Positions 1 through 64,000 of a DNA stretch of 64,000 bases are shown here, piece by piece. Position 1 is the first letter of the stretch; the number at the start of each line of letters is the position of its first letter. The position numbers and the translations under genes were made by a program. The DNA comes from Allacma fusca (lineage: Eukaryota > Arthropoda > Collembola > Symphypleona > Sminthuridae). The notes beneath the pieces were generated by a model that searched no databases, was not told where the DNA came from, and worked only from the letters and a program-made list of their open reading frames with translations. The DNA lies in the NCBI GenBank assembly GCA_947179485.1, contig OX359246.1:15066001-15130000 (forward strand). The letters run 5' to 3'.

Positions 1-537
1 AAACATATTGTAATAATGTAAAAGACCAGGAAAAATGTTCCAGGGAAATCCTCTTGGAATTTCTTCTTTGTACGTTGGTTCTCCTTTGGAAGGAACTTTT
101 CTATTATCCCAAAAAACAAATTCAAAATCCTGACATTTGTAAAAACAATAATGAGAAAATTACGCACTTTTGAATTTTTTAGCTGAAACGATGTACTGCT
201 GGTGATACTTAGGAAGTTCATAGCGATGTCGGATCACGATGAAATGCAGGACAATAGAAATTGTGAATGAAATCGTCCAAGTCACTCCAACCATAAAATA
301 AAGCAATTGAGTTTCTGACTCCTCTATTCTTTCAAACGTCTGGACCGTTCTCACAAAAATCCAGACGAACAAAACAATTGATGCACAAATTGAATAAATC
401 CACCAAAATAGTTCATTTGTGTGCAAACTTAGTCGAAGCTGTTGTGTTTTGGAATCCCATTTGTATGGAATGCAGCCCAAAACCGATCCCCATTCGTAGC
501 CCTTGAAAAATGTTATTTTTGCAATGGGTCCCAGCAT
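1..537 (-). CDS. GR-like seven-helix chemoreceptor, 3' part cut by window edge
   Basis: Exon 1 runs 537 down to 168 (370 nt, start MLGPIAKITFF) and ends at the phase-1 donor GTGCGT. A 67-bp intron follows, then exon 2 from 100 to the window edge (KKFLPKE-like start after an AG acceptor). The visible part encodes the N-terminus with the family signature FFKGY-W-GS-LGC-PYKWD, TM1 around residues 43-64 and TM2 around 79-102. Nothing visible is broken, but exon 3 lies outside the window. The second half of exon 1 is identical in protein to the copy at 6995-8328, while residues 40-65 differ, a mosaic pattern suggesting gene conversion. The family call (insect GR-type 7TM) rests on topology, length and C-terminal pattern of complete copies, not on a search. 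Confidence 0.6.
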
Positions 538-783
538 TTCAAGTGGTAGGAAATTTTAAGTTATGAATGAATGTTTTTTAATTTGGGTTTCTGAAAACAG
601 GGAAAATATGGAGAATTGGGTTAACTCAAGTCGCCCAGAACCACAACTTTAGGGATGAGATTTTGAAGAAATGTTTATGCTTTGTAGGAAATAAAATAAC
701 AGTACACCCGCGGTTAATCACATAAGTGTTTTCAGTCAATTTCTTCTGTAAGTCGAAAACCCGTGTCGCATACTGTTATGGAA

Positions 784-867
784 GTCCCATCTATATGGCA
801 TGAAGCCCAAAAATGAGCCCCAGGCGTGACCTTTAAAAAATGTTTTACTTGCAATGTGTCCTAACAT
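784..867 (-). pseudogene. GR exon 1 start fragment
   Basis: A short piece of exon 1 reading from an ATG at 867 gives about 28 codons beginning MLGHIASKTFFKGHAWGS and reaching the PYRWD motif. It then loses similarity. No exon 2 or 3 follows. The PYRW and FMP residues are closest to the copy at 45769-47084. It is an orphan relic of the receptor array lying upstream of the partial copy at the window start. Confidence 0.65.
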
Positions 868-3800
868 TTTAATTGATCTGGGATGGTGTCTAAGGTATAG
901 CTAAATTTTGTGTAGTGAACATTCGATTCTGTATTTTACATAAAACATTTTATCGGCAACCCGTTTGGGACATTCCTGAACAGGAAAAACTTCGGACTCA
1001 AACGTCCGAGTTGATGTGAACTTATGTAAATGAAATAATCTTAGGAACGTCAATTGAACTAGCTTGAATAAAATGAAAACTTGTTAGCCGATTCATTATA
1101 ATTTGAAATTCTGGAAATATTGCTCACAATCAGTCGTAATGAATCATATCAGTTTCATTAGGCTTCATTACAACCCATGTATTCAGGAATAATGCGTGTG
1201 TGTTGAAAAAATGAAAATATAATTATGCAATTAGTGCTTGTTTGATGAAGGCAAATTTGAATTTTAAAACAAGTAAGGTAGTTTCTCATTGGTGGAAATA
1301 ATCGGATGCATGAGGTTTATTCGGGTATATATTCAGGTTGTATATAATCATCGATTTTGATTATTTACACTGAATATCATATTCCTGTAAGACTACTTAC
1401 ATATAAACAATGGTCTTCAATTTGCAACTCTGCTAGTTTTAAAGACGAGCCCTCCAGACAGAAACAAATTTTACTCTGAAATGTAATATTCTTCCGCAAT
1501 TCCTGTCGAAAACATTTCGGTGATCTGAGAGTTTTTAATAAAGTTAAGTACTTACGTACAGTACACTGTCGACGGATGTGAAGCACCTTTTAAGATATCA
1601 CAACTGTTAAATAATTCAAGTCATTATAACATTCGTGAAAAAGATAAATTATCTAAGTGTATTTTTGATAATGATACACAAACATCCAATTGCAAACAAA
1701 TAGAAACTGTTCCATATTTCCATGTTAGATTTCATTTTACTTCTTTTAAATTCATTATGTAGCGATTAATTTGACAATTACAAATTGCAAACAACAATTA
1801 CTTCATTTTGATTTTGGAACAAGTTGCCATCTTAAGTTTGATCGGAAATGGGTGCAGACTGTATTTACTGGTTACCTACAATTTTTTTATTCTGAAGCTA
1901 CTTGCATGAAGTCATGTTATTTTTTGCTGGAAACAAACGTTGCGAAGACTTTTAGGGAATTAATAATCGCAATACTAGTGCTAATAATTATAACTGAACC
2001 ATGCTTAATGAAGTAGCTTACAGTTAACAAAATTCGAAAAAATATTTTAATCAACTGTATTCATTATTGTCACTATAAACCTTTATCAACCGATTAACGC
2101 TATTGAATCCAGCTGCTAACCGTTTATAACCATAACCGAATTCTTAAAAATCCAATAACGAAAACCGAATTCAAACAGTCAATAATGTTTGAGCAGTTAA
2201 CGTAAACCCAAATTTTCTGTTACCCATCACTGGTTTTGACACTTTTGACATCGTATGTCAGTGTCTGAATCTATGTAAATTAGATGGAATTGGGATTGCT
2301 CATCAGGACATTTGATATAAGAAATTAGTGAGACTTAAAGCTTGGATTTGGAGCTTATTTTATTCTTACGGCACTGGCACTGCCATAATTTGCAATTGCG
2401 CATGTGCCAAGTTTAACATGCTTCACCAAAATTTTACGTTGTAACAACGAGCGTGCTTGACGTCATTTCTTTATGCCAAACGTGTCCGCCTATCCTACTT
2501 ATTGGCCTATTTGTATGCTATTTGTCGGGTGCGAGGATTTTATTAAAGAGGCTTGAATGCTAATAGGTAAAAATATACAATTAAAACATAGCGTACAAAA
2601 TAGGTAGGCTCATCCGTCGTTGAAATATAGGAATATAAATAGGTAATTGAAACACGCCATTTTCAGTTAATGGCATGCGGAAATGGCAAAATGAAAATCA
2701 AAGAATAATTCGCACCTGGTACATGCATATTGTATGTGTCATGGTGCGGCTCAAGGCTTCAAGCATGAAAGATGGTGCTATATATCTCGTCTTGATATGT
2801 GCTAAAGCCTCACCAAAAGTTAAGCTTCTAAATATTCGGTAAAGTGGAAACTGCATTAACTCTATCACTAAAATTACAATTATTTGAACACAATTTAAAT
2901 TTCAAACAGGATTTGCTATAAGATATTTTGTCAGTCAGCAAATAGATTTCCGCTATCATGATTGTTCTATTGTTCAACTGACTTCAGAAAAGTTTCTTGT
3001 GGTATTTAATTTGTGAAATCTTAAGTACGACATCCCTTTTGACCAACGTTGTAAAATTTGGGCACAATTCCGACCCCAATCAAGGTAAGATTGGCTGATC
3101 TGCTCTTATGGACTTTGTCCAAGGTGACTTAACTCAAATTATTTTATTCCCATTTTATTGACTTGAGTTTGTTTTTAATTTATTAGAATGGAATGCTCTT
3201 AAATAGTCGTAGAAGCTTGTAGTATTCGTAGAACTAATTTATCAATGAAATGTAGGTTAATATATACGTCTTGGTGATCCCCATATAGGAAAGATGTACG
3301 ATAAGCTGACCAATTTAGCGGTTAAAATGTAGGCTTATGTGTAGGCTCGTTTCAAATGTTATAAATATGAAGGCTTTATGCTACGTCATTTGGACACCTT
3401 TGCCGTATGCTATAATGAAGTAAGGTTGACTTGCAAGCAATGGCCGAAGTACAGTATTTTCGATCTATTTGTTGACAATTCTCAATTTACATTGCTTTTG
3501 TTGGCCTGTAACTTATGAAGTGACCCCGGATAGGGGAAAATAATATGAGATCAGAAAATTACAATGAATTTCTATCGAAACTGTTAGTTTCTAGTATTTT
3601 ATCACGTATAACCAGTTCAATATTCTTAAAATGATTCCTGTATTCTTTCTTATTAGCTATAATTAAATTATATTAAAAAAAAGTTCAAATCGCACTCACA
3701 GAGTAATAACACCGTTTAAAACGAAAGATCCGTTGTAAGGCTTTCTCCACAAGCAAAATCAATAAGTGAAAAGCATTATTGTTGGTATCGCAAAATGCCC

Positions 3801-3883
3801 CCTGTTAACCCTGCATGGTTTTATTAAACGGATGATGAATTGTTTAGATCGCTTTAGTATTACTACTAGATGTGTACACGGCT
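868..3883. other. Gene-poor spacer
   Basis: No supported gene in 3 kb; open frames here are short and lack splice or family signals. Around 2484-2540 the text (GTGTCCGCCT...GGCCTATTTGTATGCTATTTG) resembles 28220-28270, just inside the right module of the composite hAT element, so a related mobile fragment probably lies here. Confidence 0.4.
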
Positions 3884-5211
3884 TCATGTTAGCAAGAGTA
3901 AACTAGCCGTTGTCTCCAAAACAAATCTTAACATGGTTAAAACTAGACCCTTATCAACATAATAGTAAGATCCCACGGTAATTCGTACAGTCCTGCAACT
4001 CCGAAGATATCGTTTTGAAAAAGGTGACACTCTCTCTCGCGACCACAATTCTAACGCCAATCTTGCAGAAGCTTCAACTTGAGCTAAAAACGTGAATGTC
4101 ACACTTAAAAAAAATATGATGCAAACGGCTCCAAAAAACATGGAAATCGTGAGTATCCCCCCAGTTCTAATGCAGCTGTATGTACAAAAAACACACAAGA
4201 GTAAGAATAACCACTCCACGGCAGGAATAATAAATGGGCTGTATATGTCCAGACCAAAAGCAGTCAAGACTTGCAACTCTCGATATACTTTTGCGAATTC
4301 CGTTCCCCTTCTCAAAATCCACTTTGTTGAGTAGCTCTTTTTCCCCAATCTAAAAGAAATACCGTGTAAAAGCAATTACTAACTTGCAAGTAAAACTAAC
4401 TTGTACAACAAAATGATGTGCGGCTTCATATATAAAATTTTCCAAAACTTACTGACATTCTCCCAGTATGAAAACTAATGAAAACATAAAATCCAGTACA
4501 GGAAATGCTGCGTACATTAGTCCAAACATTGCGACAACCTGGTGCATAATAATGACATCCTGTACTATCACAGCTGGAATTAGAAAATAGAGGGGTAAGT
4601 TGAGTAGCGATGTTGGTAATGATGGAAGCTGAGGATGTACAGTTATTAGAATGAGAATGAAAAGTTGTGTAATTAATGTATTGACGTAAAGGACCAGCAA
4701 AAACGCTCCAGGAAAATCTCGCTGAAATTTCTCTTCGAAAAGTCCTCTTTTCTTTGGGATGTATTTAACTGTGAGCCAACATTGCAATATTACAAATCTC
4801 GAGCCCTTTGATGGAAAACATGTAGAAAAATGTATATGTACTTTTAAATTTTTTAGTGAAGAGTATGTACTGCTGGTGAAATATTGGAAGTTCATAGCGG
4901 GTCCTGATCCCATTGAAATGTAGGACAATAGGCAATATTGAGCAAAGCGTCCAAGTCATTCCAGTCATAAAATGAAGCAGGTGAGTTTTTGACTCCTGGA
5001 TTCTTCCAAATGACTGCACCGTTCGCACAGAAAGCCAGATGAACAACAGAATTGATGCACAAATTGAATAAATCCACCAAAAGAATTCTTTTTTGTGTAA
5101 ACTGAGCCGAAGCTGTTTTGTTTTAGGGTTCCAATTGTATGGCATACAGTTTAAAAACGAACCCCATGCGTAGCCTTTGAAAAACGTCTTTTTTAAATTC
5201 TGTTCTAACAT
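3884..5211 (-). CDS. GR-like seven-helix chemoreceptor, intact
   Basis: Three exons: 5211-4842 (370 nt), 4768-4453 (316 nt) and 4349-3884 (466 nt). They join at phases 1 and 2 with GT-AG introns of 73 and 103 bp to encode 383 aa. Exon 1 carries the FFKGYAWGS and PYNW signature, TM1 (FWWIYSICASILLFIW) and TM2. Exon 2 carries DFPGAF and two or three hydrophobic segments. Exon 3 carries YRELQVLTAF-LDIYSP, two more helices and a C-terminal helix after the GSYYYVDKGLVLTML motif. Length (about 380 aa) and a final helix following an F/Y-V-D motif fit arthropod gustatory receptors. That family has low sequence conservation, so another lineage-specific 7TM family is possible. It would act as a ligand-gated channel in sensory membranes if the family call is right. 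No stops or frameshifts seen. Confidence 0.62.
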
Positions 5212-5890
5212 TCCTAGTGTTGGGAGAGAGTCAATTCGGTAATTTACGAATGTCCAAATTCGATTCGAGAAATACCAGAGAAATCATTACATATAGCTAC
5301 AATTGCCAGGGCTCACGGTTATGGGCATTTACAAAATTGATTGTGTGTCGGGTATGAAATAAAATAGTTGTACACATGTAAGTATTTACTTAGAAAAGCT
5401 TTCAGTCAATTCCCTTCCTACGGGAATATAAAATATGCTTTACTTTTGTGATGAAAAATCAATCCAAACATGCGCAGACTATTGCTGATTGAATTAGTTA
5501 ATTGGATCTTTCATGTATTTTGTACGTGAATGGCAGAATATCGTAATTCAATTGGAAATTTGTTAAATGCTGAATGATCCCAGCATTCAAATCAATGTTT
5601 AAATTTGTACAAGGGTTACTCGGCCACACTTATGTAGGACCACTTATGTGCAAATGATATGTTAAACAATTTATTTTGTACGGAAATTTATGCTCAACTT
5701 TCAATACCAAACAAAGTTCAGAAAACAAAATTATTTTAAATTGAGAATTTCAAATGCATTGTACAGGGGTTGTTTTTTTTGTGGAAGATTCTTCCCAGGG
5801 AACAAATATTTTCTGACAGTGAAACAAATTCCGACTGCTTTGTACATTGAAATTTATATGTATGAATATAATGAATTTACATAAAATTGC
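5212..5890. other. Spacer between GR copies
   Basis: No gene supported. Much of it is 5' flank of the upstream GR copy, with weak similarity to the flanks of other copies. Confidence 0.4.
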
Positions 5891-6430
5891 TACCAAAAGT
5901 ATCCACTCGGCGGCTGCAAATATCCAAACAAAATGCAGTTAAGACCTGCATCTCTCGATCGATTTCTTAAATTCCACTTCCGTTCTCAACACGGGATTTG
6001 TTGAGTACCATTTTCGTTTCAATCTACAAAAAATGACACATGTTAATAAAAACCCCAGAAATTAATTGTTATTAAACAATACATTCATTTCCACTGGCAA
6101 ATATACTGACCACCAAATTACGTTAAGGAGGACAGTAGGAAATGTGAAGGACAATGTCCAAGTCACTCTTACCATAAAATAAAGCATTTCAGTTTCTGTC
6201 TCCTCTATTCTTCCAAAAGTCTGGGCCGTTCTCACAAAAAGCCAGACATACGATAGAATTGATGCACAAATTGAATAAATCCACCAAAATAATTCATGTA
6301 TGCACAAATGTGGTCGAAGCTATTGGGTTTCTGGAATTCCATTTTTATGGAATGCAGCCCAAAAGGAGCCCCATGCGTATTGAAAAAATGTGTTTCTCTC
6401 CACATCTCGAATGTTGGAAGGTAGCCATTT
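5891..6430 (-). pseudogene. GR pseudogene, exon 2 lost
   Basis: The 5' part of exon 3 is recognisable at about 6025-5891 (LQVLTAF region with errors). An intron-2-like stretch at 6066-6122 matches 7512-7562 in the intact copy. It then jumps directly into exon 1 sequence (about 6430-6123; FWWIYSICASIL, VRTAQTFGRIEE). Exon 2 and the second half of exon 3 are missing, and the exon 1 start is altered. It cannot encode a receptor. Confidence 0.7.
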
Positions 6431-6994
6431 AGGATGGAAACGTTTTTTAAATTGAGCTTCTAAAAAGAGAAAATTTACAGAATCGTGTAAACCCAAGTCG
6501 GCCGGAACCACACTTTGGGAATATGATCTTGAAGAAATGCTTATGCAATGAACGAAATCAACGTATACCCACGGGCTTCCATGTAAGTGCTTTCAGCCAT
6601 GCATATATATACATATATATGTTTATGTCGGAAAACCATATAGCATACTTTTATAGAATAATTACAATAATATAGTGTCAATAAAAAATCATTGGATTAA
6701 ATTGGTTGAAGAGATCCGAATTGGCTGGTTACATAACATATATTTGCAAGAAGAACTTACAGTGGTGCCACAGTAATTCACAGAATATTTACATCAGGTC
6801 TTATCAGGTCACAGACGACTCAAAAATGTGCTTGAAGTAATAATCCTGGCAAACCTAACAGTTAAGTAATCCCGGAAAGGCTCCAGTCCGAATATATACA
6901 TTCTTACCATACAGTCCCTATGATTTGAGGAAAACTTTGAACTTCGTGCTGCTTTACTTATAACGTAATCTTATTCTCATCTGTGTACACATTA
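6431..6994. repeat. Duplicated GR flanking sequence
   Basis: The first part resembles 5' flanks of other GR copies (AAGTCGGCCGGAACCACAC compared with AAGTCGCCCAGAACCACAA near 630 and 8415). The last part, 6860-6920, resembles the 3' flank at 10360-10430. No gene. Confidence 0.5.
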
Positions 6995-8328
6995 TCATTT
7001 TAGAACAAGCAAACTTGCTGTAGACTCCAAAATAAATCTGAACATGGTTAGAACCAATCCATTATCAACAAAAAAATAAGACCCAACCATCACTCGTAAA
7101 CTCCTGCAACTTCGCACAAATCGTTTTGAAACAGGTGACAATCTCTTTCGTGACCAAGATTCTAACGTCTCTCTGGAGGACGTTTCGACTTGAGCAAAAA
7201 ATGTGAACGCCACACTTACATAAAACATAACGGAAAAAGCTCCAAGAAACATACAAATTTTAATTATCCCCCCAGCCCTAATACAGCTGTATGTTAGAAA
7301 AACTCCAGCTACAAGAAGTATACACTCGGCGACCGGAATAAGAATTGGGCTGTAAATGTCCAGACAAAAGGCTGTCAAGACCTGCAACTCTCGATATATT
7401 TTCTTGAATTCCACTTCCGTTCTCAAAACCGGGTTTGTTGAGTAGCTCTTTCGTTTCAATCTACGAGAAATTATATAAATTATGAAATTCTCCAGAAAAT
7501 ACTTATTCCTCAACAATTCACTGATTTCCACTGACAAATAAACTGACTACCAAATTACGCCCCACGTACTGAGATTCTTTCATTACGAAAACTGCCGAAA
7601 ACATACCATCCAGCACAGGAAATACTATCAGGTATATTAGTCCAAAAGAAGCGAAAATTTGATGCATTATGACGGTTACTTGCACTATCACAGCAGGGAA
7701 TAGGAAATGGTTTGGTAAATCAAAAAGAGATGTTGGCATAACAGGCTGTTGTGGAAACACGGTTATTACAATAAAAAATAAAAATTGTAAACATAATGTA
7801 ATAATGTAAAAGGCCAGGAAAAACGTTCCAGGGAAATCCTCTTGGAATTTCTTCTTTGTACGTTGGCTCTCCTTTGGAAGGAACTTTTCTATTATCCCAA
7901 AAAACAAATTCAAAATCCTGACAACATTTGTAAAAACAATAATGAGAAAATTACGCACTTTTGAATTTTTTAGCTGAAACGATGTACTGCTGGTGATACT
8001 TAGGAAGTTCATAGCGATGTCGGATCACGATGAAATGCAGGACAATAGAAATTGTGAATGAAATCGTCCAAGTCACTCCAACCATAAAATAAAGCAATTG
8101 AGTTTCTGACTCCTCTATTCTTTCAAACGTCTGAACCGTTCTTACAATAAGCCAGATTAGCAATACAATGGATGCACAAATCGAATAAATCCACCAAAAC
8201 AGGTCTTTTCTGTGCAAACTTAGCCGAAGCTGTTGGGTTTTGGAATCCCATTTGTATGGAATGCAGCCCAAAACCGATCCCCATTCGTAGCCCTTGAAAA
8301 ATGTGATTTTTGCAATAGGTCCTAGCAT
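6995..8328 (-). CDS. GR-like seven-helix chemoreceptor, intact
   Basis: Exons 8328-7959, 7888-7570 and 7460-6995 (370, 319 and 466 nt; phases 1 and 2; introns 70 and 109 bp) encode 384 aa. TM1 is at residues 43-64 and TM2 at 79-102. Exon 2 starts KKFLPKESQRTKKKFQEDF and holds TM3 plus a long hydrophobic stretch ending FVMKESQ. Exon 3 starts LKRKSYSTNP, carries YRELQVLTAFCLDIYSP, two helices and the terminal GLVLTMFRFILESTASLL helix, with stop TGA at 6995-6997. Residues 40-65 of exon 1 resemble the broken copy at 10486-13011, whereas the rest of exon 1 is nearly identical to the copy at 168-537. No transmembrane segment or frame is lost. Confidence 0.65.
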
Positions 8329-9023
8329 TTCAAGTGGTAGAAATTTTTAAGTTATGAATGAATGTGTTTCAATTGAAAACAGGGAAGATATGGATAATCG
8401 GGTTAACCTAAAGTCGCCCAAAACCACAACTTCGGGGATGAGATTTTGAAGAAATGTTTATGCTTGACAGGAAATAAAATAACAGTACACTCACGGTTAA
8501 TCACATAAGTGTTTTCAGCCAATTACTTTTGTAAGTCGAAAACCAGTGTCGCATACTGTTAGGGAAGTATTGTTAATGAAAAATTTAACGAACTACTTTC
8601 TTGTAGAAATGTCTTACATGGTTTTGTTTGGGTCCTGAATGAATGGTTAAGCTATGTATGAAGACGAGTAATAATACAAACACCGGTTTTCATTTAAGTA
8701 TTTTTAGTCAATTGCTTTTCTATGGCATATATGTAAAATTGTAATGTACTTTTATGGAAATATTGTTAATGAAAATCAATCGATTGACTTAATTGAAGAG
8801 ACTACATACATTTTGAATTTGCAAACACGTGGCAGAAAGTCAGGATGAAAGTACAATCGGCTGATTGCATTGTGACCAGATCCTAGCAGTTTACATAACG
8901 TTTAGTAGCGTGTAGTGCTTACAGAGGAACTTAATTCGAAAAAAACATGGTTGAAAGTTGAACCGAGCTAAAACGCCTTACCATGTACTTTTTAACATCG
9001 TACGAAAACGCAGATAGTTGCAC
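8329..9023. repeat. Duplicated 5' flank of GR gene
   Basis: 8722-8960 (TTTTATGGAAATATTGTTA...TTGAAGAGACTACATAC) recurs at 9975-10200, near 13240-13450 and at 19095-19290. The flank was copied along with receptor genes. No coding capacity seen. Confidence 0.65.
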
Positions 9024-9657
9024 CCGGATCAGTGCATCGCATGGGTACGGGTAGTACTTGAGTATTTGGGTACAGATCCAGGTCCGAAATGGGTACTCTG
9101 TTTAGGTACCCAAACTGAATGGGAACTTTATGGGTACTATCTATATGTACCCAAATATTGAGTGCAAACCCAGGTGTTGGGTACAGGTACAAACTTGGGA
9201 TTTTGTGGGTTGTACCTGACAGGAACAGGTACAAGCTTCCATTATACCTGGACCCGACAAATTAATACCTGAAAATGTGGGTACTTTTACGAACAGAAAT
9301 TCATCTTACGACGCATCTAATGTAGTATGTGGTTCTCTCTCCGACCTACAGGTTTATTTTGATATTCAGCGTGTTTTCAGGAGTGCATTGTAATTTGTGA
9401 AAAAACATACGGATTTGCAATAGAGATGGTTGATCAACTTAGCACAACGCGCCAGCAATAAGTACGTGTAATTACAAATTCCACTTGTAATTCAGTAAAA
9501 ATAACGTTAAATGATAACACAACATTTACATTAACAACATTTATTTCATGGGTACTTTTAATCATGTACGGGTCTGGGTACGATTTTTGCCGGTGCCCAC
9601 TATTTAGGTCCAGGTCGAGATACAGCATTTTTGTACCCATGCGATGCGCTGACCCGC
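9024..9657. mobile_element. MITE-like element with GGGTAC repeats
   Basis: The left end reads CAGTGCATCGCATGGGTAC. The right end is its near-perfect inverse (GTACCCATGCGATGCGCTG). In between are many copies of GGGTAC/GTACCC in subterminal clusters and no transposase. This is the layout of a non-autonomous DNA transposon. Edges are approximate and I could not define a clean target duplication. A related GGGTACGGGTA stretch occurs at 31200-31290. Confidence 0.6.
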
Positions 9658-10485
9658 ATGATTGGGAACGATAAAAGGAACGATTTGGGTACAATAATTG
9701 TATACCCGGAATTTTTGGGAATTGTTTGGGAAAGGGCAAACTTAGACCCGAAATTTAGGAACGGAAACAAGTCCCCTGTGATAGAAATAATACCGTTATT
9801 CAAAATACACTTTCGTATAGCTATTCCGATTGAAAAAAAAAATTAATTGCGAGAAAATTTTAAAAATTCAATAAAGCAATTATTACACATTATTACTTTA
9901 AGTTCCAATAAATTGAAATTTTATCAAACAATATGTACAATAACTAATAACTATACGTATTTTTAGTCAATTGCTTTTATATGGCATAAAAATTTGTAAT
10001 ATACTTTTATGGAAATATTGTTACTGAAAATCAGTCGACTGACTTGGTTGAAGAGACTACATACATTTTTAATTTGCAAAAACGTGATAGAAAGCCACGA
10101 TGAAAGTGCAATCGGCTTATTACAACGTGACCAGACCCACCCAGGTTACATAACCTGTATAGTAACGTTTAATAATTATTTGCAGTGGAACTAATTCGAA
10201 ACTTGATTTTGAACAAACAAATTTGAATTCTACTTTCCTGGGCACAAAATTACATTCGACCACTCCCTCGTAAACTATCCGCATAAATAAAAAGTAATTT
10301 ACATATTAAAAAATTAATTTGTGTCGATAGTTCTATTTTTGTAATCTCTGCAAAAGTCTTGGTGACCCTTCCGGATATGTACAATCTTACCATACTGTGA
10401 AATCTCTATGATTTTAGAATAACAATTAACTTGTATATGATGTTTTACTCATGACGTGATCTTATTCTCATCTCTGTACGCATTA
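9658..10485. repeat. Segmental duplication shared with 13683-14060
   Basis: 9658-9840 (TTGGGAACGATAAAAGGAACG...CTTAGACCCGAAATTTAGGAACGG) recurs at 13687-13795 and 13980-14030. The later copy holds about 170 bp of extra sequence. 9960-10330 repeats the GR 5' flank, and 10340-10480 is the 3' flank of the next GR copy. No gene. Confidence 0.65.
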
Positions 10486-11655
10486 TCATTTTAGAACAAG
10501 CAAACTTGCTGTGGACTCCAAAACAAATCTGAACATAGTTAGAACCAGTCCAGTATCAACAAAAAATAAGACCCCACCATCACTCGTAAACTCCTGCAAC
10601 TCCGCACAAATCGTTTTGAAACAGGTAAAAATCTTTTTCGTGACCAAGATTCTAACGTCTCTCTGGAGGACTTTTCGACTTGAATAGCAAAAAATGTGAA
10701 TGCCATACTTAAATAAAACATACTGGAAAAAGCTCCAAAAAACATCAAAATTTTAATTATCCTCCGAGCCCTAATACAGTTATATGTGAGAAAAACGCAA
10801 GCTACCAGAAGTATACACTCGGCGGCAGGAATATTAATTGGGCTGTAAATATCCAGACAAAAAGAACCCAAGACCTGAATCACTCGGTACATTTTCTTAA
10901 ATTCCATTTCCATTCTCAAAACAGGATTTGTTGCGTAGCACTTTCTTTCCAACCTACAATATATGACATAAATTACGAAATACTTCACAAAATTGTTCTT
11001 CATCAACAATACACTCATTTCCACTGCAAATAAACCGCCAACTAAAAAAAGAACTTACTGAGATTCTTTCAGGATAAAAACTACTGAAAACATAAAATCC
11101 AGCACAGGAAATACCATCAAGTATATTAGTCCAAACCAAGCGAAAATTTGATGCATTATGATGGTCACTTGCACTATCACTGCAGGGAACAGGAAATGGC
11201 TTGGTAAATCAAAAAGCGAAGTTGGCATAACAGGCTGTTGTGGAAGCACAGTTATTGCAATAAAAAATATAAATTGTGAACATAGTGTAATAATGTAAAA
11301 GGCCAGGAAAAACGTTCCAGGGAAATCCTTTTGGAATTTCTTCTTTGTACTTTGTTTCTCTTTTGGAAGGAATTTTTCTATTATCAAAAACATTTTTATT
11401 AAAAATTTGGAAAACATTTGTGGAAAATAATTAGACAATTACGTACTTTTGAATTTTTTAGCAAAAACAATGTACTGCTGATGAAACTTCGGAAGTCCAT
11501 AGCGGTTTTGGATCACGATGAAATGCAGGACAATAGAAAGTGTGAATGAAAACGTCCAGGTCACTCCAAACATAAAATAACCAATTTGAGTTTCTGACTC
11601 CTCTAATCTTCCAAACGTCTGAACCGTTCTTACAAAAAGCCAGATGAGCAATACA

Positions 11656-12837
11656 CTTATTAAAACTAATACCGATTGATAATTATGTTTCGAAACCTCA
11701 CAAATTGTTCCTACAGAGGATAGGAATTAGGAAGATAAATGAACTATTAACCTTAGAAAGCAATAATAATCTACCAAGCCATCAGTGTAGAACTGCCGAA
11801 ATTCTAAAAACCCGATACAAAAAGGAACTAGGTGATATGCGCGTATCTGAAACCAATAAGTGTAACTATGAAATTTTCAATCATCTACAAAATGCTTTCT
11901 CCACAATAACCAGTGGTAATATGTATATGATCTACGTGTGTAAAAACCTTAGGATGTATCTAAACGATGAAGTTAAAAAAAAGATTCATGACTACAATTG
12001 GAAAATTCTGGAAGTAAGTCTCACCCTAAGTGAATATGAAATTGTATGGAAATTATGGCATAACGCCTTATGTAGTCCGGTTATGGCCCAAAAAATGAAT
12101 CTAATAAACAATAACAAGTGCCTTTTCTGTAGCAAAATCAACACACGTGCTTCGCACTACACTAACTGTGAACTTTTTATTGATATGTGGCTCTATTGCC
12201 AAAAGCTAGCCGACCTTGCCAAACACAAATGGGATGATAACACAAGACTACGAGGATCAAAAGTTTCAAACAGCTTTTTCCATGTTATTAGTGCAGCCTA
12301 TTCAGTAATTTATGAGTATGTCTACTTACATCTTAATAATGAAATCTTTAAAAAGGAACCAGTTACGAGCTTAAAACAAAAAATATATGAAACAATATAT
12401 ATTCAATTCCAACATGCTAAATGTGGTGGATCTATAACAATACAACAATTTAATAAGTACTGGTCTCCTCTTAAGTTTCTGTATGTAATTGTAGGCTCAG
12501 AAATAAATGTTTGCCTCCCGAGGGCATAGCGTCTAACTATGGACTCGGTCAGACCTTTCACCAAGCTGGGAGAAATAAGCGACTCCTGTAACCCCTGAGC
12601 TGGGAGCATGTGAAAGTGGATGGTATCAGTGCAGACCAAACAACCTAGGCCGGGGCTTTACCCTGTAATCCATTTGGAGGCCGTTGTTTGTGAATGCGCT
12701 GGAGAGACAACAATTTTAAGAATAATGTGAAAGACGGGCTTTTGGTCACAAATAATTAGGTTAAAAAAAAAGACACCGGACATGTAAAATTTAATGCCTG
12801 AATAAAACCTTACCAATGATCTAATAAAAAAAAAAAA
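11656..12837 (+). mobile_element. 5'-truncated LINE (non-LTR retrotransposon)
   Basis: Inserted in GR exon 1. It ends in an A tract (12826-12837) and is bounded by 13-bp direct repeats GATGAGCAATACA at 11643-11655 and 12838-12850. It contains the 3' end of a reverse-transcriptase ORF followed by about 300 bp of 3' UTR. Its length of 1.18 kb against several kb for full elements shows 5' truncation, the usual product of target-primed reverse transcription. Confidence 0.9.
11705..12529 (+). CDS. LINE ORF2 C-terminal fragment (zf-RVT-like)
   Basis: Open for 274 aa with no visible catalytic RT motif, because the 5' part is missing. The segment around residues 110-165 (KLWHNAL then C139-x2-C142-x8-H151-x3-C155 and a Trp-containing helix) matches the zinc-binding domain found after reverse transcriptase in many LINEs. 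The Met is not a real start; the frame is the tail of a longer polyprotein. Clade is uncertain (L1/Tx1-like or similar). No intact product is expected. Confidence 0.7.
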   Translation: MFLQRIGIRKINELLTLESNNNLPSHQCRTAEILKTRYKKELGDMRVSETNKCNYEIFNHLQNAFSTITSGNMYMIYVCKNLRMYLNDEVKKKIHDYNWKILEVSLTLSEYEIVWKLWHNALCSPVMAQKMNLINNNKCLFCSKINTRASHYTNCELFIDMWLYCQKLADLAKHKWDDNTRLRGSKVSNSFFHVISAAYSVIYEYVYLHLNNEIFKKEPVTSLKQKIYETIYIQFQHAKCGGSITIQQFNKYWSPLKFLYVIVGSEINVCLPRA

Positions 12838-13011
12838 GATGAGCAATACAATGGATGCACAAATCGAATAAATCCACCAAAACAGTTCTTTTTTGTGCAA
12901 ACTTATCCGAAGCTGTTGGGTTTTGGAATCCCATTTGTATGGAATGCAGCCTAAAGCCGAACCCCATGTGTAGCCTTTGAAAAATGTGATTTTTGCAGCA
13001 TGTCCTAACAT

Positions 13012-14734
13012 TTCAAGTGTTGTAAAAGTGCCAGTTGTGAACGAAATTTTTCCTATTTGGTTTTCTAAAAACGAAGAAAATATGGAGATTCGGGTTAACT
13101 CAAATTTCCTAGAGCCACACTTCGGGAATGTGGTTTTGAAGAATGCTTATGCTATGTAGGAAATAAAATAACAGTACACCCAAGGTTATTTATGGAAGTA
13201 TTTGCAATCGATTGCTTCTGCAAGTTGAAAATGCATGTCCATACTTTTACGGAAGTATTGTTGATGATAAATCAAACTATTTATTTGATTTAAAAGATGT
13301 CATACATGGTTTTTCATTTACAAAAGCATAGCAGAAAATCATGAGGAAAAGTAATCGGCTAATTACTTCGTGACCAGATCCTAGCTGTTTAAATAACGTA
13401 TAGTAGCGTGTAGTACTTACAGTGGAGCAAATTCGAAATGTTTATCGGCTTAGTTCCACAGTTTCAATAATTTTTATAACAGAAAAAGAGAGTTCTACTT
13501 TCCTGATCACAAAATAATCTTCCATGCTTCCTTCGGAAACAATAGTTTCATAAATGCAAAAAATTTTCATTGCTTCAATTTTTTAGTGAATTTAAAATTT
13601 TAGGCACATCCTAACCTCATATAGTTATCTGCAGCCTCACTGCTTCTATGAAAGTGCTTGCATATGAACAGGTTACACCTGGGTGATTGGGAACGGTAAA
13701 GGGAACGAATTGGGTACAATTATTTAATTCCCGAAATTTTCAGAATGGTTTGGGTAAAGGTAAACTTAGACCCGAAATTTAGGAACTGAAACAGGTCCTC
13801 TGTATGCATCAGAATCCCGTGCCCGATGGACAAAAATAATCCGAGTATTTACATCAGAAGTCCAAAGAGACGTCACAAAAAACGTCCGCGCCGGACACGT
13901 TGCTTCAAAGTAAGCCGAATTCATAGAACGAATGCGAAGGACTGACAAATCAACGTCTGCAGTTCTTTTAATATAACCGATATTCAAAATACAATTTCGT
14001 TCAACTATTCCGTTTGAAAGAATTTAAATCCAAATATTTTTAGAGCACATTACTAATTTAAGTTACAATAAATTACAAGTTGACAATGTTTATTGAACTA
14101 TTTATAATTATTACAATTACTAATTTATTAAAATACATTTTATACAGTACAGCAACAGGATAGTGTTATGGGTCAAAATAATTGTGCAGCCATTATTCCA
14201 GAACCCTCCTCATCCCCGAGTCTCATCGTCCCAATTGTTAAAACGGAATCTTAAAAAGGACTACAGATGTATCTTCCTTTAAAGTTTGTACATTACAAAG
14301 TGTAACATTAGTTTAAATTTCATGAACTTTTTTAATAGTTCACTAATTATTGTAAGATTAGAATTGTGACTATCTGTTTCTCAGTCTGTCAGAAGTCCAC
14401 AAGTCCGTTAGCATTGGTTGTACAAGAATACGTTTTGCAATTTAATGGAAAGGCAGAGCCAAAATCCTACCACTTTAGGACGAGGTTGTCAGGCGAATTC
14501 ACATAACAACATTTTATGGTATGTTTCGAAGAAACTATTCCTACAAAAAAAAAACAAAAATAGCATTTGCGTAAATACATTCCTTGCATTAATAGGAGGG
14601 AAATTTACCTTGTATAGCTGCATCTTCTGGTAGTCCAGGAGATCGTAGAAGTAATCCAAATCATCGGAACGCTGGCTATAGTCATATGATTTTAAATAAT
14701 TACCACATACCAAATATTTTTTCGTAATCCTACT
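13012..14734. repeat. Duplicated GR flank and spacer
   Basis: 13020-13450 repeats the GR 5' flank. 13683-14060 repeats 9652-9900, interrupted at about 13800-13975 by roughly 170 bp absent from the other copy. 14060-14734 holds no gene that I can support. Confidence 0.55.
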
Positions 14735-15830
14735 TGGAGACTGTATTTGTCCAGAATAAAAGCAGTCAAGACCTGCAGCTCTCTGTAAATTTTTCTAAAT
14801 TCCACTTCAGTTCTCAAAATGGGATTTTTTAAGTATAGCTCTTTCTTTACAATATAGAAATCATGTCTCAAAAACAAAGGTGAAAATTGTAGAAACGCAA
14901 GTAAGCTCCTCGTCAACATTATTACATTTCTAATTAATTTAATTTTAACTGAATTTCTAATTCATTAATAATTCATTCTAAAACTAACTGAGCTTCTTTC
15001 ATTATAAAAACTACTGAAAACATAAAATCCAGTACAGGAAATGCTGCTGTGTACGTTAGTCCAAATCAAGAGGCCAGTTGAGTCATTATGACAGCATCCT
15101 GCATCATCACGGCTGAGATCAGATGTTTCAGAAGTTTGGTAAGTTGACAAGCGACGGCAAAAAAGGCAGTTGCGGAAGTACATTTACTGTAATAAAAAAG
15201 GGAAGTTTTGTAAATAATGTATAAATGTACACTATGTAAAGTAACATGCGAAATATTCCAGGAGAATCTCTTTCGAAATTACTGTCATTGCTTCGATGAA
15301 CCGATGATGTTGTGATGAATATTTCTGTTAGTAAAACTAAAAACAAGATTCACAAATCTCGAAAACTGTTAGGAAAATATAGTACAAGGTTATGCTGAAA
15401 AAAAAATTCAAGGAAAGTATTGTTGAACTTATGTTCTGAAAAAGTTGTCTGCGGAATTGGGTTGCGTCTTCCTATTAGCAAAATAAGTATTGAAAAGCTG
15501 GACAATATTTGTGAATAATAGAGACTTTATATACTTTTGAATGTTTTAGCGAAAATAATGTAATGCTGCGGAAACCTTAGAAAATGTAACATTTGAGTTT
15601 TTGACTCTTGAGTTTTTTGCAAAGATCAAATTCATATTTATGCGAATGTAGGCGAAGCTTCCTTGTTTTGCCATCGCATTTGTATCACACTCAGAGTAAA
15701 AACGAACACCATGCGTGGCCTTCAAAATATGGTTTTTCTAGAATCTAATTCACGTTCTCAAATTGGGTTTCAAAAATGTTTTTTCTAGAATGAATTCTAA
15801 CATTTCAACTGTTGGACGAGCACCAGCTAT
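14735..15830 (-). pseudogene. GR pseudogene, degraded
   Basis: Exon 3 start is at about 14860-14735 (NPILRTEVEFRKIYRELQVLTAF then decay). Exon 2 remnants lie at 15310-14985 with in-frame stops and small deletions. Exon 1 remnants lie at 15830-15530 (a DNA match to the FFKGYAWGS region, with loss of TM1 and TM2). Several stops and indels are visible and the 3' half of exon 3 is absent. Confidence 0.7.
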
Positions 15831-16735
15831 GCAATTCAAGTTCTCAAATTGGAATTCAAAAAAGCGTTAAGTTAATGTTAACGGAAGGTCCAATGATACT
15901 GTATTTGTGAATTTTCACTGGTATTTGTTTTATTTGTAAACGTAGTGTGTATCCAAGAAATGTTATTTACAGAACCGAGTTTTTAATCAAGAGTCAATTT
16001 ATTGCTTTGCGTTTAACACTTCTACAGTAGTAGTCTGAACCAGAAGTATAGCTATCAAATGAACACGTGTCTAAACATTCGTCGACTGCTTTGTTTGTAA
16101 AGTTATTTCTTGTGTACTGAAATTTTCAAATTGCAAAAATAAACATTTTAAAATAAAGCAACACGAAATCGAATGAGTATTACCTGAATCATTTGCCCCC
16201 CCCCATTTGTACTACACCATAAAGATCCTCCAAAAATAGTTAATACACCATAGAAAATACTATTTCATATTTAATCAAAACAACAACGTTTCCCAGCTCC
16301 AACAAATTCATGCAAGTACAAAACCTCAATCGAACTGTGGTGTTAGCTCAAAATTAATTAAGGATTTTACTATAAGTCTTAATTTTCAACTACGACTGTT
16401 CGAAAAAAAACTGAAAATCGTGAAACGTTCTTGGGCAAATATTTGTCATGTTTAGCAAGTCCAGTTTAAACGGAATTCATGGCCGAACTGGTGTAGTGTA
16501 AGATTCACGAAAAAATCATTCACCGGGGTTTGAAATGTCGAAACATCATTTAATTTATAGATTGAGAATTTGCAAAATTATAACGTTTTATTGGGAGGCC
16601 GTTTTCCGTCCTTATTGGCTCATGTGACAAAGTCAGGGTGTTCGTGGTAAGTTCAAGTTTTGAAAGCAGACTTGGAAAATTGAAACATATGGTTTTCGCT
16701 GTACTGTCCATCTTATTCTAACTGTGCACAAAAAA
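15831..16735. other. Spacer without recognised genes
   Basis: Contains a C9 run at 16197-16205 and no supported coding sequence. The end, near 16640-16735, is the 3' flank of the next GR pseudogene. Confidence 0.4.
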
Positions 16736-18026
16736 TCATTTTAGCAACAGCAAATTTGCTGTGGACTCCAAAACAAATCTGAACATGGTTAGAACCAATC
16801 CATAATCAACAAAATAATAAGACCCCACCGTCACTCGTAAACTCCTGCAACTCCGCACAAATCGTTTTGAAACCGGTGACAATCTCTTTCGTGACCAGGA
16901 TTCTAACGTCTCTCTGGAGGACTTTTCGAATTAAGCAAAAAATGTGAATGCCACACTCAAATAAAATATATCCAGAATAGCTCCGCAGAACATTGAAATT
17001 GTACCATCGTTACCAAAATATCCACTCGTTGGCAGGAATAACAAATGGGCTGTAAATGTCCAGACAAAACGCAGTCAAGAACTGCATCTCTCGATATATT
17101 TTCTTGAATTGCACTTCTGTTCTCAAAACGGGATTTGTTGAGTATAGCGCTTTCGTTCCAACCTACGAGAAATGACATAAATTATGAAATACTTCAGAAT
17201 ATAGTTCTTTAAAAATAGTACACTCATTTTCACTGACAAATAAACTGACTATCAAATTACTCCAAACGTACTTAGATTCTTTCAGTATAAAGACTACTGA
17301 AAACATGAAATCCAATACAGGAAGCGCTGCCAAGTACATCAGCCCAAACCAAACGAAAATTTGATGCATCATGACGGTCACTTGGACTATCACAGCAGGG
17401 ATCAGGAACTGGATTGGTAAATCAAAAAGCGACGTTGGCAAAACAGACTGTTGTGGAAACACGGTTATTACAATAAAAAATAAAAATTGTAAACATAATG
17501 TAATAATGTAGAGGGCTAGGAAAAACGTTCCAGGGAAATCCTCGCGGAATTTCTTCTTTGTCCGTTGTCTCTCTTTTGGAAGGAATTTTTCTATTACCAA
17601 AAATACGAATTAAAAGTCTGGACAACATTTGTGAAAAATAATAACAAAATTACGTACTTTTGAATTTTTTAGCGAAAACTATATACTGTTGATGAAACTT
17701 CGGAAGTTCGTAGCGGGTTCGGATCACGTTGAAATGCAGGACAATACGAAATGTGAAGGAAAAAGTTCAAGTCAATCCAAGCATAAAATAAAGCATTTGA
17801 GTTTCTGACTCCTCTATTCTTCCAAATGTCTGGACTGTTCTCACAAAAAGCCAGATGAACAACACAATTGATGCACAAATTGAATAAATCCACAAAACAA
17901 TTCTTTTCTGTGCAAACTTAGCCGAAGCTGTTGGGTTTTCGAGTCCCATTTGTATGGAATGCAGCCCAAAGCCGAACACCATGCGTATGCTTTGAAAAAT
18001 GTGATTTTTGAAATAGGACCTAGCAT
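16736..18026 (-). pseudogene. GR pseudogene, nearly full length
   Basis: All three exons are recognisable. Exon 1 (18026 to about 17660) has lost one base at the FWWIYS motif and gained a stop in the TM2 region. Exon 2 (about 17590-17275) is fully open (FLPKERQRTKKKFREDFPG). Exon 3 (about 17160-16736) has a 2-nt insertion near its start (CGCTATACTCAAC), an internal deletion of about 50 nt around 17005, and a stop where intact copies read FAQVE. It has several independent lesions, so it is older than the LINE-broken copy. Confidence 0.8.
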
Positions 18027-18121
18027 TTCAAGTGGTGGAAAATTTCAAGCTGTGAACAAAATTGTTTCAATCTGGGTTTCTAAAAACAGACAAAATCGGG
18101 TTAACTCATGTCGCCCAGAAC

Positions 18122-19012
18122 TACTGCTGCAAGTGTTTCAGTTTGTTTCAAAAACTTCGTTTTATGTCGGTTTGCATACTGGAATGGAACGAATTTCAGG
18201 TTTTGTTTCAGTTCGAAAAACTGTGTTTCATTTCGTTTCTTTTTTTTTCAATGAACTGAAGTGGAACACAAAACGATTGTTTCAGGCGCACCCAATTATT
18301 AAAAGTACTAATATTGTAAAAAAAATGGTATAAATGTTTTAGCAGTATTATACTTTACATCGTATCCGTTTAAGCTTTGTGAGATACTGATTAATTGTAA
18401 CTTCTTATAATTGATTAATAGTTCACGAAAAAAATCATATTCTTAATGGATAATGATTTGCAGCTCTATACAGTATATCATAACAAATTTTATCGGTACT
18501 TTCGTTGCCACTTGCCAAATAGATCAAACTGGAAAAAAGGTTGAAGCTGTTGTTGGAAACAAAATGTTGACGACTTTCTTTAATCCTGTTCTTTAGGCAC
18601 ATGGATTTTGTTCTTAGCTTGGGGTGTTAACTACAAAACATTTAGCTTGGCTCAGTTATTCACTCCCTAAGGAACGAATTGAGTTTAAAACTATTTGTAG
18701 AAAATATCTCCGACAAAATAAAAGCTTAAGAATGCCGAAGCATGCGGTTGTGTATTTATTTTGATAGCTAGCGATTGAATATGCGAAGCCAAAAATGCAG
18801 TAGCATTACACAAATCCCACGAGAAATTTCCTTTGAGATTATGAGATGACTTGTGCATTGAAACGCTTGAAAAGCGTTTCATTAGGGCGGTTTTGTTTTG
18901 TTTTAGAAGCCGAACTGAAACGTTCGTTTTGCCCCAAACTGAAACAGAAATGAAATTTTGGTGAAACAAAACGAAAATTTTTGTTTCAGGAACGAAACGG
19001 TATGCAGCACCA
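18122..19012. mobile_element. hAT-like MITE with GTTTCA repeats
   Basis: An 891-bp insertion into duplicated GR 5' flank. It is bounded by the exact 8-bp direct repeat CCCAGAAC at 18114-18121 and 19013-19020. The ends are a short inverted repeat (TACTGCTGCA and its near-inverse TGCAGCACCA). Both subterminal regions are packed with GTTTCA/TGAAAC words in opposite orientation. No transposase is present. The empty-site sequence can be read in other GR flanks (AAGTCGCCCAGAACCACA). Confidence 0.8.
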
Positions 19013-19020
19013 CCCAGAAC

Positions 19021-19810
19021 CACATTTCGAGGATTTGATCCTGAATGAATACTTAAGCTATGTATGAAGACGAGTAATAATACAAACACGGGTACAAGTA
19101 AACTTTTATGGAAATATTGTAATGAAAAATCAATCGATTGGCTTGGTGGAAGATAATACTTACATTTTGAATTTGAAAAAACGTGCCAGAAAATCATGAT
19201 GAAAGTACAATCGGCTTATTACAGAGTGACCAGACCCACGCATGTTACATAACGTGTAGTACTTGTAGTTGAATTAATTCGAAAAAACGTTTTTGCGAAT
19301 TAATTTCACTTAGTTTCATTGATTTTGAACAAACTAGGCTGAATTCTACTTTCGTGGCCACAAAATTATATTCGACCCTTCCCTCGTAAACTATCCCCAT
19401 AAATAAAAAGTAACTTACATAATAAAAAAATTATTTGTGCCGATACTTTAATGTTTGTTATCTCTGCAAAAGTCTTCATGAAGAAGAAATCGCCTGGAAA
19501 ATTTGGCATGGAGCCTTATGTACTCCTGCAATCCTGTCACGGAGAGGATTTTCAAGTGTTATCTATTTATTATCATAAATTAAGAAAAAATGAAAGATAA
19601 ATACGTAATCTGAATAACATGTACATATACGTAAAAATGTAGTGGCTATTTATAGATGTTCGTCATTGGAAATCATTGGTTTAGTTTGATGTTTGACTAG
19701 CCAACTGGAACTAAATTAATTAAATTATTGAATCACAAAAACTGCCCATTCTGCAACATACACAATAAGTGACTAATACACATTCTAAATACGCGCTATT
19801 CAGTATCGGG
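19021..19810. repeat. Duplicated GR flank
   Basis: 19021-19440 continues the GR 5' flank interrupted by the MITE and repeats blocks at 8640-8960 and 9960-10330. No coding sequence supported. Confidence 0.55.
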
Positions 19811-20100
19811 GGGATCTGATTCCATTAATACGTAAGACAATAAAATGAATGTTCCAGATCATTTACAACATAGCAAACATAAAATCATACATTTAAATTT
19901 TTGGCTTCAGTATTCTTCCAAATGTCGGCATGTTTCTCACAAAAACCAGATGAACAATCAAATAGTGACAAGGATTGAATGAATCCACTGAAATAACTTT
20001 TATATTTATAGAATTCCTTTTGTATGACATAGTGCCCAAAACCGAACCCCAAGCGTAGCCTTTGAAAATTATCTTTTTGTTACAGTGGGTCATCACATTT
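19811..20100 (-). pseudogene. GR exon 1 remnant
   Basis: Reading from 20098, the residues KGYAWGSVLG are still visible. TM1 and TM2 positions are recognisable only at DNA level (TTCTTCCAAATGTCGGCATG, GATCTGATTCCATTAATACG). Frameshifts and deletions remove the open frame. No exon 2 or 3. Confidence 0.55.
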
Positions 20101-20606
20101 CGCCTGGATGAAGATACCAATTCAGTAATTATTGTATTTTCAAAATCAGTCTTCAGAAAATAGAGAAAATATTGAGAAAAGCATAATCAAGTTTAACTGT
20201 ACAGGCACGAGTTTGGAGGTAAAGGATTTACTTGAGTTTACCAAATTGAGGCGGTGAGTTTTCACTAAAACTAAAATAAATTATTTATGCACAGTAAAAC
20301 ATGTGACTTACGCTGACAATTTTGCTTTCAGTGAAACAGCTTATACATTATAGATTATTTTGCTTTTTCTTCCACGATTTATTTTTCAAGCAATAATATT
20401 GAAAAATCTATGTACGCATGTCCTTGGATATTAATTCAATTATCAATTGGTTTCCAGAAAATCATTTTTTTCAAATACTCCGTCAGCAATATAATTGTGG
20501 CAAGGATTGAATAAAACAAAAATACACCACAAAAATAGTACATTTTTGTGCAAACTAACAATAAGCTAAGCTGCTTTGTTTTGGGATTCCATTTGTATGG
20601 TACAGA

Positions 20607-21584
20607 CATAGATGCACGTCCTCATGAGGACAGAGTGCAGCACTCGCACTCACCTCGCACTCAGTGTACTCACGAGTTTACTTTGAGGACGAGCACATGT
20701 TATTGCAACCGTGCACTCATAATCATGAGTGCGAGTACATACCACATATTTGTTTATTAATGAGTGCGAGGACGAGAATACAAAAATATACTCATTTAAA
20801 AAAAATGCAATACTCTGCACTCTAGTGTAAAAAATACAATGTAATACTTGGTTTGTATATGTCGTATATACAATTTTGTACAACTACGAAAATTAGAAAC
20901 GAAACAAAATTGTTCAGTGAGTATGATTAAGAATTATACGTTAATATTTCAGTAATAATAATCTTGTGCCAATCTTATGTTTTTAAAAATGAGTTAGAAC
21001 AATGTGAAGCAAAAAAAGCGAAAAACTATTTTTAAACTCATGGAGACTTGTTCAAATAAAAACAATTGAGGCTTAAAAGGTCTGCAATTGAAAATATTTT
21101 GTGTTACCGTAATTTTCGCATCGTTAAACTAAGCATTTTCAAATAACAATTTGCAGCATTTAGCCTTTATCGTCTTTGTAGCCATTGTAAGCATTTGTTA
21201 TTTACTCATGTGTGTTAATCATTTCAAACTGACCATTTTCTGCTTGTAAAAATATTCCAACTTAAAAAGCATTTTCAAATTGATACATATAGTTTTGTTT
21301 GCTTATTAACATAATAAAATTACATGTAAAAATAAATATGGAACAAAATTATTTGCATGCATTGCAAATGGATAAGTCAGGTATGCATACATATGTATAT
21401 ACACATCAAAATCACTCATGAGTGCGAGTGCGAGGATACAATTCTAGTATTCTGTCCTCATGAGGACGAGTGTGAGTGCAGACTTGACATTGTTTAACAT
21501 ATCAGCGGGAGGATGAGTGCAGTTCATTGAAATTGTACTGGAGTGCGAGTGGAGTGCGAGTGCTAAAGAAAATGTGCATCTATG
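20607..21584 (+). repeat. Left terminal module of the composite element
   Basis: MITE-like module with terminal repeats CATAGATGCAC/GTGCATCTATG. Subterminal runs of GAGTGCGAG and CTCATGAGGAC sit at both ends, and the middle is AT-rich and non-coding. The inner terminus supplies the ATG in front of the transposase frame. The inverted partner is at 28271-29228. Confidence 0.85.
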
Positions 21585-22840
21585 GTATGGACGCGATTCA
21601 AACGGATTGTGGTGGATGGAAATTTGGAAGTTAATTTTGTTCAGTGTAATAACTGTCGGTCAGTTTTAGCTAACTCGTCCGAGTCAGGAACTTCAAGTCT
21701 TAATCGTCATAATTGCAAATCTATCACCTCACTATTCATTTTTGGTTTTGTTAAAAAAGGGGTTTCAGAATCATAAAGATTGCAACTTAATGAGAAAATT
21801 GTTACAGGATTATCACAAGATTTACGGGTTTTGAATTCCGTGAACCAAAGAGGATTCAATCTGATTGCACAGTCATTAGTAAATTATGGATCAAAATTTG
21901 GTGCAACTGATATCAGAAAAGTAATTTTTGATAGAACCACGTTGTCCAGAAGAAAACTACGGGATACTTACCAAAACGTAAAAACAAATGTCATGAAAAT
22001 TATTAACTCCAGTCCAACCAGCCGATACAGTTTTACTTTAGACATATGGTCAGAAAAGCACAAGAAAAGACATTTTCTGTCTTTAACAATTCATTTCTTT
22101 GATCTTAATTTCAACTTGAACAGTTATTTGTTCGAAGTAAAGTAGATGCCATCTGATAAAGTGAAAACGACCGATAAAATTCGAAAACTAAGTAAAGAAA
22201 TTTTGACATCGTTTTTTTGGTGATCGAGCCGAAGAAATATTCAGAAATTCCATCTGTATCACAGATTCTGGATCCAACATGATTAGTGTATTTCCGAAGA
22301 GGCTGCCATGCCAATTCCACAAGTTAAATAATATACTGCACAAGTTATAGGAAAAACCTTCAAAGACCCGATGACCTCGAAAAGGCCCAGTTAGTGCAAA
22401 AAAGGCTTACAGAACTAGAGTCAATTTTTAATTGCATTGAAGGTGTAAAGAAACTGGTTGCATATTTTAAGCACTCGGAGCAACTCTGAAACAGCAATTT
22501 GACACAAGGTGAAATAGCCGTTTGGTAATGCCGTAGTCCGTGTGGGTCAACATGGAAAAAGTGGAAACAATTCGTTTGGAGAAAAATCAATTGCAGCGTC
22601 TCGCCGGGTTCAACAAGGATTTGATCAACATTTTGCTGCAGTTTCTGAAGGTTTGAGTAGTAAAGCAAGACCTACGATTCATCTCGTTGCAATTTGGATT
22701 AAAACATTAAGGGACCATTTATCTTTAACAAATACGGATAACGCTGCAATAATATCTTTGAAGAATTATGCTGCAGAATTGTTTAACCGGTATTGCACTT
22801 TGGATATTGAATACTAAGCTGCCTGTATATTTGATCCAGC
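21582..22840 (+). pseudogene. Decayed hAT transposase
   Basis: An N-terminal BED-type zinc finger is visible (VW-x2-F, C-x2-C, then SLNRH). A segment follows with LDIWSEKHKKRHFLSLTIHF, then ITDSGSNM, the hAT D/N motif region. Further down are RPTIHLVAIWI and a segment ending in CIFDPA, matching the pre-insertion TI..V and LDPR regions of hAT enzymes. In-frame stops lie at 21774 and 22143, a frameshift near 22212, and further breaks at 22400-22540. The conserved residues before VW are missing: the frame starts exactly at the inner edge of the left module. The C-terminal dimerisation region was not found. Not functional. Confidence 0.8.
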
Positions 22841-22884
22841 GTAAGTGCGCATTGTTTTTAATTTTATTAAGTGACGCACATAAT

Positions 22885-22980
22885 GATTGATTACATGGAG
22901 GGCACGTAAGGAATTATTTACAGGGAGGCCACTTAAGGTATTCATTATAGGGAGGCCACATATAAACTTAGTTTATAAAT
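22885..22980 (+). repeat. Degenerate ~30-bp repeats (GGGAGGCCACTTA)
   Basis: Three imperfect units of the form GGAGGCCACTTAAGGxATT in plus orientation. The same unit occurs inverted at 27240-27320 and direct at 27415-27610. Confidence 0.6.
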
Positions 22981-24780
22981 AAACAATAGGATTTACAAAT
23001 GATAGAATAATGACATAATTAAAACATTACCATGCACTCTGTAAGCAAGTAAAATAGCCCAACAATCCTAATATGATTTTTCTCCCTGTTTAGCTTCTGT
23101 AAATACGCGTTGAGAATGGACTCATTCCACTCAGGCCCGCAGATAAATATGTTTTCGAATAATGTACCAACACACAAATAGACTAATATCTTACCAATTA
23201 TACTAGCATTCCTTCATGACACTGCAACAATATGAGACGAAAACAATGTGGAGTAATAGGCAGATGCGTCATATTCTGACCTATAAAGGTAATGTCCCCA
23301 AGTAAGTTAACCTATTTTCTACAGTCGCCATTACGGTCACGGCGCCCATCTGGAAAATTTATTAGAAAAAGTCTGTCAAATTTGTATTAGTTCGGGAATG
23401 AATTATGAGTAAATAAACACCATGCATAAATACCTCTGTGAGATCACCTCTTGAGAAACAAAAATGAGATTCAGAGGTATCAATACAGGATTCATGTACA
23501 TAATGCCTCCTTTAAATAATTTAGCCATCAATTAGCTGTGTACCGGGTGGGAATCATAAATATTTAGAGATTAATTTCAGCGTAAGTTTATTAGCTATGC
23601 AACGTCCGTTTTTATTGTTCTAGACTCCAATGTGTTTCATATGAGAAGTTATCGGGCTTGCAATACAAAGCTTCAATCTAGTTGAGTTTGATATTACGAA
23701 GAGAAAATCATATGTGGGAAACCATTGAAAAACAATTTATTAACTAAAAAATTCGGTCTACTTAAATCTGTACTATTTCGAGATGTTTGTTGGTTGATTA
23801 GTGGTAATTATTGAAATAATTACATCAGCTTGGCCGTCATGGTAAGCTGTCGGAATCTGAATGTCGTCATATGAAAATTGAATAATAAACATTTTATTAG
23901 AATTTGCGCTGTACTTGTCGAATTTCTCTAGAATTACTTATAGCAACGGCCTAGAAAGTCCTTTGAAGTACTTACTATTAGTATCCAATGAGTTGTTTAT
24001 TTGTTGCTGTGGTTGTTAATAAAAAACATTGACATCGTCTTGTTCATCAGGATCCGCAATCCGATACTGAATTTCATCGTTCGAAAATTAAAAAATAAAT
24101 ATCAACTCATTAAAATTGGTTCTGCACTTCTCGACTTTCTCTGGATTTTTTTAGAATTAAAAGGATGCAACTGTTTTCGGTAACATGGCTCATATGATTA
24201 AAAACTGTCAGGCTACTTTACAATATACAACCTGCAAGCATTTCACGGAAGTTAATATTTAACAAAGGCATATCAGGTGCAGTGAAGTAATTGCCGTTAG
24301 TATTCCCGTTGCTTCGGTAACTCATAAAACGCCAAGTGTTCGGTGTGTGGATAGAATCACATGGGATGTTATTGGCTCGTAATCGTATCTCGTGATCTTG
24401 ATCTCCTGAGAAATGTTCCTGATTAAGGACGCGATAAGGCTCTAAGACGCTCTCTTGATAGTTTTCACTGAGACGAACAAAGGGCTTATTTCCGGTTCAC
24501 GGGCATAAGGATATTGGTTCACACAAAATTTCAGAAGAAGTTTTGTTTTCTCTAATTCGTTTGAAATTTCAGTTTTCAACCTGTCATTACCGGGAATCAG
24601 GATGTTATTTCTTTCAACAAGCCTGAAACCTCTCAATTGTAATGTTAGCCGCTTTGTAAAATCGCTAATATTTGAATTTCCGTGTCGTTTAAATCGCTTA
24701 ATCGTACGCAGTTTGTAACCGTAGAGTTAGTTACTAAGTGAAGAAGATATGTTTGTTCAAAGACCTACTTCTGAAACCTT

Positions 24781-25175
24781 GTGGGAAGGTGGGTGGGACG
24801 GGTGAATTACATTGTGAAGAAGCGTTGTAGATTCAGTTGTGCTTACTTAAATGAATATTCCTAAAGCCGTTTGTGGCTATGTGTAGGCTGCTTAGGACGA
24901 GAACAGAGACCACAATGGAAGATATATAGCTTCATAGCCTGCGGGATCTATTTTGTAAAAATGCTTTCAAGTTTGTGTAGTTACATACTAGTTCACGTCC
25001 CTAAAGCCGTGTTTAATGTTACGGAAAAGTGGGTGGGACGGGTGAATTACATTGTGAGGAAGCGCTATAGTTTAAGTAGCTCATACTAAAATGCATATCC
25101 CTATAGCCGTGTGTAGCTATACACGGGGAAAATGGTGGGACGTGTGAATTACAGTGTGAAGAAGCAGTAAAATTG
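24781..25175 (+). repeat. Three imperfect copies of a ~100-bp unit
   Basis: The unit GGTGGGACGGGTGAATTACA followed by GTGAAGAAGCG recurs at about 24791, 25029 and 25133. Each is preceded or followed by CCCTAAAGCCGTGTGTAGCTAT. No ORF spans them. Confidence 0.6.
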
Positions 25176-25472
25176 TGCTGCTTCTCTCGTATCTGTAACG
25201 GCTTGTCTAACTGTGCTCAGAATATAATCAATTGTGCAAACATAAACTTTTATGAGTTCGTTCGATAAAATGGGATTACGGCGGGTATTTACAGCGATTC
25301 ATATATCCCGCTGGGGTGTAATATGTAATAATACTGTTTATTCAGGTCAAGTTTGACCTAAGCCCTTACAACCTTTACATTAGTGTGTGCATTAGTTCTC
25401 AAAACAGGCTTCTAATAATACGTTTAGACAACTTAAATTAGTTACTCGCAATACTGGGATAATTTTCAAAGC

Positions 25473-25785
25473 TCAGTAGGTGATTAGGTGTTGCGGCCGT
25501 GCAGTTGTGGTGAAGTACATATAGATTGGTTTCCCAAAAATAGTTTCCGACGATGGAGTGCACCTTAAAGTTCTATACATCCAAGTGGCGAGTGACGAGA
25601 GAAGGTGCTTGACAAGACAGTGCCAAGTTCCGGATGTACTTCCTGTTAGCCAGTAATCTGCAAAAGTTGAATTGCTCAATGACAGCGCAATTAAACATTT
25701 GAGCAGTTTTTAGGACACTGTCGTTATCATGCAGACCTACAAGTTGCGCAAGAGTAATTGCAAATATAAATAAAATCATGATCAT
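25473..25785 (-). other. Unrecognised ORF pair inside the composite element
   Basis: From 25785 a frame begins with a hydrophobic, signal-peptide-like stretch (MIMILFIFAITLAQLVG) and runs 70 codons. An overlapping frame (25679-25473) continues for 68 codons, so a frameshift may have split one small secreted protein. No family recognised, and chance is possible. Confidence 0.2.
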
Positions 25786-26327
25786 ATGTCAGGGTTTTGC
25801 CTAAGTACCAAGTATCTGCAGTATTGTGCTTTATTGAACAATATGGTCTACCAATTATTTATTTTACGAGACACGCTAAAAACTTGTTTTGTTATTTTAA
25901 AACACTTGAAGGATTATTCAATAGTTTAACAAATTTCTGGCATGCTGATTTGCACAAAGTAGCCATTTAATTATTAAATATACAATACTTTCTCTAACAG
26001 AGGCGCTGACGATGCCAAAGAATTATTCTTGAAATTAGTGGCACACCGAAATAATTCCAATCCGAGAGCTAAAGCGAAGAGAATCAATGGCTAATCCAAT
26101 TCAACCTGAAAATTGTGCCAACATTAGGTAAGACGTTTAAAGTTTTACAAGTTTTGTGTAATAAAGTAAAACTGATTCTCAACACCCCCTTAGATTATTC
26201 AATCGGGGTGAGTTTAAAGTAGGAGATGAAGTAAATTAATTAGGAAATACATTGGCGTTAGTAAAATCATGACGTTCCGACAAGCAACATTCCCGTCGCT
26301 TCTGGGTTTGTTATTTCCAAGTTAAAT

Positions 26328-27040
26328 CTAGTCCATATTACTGTACATAACCTGTTCTCCACTGATGTGTTGAATTGTTGCTATATTCAAGCATGCACGA
26401 AAAATGAAATTATTAGTTGCGTTTGCGACATCAATGAAATTGCAAGTGTTGGAATTAGAATAACCTACTGAAGTTCCTAAGTTATATCGAAGTACAGGTG
26501 TCACATTATCTATTATTGGAACAACAAGAAGCTTATAATTGGTCATTATCAGTTAGTATCCTTAGTTCTAAGTAGCTTTTCATCTATTATTATGGGTTTT
26601 AATTGTTTTATTAACATTACATTAAATAGTCATGTAATAATAATACAATGTGGTAGTTCAAACAAACGAATAATTTAAATTGACAAATTTGCGCGCATCG
26701 AATGAAATGTCGTCACTTCCGAAGTTCCATTGCAACCGGTACAGAAATATGTTGAGACATTTAAAAAAGTACACCGGGTGTTGGACACGACTTGTATTGA
26801 ACCGACTCTGAAATAACAAAGGCTGCAGATTTTGCGTTGACAGGAATTAGTGGCCATCCAAAATTGGAAATCAACGAACGGGCTAAATAAGATGTCAAGG
26901 AAGTATTAACAAACCCAAACTTCAGCAATACAGCTAGGAATTCTGGATTCCACGTATTTCGTCTTCTAACATCAACAACTCCCAGCAGTAAAAAACCACA
27001 AAACAACGTTACCTTTAGCTTACAAAATCGATTCTCATGT
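26328..27040 (-). other. Possible minus-strand exons inside the composite element
   Basis: The frame from about 27040 down to 26761 is open for about 90 codons. It contains a hydrophobic core (FCGFLLLGVVDV), RRRNTWNPEFLAVLLKFGF and SNFGWPLIPVNAKSAAF, a non-random-looking composition. A second frame, 26546-26328, reads LLVVPIIDNVTPVLRYNLG for 73 aa. Both could be exons of one captured or nested-element gene. I recognise no domain and could not place splice sites with confidence. Confidence 0.25.
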
Positions 27041-27224
27041 ACTAGTTAAATATCTCACCGAATTAAAACTGCAAACTGACTTACACATTACCCGCTAGAG
27101 ACGCCGTCCAATCTACCTTGAGTAAATCCCCTCAAGCTTCCTTTCTTTCGACCACCTGTAATTTGTAAACAAACAATTTCTTCGACACAAACAAACTCCT
27201 TTCATCCCAATAAAAACTGCTTCA

Positions 27225-27610
27225 ACTAATGCTTACTAATTCCACAAGTGGCATCCATGTAGCAAATTCCTTAAGTGATCTCCGTTTAGCAAATTCCATA
27301 AAAGGCCTCTCTTTTAATGAACTCTGTAGTAAATTCCAATGTTCTCCTTCAATGTCAAGTTCGTATGCAACGTCGTTGTATTAAACGGTGGTCACATAAA
27401 AAAATTGAAACACGCAGGTCACTTCAGAAATTTGCTACACGTATGCCACTTATATTATTCAAACACGGAGGCCACTTATGGAATTAAAACACGGATACCA
27501 CTTATAGAATTAACTACAGAGAGGCCACTTATAGACGTGACTGCAGGGAGGCCACTTATAGACTTAACTGCAGGGAGGCAAATTATGAAATTAAAACAGG
27601 GGGTCACATG
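27225..27610. repeat. Inverted and direct ~30-bp repeats (GAGGCCACTTATAG)
   Basis: 27240-27320 holds two or three minus-orientation units (AATTCCTTAAGTGATCTCCG, AATTCCATAAAAGGCCTCTC). 27415-27610 holds about six plus-orientation units (GGAGGCCACTTATAGACTTA and variants). With the block at 22885-22980 they frame about 4.3 kb, so a nested element is possible. Confidence 0.6.
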
Positions 27611-27647
27611 AGCTTAGCTTGCGCCACCCTTGGTTAAATACAACCGG

Positions 27648-27926
27648 CTAAATAATAAAAATATATAATTGATCGTGTTTACCTCCCATTATGCCAAAAT
27701 CCGTATGATGTCTCGTATCCCGGTGCTGCCGCAGTGTCGGAGTAAACCCGATCTCATTGTGACGGTGAAATATTACAGGGGCAGACAAATAATTATTGTA
27801 GATTCGTTTTGGGGTGTCACAATTATTTGAAACGTTTTTCAATAATTTAAGATTCTGCTTTATTAAATTTTCCAAGTCGAGTCTTTGTGTTAAAGATTCC
27901 GTGAACGCAGAGCACATGACATGGGT
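27648..27926 (-). other. Unrecognised ORF with possible splice donor
   Basis: Frame of about 90 codons (TESLTQRLDLENLIKQNLKL, later TPTLRQHRDTRHHTDFGIMG) followed by GGTAAACA, a possible donor. It could be an exon of element cargo. No family recognised. Confidence 0.2.
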
Positions 27927-28270
27927 GACTTTGTTCCACTATCACTGTTAACGTTTCCAAAATGACCTTGTTGGAGGGACAGAATGGAAAAGTGGTTGCT
28001 CCAAAAATGTATTATTAAAAATCCCAAAGAGGTAGAGAGAGAGAGGAAGATATATTTTATTTATTATTATATTATTTAAGAAATTAAGTATTTAAAAAAT
28101 TGTCGTGCTATTTTGTAGCACAATATAAAAGATCTTATTAACCAGATAAAATAAGCCTGCTGCGTTGAATACTTTAGGCACAGGAAAATATGGTACAGTA
28201 AGTATGTACATCAAAGGTGTCCGCCTGTTCTACATGTAGGGCTATTTGTAGGCTATTTGTAGGCTATTTG

Positions 28271-29228
28271 CATAGATGCACATTTTCTTTAGCACTCGCA
28301 CTCCTCTCGCTCTCAGTACAATTTCAATGAACTGCACTCATCCTCCCACTGATATGTTAAACAATGTCAAGTCTGCACTCACACTCGTCCTCATGAGGAC
28401 AGAATACTAGAATTGTATCCTCGCACTCGCACTCATGAGTGATTTTGATGTGTATATACATATGTATGCATACCTGACTTATCCATTTGCAATGCATGCA
28501 AATAATTTTGTTCCATATTTATTTTTACATGTAATTTTATTATGTTAATAAGCAAACAAAACTATATGTATCAATTTGAAAATGCTTTTTAAGTTTGAAT
28601 ATTTTTACAAGCAGAAAATGGTCAGTTTGAAATGATTAACACACATGAGTAAATAACAAATGCTTACAATGGCTACAAAGAAGATAAAGGCTAAATGCTG
28701 CAAATTTTTATTTGAAAAGGTTTAGTTTAACGCTGCGAAAATTACGGTAACACAAAATATTTTCAAATGCAGACCTTTTAAGCCTAAATTGTTTTTATTT
28801 GAACAAGTCTCTATGAGTTTTTTGCTTCACATTGTTCTCACTCATTTTTAAAAACATAAGATTGGCACAAGATTATTATTACTGAAATATTAACGGATAC
28901 AATTCTTAATCATACTCACTGAACAATTTTGTTTCGTTTCTATTTTTCGTAGTTGTACAAAATTGTATATACGACATATACAAACCAAGTATTAAATTGC
29001 ATTTTTTACACTAGAGTGCAGAGTATTGCATTTTTTTAAACGAGTATATTTTTGTATTCTCGTCCTCGCACTCATTAATAAACAAATATGTGGTATGTAC
29101 TCGCACTCATGATTATGAGTGCACGGTTGTAATAACATGTGCTCGTCCTCAAAGTAAACTCGTGAGTACACTGAGTGCGAGGTGAGTGCGAGTGCTGCAC
29201 TATGTCATCATGAGGATGTGCATCTATG
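28271..29228 (-). repeat. Right terminal module of the composite element
   Basis: Inverted partner of 20607-21584: same termini, same GAGTGCGAG-rich ends, and the same AT-rich core with scattered substitutions and short indels (958 against 978 bp). Confidence 0.85.
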
Positions 29229-29290
29229 GGCACAGATCCCAAAACCTCACGCGTAGCCTTTGAAAGATTCCATGTCTACAATAGGCATTA

Positions 29291-31811
29291 ACATTATCGC
29301 GGGAAGCCCTAGTTGCACACCTCTCGTCGGTTTAAACTGGATTTAAAAACAAATGTATCGAGAACGAAAAAATGTAAAATAACAATATATTTTAGGTCGG
29401 TATAAACTTAGCATTTAAAACAAGTTTTTAAAGTAGTTTGAAGTAATTTGTTAAAAATGGAGCATAATTATACGTACACTATGAAATTCAAGTACCATTC
29501 TCTAGTTTTCATTGATGATTTCAATAACCATAGTTAGTTTTCTAAAATGTTAATAATAATGTGCTAACTATCTTGTGTAACTTCATTGTTTATATTTACG
29601 TACTTTTCCAATTGCTATGTATACTGTTAATATATAGCTTTAACCTTCACTTACTTTTGGTATCCCACTACGTAAATTGTGCAGTAGCTAGGTTTAGGAA
29701 CCTCAAAGTGGATCGACAGTTAATTTAAAAGTCGAATAATATAAATATGTGATCTTGTGAAATATGTAACTCTTATCAATATATAATATGGCGAGATAAA
29801 CCAAAACTGCAGCCATGGAAATACCCGCTAGCGTTTTTTGAAACGCCAAGATGGTTTCAAATCAACGGCAAAATTGTTTAATTTTATTCCAAGAGTTTGT
29901 TTGAAATTCCCAAATTATGCAACATTTAATTTGAGATAAAATCATACTAAATCTATTAGGCAGTACTTCGGGGATGATCGTCAAAATAGTGGAAAAATTT
30001 GATACCCCAGGTTAGGAGAGTCGCAAAGTTCGATGGTGGTCATAGCCGTAACTCAGCAACGTTTAGTCCGATTTTGTTGAAATTTGGTATATAGATTCCT
30101 CATGTGATTGTAATGGGAATCCGTGTCGTCGAAAATTCGAAAAACCAAATGTTAGTGATCCCGAGTATTTTCCGTTTTAAGGATTTGGCACTTTCGTATT
30201 AATGGACCTCATTTAAATGCTTTAAGAGACCGCCGTATCAAATGTTTTATTATAAACGTTTTACTTAAATGTATACTAAAGTGAGTATTTCCTTTTTGTA
30301 AGTTAGATATCGTTACTACTATTATCTCCTATCCAATCAGCCAATTGATTTATCTGTACCTAGGTTTTAGTTATCGAATATGATTAATTGAAAGCAGCAG
30401 TACATCAACAAAAAATAATGAAACAGGTTGGATATATTGTGAAAGTCGAGAGGTGATGAGGATAGAGGGAATAAATTGGTGAGGTCAGGAGATGAATAGT
30501 GGGAATAACTTTTATAAAAAGTATACGTAGGAATAGGGATAAATACAATTAGTAATTAGGAGGAATCTACAATAATGATAACTTTAAGTAGTTATTATTA
30601 GTAGTTAATTATAGATATAAGAGTATCAACTCAGACGCGGAGAAAACCAGAATGGTGAAAATTAGGATGAATAGGAGAGATGAGGCACAATGTTGATCTC
30701 TTGGTCAGAAGAAAGTGAATGAATTGTAAAAATAATTATCGTTACATAATATTTCATAGAATCTTATCTTCTAAAAATGCACCCATTAATATTCTATATT
30801 TTACAGTAAAAATAGTAGGAATAATAATGAGTACAAGAGAGAATAGCATAAATAAGTACAATACACATTTCCATAACAATATAGCATTTCTGTATACCTT
30901 AACGTAACTCGTGGGGTGGGAGATTTACATTAGTATAAGTTGCCTATGCCTGAAAGCAGGAAGGATGCCGAGAAGTGTCCGATCTGCCTTCTTCTTTCAG
31001 GAGTTCGCTAACTTAAGCTACTTTCCCAGTAGGTACGTAACTAGCGGAGCGCCATTTTTTACATGGCGCTTCCCACGTAGGCACATTAGGCGTCGTATAC
31101 AGTGCTGGGATGTTGCTAGCGTGCCGTAAATCGCTGGCCGATCTGCAATGTTTGCAAATTTAGTAAGATATTTTCTATCGGCTGACCCTGCAGTACCCGA
31201 GTAATATCCAGTTACAAACTATAGCTACTCGGGTATACGTACAGGTGTTAGATTCAATGTGGGTACGGGTAATTTTTGGGTACAAGTATTACATGTTACG
31301 CTCTAATTTGGGCACGAATACTGAAAAACGCACCAATGTATACCTATTTAGTACTATGTTATGATCATTTGGTCATACATAAATAATATTCGCTACATTA
31401 TTCAGTCGGCACGAATATTTCGGAATCGTAAATGAAGCATAATTCACTCAGTAGTATGTTAAGATGAAATATCGTTTGATAATACGGATAATCAATATCA
31501 CGACATATCTTGCCATTCAGTGTACGATATGGACGATTATAGTATCACGTTGTTTTATTGTACCAATTGTCACATCATTGACACTGATGGCCATTCAAGG
31601 AAGTGGTATCAAAGATGCCACTTCATTAATTCATCAATACTTAAGCTACGTTCCGAAATGTTTTATTAGGCCTTGCAGTGACTTTCTATTTTTTACTCTA
31701 GAAAATTGTTAGTGTTTCTTTAGAGCTATCATACAGGAAACTGCATGACAAATTTTGAACACAAGAGGGGAAACCCAACTAAAAACGCTGTGCACACAGA
31801 TCAATTTTGAA
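29291..31811. other. Spacer without recognised genes
   Basis: Mostly AT-rich. 30410-30720 is purine-rich on the plus strand. 31180-31330 has GGGTACGGGTA-type repeats related to the element at 9024. No coding sequence supported. Confidence 0.4.
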
Positions 31812-33040
31812 GGAGTTACGATAAAACTCCACCAGAGATTTTTATGCGGAGTTTTGTACGCAGAGAAAACTCCGCGTGAAATTACTACGGTGTAGATAAT
31901 TACGCGGAGATTTTTACGTGGAGAAAATTCCGCCGTAGATTATAACGCCAGGTGAGAAAAATTTACGCGAAGAAATTCCTTTGGGGATTCTTACGCTGCA
32001 TTTAAATTTCACCCCGGAAAAAACAATTTAACTGCCAAGATTAATATTTTCAGTAGAATTGTCTGAGACACGGTCAGTACAAATTGTTCCAGCGAATTCT
32101 TTAAATTCATAATACCAACTAGAGCATCTCGGGCGGTGAAAATTTGCGGGTATGATCTTGAAACCCCGTAAACGCCCGTGAAAAATTCCGAGTGGTGCAA
32201 GCAGGATCAACGTTTGTGAATGCATGTATGTACATATACTTCAATTTATTGAACAAATTTTACCTTTGAAACAAAGCACGACTTAGTGTGCTGGACTTCT
32301 AGCAATTATTGGTTTATTGCATGCCTGACTTTGTTATATAGTAATAGCTTTATTTCGCTATTCATTGCTGGGGAACTTACTAATAATTCAAGTATTGGTA
32401 TTGAAAATCCAGAACATATCAGTGCAATAAACTCAGGAAAATCACCAGAAGTGCCTACCAAAGCTGAAATTAAATCGTTGATTGACATTCACTATCAAAG
32501 AATTACATTACAGGAAATAGCCGGAAAATCGCAAGTTTGGAAAACATTTAAACAGATACTGGTTGATAATAGGTTTCCGTAAATCATGTGAAGTGCAATG
32601 AGTGCAGGAATATTATTAACAGGTAATCAGGCCAAGGAGGGACATCAATTCTGGCCAAATATAATTGCAAGCATTGTGCAGGGGAGTTACCAACTTCATT
32701 TAAAAAAAAGTCGCCAATGCAAAATTGAATGAACAAATTGTTCTGGGTATAGCTACGGATTTACAAGCTGAACTGGTATTTACGAAAGAGCTACGGGTTT
32801 TTTTATATGTATGGGCCAAGGGACTAAAATATCCCAAGGGGAGGCACTCTAATGCTAGCCATAATGGTTGGGTACTACAATAAATAAATGGTATGAAGAT
32901 GAGAAGGTCAGAACGTTGCGTAAAAATCTCCGGCGGAATTTTTTCCGCGTAAGAATCTTCGAGTATTTATCTCCACCCGGGCGTAAATAACTTGGAGTTT
33001 TCGCGGCGTACAAATCTCGGCGGAATTTTCTCCGAACACG
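31812..33040 (+). mobile_element. hAT element with transposase remnants and GGAGAAAACTCC repeats
   Basis: The ends are imperfect inverted repeats (GGAGTTACGATAAAACTCC left; CGTGTTCGGAGAAAATTCC on the reverse of the right). Both ends carry tandem words like TACGCGGAGAAAATTCCGC. Flanking 8-mers ATTTTGAA (31804-31811) and ATTTTAAA (33041-33048) differ at one base. The interior has a broken hAT transposase. A shorter relative in opposite orientation is at 50595-51356. Confidence 0.8.
32440..32870 (+). pseudogene. hAT transposase N-terminal fragment
   Basis: Reads SQVWKTFKQILVDN, then after a one-base shift VNHVKCNECRNII, the first half of a BED zinc finger (VW-x2-F, C-x2-C). About 80 bases later a frame gives KLNEQIVLGIATDLQ, then ERATGFF, aligning with LNEKIVTGLSQDLRVLNSVN in the transposase at 21582. 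Several frameshifts; the catalytic region is absent. Confidence 0.65.
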
Positions 33041-33457
33041 ATTTTAAATAACTGTCGTCAAAACGTACTGATCAAATGCAAATAGATGAAAAATGAATTA
33101 CACATCAATTACTAAATGTCAACTGAACAACTACAGGGTAACTATTCCTACAAAAGCAATGCCAAAGAGTAAATTCAATGAAAGACAAACCCTGGATTTG
33201 GTAAACGGTAAATTTAAAACGATCAATGTCCACGTAACCATAATAATAGTTATTTATAATATTTATATTAATAGCGACTTGATATGTGGATAACCTAAGG
33301 AAAGTAGACGAACCTTCATGGAAAGAAGAAATAATTTAAAACATAAAATCAATTTAATGCTGAATAAACATCAGAAACCGGTTATATACTGTTAAGCCAT
33401 ACTTGTATTTTAAGAAAAGATATTACATTGTATGTAAAGAGTAGCAATGAAGCCTCT
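33041..33457. other. Spacer
   Basis: No supported feature apart from the element's right 8-bp duplication. Confidence 0.4.
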
Positions 33458-33900
33458 TACTGTTAACTGTAACACGTAAGGAATATTACTTACATTTGTA
33501 AAGAAAAGAGAATCTTATTGTCTATTGTATCGTGCTCAACTATTGGTTAAAAAAGGATGCTTCATCTAAGAAGCTTGGACTCTGTAGTCTGATTGGTATA
33601 AGCTCTGGAACGAGAGCAGATGTAAATGTAACGGGAACAAAACCAGTTTGAACTGGATAATTCCTGTTTTACAGCCAACCCTACCGTATATAAACCCAGC
33701 TCCTTCACACAATCGGGGAGTCTGGCTCGGATCTTCTCCATTGTAACTTACTGTTACTCTGCCGGACTCCACTCTACTCCACTCTCCTTCTCTAGCTCTC
33801 ACTCTGCCTCTTAATCTTTTTGTACACTGAATAAATATTACTATAATTGGCAATACTTTCTTAATATTCTCCAACTTTATTATTTAACTATTAGAGCTAC
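33458..33900 (+). mobile_element. Probable solo LTR
   Basis: Starts near TGTTAACTGTAACA and may end near GCTACA. In order it contains a TATA box (TATATAAA, 33688-33695), a GC-richer transcript-start-like stretch (CGGGGAGTCTGGCTCGG) and AATAAATA at 33829, about 140 bp after the TATA box. This is the layout of a retrotransposon LTR of about 440 bp. No internal gag/pol follows and no clean target duplication was found, so the edges and class are uncertain. Confidence 0.45.
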
Positions 33901-34764
33901 ACTCCTTTAAGGTATAAGTTCAATTATATCTTAACAATATATAAATGATTATACGTTATGCATTGAGAGTGTACACGTGTAGCTGTTCAGTTTATTGATA
34001 TTTTCGGCGAAATACCAAACAGAATAAGTTCAGGGTTTTTATGTATGAAAAATCGATCCATTGATTGTTCAACGTCACTAGAAATATTTTCTCCCCTGGA
34101 TTACAAAAGCGAAGTTGGTTTTTAAATTAACTACAAATTTGTTTCATTCGTATTGGTCCTTAATGTTTATCCGAACAATATGGGCACCCAGCCAATACGT
34201 CGGCGCTACAAAATGTACATAGAATTATGAAAAATTGGCTTAAACACCGGGTTAGTGATATGCAACGCTCCCGTGAAATAAACGAAATAGATTGGCTTGT
34301 GGTATCTCTTGGAAGAGAGCCAAATATACAGGTGGATTCAATCAAATTTTGTGCATCCTTTCTAGATGAAACAGAAACGCTACAAATTATCAGTTCTTAT
34401 ATAATCGTTTCACGTTGACCAAACATTTTTAACCTTTAGATTGTAGCACATATAAATAAGTTAAAACATTTGCGTAACTACAGGTTATAAATAATGGTGA
34501 AAATTTGTTTCGTTTAATTAAGTAGGTAGACAATAACAATTGTGTTTATAGTTTTTATGTTCCCTCAGGAAAATGTAGGCACGAACAAATTCCGTTATAG
34601 CAAAAATCCGCTGTACCTCTTAATCCATCAACCTTTTCTGGGCTAGTAGTAAACGAATTTGCAACTTTTCCCAGAAATTCAGTTTTTACTGATTGTGAGT
34701 AAATACGTCGTCATCAAAAATGAATTCAACGTTTCTGGTTCACCAAATTAAAACTTACTAGGTG
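33901..34764. other. Spacer downstream of GR gene
   Basis: An open frame at 34227-34418 (63 aa) lacks any recognisable domain or splice context. Otherwise nothing seen. Confidence 0.35.
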
Positions 34765-36098
34765 TTATAATAGCAAAAGCAAATTTGCCGTAGTCTCAAA
34801 AACAAATCTTAGCATAGTTAAAACTAGTCCATAATCAACAAAATAGTATGACCCCACTGTAACTCTTATGGGTTTGCAACTCCGTATAAATCTTTTTGAA
34901 AAACGTGACAGTCTCTTTCGAGACCACATTGTTAGCGCTACTCTGGATGACTTTTCAACTTGGGCAAAAAATGTGAATACCACACTTAAATAAAACATAA
35001 CAGCAAGAGCTCCAAAAAACATCAAAATTGAAAGTGGCCCACGAGTTCTAATACAACCATAAGTGCAAAAAACACAAGCCAACAAAAATACCCACTCATT
35101 GGCCGGAATAATAAATGGACTGTATATGTCCAGACAAAAAGCAGTTAAGACCTGCAACTCTCGGTAAATTTTTCTGAATTCCACGTCTGATCTCAAAAAG
35201 GGATTTGTTGAGTAGCTCTTTCTTTCCAATCTACGAAACATGGGACAAATATAGCATTGCAATTTGTAAAAAAATCAACAAGATCCATTTTGCTAACTTG
35301 TATTTATGGCAAACATGAGTTACTTTTCCAAACTTACTGAGATTCGTGGAGTATGAAAACCACTGAAAACATAAAATCTAATACAGGAAATGCTGCTGAG
35401 TATGCTAATCCAAACCAAGTGAGAAGTAAATGCATAAGGATAACATCCTGAATTAATACAACTGGAATCAGAAAATGTAATGGTAGGTTCAGAATCGATG
35501 TTGGCAAAATGGGTTGTTGTAGGTCCACATTTATCGTAATAAAGAAGGAAAGTTGTATCAATATTGTAACAATGTAGAGGATCAGGAAAAACGTTCCAGG
35601 GAAGTCTCCTTGAAAATCATTTCCAATGGTTTTTCTCTTACTTGGTAGAAATTTTTCTATTTGAAAAAATACCGTTTACAAATCTATAGTCAACATTGAT
35701 TAGAATGAATTATTACAGAATTACTTACTTTTGAATTTTTTAGCAAAAGCAATGTACTGCTGATGAAATATTGGAAGTTCATAGCGGGATCTGATCGCAT
35801 TAACATGCAGGACATTACAGAAAATGGTCCAAATCATCCACGTCATAGTAGCCATAAAATAATACATTTGAATTTTTGACTCTTGTATTTTTCCAAACGT
35901 CTGCACATTTCTCACAAAAAGCCAGATGAGTAGCATGACTGATGACATAATTGCATAAATCCACCAAAATAATTCATTTTTATGCAAGCTAAGCCGAAGT
36001 TGTTTTGTTTTGGGATTCCACTTGTATGGCATACAGCCCAAAATCGAACCCCACGCGTAGCCTTTGAAAAATGTCTTTTTTGCAATGGGCCCTAACAT
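34765..36098 (-). CDS. GR-like seven-helix chemoreceptor, intact
   Basis: Exons 36098-35729, 35656-35338 and 35230-34765 (370, 319 and 466 nt; introns 72 and 107 bp; phases 1 and 2) encode 384 aa. Exon 1 has FFKGYAWGSILGCMPYKWNP, TM1 (FWWIYAIMSSVMLLIWLF) and TM2. Exon 2 runs KFLPSKRKTIGNDFQGDFPG, then two hydrophobic blocks to ILHESQ. Exon 3 has LERKSYSTNP, YRELQVLTAFCLDIYSP, two helices, the GSYYFVDYGLVLTMLRF motif and a final helix, with stop TAA. It is separated from the tandem cluster by about 20 kb containing transposons. Its 5' flank (36150-36350) resembles that of the fragment at 44495-44950, showing a shared duplication. Confidence 0.65.
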
Positions 36099-38834
36099 TT
36101 TACTTGGATGAGCACCAGTTGCATATCTACCTCCTGTGTATTTAAGTTGTATTTTATAAAATTCTAAAACTTATGAAAACTGAATGTGCACGGCTGTTGT
36201 ATGTATGTTATGTATAAGGGAATTTTAAGAACAGAACGAGTGCACTCAAGAGTTTCTAGTCAAATGATTTACTTTTGTTTTACAGTAGACGGAGCTACCC
36301 ATTCATTGCACGGGTTTCTATAGTAATTTTTGTAATGAAAATATTTAATCAAATATTGGATTATAGACATTAGAGGAGGTATAAAAAACTATAAGGCCCC
36401 TGGGAATTCGGAGTATAAACCTCACATTATTATTTATAGAAATAAATATTAAAATCACATATCAGGTAATCATAATTTGTTTACTTACATATATCATATT
36501 CTCTAAACATACACCAAAATGTAATAACTCGTTCAAACTCTCCTGCTACTTTCAAATACAATTTTAGAAGATTATTTTTGCGATTTTTTTAAAATCATAG
36601 TTCGTCCTGATCAATGCAGTCCAACATTCATTCTTTCCAGTTAGTCCGAAATTATTCGGCCTTTTTTAAAAGCTAAATTTAGTTGCTACACAAGCTAAAA
36701 TCATCTCATCAAAAATTTCGAAATCCTACGTTTGTAAACAAATTATCATTTCAATCCAAACGGAATACATGCAGTTTTCACTAAACGAACGAATTATATA
36801 TGAGTAGTAAAGATTTTGACCTAATCTTTCCGTTTTATCTTCAGTGAAACAACAATTTAGACCATTTTGCTACTTATTTATTGCCTCCTATAATTACGCC
36901 CTGAAACCGCAATATTTGACTTGAGAAAATGATGCTCAACTTAATCCGTATAATATTTTCTAAAATTAAAGTTCAAATATAAGTATTGTTGATGCTTCAG
37001 ATGGTTGGTAATAAAAAATCAAAATCAAAAATGCTTATATCTTTCTTCCATTTGTGAAACTGATTTACCATTTTGTGGGGAAATCTGTCCTCACTATTAG
37101 GGCCTGTCAGAAACGTTGGACTTAGGATGAATATCGTGTTCTGCTTGTTTTGAAGCTCGTAAAATTTGCTACGGTGATGCATCCACGTTAACTTTTTGGG
37201 ATATTTTTGGGATGTAAAACAATAAGAATTTCTGTCTCTGAATATGAACATTAAAAAAGACAAAATTTGCTGCTTTTTGTGGTTGTGTTTTTATAATAGT
37301 AGGAGTAGAAAGTGTTGTTCTTAAGTGGTTGGCTTGACAGGCCACTAGAAGCTCGGCGACAACAAATTAACCTTACTGCTGTGTCACAAGTATAGTCCGC
37401 TGACTTTAATTTTACCCTATTGGGTCACCAGAATTTCCATGACCTCAATTTGACTCCAGTGGGTCATAAATTGTCCCATGACCAAGAATTGACCTCGGTG
37501 TGACATAAGTATAGTTCCATAATCTCAGATTAACATTAGGGAGTACTAGTACTTGTTTTGAAAACCAGCACAGCCTCTGTTGATATTCCAATTTGTGTTG
37601 TTGTTTCAATAAAATGCGGAAGCTTGATTCGCAGGTTAACTTTACAACCACAATTTTCAAACTATGCTAAATGTGTCAAGCTATCCGAAACATATAGAAA
37701 AGGTCAAGGAAATCCAAAAATAAATACGGATTGTAGATTTTATCAATGCAACGGATGCACCCAGAACGATGCGTACCAGTTTCACAAGGTGAGACCCAGC
37801 ACACTTTTTAGTTGACACATCAAAACAATCGTATCATTATAATTGCTCTTGTTGATACTGGGTATTATATTATAATAAGGGAAAAGGGTTACACTTAATA
37901 ATGATCGAAAAGAGCTATAATGCTGATTTGATATGGGAGTTGGAAAACATATCCACCTAAAAATAGAGCTCGTACTTTAACGTGATTTGTGCGTGGGTCC
38001 ATTCGTCAACGACTTCCTTGCATGAATTTAAGACTAAAAATGATCTTCTAGGGAGATTTATAAAAATCCGACCCCTGCCTGGAGCTATATATATAGGTGA
38101 TGCAATAACTTTTGTCCCCCTATTAGGTTCTCCAAGATCTAATAACCTATACACAGTTGGAAGAAGTAATACATTTAGTATTAGTAAGTTAGTTAAGTTA
38201 AGTTAGTAGTTACCTTTATGAACGAAGGAAGTCCTCCTTCAAATGTGCTAACGAATCCTGAATGTCATCCCTGGGGCAACGTTTGGTTTCGCTCCTGAGG
38301 AGTCCCGATTGCCGAATTAATTTACCCCTTTAATTTTGATTTGTTTCTCCTTTATCGTACCCCCTGAATGGCGACCCAATAAGTACTCCTAGACAACAGG
38401 ATTAACTTTCACGCTAATTGAGAGGGAATATTCGTGTCTTAAATCTTGTGAGTTCCAGGCTTAGAATTGCTCCAAATTAGGGAAATCAAACATTTTCTAA
38501 GCCATTCCTTTGTGCGGGCAAAAATTAATAAAATAAATGACTCACTAGCCTATACAAGGTATTTCATTTCCTACTCTCTCCCTAGCCCATGTAAGAGACC
38601 ATGACTCAAAATACAGAATTAGATTCTCCCATTTTCAAGCCGATGTTTTGTTAAGGAATGCTAAGTAACGAGAGCTAAATCTTTACTCATGGGTTTTAAG
38701 TCAAATGATATACTAGGGTTTAACAGGAGTGGCGTTACACACACATGCAAGTATATATGCTTTTTATAGTAAAAGTAGTAACCGGAATTGTATACTTAAA
38801 TTTAAGAACCAATTTAAGTACGCTACTTCTGAAG
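36099..38834. other. Spacer with TGACC-type repeats
   Basis: 37375-37545 holds several imperfect copies of a word like TGACCTCAATTTGAC-x5-GTGGGTCATAA, a MITE-like subterminal pattern without defined ends. 37630-37790 (plus) reads a Cys-containing stretch (CRFYQCNGC) ending at AAG/GTGAGA and could be an exon, but no partner exons were found. No gene is claimed. Confidence 0.35.
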
Positions 38835-39105
38835 TACTGGTAGTCCTGATTCCATTAATACGTCGGACCGGGTGAGGAAATTTTGTAAATCTCCCTGAAA
38901 AATGTAAATATACCTGCTCACAAAAAAAAAACATTTCCTTTGAAATTTTTTCTGCGGTATTTGTATTCCCAGGGGTAAGACAATATGGAATATTGTTCAA
39001 AGTCCGAATCGTTGTAGCCATGAAATAAAGTAATTTTAATTTTTTGAATGCAAATTTCTCCTTCCAAACATCTACGCCGCTCTCATAAAAATTCAGATTT
39101 TAAAT
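38835..39105 (-). pseudogene. Weak GR exon 1 remnant
   Basis: Plus-strand words CTGATTCCATTAATACGTC, AGTCCGAATCGTTGTAGCCATGAAATAAA and TTCCAAACATCTACGCCGCTCTCATAAAAA follow the order of exon 1 DNA of intact copies, between the end of TM1 and the end of exon 1. The frame is destroyed. Confidence 0.4.
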
Positions 39106-40305
39106 ATAAATATATGCCCAAAGGGCTCAAACACTAAGAATGGTTGACATCAAAATATTTTTATATCAATTTTGAGAAGCTTTCATTAAATGCTGTGATT
39201 AACTTATGAACCCTAACAACGTCATTTCAATGTTGTAGCGTAACTTTGTAAACGATTTATTGAGGATGTCATCGAAAAAATGCAAATATTTATATTTTGC
39301 AGTATAAAATAATAACTGTACATATTGTATCTATAGGCAAGTACTGTTGAGTATCATTGACATAAAGTATGTCCTGCTCTCTCCTAGACCGTCTCAACAT
39401 TTCAAATTCAAAAAATACGAAAAGATTGTAGTTATTATGTAGATATTAGTTATTCGTTAACTTTGGAGTTTTTGGCACGCAAAACTTTGTTACATGAAAT
39501 ATCTAGAATAAACATGGAGTAAATAGTAAATGAGACATGAAAACAATTTTTATTAGTTCAATTGTAGAAAATAAGGTAATAATTGAAGAAACCCCAAATA
39601 ATGAATTGTCATGGGCCATAAAAATATCTTGATGTGCAGGAAACGTCAAAAATTTAATTGAAAATGACACAACATTTACAGAAATGCAATTAATGTACAT
39701 ACATAGAATTTCTCTTATGATGATTCACTGCTTTGCGGAAAATCCCTAAAATCATACACATATAGTTTACAGAATGGCTTTTTTTTCATTGTCTCATTTT
39801 GAGAGAAAAGTGAATTTTATTTCATCACTCATTAGATTAAAAAAAGAATGATTAAATTTTTCTTTACATCTAAATTTTCCATATACAATTAAATAATTAA
39901 AAAAGCATTACAATTGGTGACGGTTAAAAATATGGGAGCAGATTAAAAAAATCCAAGGTCTGCCCAAATTGATTAGTTCCTGTTCATGCTATTAACAATT
40001 TTGACACACAATATGTTCCCTGGGGTTTCCAATGTTTACAAAACTTTTAATGAGAATCATTTCCTATATGTAGTCCTTTTATATGAAAAATTTTGCTGGG
40101 TGAACTCCCAACGACCCACTCCTGTGAACTCAATACTACGATTTCCACTGGAATTTTCATCATGTTTATCCGTCCAGTTAAAATTGACGGTTTCATCATC
40201 CCTTCATGTTTTGATAGGAATTGTAAAGAAGGGATAAATACATGTGCCATTGCTCCTACAAACTTAGTCTTCATTTCATTTCTGAGGTATTTCCAGCTCC
40301 GGAAA
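39106..40305. other. Spacer upstream of odorant-binding-like gene
   Basis: AT-rich, no supported feature. The promoter of the next gene should lie at its right end, but I see no clear TATA box. Confidence 0.35.
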
Positions 40306-41391
40306 ATGAATATCCGGCTTATCATCTCATTAGCGCTCCTCTACGTCCTCGTACGGAAACCAAACAATTTCCAAAAATATTTATCTATACTCAAAGACAA
40401 CATTCGAAATTCCTAAAAACATTTTTTTAATTATTTGTTTTTGAACTGCCAGGGCGTAGCGAGCCAGGAGGAAACACAGTGTAGAGGCCATGACGTCAAC
40501 TTAACCACGGAGCAACGGAAACAAATCACGGATTGCTTGGCAGAATCTGGAATTTCCACTATTTGGAAAATTCCTGCTGAGAAATTAGCCGTAAGGAGTT
40601 TTAGTTGAGCTCTTGAGGAGCTACTTGAGGAATTTTTAAAATATGCATACAAAATTCAATCTCCAAGATTAATCAAATAGTAGGTATTGTGATTGCATTG
40701 GAACTATTATTATCGAGATTTCTCATGTTTCTATAAATTCTAGTGCTTTGGAGTGTGTATTTTGGAGAAGAAGAAATTGGTTAGTGTTATTTTTATGTCC
40801 ATTCAATTTTTAATTTAAGTCTTTAATATTCTTCTTCCGATTTATTCATGCATGCATAAAAGGGGGTTTGCTAACGATGTTTTACATTTCCCTTAAACTG
40901 ACACAGATGACTGATGATGGCAAGCTGAACAAGCCTAAAATCTTGGACTACATTGACATGATCATGAGACCAGAGGAAGTGAAGCAACCATTGAAGGATG
41001 GCATATCCAAATGCATGGAAGACCATGGTAAGTGTTCTATTGGAAATTACTAAAAAAAACATTTCTATTCATCGACCAATTTTTTCCCCCTTTTTTCTCC
41101 ACGTATGCAGATGAACATCTGATTTTTTCACACAACCGGAAATCCGAAACATTGTAGAACAATTGTGATATGTACCTTTAATATTTTGTATTTGCAGGGG
41201 ATAAAGTTAAAGGAAATGACGATCCTACTTGCATGACTTTCATGGAAGTTGGTCAATGCGTCCATGACGTTTTCCTTGATGTACGTAATAAATTGACGTT
41301 TATGTTTAATTCGAATTTTTTCAAAATTTTGCAAATATTTTCTATATGATTTTTTTTCCTTTGTATCTTACAGATCTGCATTGAGGATTAA
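40306..41391 (+). CDS. Odorant-binding-like secreted protein
   Basis: Five exons: 40306-40350, 40453-40590, 40907-41027, 41198-41280 and 41374-41391. Lengths 45, 138, 121, 83 and 18 nt all fit in frame with GT-AG introns and give 134 aa, typical of the PBP/GOBP family. Residues 1-19 are a signal peptide (MNIRLIISLALLYVL, cleavage near VAS/Q). The mature part is helical with Cys at 25, 43, 97, 113, 122 and 131. The C113-x8-C122-x8-C131 spacing matches the C4-C5-C6 end of insect odorant-binding proteins, and CLAESGIS matches the first-helix Cys motif. The usual C-x3-C pair in helix 3 is absent and MTDDGKLN follows directly, so disulfide pairing must differ from classic members. It would carry small hydrophobic ligands in extracellular fluid. 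AATAAA at 41554 is a likely poly(A) signal. Confidence 0.7.
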
Positions 41392-41399
41392 GGAGCTGC

Positions 41400-42877
41400 A
41401 ACTGGATTTACAGTCCTTACAGGTGTTCACTAGTCTGAACGAATTGGTATGGAATTTTGTCAAATGGAAAATAAGATTTTGCATTAGGTAACACAGACCT
41501 GGTGTCACACCACGAAGCACTTTTAAATGTTTGTCATTGAAAATACTTGAGTCAATAAATTAAGTTTCTACTATGTTCTAGTGAAATTGCATGGGTTCAT
41601 CTGCTTTATTTGTAATTCGTCTTTTATTTACTAATAATAAATTTAAAAATCATACTAGAGTTTGGATTAGATTCATTTTCCTTGGGTATTATCTTTATTG
41701 GGTGTACGGTGACACACATGAGAGAGTCGAACATAAAACTAGCAGCTAATTACATATATTCGGCTTATTCCCCGTAAAATGTTCTACATGTCCAAGGCTT
41801 GTGAGTATTTCAAAACTCAATGGTACAATTTTCTTAAAATATTTTTAACTTCAAGATTTTCTTCATTATCCAATTTGTATCAATTTTAATTCTCAAGTGC
41901 AATTTCTCTATATTAATTGCCTATGACAAAACTTTTTTATGTAAGCACAAATACAGTAGCTCCATGGAAATTCCGTAATGATGTGATTCAAAACATGTCG
42001 TTAAAACATTACTTTAAGAAAGTAAATGAATAATTCTGAAATCCTTAAATAACTTGGCTTTGATTCACATTTGTGACCCCTGTGATATTAACCTGACCTA
42101 TGAATCAATAAATGTTTAGAAAATCTGTAATATTTTTCTACCGAATGAGAAGTAATTTTACAAATGGAATATTTTTGTTTAATTTCCCCAGAAGGAATGC
42201 TTGTAGATGTTGCCTCTCTCGAGGCTAATTTTCCTTGGATGAAATTTATAAACTCATTAAAAAATTTAAAATATTATTATCGTCGGCCAGTGTTCAAAAA
42301 GTTGAAAAAAACTGATTCACCATAAATTTCAAATGTAAAATCGCATGGTTATTCTTTTCGTAATTAAGTGAAGTTTTGATGAAAAAATGTTATCCTTTTG
42401 TGTGACAAAACTTTGAACAGAATTAAGGCTCATTGTCAGAGTAGCAGCAGCACAGGCTAACCCCAATGTTGGTTTTCATTCATTATTACTCAAAAATATA
42501 CTTTGAGTCGGACCAATACAACGACAATATTTTATGGAGGAACGCAATATTGCATGTTAATTGTTGAGTATATCTTGCTGTCTAATCAAATCATATTTTA
42601 TTGACACCCTTCTTCCACATATACGAACATATTTAAAATGAGCTGATGCATCCTTTTATTTCCCACAAGTTTGTCCTCGATTGTCTTTATATCGGAAGTG
42701 TCAGAAAATAAATGTTCTTTGTTGAGCTGACTATTGAATGCATGACAATTGGAACAAAAACAGAGCACGAAATTACTATTTTTATTGACTTGCTGCACGG
42801 AACTAAATTTCCATTTCCAGGGAATTTTCACTCTTCCAGTGTAGAGTTATTTGAATTTGAAGTCCTCACACACAGTC
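41400..42877. other. Spacer between the two odorant-binding-like genes
   Basis: Contains the 3' UTR and poly(A) signal (AATAAA, 41554-41559) of the upstream gene; the rest is AT-rich with no supported coding sequence. Confidence 0.4.
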
Positions 42878-44155
42878 ATGACAATGTTGAAATTCCTCTT
42901 CTTGACACTTATCCTCTGCAGTGTGGCCTTTTCTAAGACATACATGGTACGGAAAAATATCTCAATAATTCTGACTAAATGTGTACTAATACTTATTTTT
43001 TGATTTAAACAATTTGCTTTGTTTTTTTTTGCTATCAATTTATATTTCCAGGTAAAGAGCGGGAAAAATGTTGACTGGGGAAAGACTACGAAACTAATTG
43101 ACAAAATACGAGCTAGAGCTCTGACATGCAAAAATGGAGCGTTCACTGGACAAGTGGAACTTTTAAGTATTTTTGAACCAATTGTAGAGGACTGTTTAAA
43201 GGGGATCGATAATCAAGATAAATTCCTTTTTGCGGTAATAATAATTTTAATCAATGTTCATACGAACCTTACCATATGAAGGCTCAAAATTAAATTGATA
43301 AATTTTGTTTTTACTCGATATCCGCTGTTCTGGATGAAAAATGTCACATTGACAGAAAGCTGGAATTTGCATGATGAATGCCATCGGTGTAGTAAGTAAA
43401 CGTTCATTTTGTTTTTGATTACTCAATTTGCTTCCCTTCTTTATGTTGGGAAATTGTATGTTTGAACATATTTCCCGTTACCACGATGTTGATTTCCATA
43501 CGTAAGTTTTGGTATTCCTAGAACCAATTTGGGAGCATTCAAAACTTTTCTCGTATGCACACACTAATGGAACTGAAGCATAAATAAATTTTAATTTCTG
43601 GGATTAAGAAATTGCTGTGCAGAGTGTGTATAGTTAATTGGAACTGATGCACTTACAATTATATGTATGTGTAAAATTATAGATGGACTCGGAAGGAGCC
43701 CCAGAAATGGAGCGAATGGAGGCAATCTATAACGTTGTATACTCCCCGGAACTTTTGCAACATGTTCCCGAACTCATACGTGGCTTTCATTTATGTACCA
43801 AAGCCTACTTTGAGGGTGAGAAAGATCATATTTTAAATTTTGGGTAATTAATTTTTTTTAAAATCCCTGGAAACACTCACAATTTCATATTTATTCAGAT
43901 TATGACAATGCTATTGGAATGGGCAAGAAGGAGGACATTTATGAAAGCTTTTTGGTTTACAATAGCTGCATTGACTCCTCCACTGCAAAGGTAATTTATC
44001 GTGCTATACAAGAACTATCATTGTCATTTCCTTTTATTTCCAGTAATTTTGTCAACATTTTGTCTGTAATGGAATTAATCCTACTACATTTTCGTTTCCA
44101 GCTGAATCACAGTATCACCAAAGTATGTGCCGCATTGAACGCAGAATCTGAATAA
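42878..44155 (+). CDS. Odorant-binding-like secreted protein, long form
   Basis: Six exons: 42878-42946, 43052-43234, 43356-43391, 43683-43815, 43899-43990 and 44102-44155 (69, 183, 36, 133, 92 and 54 nt), all in frame with GT-AG introns, encode 188 aa. The signal peptide is MTMLKFLFLTLILCSVAFS. The mature part has six Cys, in the contexts LTC, VEDC, GIC, HLC, NSC and KVC. CMMNAIGVMDSEG in exons 3-4 matches the C3 region of odorant-binding proteins (C-x-M-x4-G-V-x-D-x2-G). The N-terminal 50 residues before VEDC exceed the usual length. The third exon is a 12-codon microexon holding one Cys. The stop codon TAA (44153-44155) lies inside an AATAAA (44151-44156), probably the poly(A) signal. Same strand as the previous gene, 1.5 kb downstream, but not a close paralogue. 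Confidence 0.7.
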
Positions 44156-44494
44156 ACTTTTGTAAATTGGCAGTACAGCATAATTAATCCTCTGGGCTTT
44201 TATAACGTAGCTTAATGAAATTGTAAGTTGAATTTCCGAATGCTGTAAGACCTGCTTGTATTCTACTAACAATACAGATAAGGTGCTGCATAGTGTTGTA
44301 AGAGCGGAGGGAATTCAAAATTTTAATATTTTTTCAAAATGATCAATACCACCCTGAATCCTGAAAATAATAAACAGCTAGCCCGCGTATACTTTCCCAA
44401 ATCTCATAACGAGCAATGAGATGTATAAATAATAAATAAGACACATAATTAATAAATTTCTTGAACATCTTTTCAAGAAGCGCGTCATTTGAAA

Positions 44495-44949
44495 GCATTA
44501 TCATACTATCATAACTGGGATCAGAAAATGGGTAGGTATAAGCTCAAAAGCGATGTTGGCAAAACAGACTGTGGTGACTGTGTATGTACAGTAAATGTTG
44601 GATAAAGAGGGAAAATTGTATGAACAATGAAATAATGTATAGGACGAGGATGAACGTTCCAGGAAAATATTGTTAAAAATTATTTTCAGAACGTCGACTC
44701 TTATTTGGGATGAATTTCTCCATTAAGCAAAATTCATTACTAAAAATATACCTAATAAACATAGATGAACCCTAGAATAGACAGAGGCTAGGATTAAATG
44801 AATCCACCAGAAAATTTCATTTTCTTGTAAACTTACAATTAGCCGAAGGTGCTTTGTTTTGGGATTCCATTTGCATGGCATCCAGCTCAAAACCGACCTC
44901 CGTGCGTAGCCTTTTAAAAATATCTTATTTTACAATTGGTCCTAACATT
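44495..44949 (-). pseudogene. GR pseudogene fragment
   Basis: Exon 1 remnant at 44949-44770 (start region, PYKWN-like DNA GATTCCATTTGCATGGCAT, decayed TM1). Exon 2 remnant at 44735-44495 (WNVHPRP-like decay of DFPGTF). Exon 3 and the second half of exon 1 are absent. The 5' flank (44990-45480) parallels that of the intact gene at 34765-36098. Confidence 0.65.
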
Positions 44950-45768
44950 TTTTTATTGGGTGAGCAACCGTTGCGGACCTTTCGTATATTTAAATTGGAT
45001 TTTATAGAATTTTAAAGGTTTCGGTAACTAAATGTTCACGGGGATATTATTTGGGAATTTGAATTAATGCTAATTATATGTACAGAGTGTGTTGCAGGGA
45101 ATTTGAAGCATATGTAGAACCGAGTGCAGTCAGGAGTTTCAATCCAAATGATTTACTTGGGTTTGACTATATACAGGTGGGGCTACCCATATATTTCAGA
45201 AGCATTTACAGTAATTTTTGTAAGGAAATTGTATAATTAAATATTAAAATCATTGAACACTCTAGTAAAAAAATAAACTTGGACCACAATGTAATACCTC
45301 ATTCAATCTCTCATGCTAGTTTCAAATCAAATTTTAGGCGGCTTTTTCATGTTATTTTTTTCAAACATGATCGTTATTCTGACGAATTCAAGCAAAAATT
45401 CTTCGTTTCTAGAGTCATAAATTATTCAGGTTTATTCAAAAGCTATATTTACTTGCCGCACAAGCTAAAATCATCTCCGTCCTGTCCAAAATTTTACTTG
45501 TGAGAAAATTCGAGAAAACGTTTTTTTTTTCAAAATTCAGTAATACTATGTTATGTTTAAATTTAAAAAAAAATTAAAAACTTTACAGCATTAAAATTTT
45601 TCATTTCACGACGAACAAACAAACTAAATTTAATCCACTTTCCGGGTTGCTGTGGAGAGTTTTTGTGGGCGATTCTGAAGACAGCAACTCTGGCTCATGG
45701 AAATGTTGGATGAAGCTGCTGGGTATCATTTCAATCACAACACCTTTTTTCCTATTATAATCTGGATC
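44950..45768. repeat. Duplicated GR 5' flank
   Basis: 45080-45230 (GTGCAGTCAGGAGTTTC...AAATGATTTACTT...GGGGCTACCC) resembles 36230-36310. No gene. Confidence 0.5.
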
Positions 45769-47084
45769 TCAACGAAGCACAAGTAAGCTAACCGTTGTTT
45801 CCAAAACAAATTTGTACATTGTTAGGACTAGTCCACTGTCGACAAAGTAGTAAGATCCAACTGTAATGCGTATTGGTTTACAACTTCTCAAAAATTTCCG
45901 CAAAACCGGTGACTTCTTACGAGCCCAACTTTTTAGCGCCTTCCCAGAAGACTTGTCAACTTTACCACAAAACGTGAATGCCACACTTAAATATACCATA
46001 ATTGCTACGGCTCCAAAAAAACACAATATTCTAAGTATCCCTTCAGATCTAATGAATCCGTAGGTACAAAATACACTCAAAACCAGGAATAACCACTCAT
46101 TGGCTGGAATTACAATTGGACTGTATATATCCATAGCAAAGGCAATACAAACTTGCATTTCCCTGTAAATTTTCATGAATTCCATGTCTGTCCTCAACAT
46201 TGCAGCAGTGCAGTAGCTATTCTTGTTCAACCTGTAACCAATTTTTTTTATATACAGAGATTACACAGTTACAACTCTTTCAAACAGAACCAGCAACAAC
46301 GGAAATAATTGATTTGGAATATTTTAAAAACTTACTCAGATTCTTCCAATATAAAAACTATTGTGAAAAGAACATCGAGGGCAGGTATTGCAGAGTACAT
46401 TAGACCAAACCAAGTGAAGACTTGATGCATCATGACAATATCCTGTGCCATTACAATTAGTATCCTTAAATACGTGGAAAAACTGAAATGGGACGATGGC
46501 ACAGGAAAGAGAGGTTGGAGTGTGATTGTGACAAAAAAGAGGAATTGTACAAATAATGTACTAATGTAAATGCCCAGCAAAAACTTTCCAGCAAAATCTC
46601 GTTCTCGATCCCTTCCAAAATACTCTTTCGATTTTGGGATGAATTTTTCTATTAACAAAAGCAATCAATTGCAAATCCAGAATAGTTTGAAGATGGGTTT
46701 TAAAAATTACATACTTTTGAAGTTGTTTGCAAACAGAATGTATTGTAGATGAAACTTCGGAAGGTCATAGCGCGTCCTGATTACATTAAACTGTAGACAA
46801 TTTGGGAGTATACAACAAAGCAACCAAATCATTGCATCCATAAAATAAATCATTTGAGCATTTGACTCCCGCATTTGCCAAAATGTCCGTACGGCTCGCA
46901 CAAAAAGCCAAATAAATACAGCAACGGAACTCACGATCGAATAATACCACCAAAATAATTCACTGGGATGTAAACTTAGACGAAGCTGTTTTGTTCTGGA
47001 ATCCCATCTATAAGGCATAAAGCCCAAAAATGAACACCAGGCATAACCTTTAAAAAATACCTTTGCTACAATCGGTCCCAGCAT
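45769..47084 (-). CDS. GR-like seven-helix chemoreceptor, intact, divergent
   Basis: Exons 47084-46715, 46648-46336 and 46231-45769 (370, 313 and 463 nt; introns 66 and 104 bp) encode 381 aa. It is the most divergent intact copy: PYRWDSRTKQLRLSLH, WYYSIVSSVAVFIW in TM1, LNKNSYCTAAMLRTDMEFMK at the start of exon 3, and GSYYFVDSGLVLTMYKF before the last helix. The frame extends 18 codons upstream of the conserved MLGP start; MLGP is chosen because every other copy begins there. The orphan fragment at 784-867 is closest to this one. No lesions seen. Confidence 0.65.
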
Positions 47085-48034
47085 TTTACATTCATAGAAA
47101 ATCTTCAAATTCACAAGTTTTTGACTTTGCTGGCACAAAAAGGTTTATTAAATATTTTATTTGGAAACTATAAAACTCTCCGCTTGAGCACAATAGCCAA
47201 AATGAGTTATGGATGTCGAATTGAAAGAATCAAACCGGTATGTATAACAGATATGTGTATGTATCTCTCCAACGACAGAAATCGTAATGCGTTTCCAATG
47301 ACCATAATTTTCAAGAAACGATTATGTTTTTGACATGAGCGGCATTAACGAATTTCAAGTCCAGACTAAAGATGATTTGGCTTGGTATATATTTTTCCGA
47401 CGAAAATTACTTTAACTATAGCAATGTTACGTTCCGACTTTTTGATTTAAGCCTATTTCATGGTATGGTAATAATTATGTAATTAGGTTTAAGTCAGTAA
47501 GATACTCGTTTATTTAAATACACGCTTCTCTTTAAAACTAGAAACCTTATTATTAACGAGCGCTACCTGTCCGTTTATATAAACTAGTGAAAGCCCTGTG
47601 CTTCACAGGGGCAAGTACTTGAGAATTGTGAGTACATTTAAGACCTACCGTAAATGGCCATAGACCAAAGATGCATTTCCTTCTACAAGGATCCTATAAA
47701 TAGGCATATTTATAGGATAGGAATGGGCTTTGCAAGAATTTATATGTAGGAAAAGGAAGGCATGAAAAATCTAATAATTAAAAGTAGGGATAGGATAGGA
47801 AGCCTCCTTCCGAGCAAAAGTACAAATACGACGGGGTAGATGTTGGCTGACAAAGCATAAAGTATGTATGTAGGAAATAGGAAAGGCCAATTTTTCAAAG
47901 GTACCATTTTCATTTCGTAACACGTGCTTTTTAAATGTGATCTCCATTGAAAATGGTACTTTTAATAATTTAGCCAACGATATATGCAATTCCAACGTTT
48001 CTTTAAGGGATACTGTAAGCATGCGTGTTGTATG
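47085..48034. other. Spacer with a short hairpin
   Basis: 47600-47616 contains CCCTGTG-CTT-CACAGGG, a perfect 7-bp hairpin. No gene supported. Confidence 0.4.
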
Positions 48035-49281
48035 CAGGGTTCTACAGTCTTGGACTCAGGGGAAAGACTGACTGGGTAGATCATAGGACTGACTGAAGAC
48101 TGCGACTGACTGGGACTGATACAGAGTCCTTTTTTAAGACTGAGACTGACTGAGACTGATGGATTTCATAGCCAAAACTGACTGGGACTGATATGAGCAC
48201 TGCTATTGAGCGCAAACACGTGCAAGTATTGAGCTGAGCTTTCAAATTCGCATGGACAAAGCAAAGTGGCATGGTATTTCCGATACGTTTCATTAAATTA
48301 ATTTTCAACATTGGTCTCTTCCTTCCAGCTATGCATATACTATGGCTTCAATCTGGCGTTATTGTTTTCTAAAGATATTGTGTCAGTTGGCCTGTACCAT
48401 ATTGTATGAATCAGTTGAGTTCCCACGTTCTAGTGCATTATTCATAATGAATAAGGATAAATTACAATTAGTTGGGCCACGTTACAATTATAACTCTATA
48501 AGTGCATTATGAGTGTATCAGTGTGTGTAATGCGCTGATGTGACTGACTTTTAATAGGGCCAAAAATTGACCACATAATCAAAAATAAAACAAACATCCA
48601 AGGGCTTTGTATTACTTCAAACTTTTTCCGAAATATGAAGCTGTTTTTTATCCATCTGATGAAGTCGTGCCTCACAGACCATTATGTTCCTGAGTATTCA
48701 ACTTACAATCAGTTGTCGTATGTTGTAAATTATTACTGCAAATCTGTTTGAATTTGCTACAAAGAGAGACAAATTATTGTTCTAAAAGTTTATTACATTA
48801 TAATTAATTTTATCATTTCATTTTTCCAAATAGCCACCACCATTTGCCCCTTTCATGACCTTTATATTTAATTCTTGTACCGAACAAAATTTAAAAAATC
48901 TGGAGGATTTGATAGTTATTCCGTGGTTATTTTTCCAAATTACTGAACCCAAACATGTTTAACTGTAATGGATAGATAGGAAAATTATGAAATAAAATAA
49001 TTTTAATTAGTGGGGATTTACTTACCGAGGAAATAATTTTATAGCTGTCGAAATTCAACGTTTTCAATGTGGTATCAACGTTATGGGAACTTTGGGTGTC
49101 TTAAATACACTAATATACAGTTGTGGACTGACTGAGACTTTTGACAAGGACTTTTAGCAGGACTGAGACTGATAGGGACTGATAGATCTGGGATACAAAA
49201 CTGACTGGGACTGATTGACAGAATGAGACGTAGGACTGATGGAGGACTCGGACTGATAAAACTAAAGACTGTAGAACCCTG
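48035..49281. mobile_element. MITE-like element with GACTGACTGG repeats
   Basis: Inverted ends CAGGGTTCTACAGTCTT (48035) and AAGACTGTAGAACCCTG (to 49281) match over 17 bp. Both subterminal regions repeat GACTGACTGGGACTGAT. The AT-rich middle has no transposase. CAGGG-type ends suit the hAT group, but flanking 8-mers do not match convincingly. Confidence 0.7.
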
Positions 49282-49886
49282 CCGTTGAGAAGACTTACTC
49301 TTAATAGTTAATACACCCCACCAAAGTTCTCCCCCAAACTCAATATTTCGCTCTACACGTGGAATTTAACTAATCGCTTGGTCATTTTAATACTAACACT
49401 CCATTTTTATTAAATTTTGCTGCGGCATCACTGTATGGTGCTTCGCCCCTTAGTGGATCAGCACAACGTGCTGATCAAATATGATTTTTTATAGTGAGCA
49501 AATAACTTCAGCAATACAGTAGTTGAGAATTTAACTGACGTAAATATAAAGTTTTACAATAAGTACTTTCAATTCCATTTGATTGTCTCTAATAGGAATC
49601 CCACACTTATGCGTACAAATTTAAGTCACTAAAATTCTCCTCTCAAATTCTTAAGCTCTGGAAAATTAGAAACTACATTTAGTTTAAATGATAGAGCATA
49701 GTAACCTTTCATCTTCGATCTGACAAAATAATCAGATTGCAATTGTAATGCATGGAGACAGAATTGATTCCATAACCATGGAAAATATGAGTAGAACATT
49801 CGCTGTAGGTTTGAATATCGACACAGACTGAGGGACACGACGTTCTGGATTTAATAGAGGAAACTACGCTTGGGAAGTCTACTGGA
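49282..49886. other. Spacer
   Basis: No supported gene. Confidence 0.35.
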
Positions 49887-50046
49887 TAGGGCTTCTACTG
49901 GGGACAATTTTTTTGTCCCGCCGACAATTCTGTCCCGTCCCAAAATCCTCGGGACAAAAAAGTTCGTTCCGATTGAGTCCGAAATAACATGTGTACAAAA
50001 ATGTTGTCCCTAAACTGACCCGATCCCGTCCCGAACAGAAACCCTA
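49887..50046. mobile_element. Short MITE (160 bp)
   Basis: Ends TAGGGCTTCT and AGAAACCCTA are near-inverse. Flanking 8-mers CTACTGGA (49879-49886) and CTACTTTA (50047-50054) agree at six of eight positions. The interior repeats GTCCCG/CGGGAC. Confidence 0.55.
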
Positions 50047-50594
50047 CTACTTTAAGCTCAATAGAGCGTGCAATATTAAGGAATTATAGTCTCCACAGCA
50101 GGTCTTGATTCGTAAGCCGTTTAGCTTTTAATTTCTACATTCACAATACCATCTCTCCAAGTAATTGTCCTTTTGAAGCACAGGAACATTTAATTCATTT
50201 TACCTCTTCACCCATCCCATTTATTATTTTGTACAAAAATTGTGAGCAAAAATGAAAATATTACTGCATTACTTTTCACATTTGGGAACCACTTTACTTC
50301 AGTAAACCCTCACTTGTTTTGTTAAAATTTGGTATTCATGGAATATTTCAGTAGTAGATTACGAAACTGGAAGAAATTTTGTCAGTAAATCTCTAGTTTC
50401 CGAGATATGAGAGGTCAAAGGTCACACTCACTACTAAGAATAATTTGTGGATTTAACATACAAACTAATCTAACCGTAAACAATTGAATATCAACGTGGT
50501 AATATCGGGGATTAAAATTAAAAACCTTATCAGAAATAGAAGAACTTCGAAGTGCTCATTCAGTAAAAAGGGACTAATAGGTAAATATTGTGGT
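50047..50594. other. Spacer
   Basis: No supported feature. Confidence 0.35.
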
Positions 50595-51356
50595 CGTGTT
50601 CGGAGAAAACTCCGCTGGGGATTTTCACGCCGAGATTTGTACGCCGTGAAAACTCCGCGGGAGTTATTTACGCCTCGGTTGGAGATTATTACGCGGAGAA
50701 AATTCCGCAGGAGATTTTTACGCAGAGTAATTATTATCTGTTACACATGAATTTTATTCTTACATAAATGTTTTTGCACAGCAGTAGTCATAAAATGCAC
50801 TTGTAACCTACAACCAAACGCATGATGGCAGCATCCATAAAGCATTAGAGGAAGGCATTGTCAATTATGCTGTTGGGAAAAGTGACACAGAATTGTATTT
50901 ATTAAAAATCTGCTGTGAGGGTTTCATGAATTTGTCAGCGTTGTACCGCCTTTATTGATTTGATTTAATCAACAACAATATGTAATAATATAGAAAGTAA
51001 TGAGTCGATAAATGCAGCCCTGGGCTGAAATTTAAATTGTTGAAGTCACCTCATCTTTGACCTTCTCATCCATCATTCATACCATCTATTAATAGTGGTA
51101 CCCATTCATTATGGTTAGCATTATGAACTTAAAGAATTCGCTGGTACAATTGTTTTTTCCGGATGTAATTTAACATGTAGAATAATAATCTCCAAAGGAA
51201 TTTTCTCAGCGTAAATTTTTCTCCCGTGGCGTAAAAATTTCCGCAGGAATTTTCTCCGCGTAATAATCTCCACCCGGGCGTAGTAATCTCCCGCGGAGTT
51301 TTCTCTGCATAAATAACTCCGCGTAAAAATCCCCGGCGGAGTTTTCTCGTAACTCC
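50595..51356 (-). mobile_element. hAT MITE with GGAGAAAACTCC repeats
   Basis: 762 bp bounded by the exact 8-bp direct repeat ATTGTGGT (50587-50594 and 51357-51364). The ends are imperfect inverse repeats (CGTGTTCGGAGAAAACTCC and GGAGTTACTCGAGAAAACTC-like on the reverse) followed by tandem GGAGAAAACTCCGC words. The DNA is co-linear, in opposite orientation, with both ends of the longer element at 31812-33040, including CCGGAAAAAACAATT and CAGCGAATTCTTTAA. It lacks the transposase, so it is an internal-deletion derivative. Confidence 0.9.
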
Positions 51357-51364
51357 ATTGTGGT

Positions 51365-52908
51365 TGAACAAATGTAGTGTGTATAGGCGTGCTGAGGGAA
51401 CTGAAATTTGCTATTCTCTTACTCCCAATTGTTTTTAGTTCATAATAAAGTGCTTGGCGTGGCACACATTTTTGGCCGCACTGGTAATTGCACGGACTTA
51501 TAGAGTATGCCTAGCATACTGAAGAATTATAATTTTTAATTTATGAGGATTTGTTCTTAGTTTGGCTTACTAAATATTGGGGAATATTTTTTGCTACAAA
51601 TTGTAATGATTGACTGCGAGCATATACTGTCTTCCACTCCCTGATTATAGCGCCTCATTCAGCTCTCTGACAGATCCCGCAATTTATCTCATCCCGACCA
51701 TCCTCGTTTTATTCATGAACTTATTCTGAGTCCAAGACCAGGATAGGGCATTCCCACGTCCATTAAATTTGAATAATTCGTGGGAATTTTTTAGTTTTAG
51801 TCTTGAATGGAAATGGACTAGGAATTGACTAGGAATAGACTAGGAGTTTTAGGGAAACGTGTGAATAGGACTAGAGTAGACTAGTGTGAAGGAATTCCTA
51901 GAAGAATAGACTAGAACTGAATAGGGAAGGACAATCCTCCGAAAGAATAGAATAGACTAGACAAGTCAAGCTGGAGGGCGCCAGTGGACCAGACTAATAT
52001 TTTTAAACTTTTAATAAAAATTAGTGCCTCGGGTTGTTCACTATAGTTCAAGCGTGTTTAGTCAGCTATGTATTTCTTACTCGTCAAACTAATATCCGTT
52101 AACATCACATTCTTGAACTTTTGTCTCATGTTAGAATAAAGACTTTGCTCATAGTCAGCTATAGTACTTAAAGATTGTTGACGTTAGCGGCACGTACATA
52201 TGTATGTAAGTACCTATATCTACATATTTTTATTCTCAGCTCATGAGGTATGTTTAGAAGTCTTGCTTATGATGACGTCGCAGAAACTATTTTTGTAAGT
52301 ATGGAAGATGCATCTACATATAGATATTTTTATAGAACTTTAATTAGGACAGCAAGGTCTGCAGTATTCTATTTTTATCGAACCATCGGTGAACCATCGG
52401 ATGTGAGTCGAGGAACATAAGCTCATATTTCAAAAGCTATCATTAAAATTATGTCAACAGTAGGATGTGAGACAGTATTGGTAGAAATTTGTACAGCTCA
52501 CATGCCCACAATAAAGAGTTAAAATTATTCAAATATCAAAACCTCTCAAATTTAATTTTATTAAATTTCTGAGCTTTTCTTGCATCCCAGATCTAAAGAT
52601 CCCTTTCACCCACTATACATTGATCATGTTAGTCTGGTGTCCATCCTTTATGACTAATCCTTTTTAGAATAGCTGACTATGTACATATTTGCATTTCAGT
52701 ACACTATAACCTCTGTTGGCCTTAAATACTTTCCAAATAACTTTCCCAACACGCCTGTGAATCCCTCCGAGTAGTAATAATTCGAATTGAGTGTTGCAAA
52801 CTACTTGCCCCAATGTCTCATCAAACCATCATTTTAGTGTAGGACATTAGAATTTAGTGACCTGAATAAGATTTCTAGTTTTAGTGTGCGACTCATTCAA
52901 TAATTAAT
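51365..52908. other. Spacer with AGACTAG-type repeats and promoter of the next gene
   Basis: 51780-51975 repeats AATAGACTAGGA/AGACTAG words, possibly a MITE. 52700-52908 resembles the region upstream of the paralogue at 59150-59355 (ACTATAACCTCTGTTGG compared with TATATAACAACCTCTTTTGG), suggesting a shared core promoter. Confidence 0.4.
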
Positions 52909-55135
52909 ATGTAAGTTTGTAGTGCGATTTATTTCAGTTATTTTGAAATCATTAGGATTTTTACCTTTCATTTGTCGGGGATAGGTCTGACAATTATTAG
53001 CTCTTTCTTGGGGCGCAAAGAAACGTAGTTTTATATTGTTATCATCTTGCTTCGATGAATTAATATAAATGAAACTGGTGAATACGATTTGCGGGTTACG
53101 GTTCAGTAAATATTTTTGTTTGATTTATTCTCAAGGGTAAATTGTATACAATCCAATATAAGAATTCAAAAAATGTTTACCTGGAATCTTCGACTTTACT
53201 GAAAAGTAATAAAAGATATAGCTGTCATTGACATATGCAAGGATTTTCATTGTCAAGACCGAAATGTCACCGGAAAAAAAAGAGGGGCAAAAGCGATATG
53301 CTTTCAAAACGTTTACATTTTAACTTGAAATTACATTAAATTAACCCAAATCAACCAGATTTCAAATTTGATGTAAACAATAGAATTTCTTTCAGATTCA
53401 AAATGAACCCATCTGCTGAATCCCACTTGTCCCCAATTTTCAAGATCACAAAAGTGCTAGTCAATACTATCTATATATGTATGTATTTAATCTCGCACTG
53501 GATAGATTCATGTGCTATTATATGAGTATTATATTATATTATATACTGGGTCTAAAATTATCTAATTTGTCTACAGGGAAAAATTCCTCCATCATTTAAC
53601 CACCAGAGTGGAAGAAGTCTCCTTGGAGCTAAATAGCGTCAGAAAGTGCTTAACCTCAGCCACGTCCGCCTACAATCTCTTGAAAGAGGAATCCACAGAA
53701 CCCACTCCTGATCAGACATCCCCACCAGTGGCCGTCAATGAGAGGGACTCAAATCAAATTCTTGAAGAAATCTTGCTTGAACTCAAAGCCATAAAAAGTA
53801 AACTGATTGAAAATGGTAACGTTGAAACCAATAATTCAGCAGATCATGTAAGTAACAGCACCCAGCTGGAGATGTCACAGGAACAAGTTCCCGAGGAGGT
53901 TTTTGAAAAGGATAATCCCAAACAGAGTTCCTCCCCGAAATCCACAGTTGGGTCAGATCAGGAAAGCAGAAGCACACAGGGAAAGCATTCCGAACAACAA
54001 GTTACAGATCCGATTGTGAACGATACTTCGAATCAGGAAGAATCCTCAACGAAACCCGTGGATCCCGCAGACCAAGTGTCAAAGTCAAAAGAGAAACTCT
54101 GGCTGGAAAAATTGAAGACGCTGAAAACAAGGCTCCCAACACCAGTTATGGGCTTCACCATGACGAAAAAAGCTTTGAAAAATTTGCTGGCAAATGGTAG
54201 AATTCTGAAAGGAAGTATCAAAATCTGTAAGGCACAACTCTATCTGTATTACTCAGTTTAAAATTTGTTTGGTCAATTTACATCCTAGCCCTCAACATAA
54301 ATAGCTCCTGTGAACTTTAATATGGAACTACTACAATAATAATTATTTGATTTCCAGCAAATTATACAAATTCAGCGATGTCCTTTGACGGTGGATTCCA
54401 TTCAGGTGGACTCCATCCCGAATGCATTCCTGGTCTAACAACGGAGATAATAAGATATCGCCCTGTGACAGTGAACTCAGAGTACGTTCATTCCATTGTT
54501 TGCTTACAATAATTCTTTCTTGTTAAATCAGGCGTTGTCATTATTAGTCTTTTCCAAAAATTATTTGAATAATTGTAAAATTAAATTTTTTGCTTGTTTT
54601 TTACAACACGCGGTTTAGTCGCCTATGCTTGGTTGATGGATTTTCTTACGAAATCGGTTCGACTGGGTTGAGCCTGAACGTAGGTGTTGCTTTTCCACCC
54701 GAAGGAGCCGGCGGTTTACGCTGCTCAATAGCTCTCACAAAAAAATCCGTTGCTTTGTCAATGAGCCTTGAATATCCAACTTGCAACTTGGAGCACATCA
54801 CATCTGATGGCAGCTTTTCCAGGATGGAGCACAAAACGTTCAAGGTATGAGATAGTTGAGCATATTTTCAAAACACAGTTATACTAATAGACTACAAATT
54901 ATATTAAACCTTGAAATAATTATTGTTGAAACAGATAAAAGAAAATGATCCAAGTCAATTGGGAGATTCGAAGACTCTGGGCCATATTGTGTTGAAGTGC
55001 GGGAACATGACAGCAATGGCAGCAATATCGTTAAAAGAAGACGGAACTGGGATCCAAATCCAGATTGATTTGATGCCATATATTCCGGAGTCAAATTCAA
55101 TTAAATCGGTCCTAACACCTTGCAAGGCCTATTAA
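52909..55135 (+). CDS. Unrecognised two-part protein, paralogue A
   Basis: Coding exons: 52909-52910 (AT only), 53577-54226, 54358-54481, 54619-54844 and 54935-55135, giving 400 aa. AT at the end of exon 1 plus G at the start of exon 2 makes the initiator ATG (then GAA AAA TTC). The paralogue at 59356 has the same arrangement. The N-terminal half has a helical start (ELNSVRKCL...LLEL-KAIKSKL) and then a low-complexity Ser/Gln/Glu-rich stretch of about 100 residues. A conserved block LPTPVMGFTM opens the C-terminal half, which looks beta-rich (SYEIGSTGLSLNVGVAF, LRCSIALTKKS, LKCGNMTAMAAISLKEDG). No signal peptide or membrane helix. I do not recognise the family. It ends 95 bp from, and convergent with, the GR gene at 55231. 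An internal ATG at 53608 is an alternative start. Confidence 0.7.
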
Positions 55136-55230
55136 GGAAAACGTCATCCGTTGTGTTTGGGAATCTGAACCTCAAATTCTAAGCTAATTATAAATAATTG
55201 TTAATGTCTTATGTAATTATGTACAAGGTA

Positions 55231-56556
55231 TCATTTGAGCAGAAGTAAATTGGCCGTTGTCACCAAAACAAAACTTAACATGGTTAAAACCAGCCCACTG
55301 TCCACAAAATAATAAGAGCCCACGGTAACTCGTAAACTCTTGCAACTCCGAAGAAACCTTTTTGAAAAAGGTGAGGATCTGTTCCGGGACCAACTTTCTA
55401 ACGTCGTCCTGGCTGATTGCTCAACTTGGGCAAAAAACGTGAACGTCACACTTAAATAAACTGAACAGCCAACTGCTCCGAAAAACAGCAGGATCGTAAG
55501 TATGCCCCAAGTTCTAATGCAGCCATAAGTGCAAAAGACGCACGTTATTAAAAATATCCACTCCATGGCGGGAATAATAAGTGGGCTGCAAATGTCCAGA
55601 GCAAAAGAGGTCAAGACCTGCAACTCTCGATATATTTTCCTGAATTCCTTTTCTGTTCTCAAAGTAGACTCTGTTGAGTATCTCTGTCTTGATAATCTAC
55701 GGAAAATAACAATTTACAATTGAAAAAAGAACAGGTGTATTATCTTAACAATATTAATTCCGTACAGGGCATAAACTGAGGGTCTATACAAGATTTGCAA
55801 AACTTACTGAGATTCCTTGAGTATGAAAACTGCTGAAAACATAAAATCTAGCATAGGAAAGCCTACCAAGTACATTAGTCCAAACCAAGCCAAAATTTGA
55901 TGCAGTATGACAACATCCTGTACTATCATAACTGGGATCAACCAATGAATTGGTACGTCGAGATCGAGAAGGGATGCAGGTAAAACAGGCAGTTGCGGTT
56001 GCACGGTCATTATAATAAAAAATAATAATGGTACAAATAATGTAATAATGTAAAGGACAAGGAAAAACGTTCCAGGGAAATCCCGTTGTCTCTCATTCGT
56101 GATGAATTTTTCTGAAAATTTTTCAGAAAATGAGTAACAAATTCCTACACAAATTCTTTACAAAAACTGTATTCGAAATCACATACTTTTGAATTTGTGG
56201 ACAAACATAATATATTGCTGATAAAATGCTGGAAGGTCATAGCGGGATCTGATCCCATTAAAATGTAGTACAATAGGCAATATGGAACAAATCATCCAAG
56301 TCATTGAAATCATAAAATTAAGCATGTGAGTTTTTGACTCCTGTATTCTTCCAAACGTCTGAACTGATCGGACAAAAAGCCAAATGAACAATAGAACTGA
56401 GGCAAAAATTGAGTAATACCACCAAAATAGTTCATTTTTATGCAAACTTAGCCGAAGCTGTTTTGTTGTGGGATTCCATTTGTATGGTGCACAGCCAAGG
56501 ATCGAGCACCATGCGTAGCCTTTGAAAAATGTCCTTTTCACAATGGGTCCCAGCAT
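55231..56556 (-). CDS. GR-like seven-helix chemoreceptor, intact
   Basis: Exons 56556-56187, 56111-55808 and 55696-55231 (370, 304 and 466 nt; introns 75 and 111 bp) encode 379 aa. Exon 2 is the shortest of the intact copies (KKFITNERQRDFPGTF lacks the usual SQRTKKK insert). Exon 3 starts LSRQRYSTES, then YRELQVLTSFALDICSPLII, two helices, GSYYFVDSGLVLTMLSF and the last helix. An in-frame ATG lies 12 codons upstream, but MLGPIVKRTFF is the conserved start. The gene sits between the two paralogues of the unrecognised family and is convergent with the first. Confidence 0.65.
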
Positions 56557-59355
56557 TTCAACTGCTGGAAGGTCCCTAATCGAGTAACTCACGTGATTAT
56601 AAGAATAAAATAAAATTAAAATAAATTAATCCGAAAATAAACAATCATACTGAAAGCACTGGTAACTAAAGTTGCCCGGTCAGAGCTAGGACATCGGTAA
56701 AGTGGAATGGATTTACAATACATGAGTTCAATAGGAATGTGGCTCTCCGAAACATTTTTGAGGCGTGTTTTGCTGGCGGTTGAAAAATACATTACATTTG
56801 TAGATAGCTACGGTATCTATACACGTTTTAGTACCCATTTGCAGTAATGGCTACAGACAGAATTGCTTTGTGAACGGAAAATCCAATGAACTGACTGGTA
56901 AAAAATATGCAATTTTCTTGTTTTGTAAGAGACTTTCCATGTATATTTCAGCAGCAGAAAATTAACAAGAAATTGTAATACAGGGATTTCGCTGATTGTG
57001 ATTACAGACTGACCAAAATCATTTGCTCCCTTAACTCCTAGTAAGAACATATGGCTAGTGAATACTTGATAACATATGTATATTGTTGCGTAAGGTATTC
57101 TTTTCGGGAGTTTTTCATTTCACAGTGCTAAGGTAGGGGAATTCTATGATAAAACAATTAAATTAAAGTTCAGGTAAATTTCGTGAAATTTATTTAATTG
57201 AATTACCTTGTATAATTAATTGATTCATATTTTTATTTCTATATAATTGTAAGTTATATTTCCTGTCACATATCCATGGATAACATTCACCCGAGAGTGC
57301 TTGTGTACCTACATACATGCTCAATTATAACCCTGCCAGAAACTCCTCTCCCGTGTAACCGCACAAAAATTTCGACTAATGATGTATCAACTCTATACAT
57401 GGATTTATCAATACATATTTGTAGCAACTTCAAATTTATATTACGTACAAATATACATAATTATGTATGTATCTAATGAAAAATGCCTACTTCATTTCAT
57501 TTAACTTCCAACTCAATTCCAGCAATTTTCCGACCTTGTGAGTTTCTCTTGGATCTACCCACAGGAGGTAAACCAAGCTATGATTTGTTGAGTAAACGTA
57601 TTGATATTGGATGTATTCTATGTATTTCTTGCTCTTCGACTTATGGTCGTAGTTTTGGAATAAGATGAAGTGGATACTTTACAAGGTATTATTATTTGCT
57701 TATTAGCATATCATATTTTAGTTTAAGCAATTATATACACTAACAACTAACATTCGAATGCCCTGGAGTAATTACTGAGGCTGGGATAATTTATTTGGGA
57801 CAAACTTACATATTTTCAGCAAAGTAAGGCGTTTATTCCTTGATCATTTCTACTGCGATATTTACTGATGATATAAACTCGTTCAAAATAAATGTTTTGT
57901 GTACACCTGATACCAAGGTTTTTTTTACGTTTTTACACTTAAGGGTATGCTTTTTGAAAGAATCGGGACGTAGAAGCAAATTGAGTTTGTAATTGGGTTC
58001 GACCAAATGGTCTAGTGTGGCCCAAAATATGGGAGCAGATTCTCTTGTCCGGCATAAATTTAGAACAGACCAGTTCAAATGGTACAAACTTTGAACCAGA
58101 CCGGACCCGAACAGTCCCAGCTTTCATTCCTGAGGTTCCGTGAACAATTGGTTGAATTTTTTAAATAAATTATTTTATGATTTCATTTTCAGAGGAGAAA
58201 TGGCCGCGTGAGTTACTTTCTGTATATTGAAGAAATTTGCTCGTTTGCTCTCAAATAATGTTTGCTGAAAGTCGTACAGGTTTTAAAATTTAATGGACTA
58301 AATTATTATTAAAGCTCGCAGTAAAACACATTTTTTTCATGTATTCAAATTATATTTGAATTTAATCCAAGTATTGGAATAAATCGGAATTTTTGTTTTG
58401 ACAAACAAGTACATTGGAAATCGGATTGGTAGTCCTGTTCGGTTTTACATTCTAGTTATTTTATTTCTTAGTCACTGGAAACTGGGCATAATAACGACTT
58501 TGTTCCATAACATTTTATCAAATCCAACTATAACACTATTCTATTGAAATTTTATTTTCAGATACGAACTTATGTTGGTCGTTTGAAATAGAATGATCCA
58601 ACCTCTGTAAAGATTTATGTTTATGTGATATGACTCATTGTGAGTACAGCGTCAAGAGAATTTACATAGTCTGTATTTGACTTTTAATGCTTTTGTCATT
58701 CCTTTCTTACAAGGAGCGTGTCACAATTGATCTATAGTTAATTTTCTGAAGTGGGAGGAGAGCTATAGTTGTTACATCGATGGGGGATGAGTAATGCTTT
58801 ATTCATTATGTGTGTATGTTACAATCCCTAAATAGCATCATAGATAATTATCTGAAATAAAAATAGAAACCGTAGACCCTAATTCCTGGAAGAAAAGATG
58901 TACAGAAAGTGTGTGTCATCTATCCGCCCTGCTTCCCCTAAACTGGTTTTATGCCGACTTCATGCAGAAGCTAGAAATCTATGCAGGGTCCGTATAAACT
59001 GTGATTAAAAATATATTTATGTTGACATTTGTGTACGAGGTCACCCAACTTTGGGTACTAACAGGAGAAATACCACAGAAATATTGTTGAGGCAGTTGTG
59101 AATCATCCTTGATAGACTAGCTGGCTCTGCACATTTTTATTCGAATCGTATATAACAACCTCTTTTGGTCTTACAATTAATCATTTTCAAAGTAAGTTTC
59201 CCAGTCAGTACACCTTCAGTTGCTCAAAAATTTCATTTGAGTTTTGTAAAATACTTGTTTAAACTCTCTGGCTCCTCAAACCATTATTTTGAACAGGACA
59301 TTATAATTAATTGACTGCAGAAATTCTAGTTTGCTGTGTAATTCATCCAAGCGAT
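56557..59355. other. Spacer and promoter of paralogue B
   Basis: No coding sequence supported in 2.8 kb. TATATAAC at 59150 followed by CAACCTCTTTTGG parallels the region before paralogue A and may be the core promoter. Confidence 0.4.
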
Positions 59356-61941
59356 ATGTAAGTTTCTATTGGCATTAATTTCATTAATTTTTATTATGAT
59401 TGACTTTCTTAACGTTTGTTTGTAGGTGAAGTCCAGCTTACTAGCTCTTATTTTCAATGAATAGAGAAACATTTGAGATATTATATTGTAATCAGTATTT
59501 TAACATAAATTATAAAATTCAATGAAATGTCTAATTCATATCGTCGGTGAAGAGGCAAAATGATCTAGGTGCATGATCGATTAGAATCAAAATGATCTAC
59601 ATTCAGTTTCACTAAAGGCAAAATGAACTACTTGCATTGAATTTTAAAATCAAAATGATCTAGATGTAGTTTCTCTTAAAAGCAAAATGATCTAGATGCA
59701 AATTATAATAAAAACAATACGTGTAAACACATTATAATGTCAGTATATGAATATGCGAGAAATTAAAAATCTTTTTGTTCCTAAAAAAATTAGTTATTCT
59801 GCGTTTAAATTATATTATAAAATACAAAATAAATACTAGGAGGCCGTAAACCCAAAATTGTAGTTTTTAGGAAAAGTAATGTAATAATGATTTGAGGTCA
59901 GATTATATTATTTAATTATAATGAAATTTTATTAAATATTTATTCACTGACCCCTTATAGTAATTAACAATAATAGTAATTAATAATAATAATAATTACA
60001 GTCCTTATACATTATAAGCTACGTGTCCTCCTTGCAGAAGCTATTTTTCTTACACAGAAATTCAGGACAGCACTTAGATCATTTTGCTTTTATGGAAAAC
60101 TGCATGTAGGTCAGTTTGCTTTTAAAAAGACTTGTACCTAGTTCATTTTGCCTTTAGGGAAAAAGTTATGTATAGATCATTTTGATTCTAATCGAGTATG
60201 CACCTAGATCATTTTGCCTCTTCACCGACGATATGTAATCAGCAGAAAAGCGTCAAATCAAAGATAATTATTATAAGTTTGTATTCTGGCCTAATTAAAA
60301 ACAACAAAACTTCATATAAACAACAAAACAGTATCGAGGCAAAAAATCACCTAAAGAATTAATTTCAAAAATTTTAACCTCAAACATTTATATGAAATGA
60401 AATACGTCCAGTTCGCACTAGAAAGTCTAACTACACTAAATGTAATTATGTCCTAATCCGTTAAATTATCTTTTCAGGGAGAACTTGCTGCGTCATTTGA
60501 CCTTCCGAGTGGAAGATATGTCCGTGGAGTTAAACAGTGTCAAAAAATGTTTATCGGAAGTGACGTCATTCTACAATTTTCTGAGAGCAGATCCCAGCGA
60601 TCTTCCTCCGGAGGAGGCATTCCCACGATTGACTGACAATGAGAGAAACTCGAAGAAAATTCTTGAAGAGATTTTAATTGAAATCAAAGCCATTAAAAGT
60701 AAGCTGGTGGAAAAGGACAAAGTTGGAGCAAATATTTCAGGAGATCAGAAAAGCCATCACAGCCAACAGCATCAACTACAAGTTCCAGATGACGATACTC
60801 ACCAGCAGGAATCCTCTCCAAAATCAATGGTTGTCTCCGACGAGGTGTTAAAAGAAGACCTCTGGCTACAAGAATTGACGAAACAGAAGATGATGCTCCC
60901 AACACCAATTTTAGGCTTCACCATGAAGAAAGAAACCAAACAAAATTTATTGGATGCAAACTATATCATTTTGAAAGGAAACATAATAATTTGTGAGTCC
61001 CAACTTACATCTCCTTTTGTTTTCTTTTGTCAATCCACATCCCAGTCTGGGATCACAAAGTATTATGTGACAATAATATGGAGCCGATTTACTTATTTTG
61101 GGTTTATTTTCAGCAAATTATACCAAGTCGGAGTTGCTGCTTGACATGGGCGAACATTTGGGTAAGCTTCACCCCAAATGCATTCGTGTCCAAACAAAAG
61201 AGGTCATAAGATACCGTGTTGCCACATACTACTTCGAGTAAGTTCTTTCAGTCCATAATAGGCTAGTATGATTTCGTTGCTCTCTTTTTAATCGCCTTCT
61301 TTTTTTAATACAGTATTTTCCAGAAAAAAAAACATTTCTCGATTGCAATACAATTTTTACAACCGTGCTTAAATTTTGTCTTGTTTTTTGACACGCGGTA
61401 AACAGAGGCGCACCCGTTGTGGATTGGGTTTCTTACAAAATTGGCTCCACTGGGATATGTCTCTACGTTGGTGTGGTTCTTCCATCCCAAGGAACCAGTG
61501 GTTTATGCTGCTCCATGGCTCTCACAAAAAAGTCCGTTGGTCTGATAAGGAGTAAGGATATGATGGAGCATTATACTAGAGATGGGAGCTTTTCTAAGAT
61601 GGAGCACAAAAGCTTCCAGGTTTGACAGCTTTTGTACATATTTTTTCAAAACGCAGTTTTTGAATTCATAGAAATTATAAGAGGGTTTGCATGACAAATT
61701 TACATTAAAATACAAATAATTATTGAAACAGATAAAAGAAAATGATCTAAGCCAATTGCGAGATTCGAAGACTCTGGGCCATATATTGGTGAAGTGCGGG
61801 ATCATGACAGCAATGGCAGCACTATCGTTAAAAGAAGACGGAAGTGGGATCCAAGTCGAAATTGATGTAATGGCATACATTCCAGAATGGAAATCAACTA
61901 AACGTGTCAACTCACCCGGATCTTTAAATCGGGAATTTTAA
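59356..61941 (+). CDS. Unrecognised two-part protein, paralogue B
   Basis: Coding exons: 59356-59357 (AT), 60478-60992, 61114-61237, 61406-61619 and 61732-61941, giving 354 aa. It is homologous to the gene at 52909-55135 throughout, with identical intron phases. The split start gives ATG GAG AAC TTG. The N-terminal half is shorter because the Ser/Gln-rich spacer is reduced. Shared blocks include VELNSVKKCL, LPTPILGFTM, SYKIGSTGICLYVG, GLCCSMALTKKSVGL, DGSFSKMEHKSFQ and DSKTLGHILVKCG. No signal peptide or transmembrane helix. Intron 1 (1.1 kb) holds a 689-bp MITE. An internal ATG at 60485 is in another frame and is not the start. AATAAA at 62229 is the likely poly(A) signal. Confidence 0.7.
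59542..60230. mobile_element. MITE in intron 1 of paralogue B
   Basis: 57-bp terminal inverted repeats (59542-59598 and 60174-60230), beginning CGTCGGTGAAGAGGCAAAAT, are almost perfect. Inside each end, GGCAAAATGATCTAG-like words recur several times at about 37-bp spacing. ATAT flanks both sides (59538-59541, 60231-60234). No transposase. Confidence 0.85.
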
Positions 61942-62283
61942 TCAACTAATCATTTATCGGGATGGAAAAAGAAACGACTAACTTGTAATTTTCAAAAAGA
62001 TGACTGAGTATTTTTAATTTTTGTAAGATTTATAATTCAACATAACCATCAACCATGTTATACATCAAACTTCCCCAAGGTTTCCCCTAATTATGGATAA
62101 TTTTACGTAATTTTTTATTTTGTCATTTGTGTTTAGTTATTTAGGTATGTGCTTGATGTCAAATGTTTTTAATTTATTGTTTACAGAAAAACATACCATT
62201 GTGTACGCTTTGAATTGTTTTAATTATGAATAAAGATAATCTTGTTTGTGTTTTCTAAAACAAATTTTATTTATTACTTTTAA

Positions 62284-62480
62284 TTACATCACTGGAAATA
62301 CACGTGAGGTAGCTCCATGAAAAACCCGGAAGAGGTCTAACAAACGATCGTTAAAACGTATTCTTAAAAACAATTTGTTGAAAGAAACAATTGTTGGACC
62401 CAACATCTTTAAAACTATTCCGACTGCATCACGTACGTTCGTGACCCCTGTGACCTCACAAATTGAGTGATACAATTTCT
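62284..62480 (-). CDS. Terminal coding exon of an unrecognised minus-strand gene
   Basis: Open from a TTCCAG or TTTCAG acceptor (about 62480-62490) to a stop at 62284, followed by AATAAA-type signals on the minus strand (62266-62275). The text QKLYHSICEVTGVTNVRDAV has a weak resemblance to the C-terminal part of mitochondrial ribosomal protein uS5m, but no upstream S5 domain is visible, so the name is not assigned. It is convergent with paralogue B. Confidence 0.35.
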
Positions 62481-62639
62481 GAAATCTGGAAAAACAATTA
62501 CTACAAACTATAGGGAAATCAAATATTCTATGAGTGACTTATATTGGTTGCATGGGCTGGAGGGAAGAATAATCAATTTTGTGGCAATCTGTTGATATAT
62601 TTTCAGACTCGCTTTCGTTACCTCTAAACAGTGATGCTC

Positions 62640-63110
62640 ATTCGAATTCCCACTACTCTAAAATACGCTATGTAGAAATGCGCCAGTTACACCTGCCGTT
62701 ACTACTACAAAATTCAGATGTGACAGTGTAAACCACTACCTATAATTACAACATATTTATATTTACGCAAAACACTACCCACTACCGCTACCAGTACTTT
62801 TGTTGGCGCCTACCTAACCACTACCGAAACACTACTCTAAAAAAATTATATTCGCCACCCACTACTCTACACTTGGCTAACGCAAGATGTTGGAATTTTA
62901 AAAGTAGTTTTTAATAAAACGTTAGAACCATACAAAATTAACACTAAAAATGTAGTGCCTCTCCATCCATTTCAGATTACAAAATGCCTCAGAAATTATT
63001 TCATTACCAGCATTTCCTAACAAACCGAGCAGCCCTACATATGTCAAAACAGCCAATTACCACCGGTCTGTCCAGTGCTACTCTAAAACTGATTATGGAA
63101 GTACTAGTTC
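62640..63110. repeat. CACTAC-rich repeat block
   Basis: Multiple CCACTACC/CACTACTC words, e.g. CCCACTACTCTAAAATACG, CACTACCCACTACCGCTACC. The same word family reappears at 63760-64000. Possibly the two ends of one larger element whose right end is outside the window. Confidence 0.5.
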
Positions 63111-63182
63111 TATTTATTAGAGAAAGGGAGGCTTGTTGAATTTTTCCCATAAAGCTGGACGTATATTAAATTCAAAAATTTA

Positions 63183-63509
63183 TTAGAAAGCGAGAATTCG
63201 TAATCTACCTTTGAAATTGGTTTTCTGAATTTTTCTCTTTAATTCCCGGCTTCGGCTGATCAAACTTTCTTTGGATCGTCCATAAATACCCTGAATTTCG
63301 AGAATTTCCTTCATTGTTCGTTTGCTTTTGGGTTTCTTCAGCAATACCGTTTGATTTGAGCAGATTTCAACTGTTATATTTGGCACCGGACCGTCCGTTG
63401 CCGCTTTCTTACACCTTTTGTCCATATCGATAGCTTCTAGCATCCAACCACGGAAATAAATTTCTGAACTGACACTAATAAGCGGAAATTCCAAACGATA
63501 CCTAATCAC
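63183..63509 (-). CDS. Unrecognised basic protein, possible first exon
   Basis: The frame from 63509 (or an internal Met at about 63447) runs to 63206, where AAAG/GTAGAT could be a donor. It contains MDKRCKKAATDGPVPNITVE and a Lys/Arg-rich helix (KRTMKEILEIQGIYGRSKES), suggesting a nucleic-acid-binding or nuclear protein. It sits between two CACTAC-rich blocks, so it may be cargo of a transposon or a host exon. Joining to the exon at 62480 does not keep the frame with the donors I can see. Confidence 0.35.
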   Translation of the reverse strand: MIRYRLEFPLISVSSEIYFRGWMLEAIDMDKRCKKAATDGPVPNITVEICSNQTVLLKKPKSKRTMKEILEIQGIYGRSKESLISRSRELKRKIQKTNFKGRLRILAF

Positions 63510-63599
63510 CTAATGCGTGGAACACAGCAAAGGTACTATACTATCAGTTTATTTTTACGAATGAATTTCGATGGGTGAAATTCTGATAAATTCCGGTGA

Positions 63600-64000
63600 T
63601 ACTGATGCTGGTAGACGGTAGACTAGACTGAGTCAGAACAGATAACATCCGGGGGCACCAATATGATTACTTCGAAAATATTTTACGCGCGCTTACGCTT
63701 AGGCATAACATTTAATATTACATAACTGGTGCGTTTCACTCTTTCACTGGAGGAAGTAATGGTTACTGCGTTAGCACTACTTATGTATGAAATACTGATG
63801 CCTATACCTCTACCTCTACTCTATTGCCACTGCAAAAATTTGACGGAACTACAATGTGCTATTTTAATAAGTACAGCAACCCGCTACCTCTACCTACCAC
63901 TACTCCTAGCAGAAACTATCTCAGTGCGGTGCTACTCTACCAATAACTACTTAATATATGTACTTATTAGAAATACTCTACACTTTACCACTATTCCACT
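63600..64000. repeat. CACTAC/CTCTACC repeat block, runs off the window
   Basis: Dense CTACCTCTACC, CCACTACTCC and CTACTCTACC words to the last base, in the same orientation as 62640-62880. No coding sequence. Confidence 0.5.

Follow-up and report, generated by a model that had tools for sequence, protein, structure and literature searches.

The window, a stretch of 64,000 nucleotides of the Allacma fusca genome, contains two related modules in inverted orientation, namely M1 (20607..21584, + strand), a 978-bp non-autonomous element delimited by BLAST and MAFFT comparisons with M2 and with single genomic copies, and its 958-bp sister M2 (28271..29228, − strand). They bracket 6,686 bp of DNA, the whole block of M1, interior, and M2 measuring 8,622 bp; the original prediction of two inverted modules of ~970 bp around 6.7 kb is borne out, and the paired arrangement is confirmed to the base. 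The terminal sequence CATAGATGCAC occurs without mismatch at exactly four sites in the window (20607, 21574 on the − strand, 28271, and 29218 on the − strand), and the inverted ends of the M1 element are 11–13 bp long. Both modules extend over the full length of the family and retain intact termini, with the end that we term end1 outermost and end2 innermost in each, such that complete copies of one transposon lie at both ends of the block. The alignment of M1 with the reverse complement of M2 (980 columns: 934 identities, 22 substitutions, and 24 gap columns) gives 97.7% identity over aligned bases; the two are recovered as sister copies (support 100/99) split by ~2.4%, with 18 derived substitutions in common. 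The block is immediately flanked by the 8-mers GGTACAGA (20599..20606) and GGCACAGA (29229..29236), the left and right copies of a target-site duplication (TSD) of the whole unit.

Elsewhere in the genome, 181 end1-like and 121 end2-like places are found at up to three mismatches, and 54 of the 69 listed end pairs are 0.5–1.02 kb long. Together with the terminal inverted repeats, the short length, and the lack of any ORF of at least 90 aa inside M1 or M2, this multicopy distribution upholds the proposal that the modules are MITE copies. Their further designation as hAT-type fared less well. The evidence for it is the 8-bp TSD, which is perfect (8/8) in 29 of the 31 fetched single copies with both ends (one each of the others has 7/8 and 5/8); TSDs of this length are common to the hAT and P superfamilies. 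The hAT target preference is nTnnnnAn, a pattern that fits just 2 of 30 module TSDs, which instead favor a pyrimidine at position 3 and a purine at position 6 (each 80% after symmetrising). A hAT transposase fragment does lie beside M1, but it is not the modules' own because it comes from another element into which M1 landed. As candidates for an autonomous partner, 5 of the 14 listed end1-end2 pairs longer than 1.1 kb were fetched (L083–L087; 2.7–4.4 kb), and other DNA splits the module sequence in every one of them. In L083 and L084, which are modules with insertions, ORFs do not exceed 146 aa, while L085–L087 yield no Pfam family above the cut-off; their own TSDs score 8/8 in L085–L087, 7/8 in L083, and 3/8 in L084, which has a duplicated right end. 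An ORF in L085 resembles a hAT C-terminus by eye, a likeness unsupported by Pfam or by any match in PDB, and of its 88 genome matches just five, L085 itself included, are no more than 20 kb from a listed end. No P-type partner was identified either: the 32 matches to the GTP-binding domain show no link to the listed ends, one of them lying 7 kb from the single copy L010 and all others more than 20 kb from any listed end. A literature search with CATAGATGCAC returned no transposon paper by title. The hAT assignment of the modules is accordingly unproven, with no autonomous partner found among these candidates.

The flanking 8-mers carry the first line of evidence for movement as a unit. The outer pair agrees at 7 of 8 positions, whereas neither M1 nor M2 carries a duplication of its own (1/8 and 2/8), i.e., the duplication lies at the outer ends and not around each copy. 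An own 8-bp duplication at each module had been named as the observation that would tell against a single movement; it is absent, and unit movement stands. From base composition alone, a match of at least 7/8 has a chance of P = 7e-4, and when real TSDs of this family are set against the wrong partner, 4 of 812 such pairs reach 7/8. The imperfection of the outer duplication at 7/8 is an observation that counts against the unit. The same comparisons bear on the possibility that the modules inserted separately and then underwent inter-copy recombination (inversion or conversion) or TSD loss. Inverted modules that are 97.7% alike would be a good substrate for such exchange, but the TSD pairings expected after an inversion fail (3/8 and 2/8), on which ground inversion by ectopic recombination was rejected. 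Moreover, homologous exchange keeps the end type at each flank and should leave end1 at one exon half and end2 at the other, while end1 is observed at both. Given this and the foreign origin of the interior, we regard this history as very improbable.

The target of the insertion is an exon of a receptor-like gene on the − strand, the 3′ half of which lies at 20484..20603 (a pseudogene detected by tblastn with paralogues from the window and by the joined alignment) and the 5′ half at 29250..29306 (a weak tblastn match with E 0.09, confirmed by DNA alignment of the joined flanks). When the flanks are joined with one 8-mer removed, they align to eight hand-picked paralogues from the window with no gap where the two halves meet, and nine paralogous genomic places, out of 12 candidates that were all scored, span the junction in one piece. 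The exact closure of the exon marks the interior as foreign DNA at this site. Of the earlier description as a GR pseudogene continuing across the gap, the continuity stood, but the name GR was not confirmed, with no Pfam match above the cut-off and no PDB match for the exon. The joined-flank search of the genome found no empty allele. The exon halves are also relevant to an assembly misjoin through the ~975-bp repeats, for which the 121 end2-like and 181 end1-like places would offer plentiful opportunity. However, a misjoin through one module cannot place end1 at both exon halves together with a shared 8-bp duplication, and the matching assembly is built from HiFi reads of 12–20 kb fragments, which exceed the length of the unit (PMC10427803). 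An artifact of this kind is thus hardly credible, slightly less so even than recombination. Two outer ends of type end1 are an outcome that neither recombination nor a simple one-copy misjoin can give.

A further line of evidence comes from the inner junctions. The segment adjoining M1 (21585..22885, + strand) is the 3′ part of an older, unrelated hAT element with a decayed transposase exon, which begins at codon 63 of the transposase ORF (495 aa in the copy L059, where Pfam identifies Dimer_Tnp_hAT) and is 86–91% identical to C5:1256144, C10:50707816, and C8:70429931. Three other copies of this element (L048, L049, and L051) share ~620 bp upstream of exactly the base at which M1's inner junction falls, and all of them read AAATCAGCT directly followed by GTATGGAC at that point. 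This left part is absent beside M1, and nothing in the window matches it significantly (best E 0.08). The inner flank of M1, GTATGGAC (21585..21592), is presumably the orphan half of M1's original TSD, within the interrupted hAT gene. On the other side, the inner flank of M2, GCTATTTG (28263..28270), is presumed to be the orphan half of M2's original TSD and lies in an 11-bp tandem repeat. Homology on this side to C8:15259126-15260586, the only related place found (78–83% identity), reaches 28269, after which the C8 place continues into sequence absent from the window. With a tandem repeat and one diverged relative, the right inner junction appears less exact than the left. The remaining cargo (22886..28262) is a mosaic of dispersed repeats, low-copy DNA, and 27-bp tandem repeats; the genome search with the interior gave partial matches only, at differing places, and no gene was identified on its + strand, no Pfam family being found in the three + strand frames scanned with stops as X. 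A hAT context cut at M1 and a second context cut at M2 imply that M1 and M2 first inserted elsewhere, and we take the inner junctions as strong evidence that they arrived as one unit, with the intervening DNA derived from another place, less exactly so on the right. The long, near-perfect inverted arms and the hAT transposase fragment just inside the left arm might instead recall a single foldback-like element, in which the modules would be its long inverted repeats and the middle its own coding body. Yet each arm is an entire element whose inner end is intact, the fragment derives from another hAT element, with a left end reading TAGAGGTGGGGC, and no second copy of arms plus middle turned up in the genome search (40 of 487 candidates scored); of all the readings considered here we give this one the least credence.

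Taken together, the outer 7/8 match, the missing own TSDs, the exon closure, and the inner junctions support well the proposal that the block was mobilized as a whole, and macrotransposition, in which a two-module block was cut out by paired end1s and inserted into the receptor-like exon, is the likely explanation. Two sister copies of ~975 bp would have inserted elsewhere in opposite orientation ~6.7 kb apart, M1 into the decayed remains of a hAT transposase gene and M2 into an 11-bp tandem repeat. With a transposase provided in trans, the two outward-facing ends, each an end1, would then have been paired, leading to excision of the entire 8,622-bp block and its insertion into exon 1 of the receptor-like gene with an 8-bp duplication. 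Cut-and-paste as opposed to a copying variant, the transposase, and the order of events are inferred, whereas the 8-bp TSDs of the single-copy family, the missing own TSDs, the 7/8 outer match, the restored exon, and the truncated inner contexts can be read from the sequence itself. Pairing of like ends is unusual in this family, 68 of the 69 listed neighbor pairs being end1-end2. GCACTC repeats are dense at both module ends (17 in the consensus versus a mean of 0.18 in shuffles) and could permit binding of either end.

Among the rivals, the most serious, albeit unlikely, is a composite insertion of the kind described for maize Ac/fAc, with reversed-ends transposition taking place in the course of replication: the facing ends of two nearby copies are cut and inserted, the flanks re-replicated, and the broken ends joined, with the donor retained. 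The final anatomy (TSD, copy, flank joined to flank, copy, TSD) would be identical, the process is documented for Ac (PMC4270019), and the mosaic interior could conceal an end-joining junction. On the other hand, a donor with near-identical modules and flanks should remain, barring its later loss. Of the other modules scored, the closest shows 95.5% identity and has a perfect TSD of its own. The M1–M2 split is only ~2.4%, and the best match found for the interior elsewhere reaches 91% over just 1.3 kb. Searches from both sides recovered no donor site or excision footprint among the candidates scored (40 of 401 and 40 of 1043), nor was a second copy of the whole interior found in the genome (40 of 487 candidates scored).

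The macrotransposition reading raises the question of whether such units recur. No other composite was found among the 69 listed end pairs, drawn from 100 of the 181 end1 and 100 of the 121 end2 places. One 10.6-kb end2-end2 candidate (C12:36310650-36321246) reads as two separate insertions: its outer flanks CATGCAAC and GCCTGGCC do not match, and L082 within it has an own TSD of 8/8, GCCTGGCC, the own-TSD test covering L082 only as the other end of the left copy falls outside the fetched stretch. The suggestion that the family gained the ability to carry cargo is therefore reduced to a single event, with no second interior copy or other composite found in these searches. It is conceivable, if doubtful, that two like ends can be synapsed by this family's transposase, making like-ended composites a class that moves arbitrary cargo and not an isolated accident; wherever two copies of this abundant element lie close together in inverted orientation, they would then form a potentially mobile composite.

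Bacterial composite transposons such as Tn10 have inverted end copies, a like-ended outer pair, and cargo between them, all of which are shared by the present unit. Unlike in Tn10, where the flanking IS encodes the transposase, the modules here show no identified coding potential, and no intact gene was identified in the cargo. A rule drawn from maize Ac and Drosophila P calls for a left end paired with a right end, and the like-ended pairing at this locus calls that rule into question. The unit is probably a macrotransposon of the kind known from maize Ac/Ds, its like-ended pairing being a variant. The eukaryotic analogue of a bacterial composite transposon put forward in the original prediction is thus a phenomenon already known from maize, where macrotransposons and composite insertions are described for Ac/Ds with sizes of 10.3 and 28 kb (PMC9910405, PMC4270019). 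In those accounts, as here, two class II copies react at their outer ends and the DNA between them moves with 8-bp TSDs, but one 5′ and one 3′ terminus react there, whereas here both are end1; further, the present copies are non-autonomous and reside in an animal. For the P-element MITE AgaP2-P12MITE of Anopheles, macrotransposition of two linked copies was proposed as the origin of a chimaeric MITE with 8-bp TSDs (PMC1562414); this is a hypothesis about a small MITE whose middle was lost, while here the middle, source contexts, and target are readable. The Drosophila Galileo inversions also involve inverted copy pairs with mechanisms separated by TSD bookkeeping, but their TSDs are exchanged, pointing to ectopic recombination, in contrast to the failed exchange tests and matching outer pair at this locus (PMC2775673).

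The locus would thus present a natural en-bloc transposition in an animal, in which the insertion target, both element copies, and the contexts they came from are still readable, with a bookkeeping of ends that argues against recombination and simple misjoins. In annotations, many such events would pass for two independent small elements, and a screen by end type and TSD over pairs of copies could be applied to any genome to count them.

The two inverted non-autonomous modules, M1 (20607-21584, + strand) and M2 (28271-29228, - strand), which bracket a 6,686-bp interior in an 8,622-bp composite, lie where the original prediction placed them, with four perfect CATAGATGCAC ends and the outer 8-mers (20599-20606 and 29229-29236) it described. 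Their alignment has 934 of 980 columns identical, with 22 substitutions and 24 gap columns (97.7% identity over aligned bases). In a tree of 29 copies, comprising M1, M2, and 27 of 38 places fetched from the genome (the other 11 lacking an end in the alignment or falling outside the 850-1050 bp length range), M1 and M2 pair as sisters (support 100/99, branches of 0.012 each), and have in common 18 substitutions absent from L009 (a fetched copy) and from the majority of the other copies. Joining the flanks of the composite minus one 8-mer restores a receptor-like exon, a pseudogene related to a tandem array in the window, and the junction is gap-free against 8 window paralogues. With the joined 592 bases as a genome query (12/12 candidates scored), nine paralogous exon places cross the junction in one piece, two candidates are the flanks themselves, and one is a short match confined to query positions 527-580; no empty allele of the target exon was found among these in this assembly. 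Searching one seemingly intact paralogue against Pfam and PDB lent no support to the name 'GR', which the original prediction gave to the pseudogene.

The module recurs across the genome (392.7 Mb, 91 contigs), in which the window spans C8:15066001-15130000. With M1 as query, scoring 40 of 184 candidates gave 43 rows, two being the window's own and the remainder being fetched as 38 stretches. Both ends are present in 31 of these, one end lying outside the stretch in the other seven, and 29 of the 31 single copies have a perfect 8-bp TSD of their own (that of L029 scored by eye), with 7/8 in L019 and 5/8 in L031. An end-pattern search allowing at most 3 mismatches recovered 181 places for one end (end1) and 121 for the other (end2), versus 0 for reversed-pattern controls. 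These TSDs and end counts mark the module as an abundant non-autonomous element of ordinary type, flanked by 8-bp TSDs. The flanks of the complete single module L031 (G000:C12:16875080-16876078), GTACTCGG/GTGTTTGG, differ by three transitions (3/3), and recombination between copies may have given rise to this module. L016 (C9:21616570) and L026 (C8:28449914), located on different chromosomes, share their flanks and TSD; 2.26 kb is common to both at 97.8% identity, so the module is carried there by a larger repeat or duplication. The modules L016 and L017 are identical in sequence, lie 9.9 kb from each other, and have different TSDs. L028 (C12:10911301) and L030 (C12:9331352), 1.6 Mb apart, are identical over the tree columns with differing TSDs, which suggests that the family has recently been active. 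Of the 69 listed end pairs, 11, with these same ends, form a second size class of 518-532 bp, perhaps a shorter derivative of the element.

The 8-mers of the composite are alike at 7/8 positions in the outer pair, and neither module has a TSD of its own (1/8 for M1, 2/8 for M2), as expected if the composite had moved as one unit; the exchanged flank pairs expected after an inversion are only 3/8 and 2/8 alike. By base composition, a match of at least 7/8 has a probability of 7e-4. Since 4 of 812 mismatched pairs of real TSDs from the family also reach 7/8, the outer match taken alone is suggestive, not decisive.

The kind of end at each exon half points to one event. Every single copy is bounded by end1 at one side and by end2 at the opposite side, and, among the ends listed (100 of 181 end1 and 100 of 121 end2 places, a set that does not include the window's own end1 places), 68 of the 69 convergent neighbors within 20 kb are end1-end2 pairs. 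The sole other pair (C12:36310650-36321246) was rejected as a composite, as it reads as independent insertions and its right copy has its own TSD. In the receptor-like exon, end1 adjoins both halves. Starting from a single insertion, neither gene conversion nor homologous recombination nor a misjoin passing through a module can yield end1 at both halves, since each would keep a flank with its kind of end; we infer that the exon insertion was itself made with two end1 ends. End1 and end2 have a 13-bp terminus in common, and GCACTC hexamers are dense near both (17 in the 975-bp consensus versus a mean of 0.18 in shuffles), each lying at most 217 bp from one end or 172 bp from the other. Accordingly furnished with a common terminus and putative GCACTC binding sites in both sub-terminal regions, like ends could plausibly pair.

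The inner junctions add evidence beyond the original prediction. Three hAT copies (L048 on C5, L049 on C10, and L051 on C8) match the DNA adjoining the inner side of M1, starting exactly at 21585. These copies extend leftward by ~620 bp, 92-94% identical to one another, to a left end of TAGAGGTGGGGC (preceded by three bases in L049), and this part finds no significant match in the window (623 bp of L048 as query, best E 0.08). The equivalent of base 21585 is codon 63 of a 495-aa ORF in L059, the L048 place with more flank, whose locus encodes the hAT C-terminal domain (PF05699, E 7.7e-13). As the copies continue past 21585 and their left part is missing here, M1 appears to have originally inserted elsewhere, in a hAT transposase gene with GTATGGAC as the target 8-mer, the left half of the gene being left behind. 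A second, decayed hAT transposase fragment lies at 32253-32710 (36-41% identical to the L059 ORF). The right inner boundary is less sharp than the left because M2 begins in an 11-bp tandem repeat. Among the places scored, a single one elsewhere, C8:15259126-15260586, resembles the adjoining 27708-28269 (78-83% identity except for a 43-bp stretch at 95%), and it runs on past the point where M2 starts. It lies ~165 kb from the composite on the same chromosome, in opposite orientation, and is a paralogue rather than the donor. The interior also contains 27-bp tandem repeats (GGGAGGCCACTTATAGA...; 22891-22959, 27238-27301, and 27445-27601) that occur in both orientations, direct and inverted, and are members of a dispersed repeat family for which dozens of matches were found.

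The assignment of the modules themselves to the hAT type was not established. The hAT TSD pattern is nTnnnnAn, a P-like TSD being an alternative; only 2 of 30 TSDs fit the former, with pyrimidine favored at position 3 and purine at position 6. These 30 comprise 28 single copies (L019 by its left copy), L082, and the left copy of the composite, leaving out L026 (the same insertion as L016), L031, and L038. The scanned larger elements yielded no transposase partner: L083-L087, five fetched of 14 listed pairs exceeding 1.1 kb, are each a module split by other DNA (~2 kb or more in several), and the three scanned have no Pfam family above cut-off. The L085 insert has a 71-aa frame with 88 genome matches and no Pfam match above cut-off. 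A P-type transposase search gave 32 genome matches; one lies 7 kb from L010, a complete single copy, and the other 31 are all more than 20 kb from any listed end.

Macrotransposition is the best supported mechanism, wherein two linked copies in inverted orientation would have been paired by their outer ends, and the whole block would have been cut out and then inserted with an 8-bp duplication. Composite insertion via reversed-ends transposition gives the same end product (PMC4270019), but should leave the donor in place. We found no near-identical interior or modules, the best being an interior match of 91% over 1.3 kb (40/487 candidates scored) and a module of 95.5% identity with its own TSD, and therefore prefer cut-and-paste. 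The donor site was not found among 40/401 candidates scored on one side and 40/1043 on the other. Macrotransposons and composite insertions have been described for maize Ac/Ds (PMC9910405, PMC4270019), macrotransposition has been put forward to explain an Anopheles P MITE (PMC1562414), and a recent study inferred alternative transposition of VANDAL21 in Arabidopsis (PMC12312487). The composite represents the same kind of event as the maize macrotransposons, but differs in that its outer ends are alike (end1 and end1); literature searches covering openly licensed papers turned up no animal case with like ends. The composite itself is real and clean, a like-ended variant of an already known kind of event.
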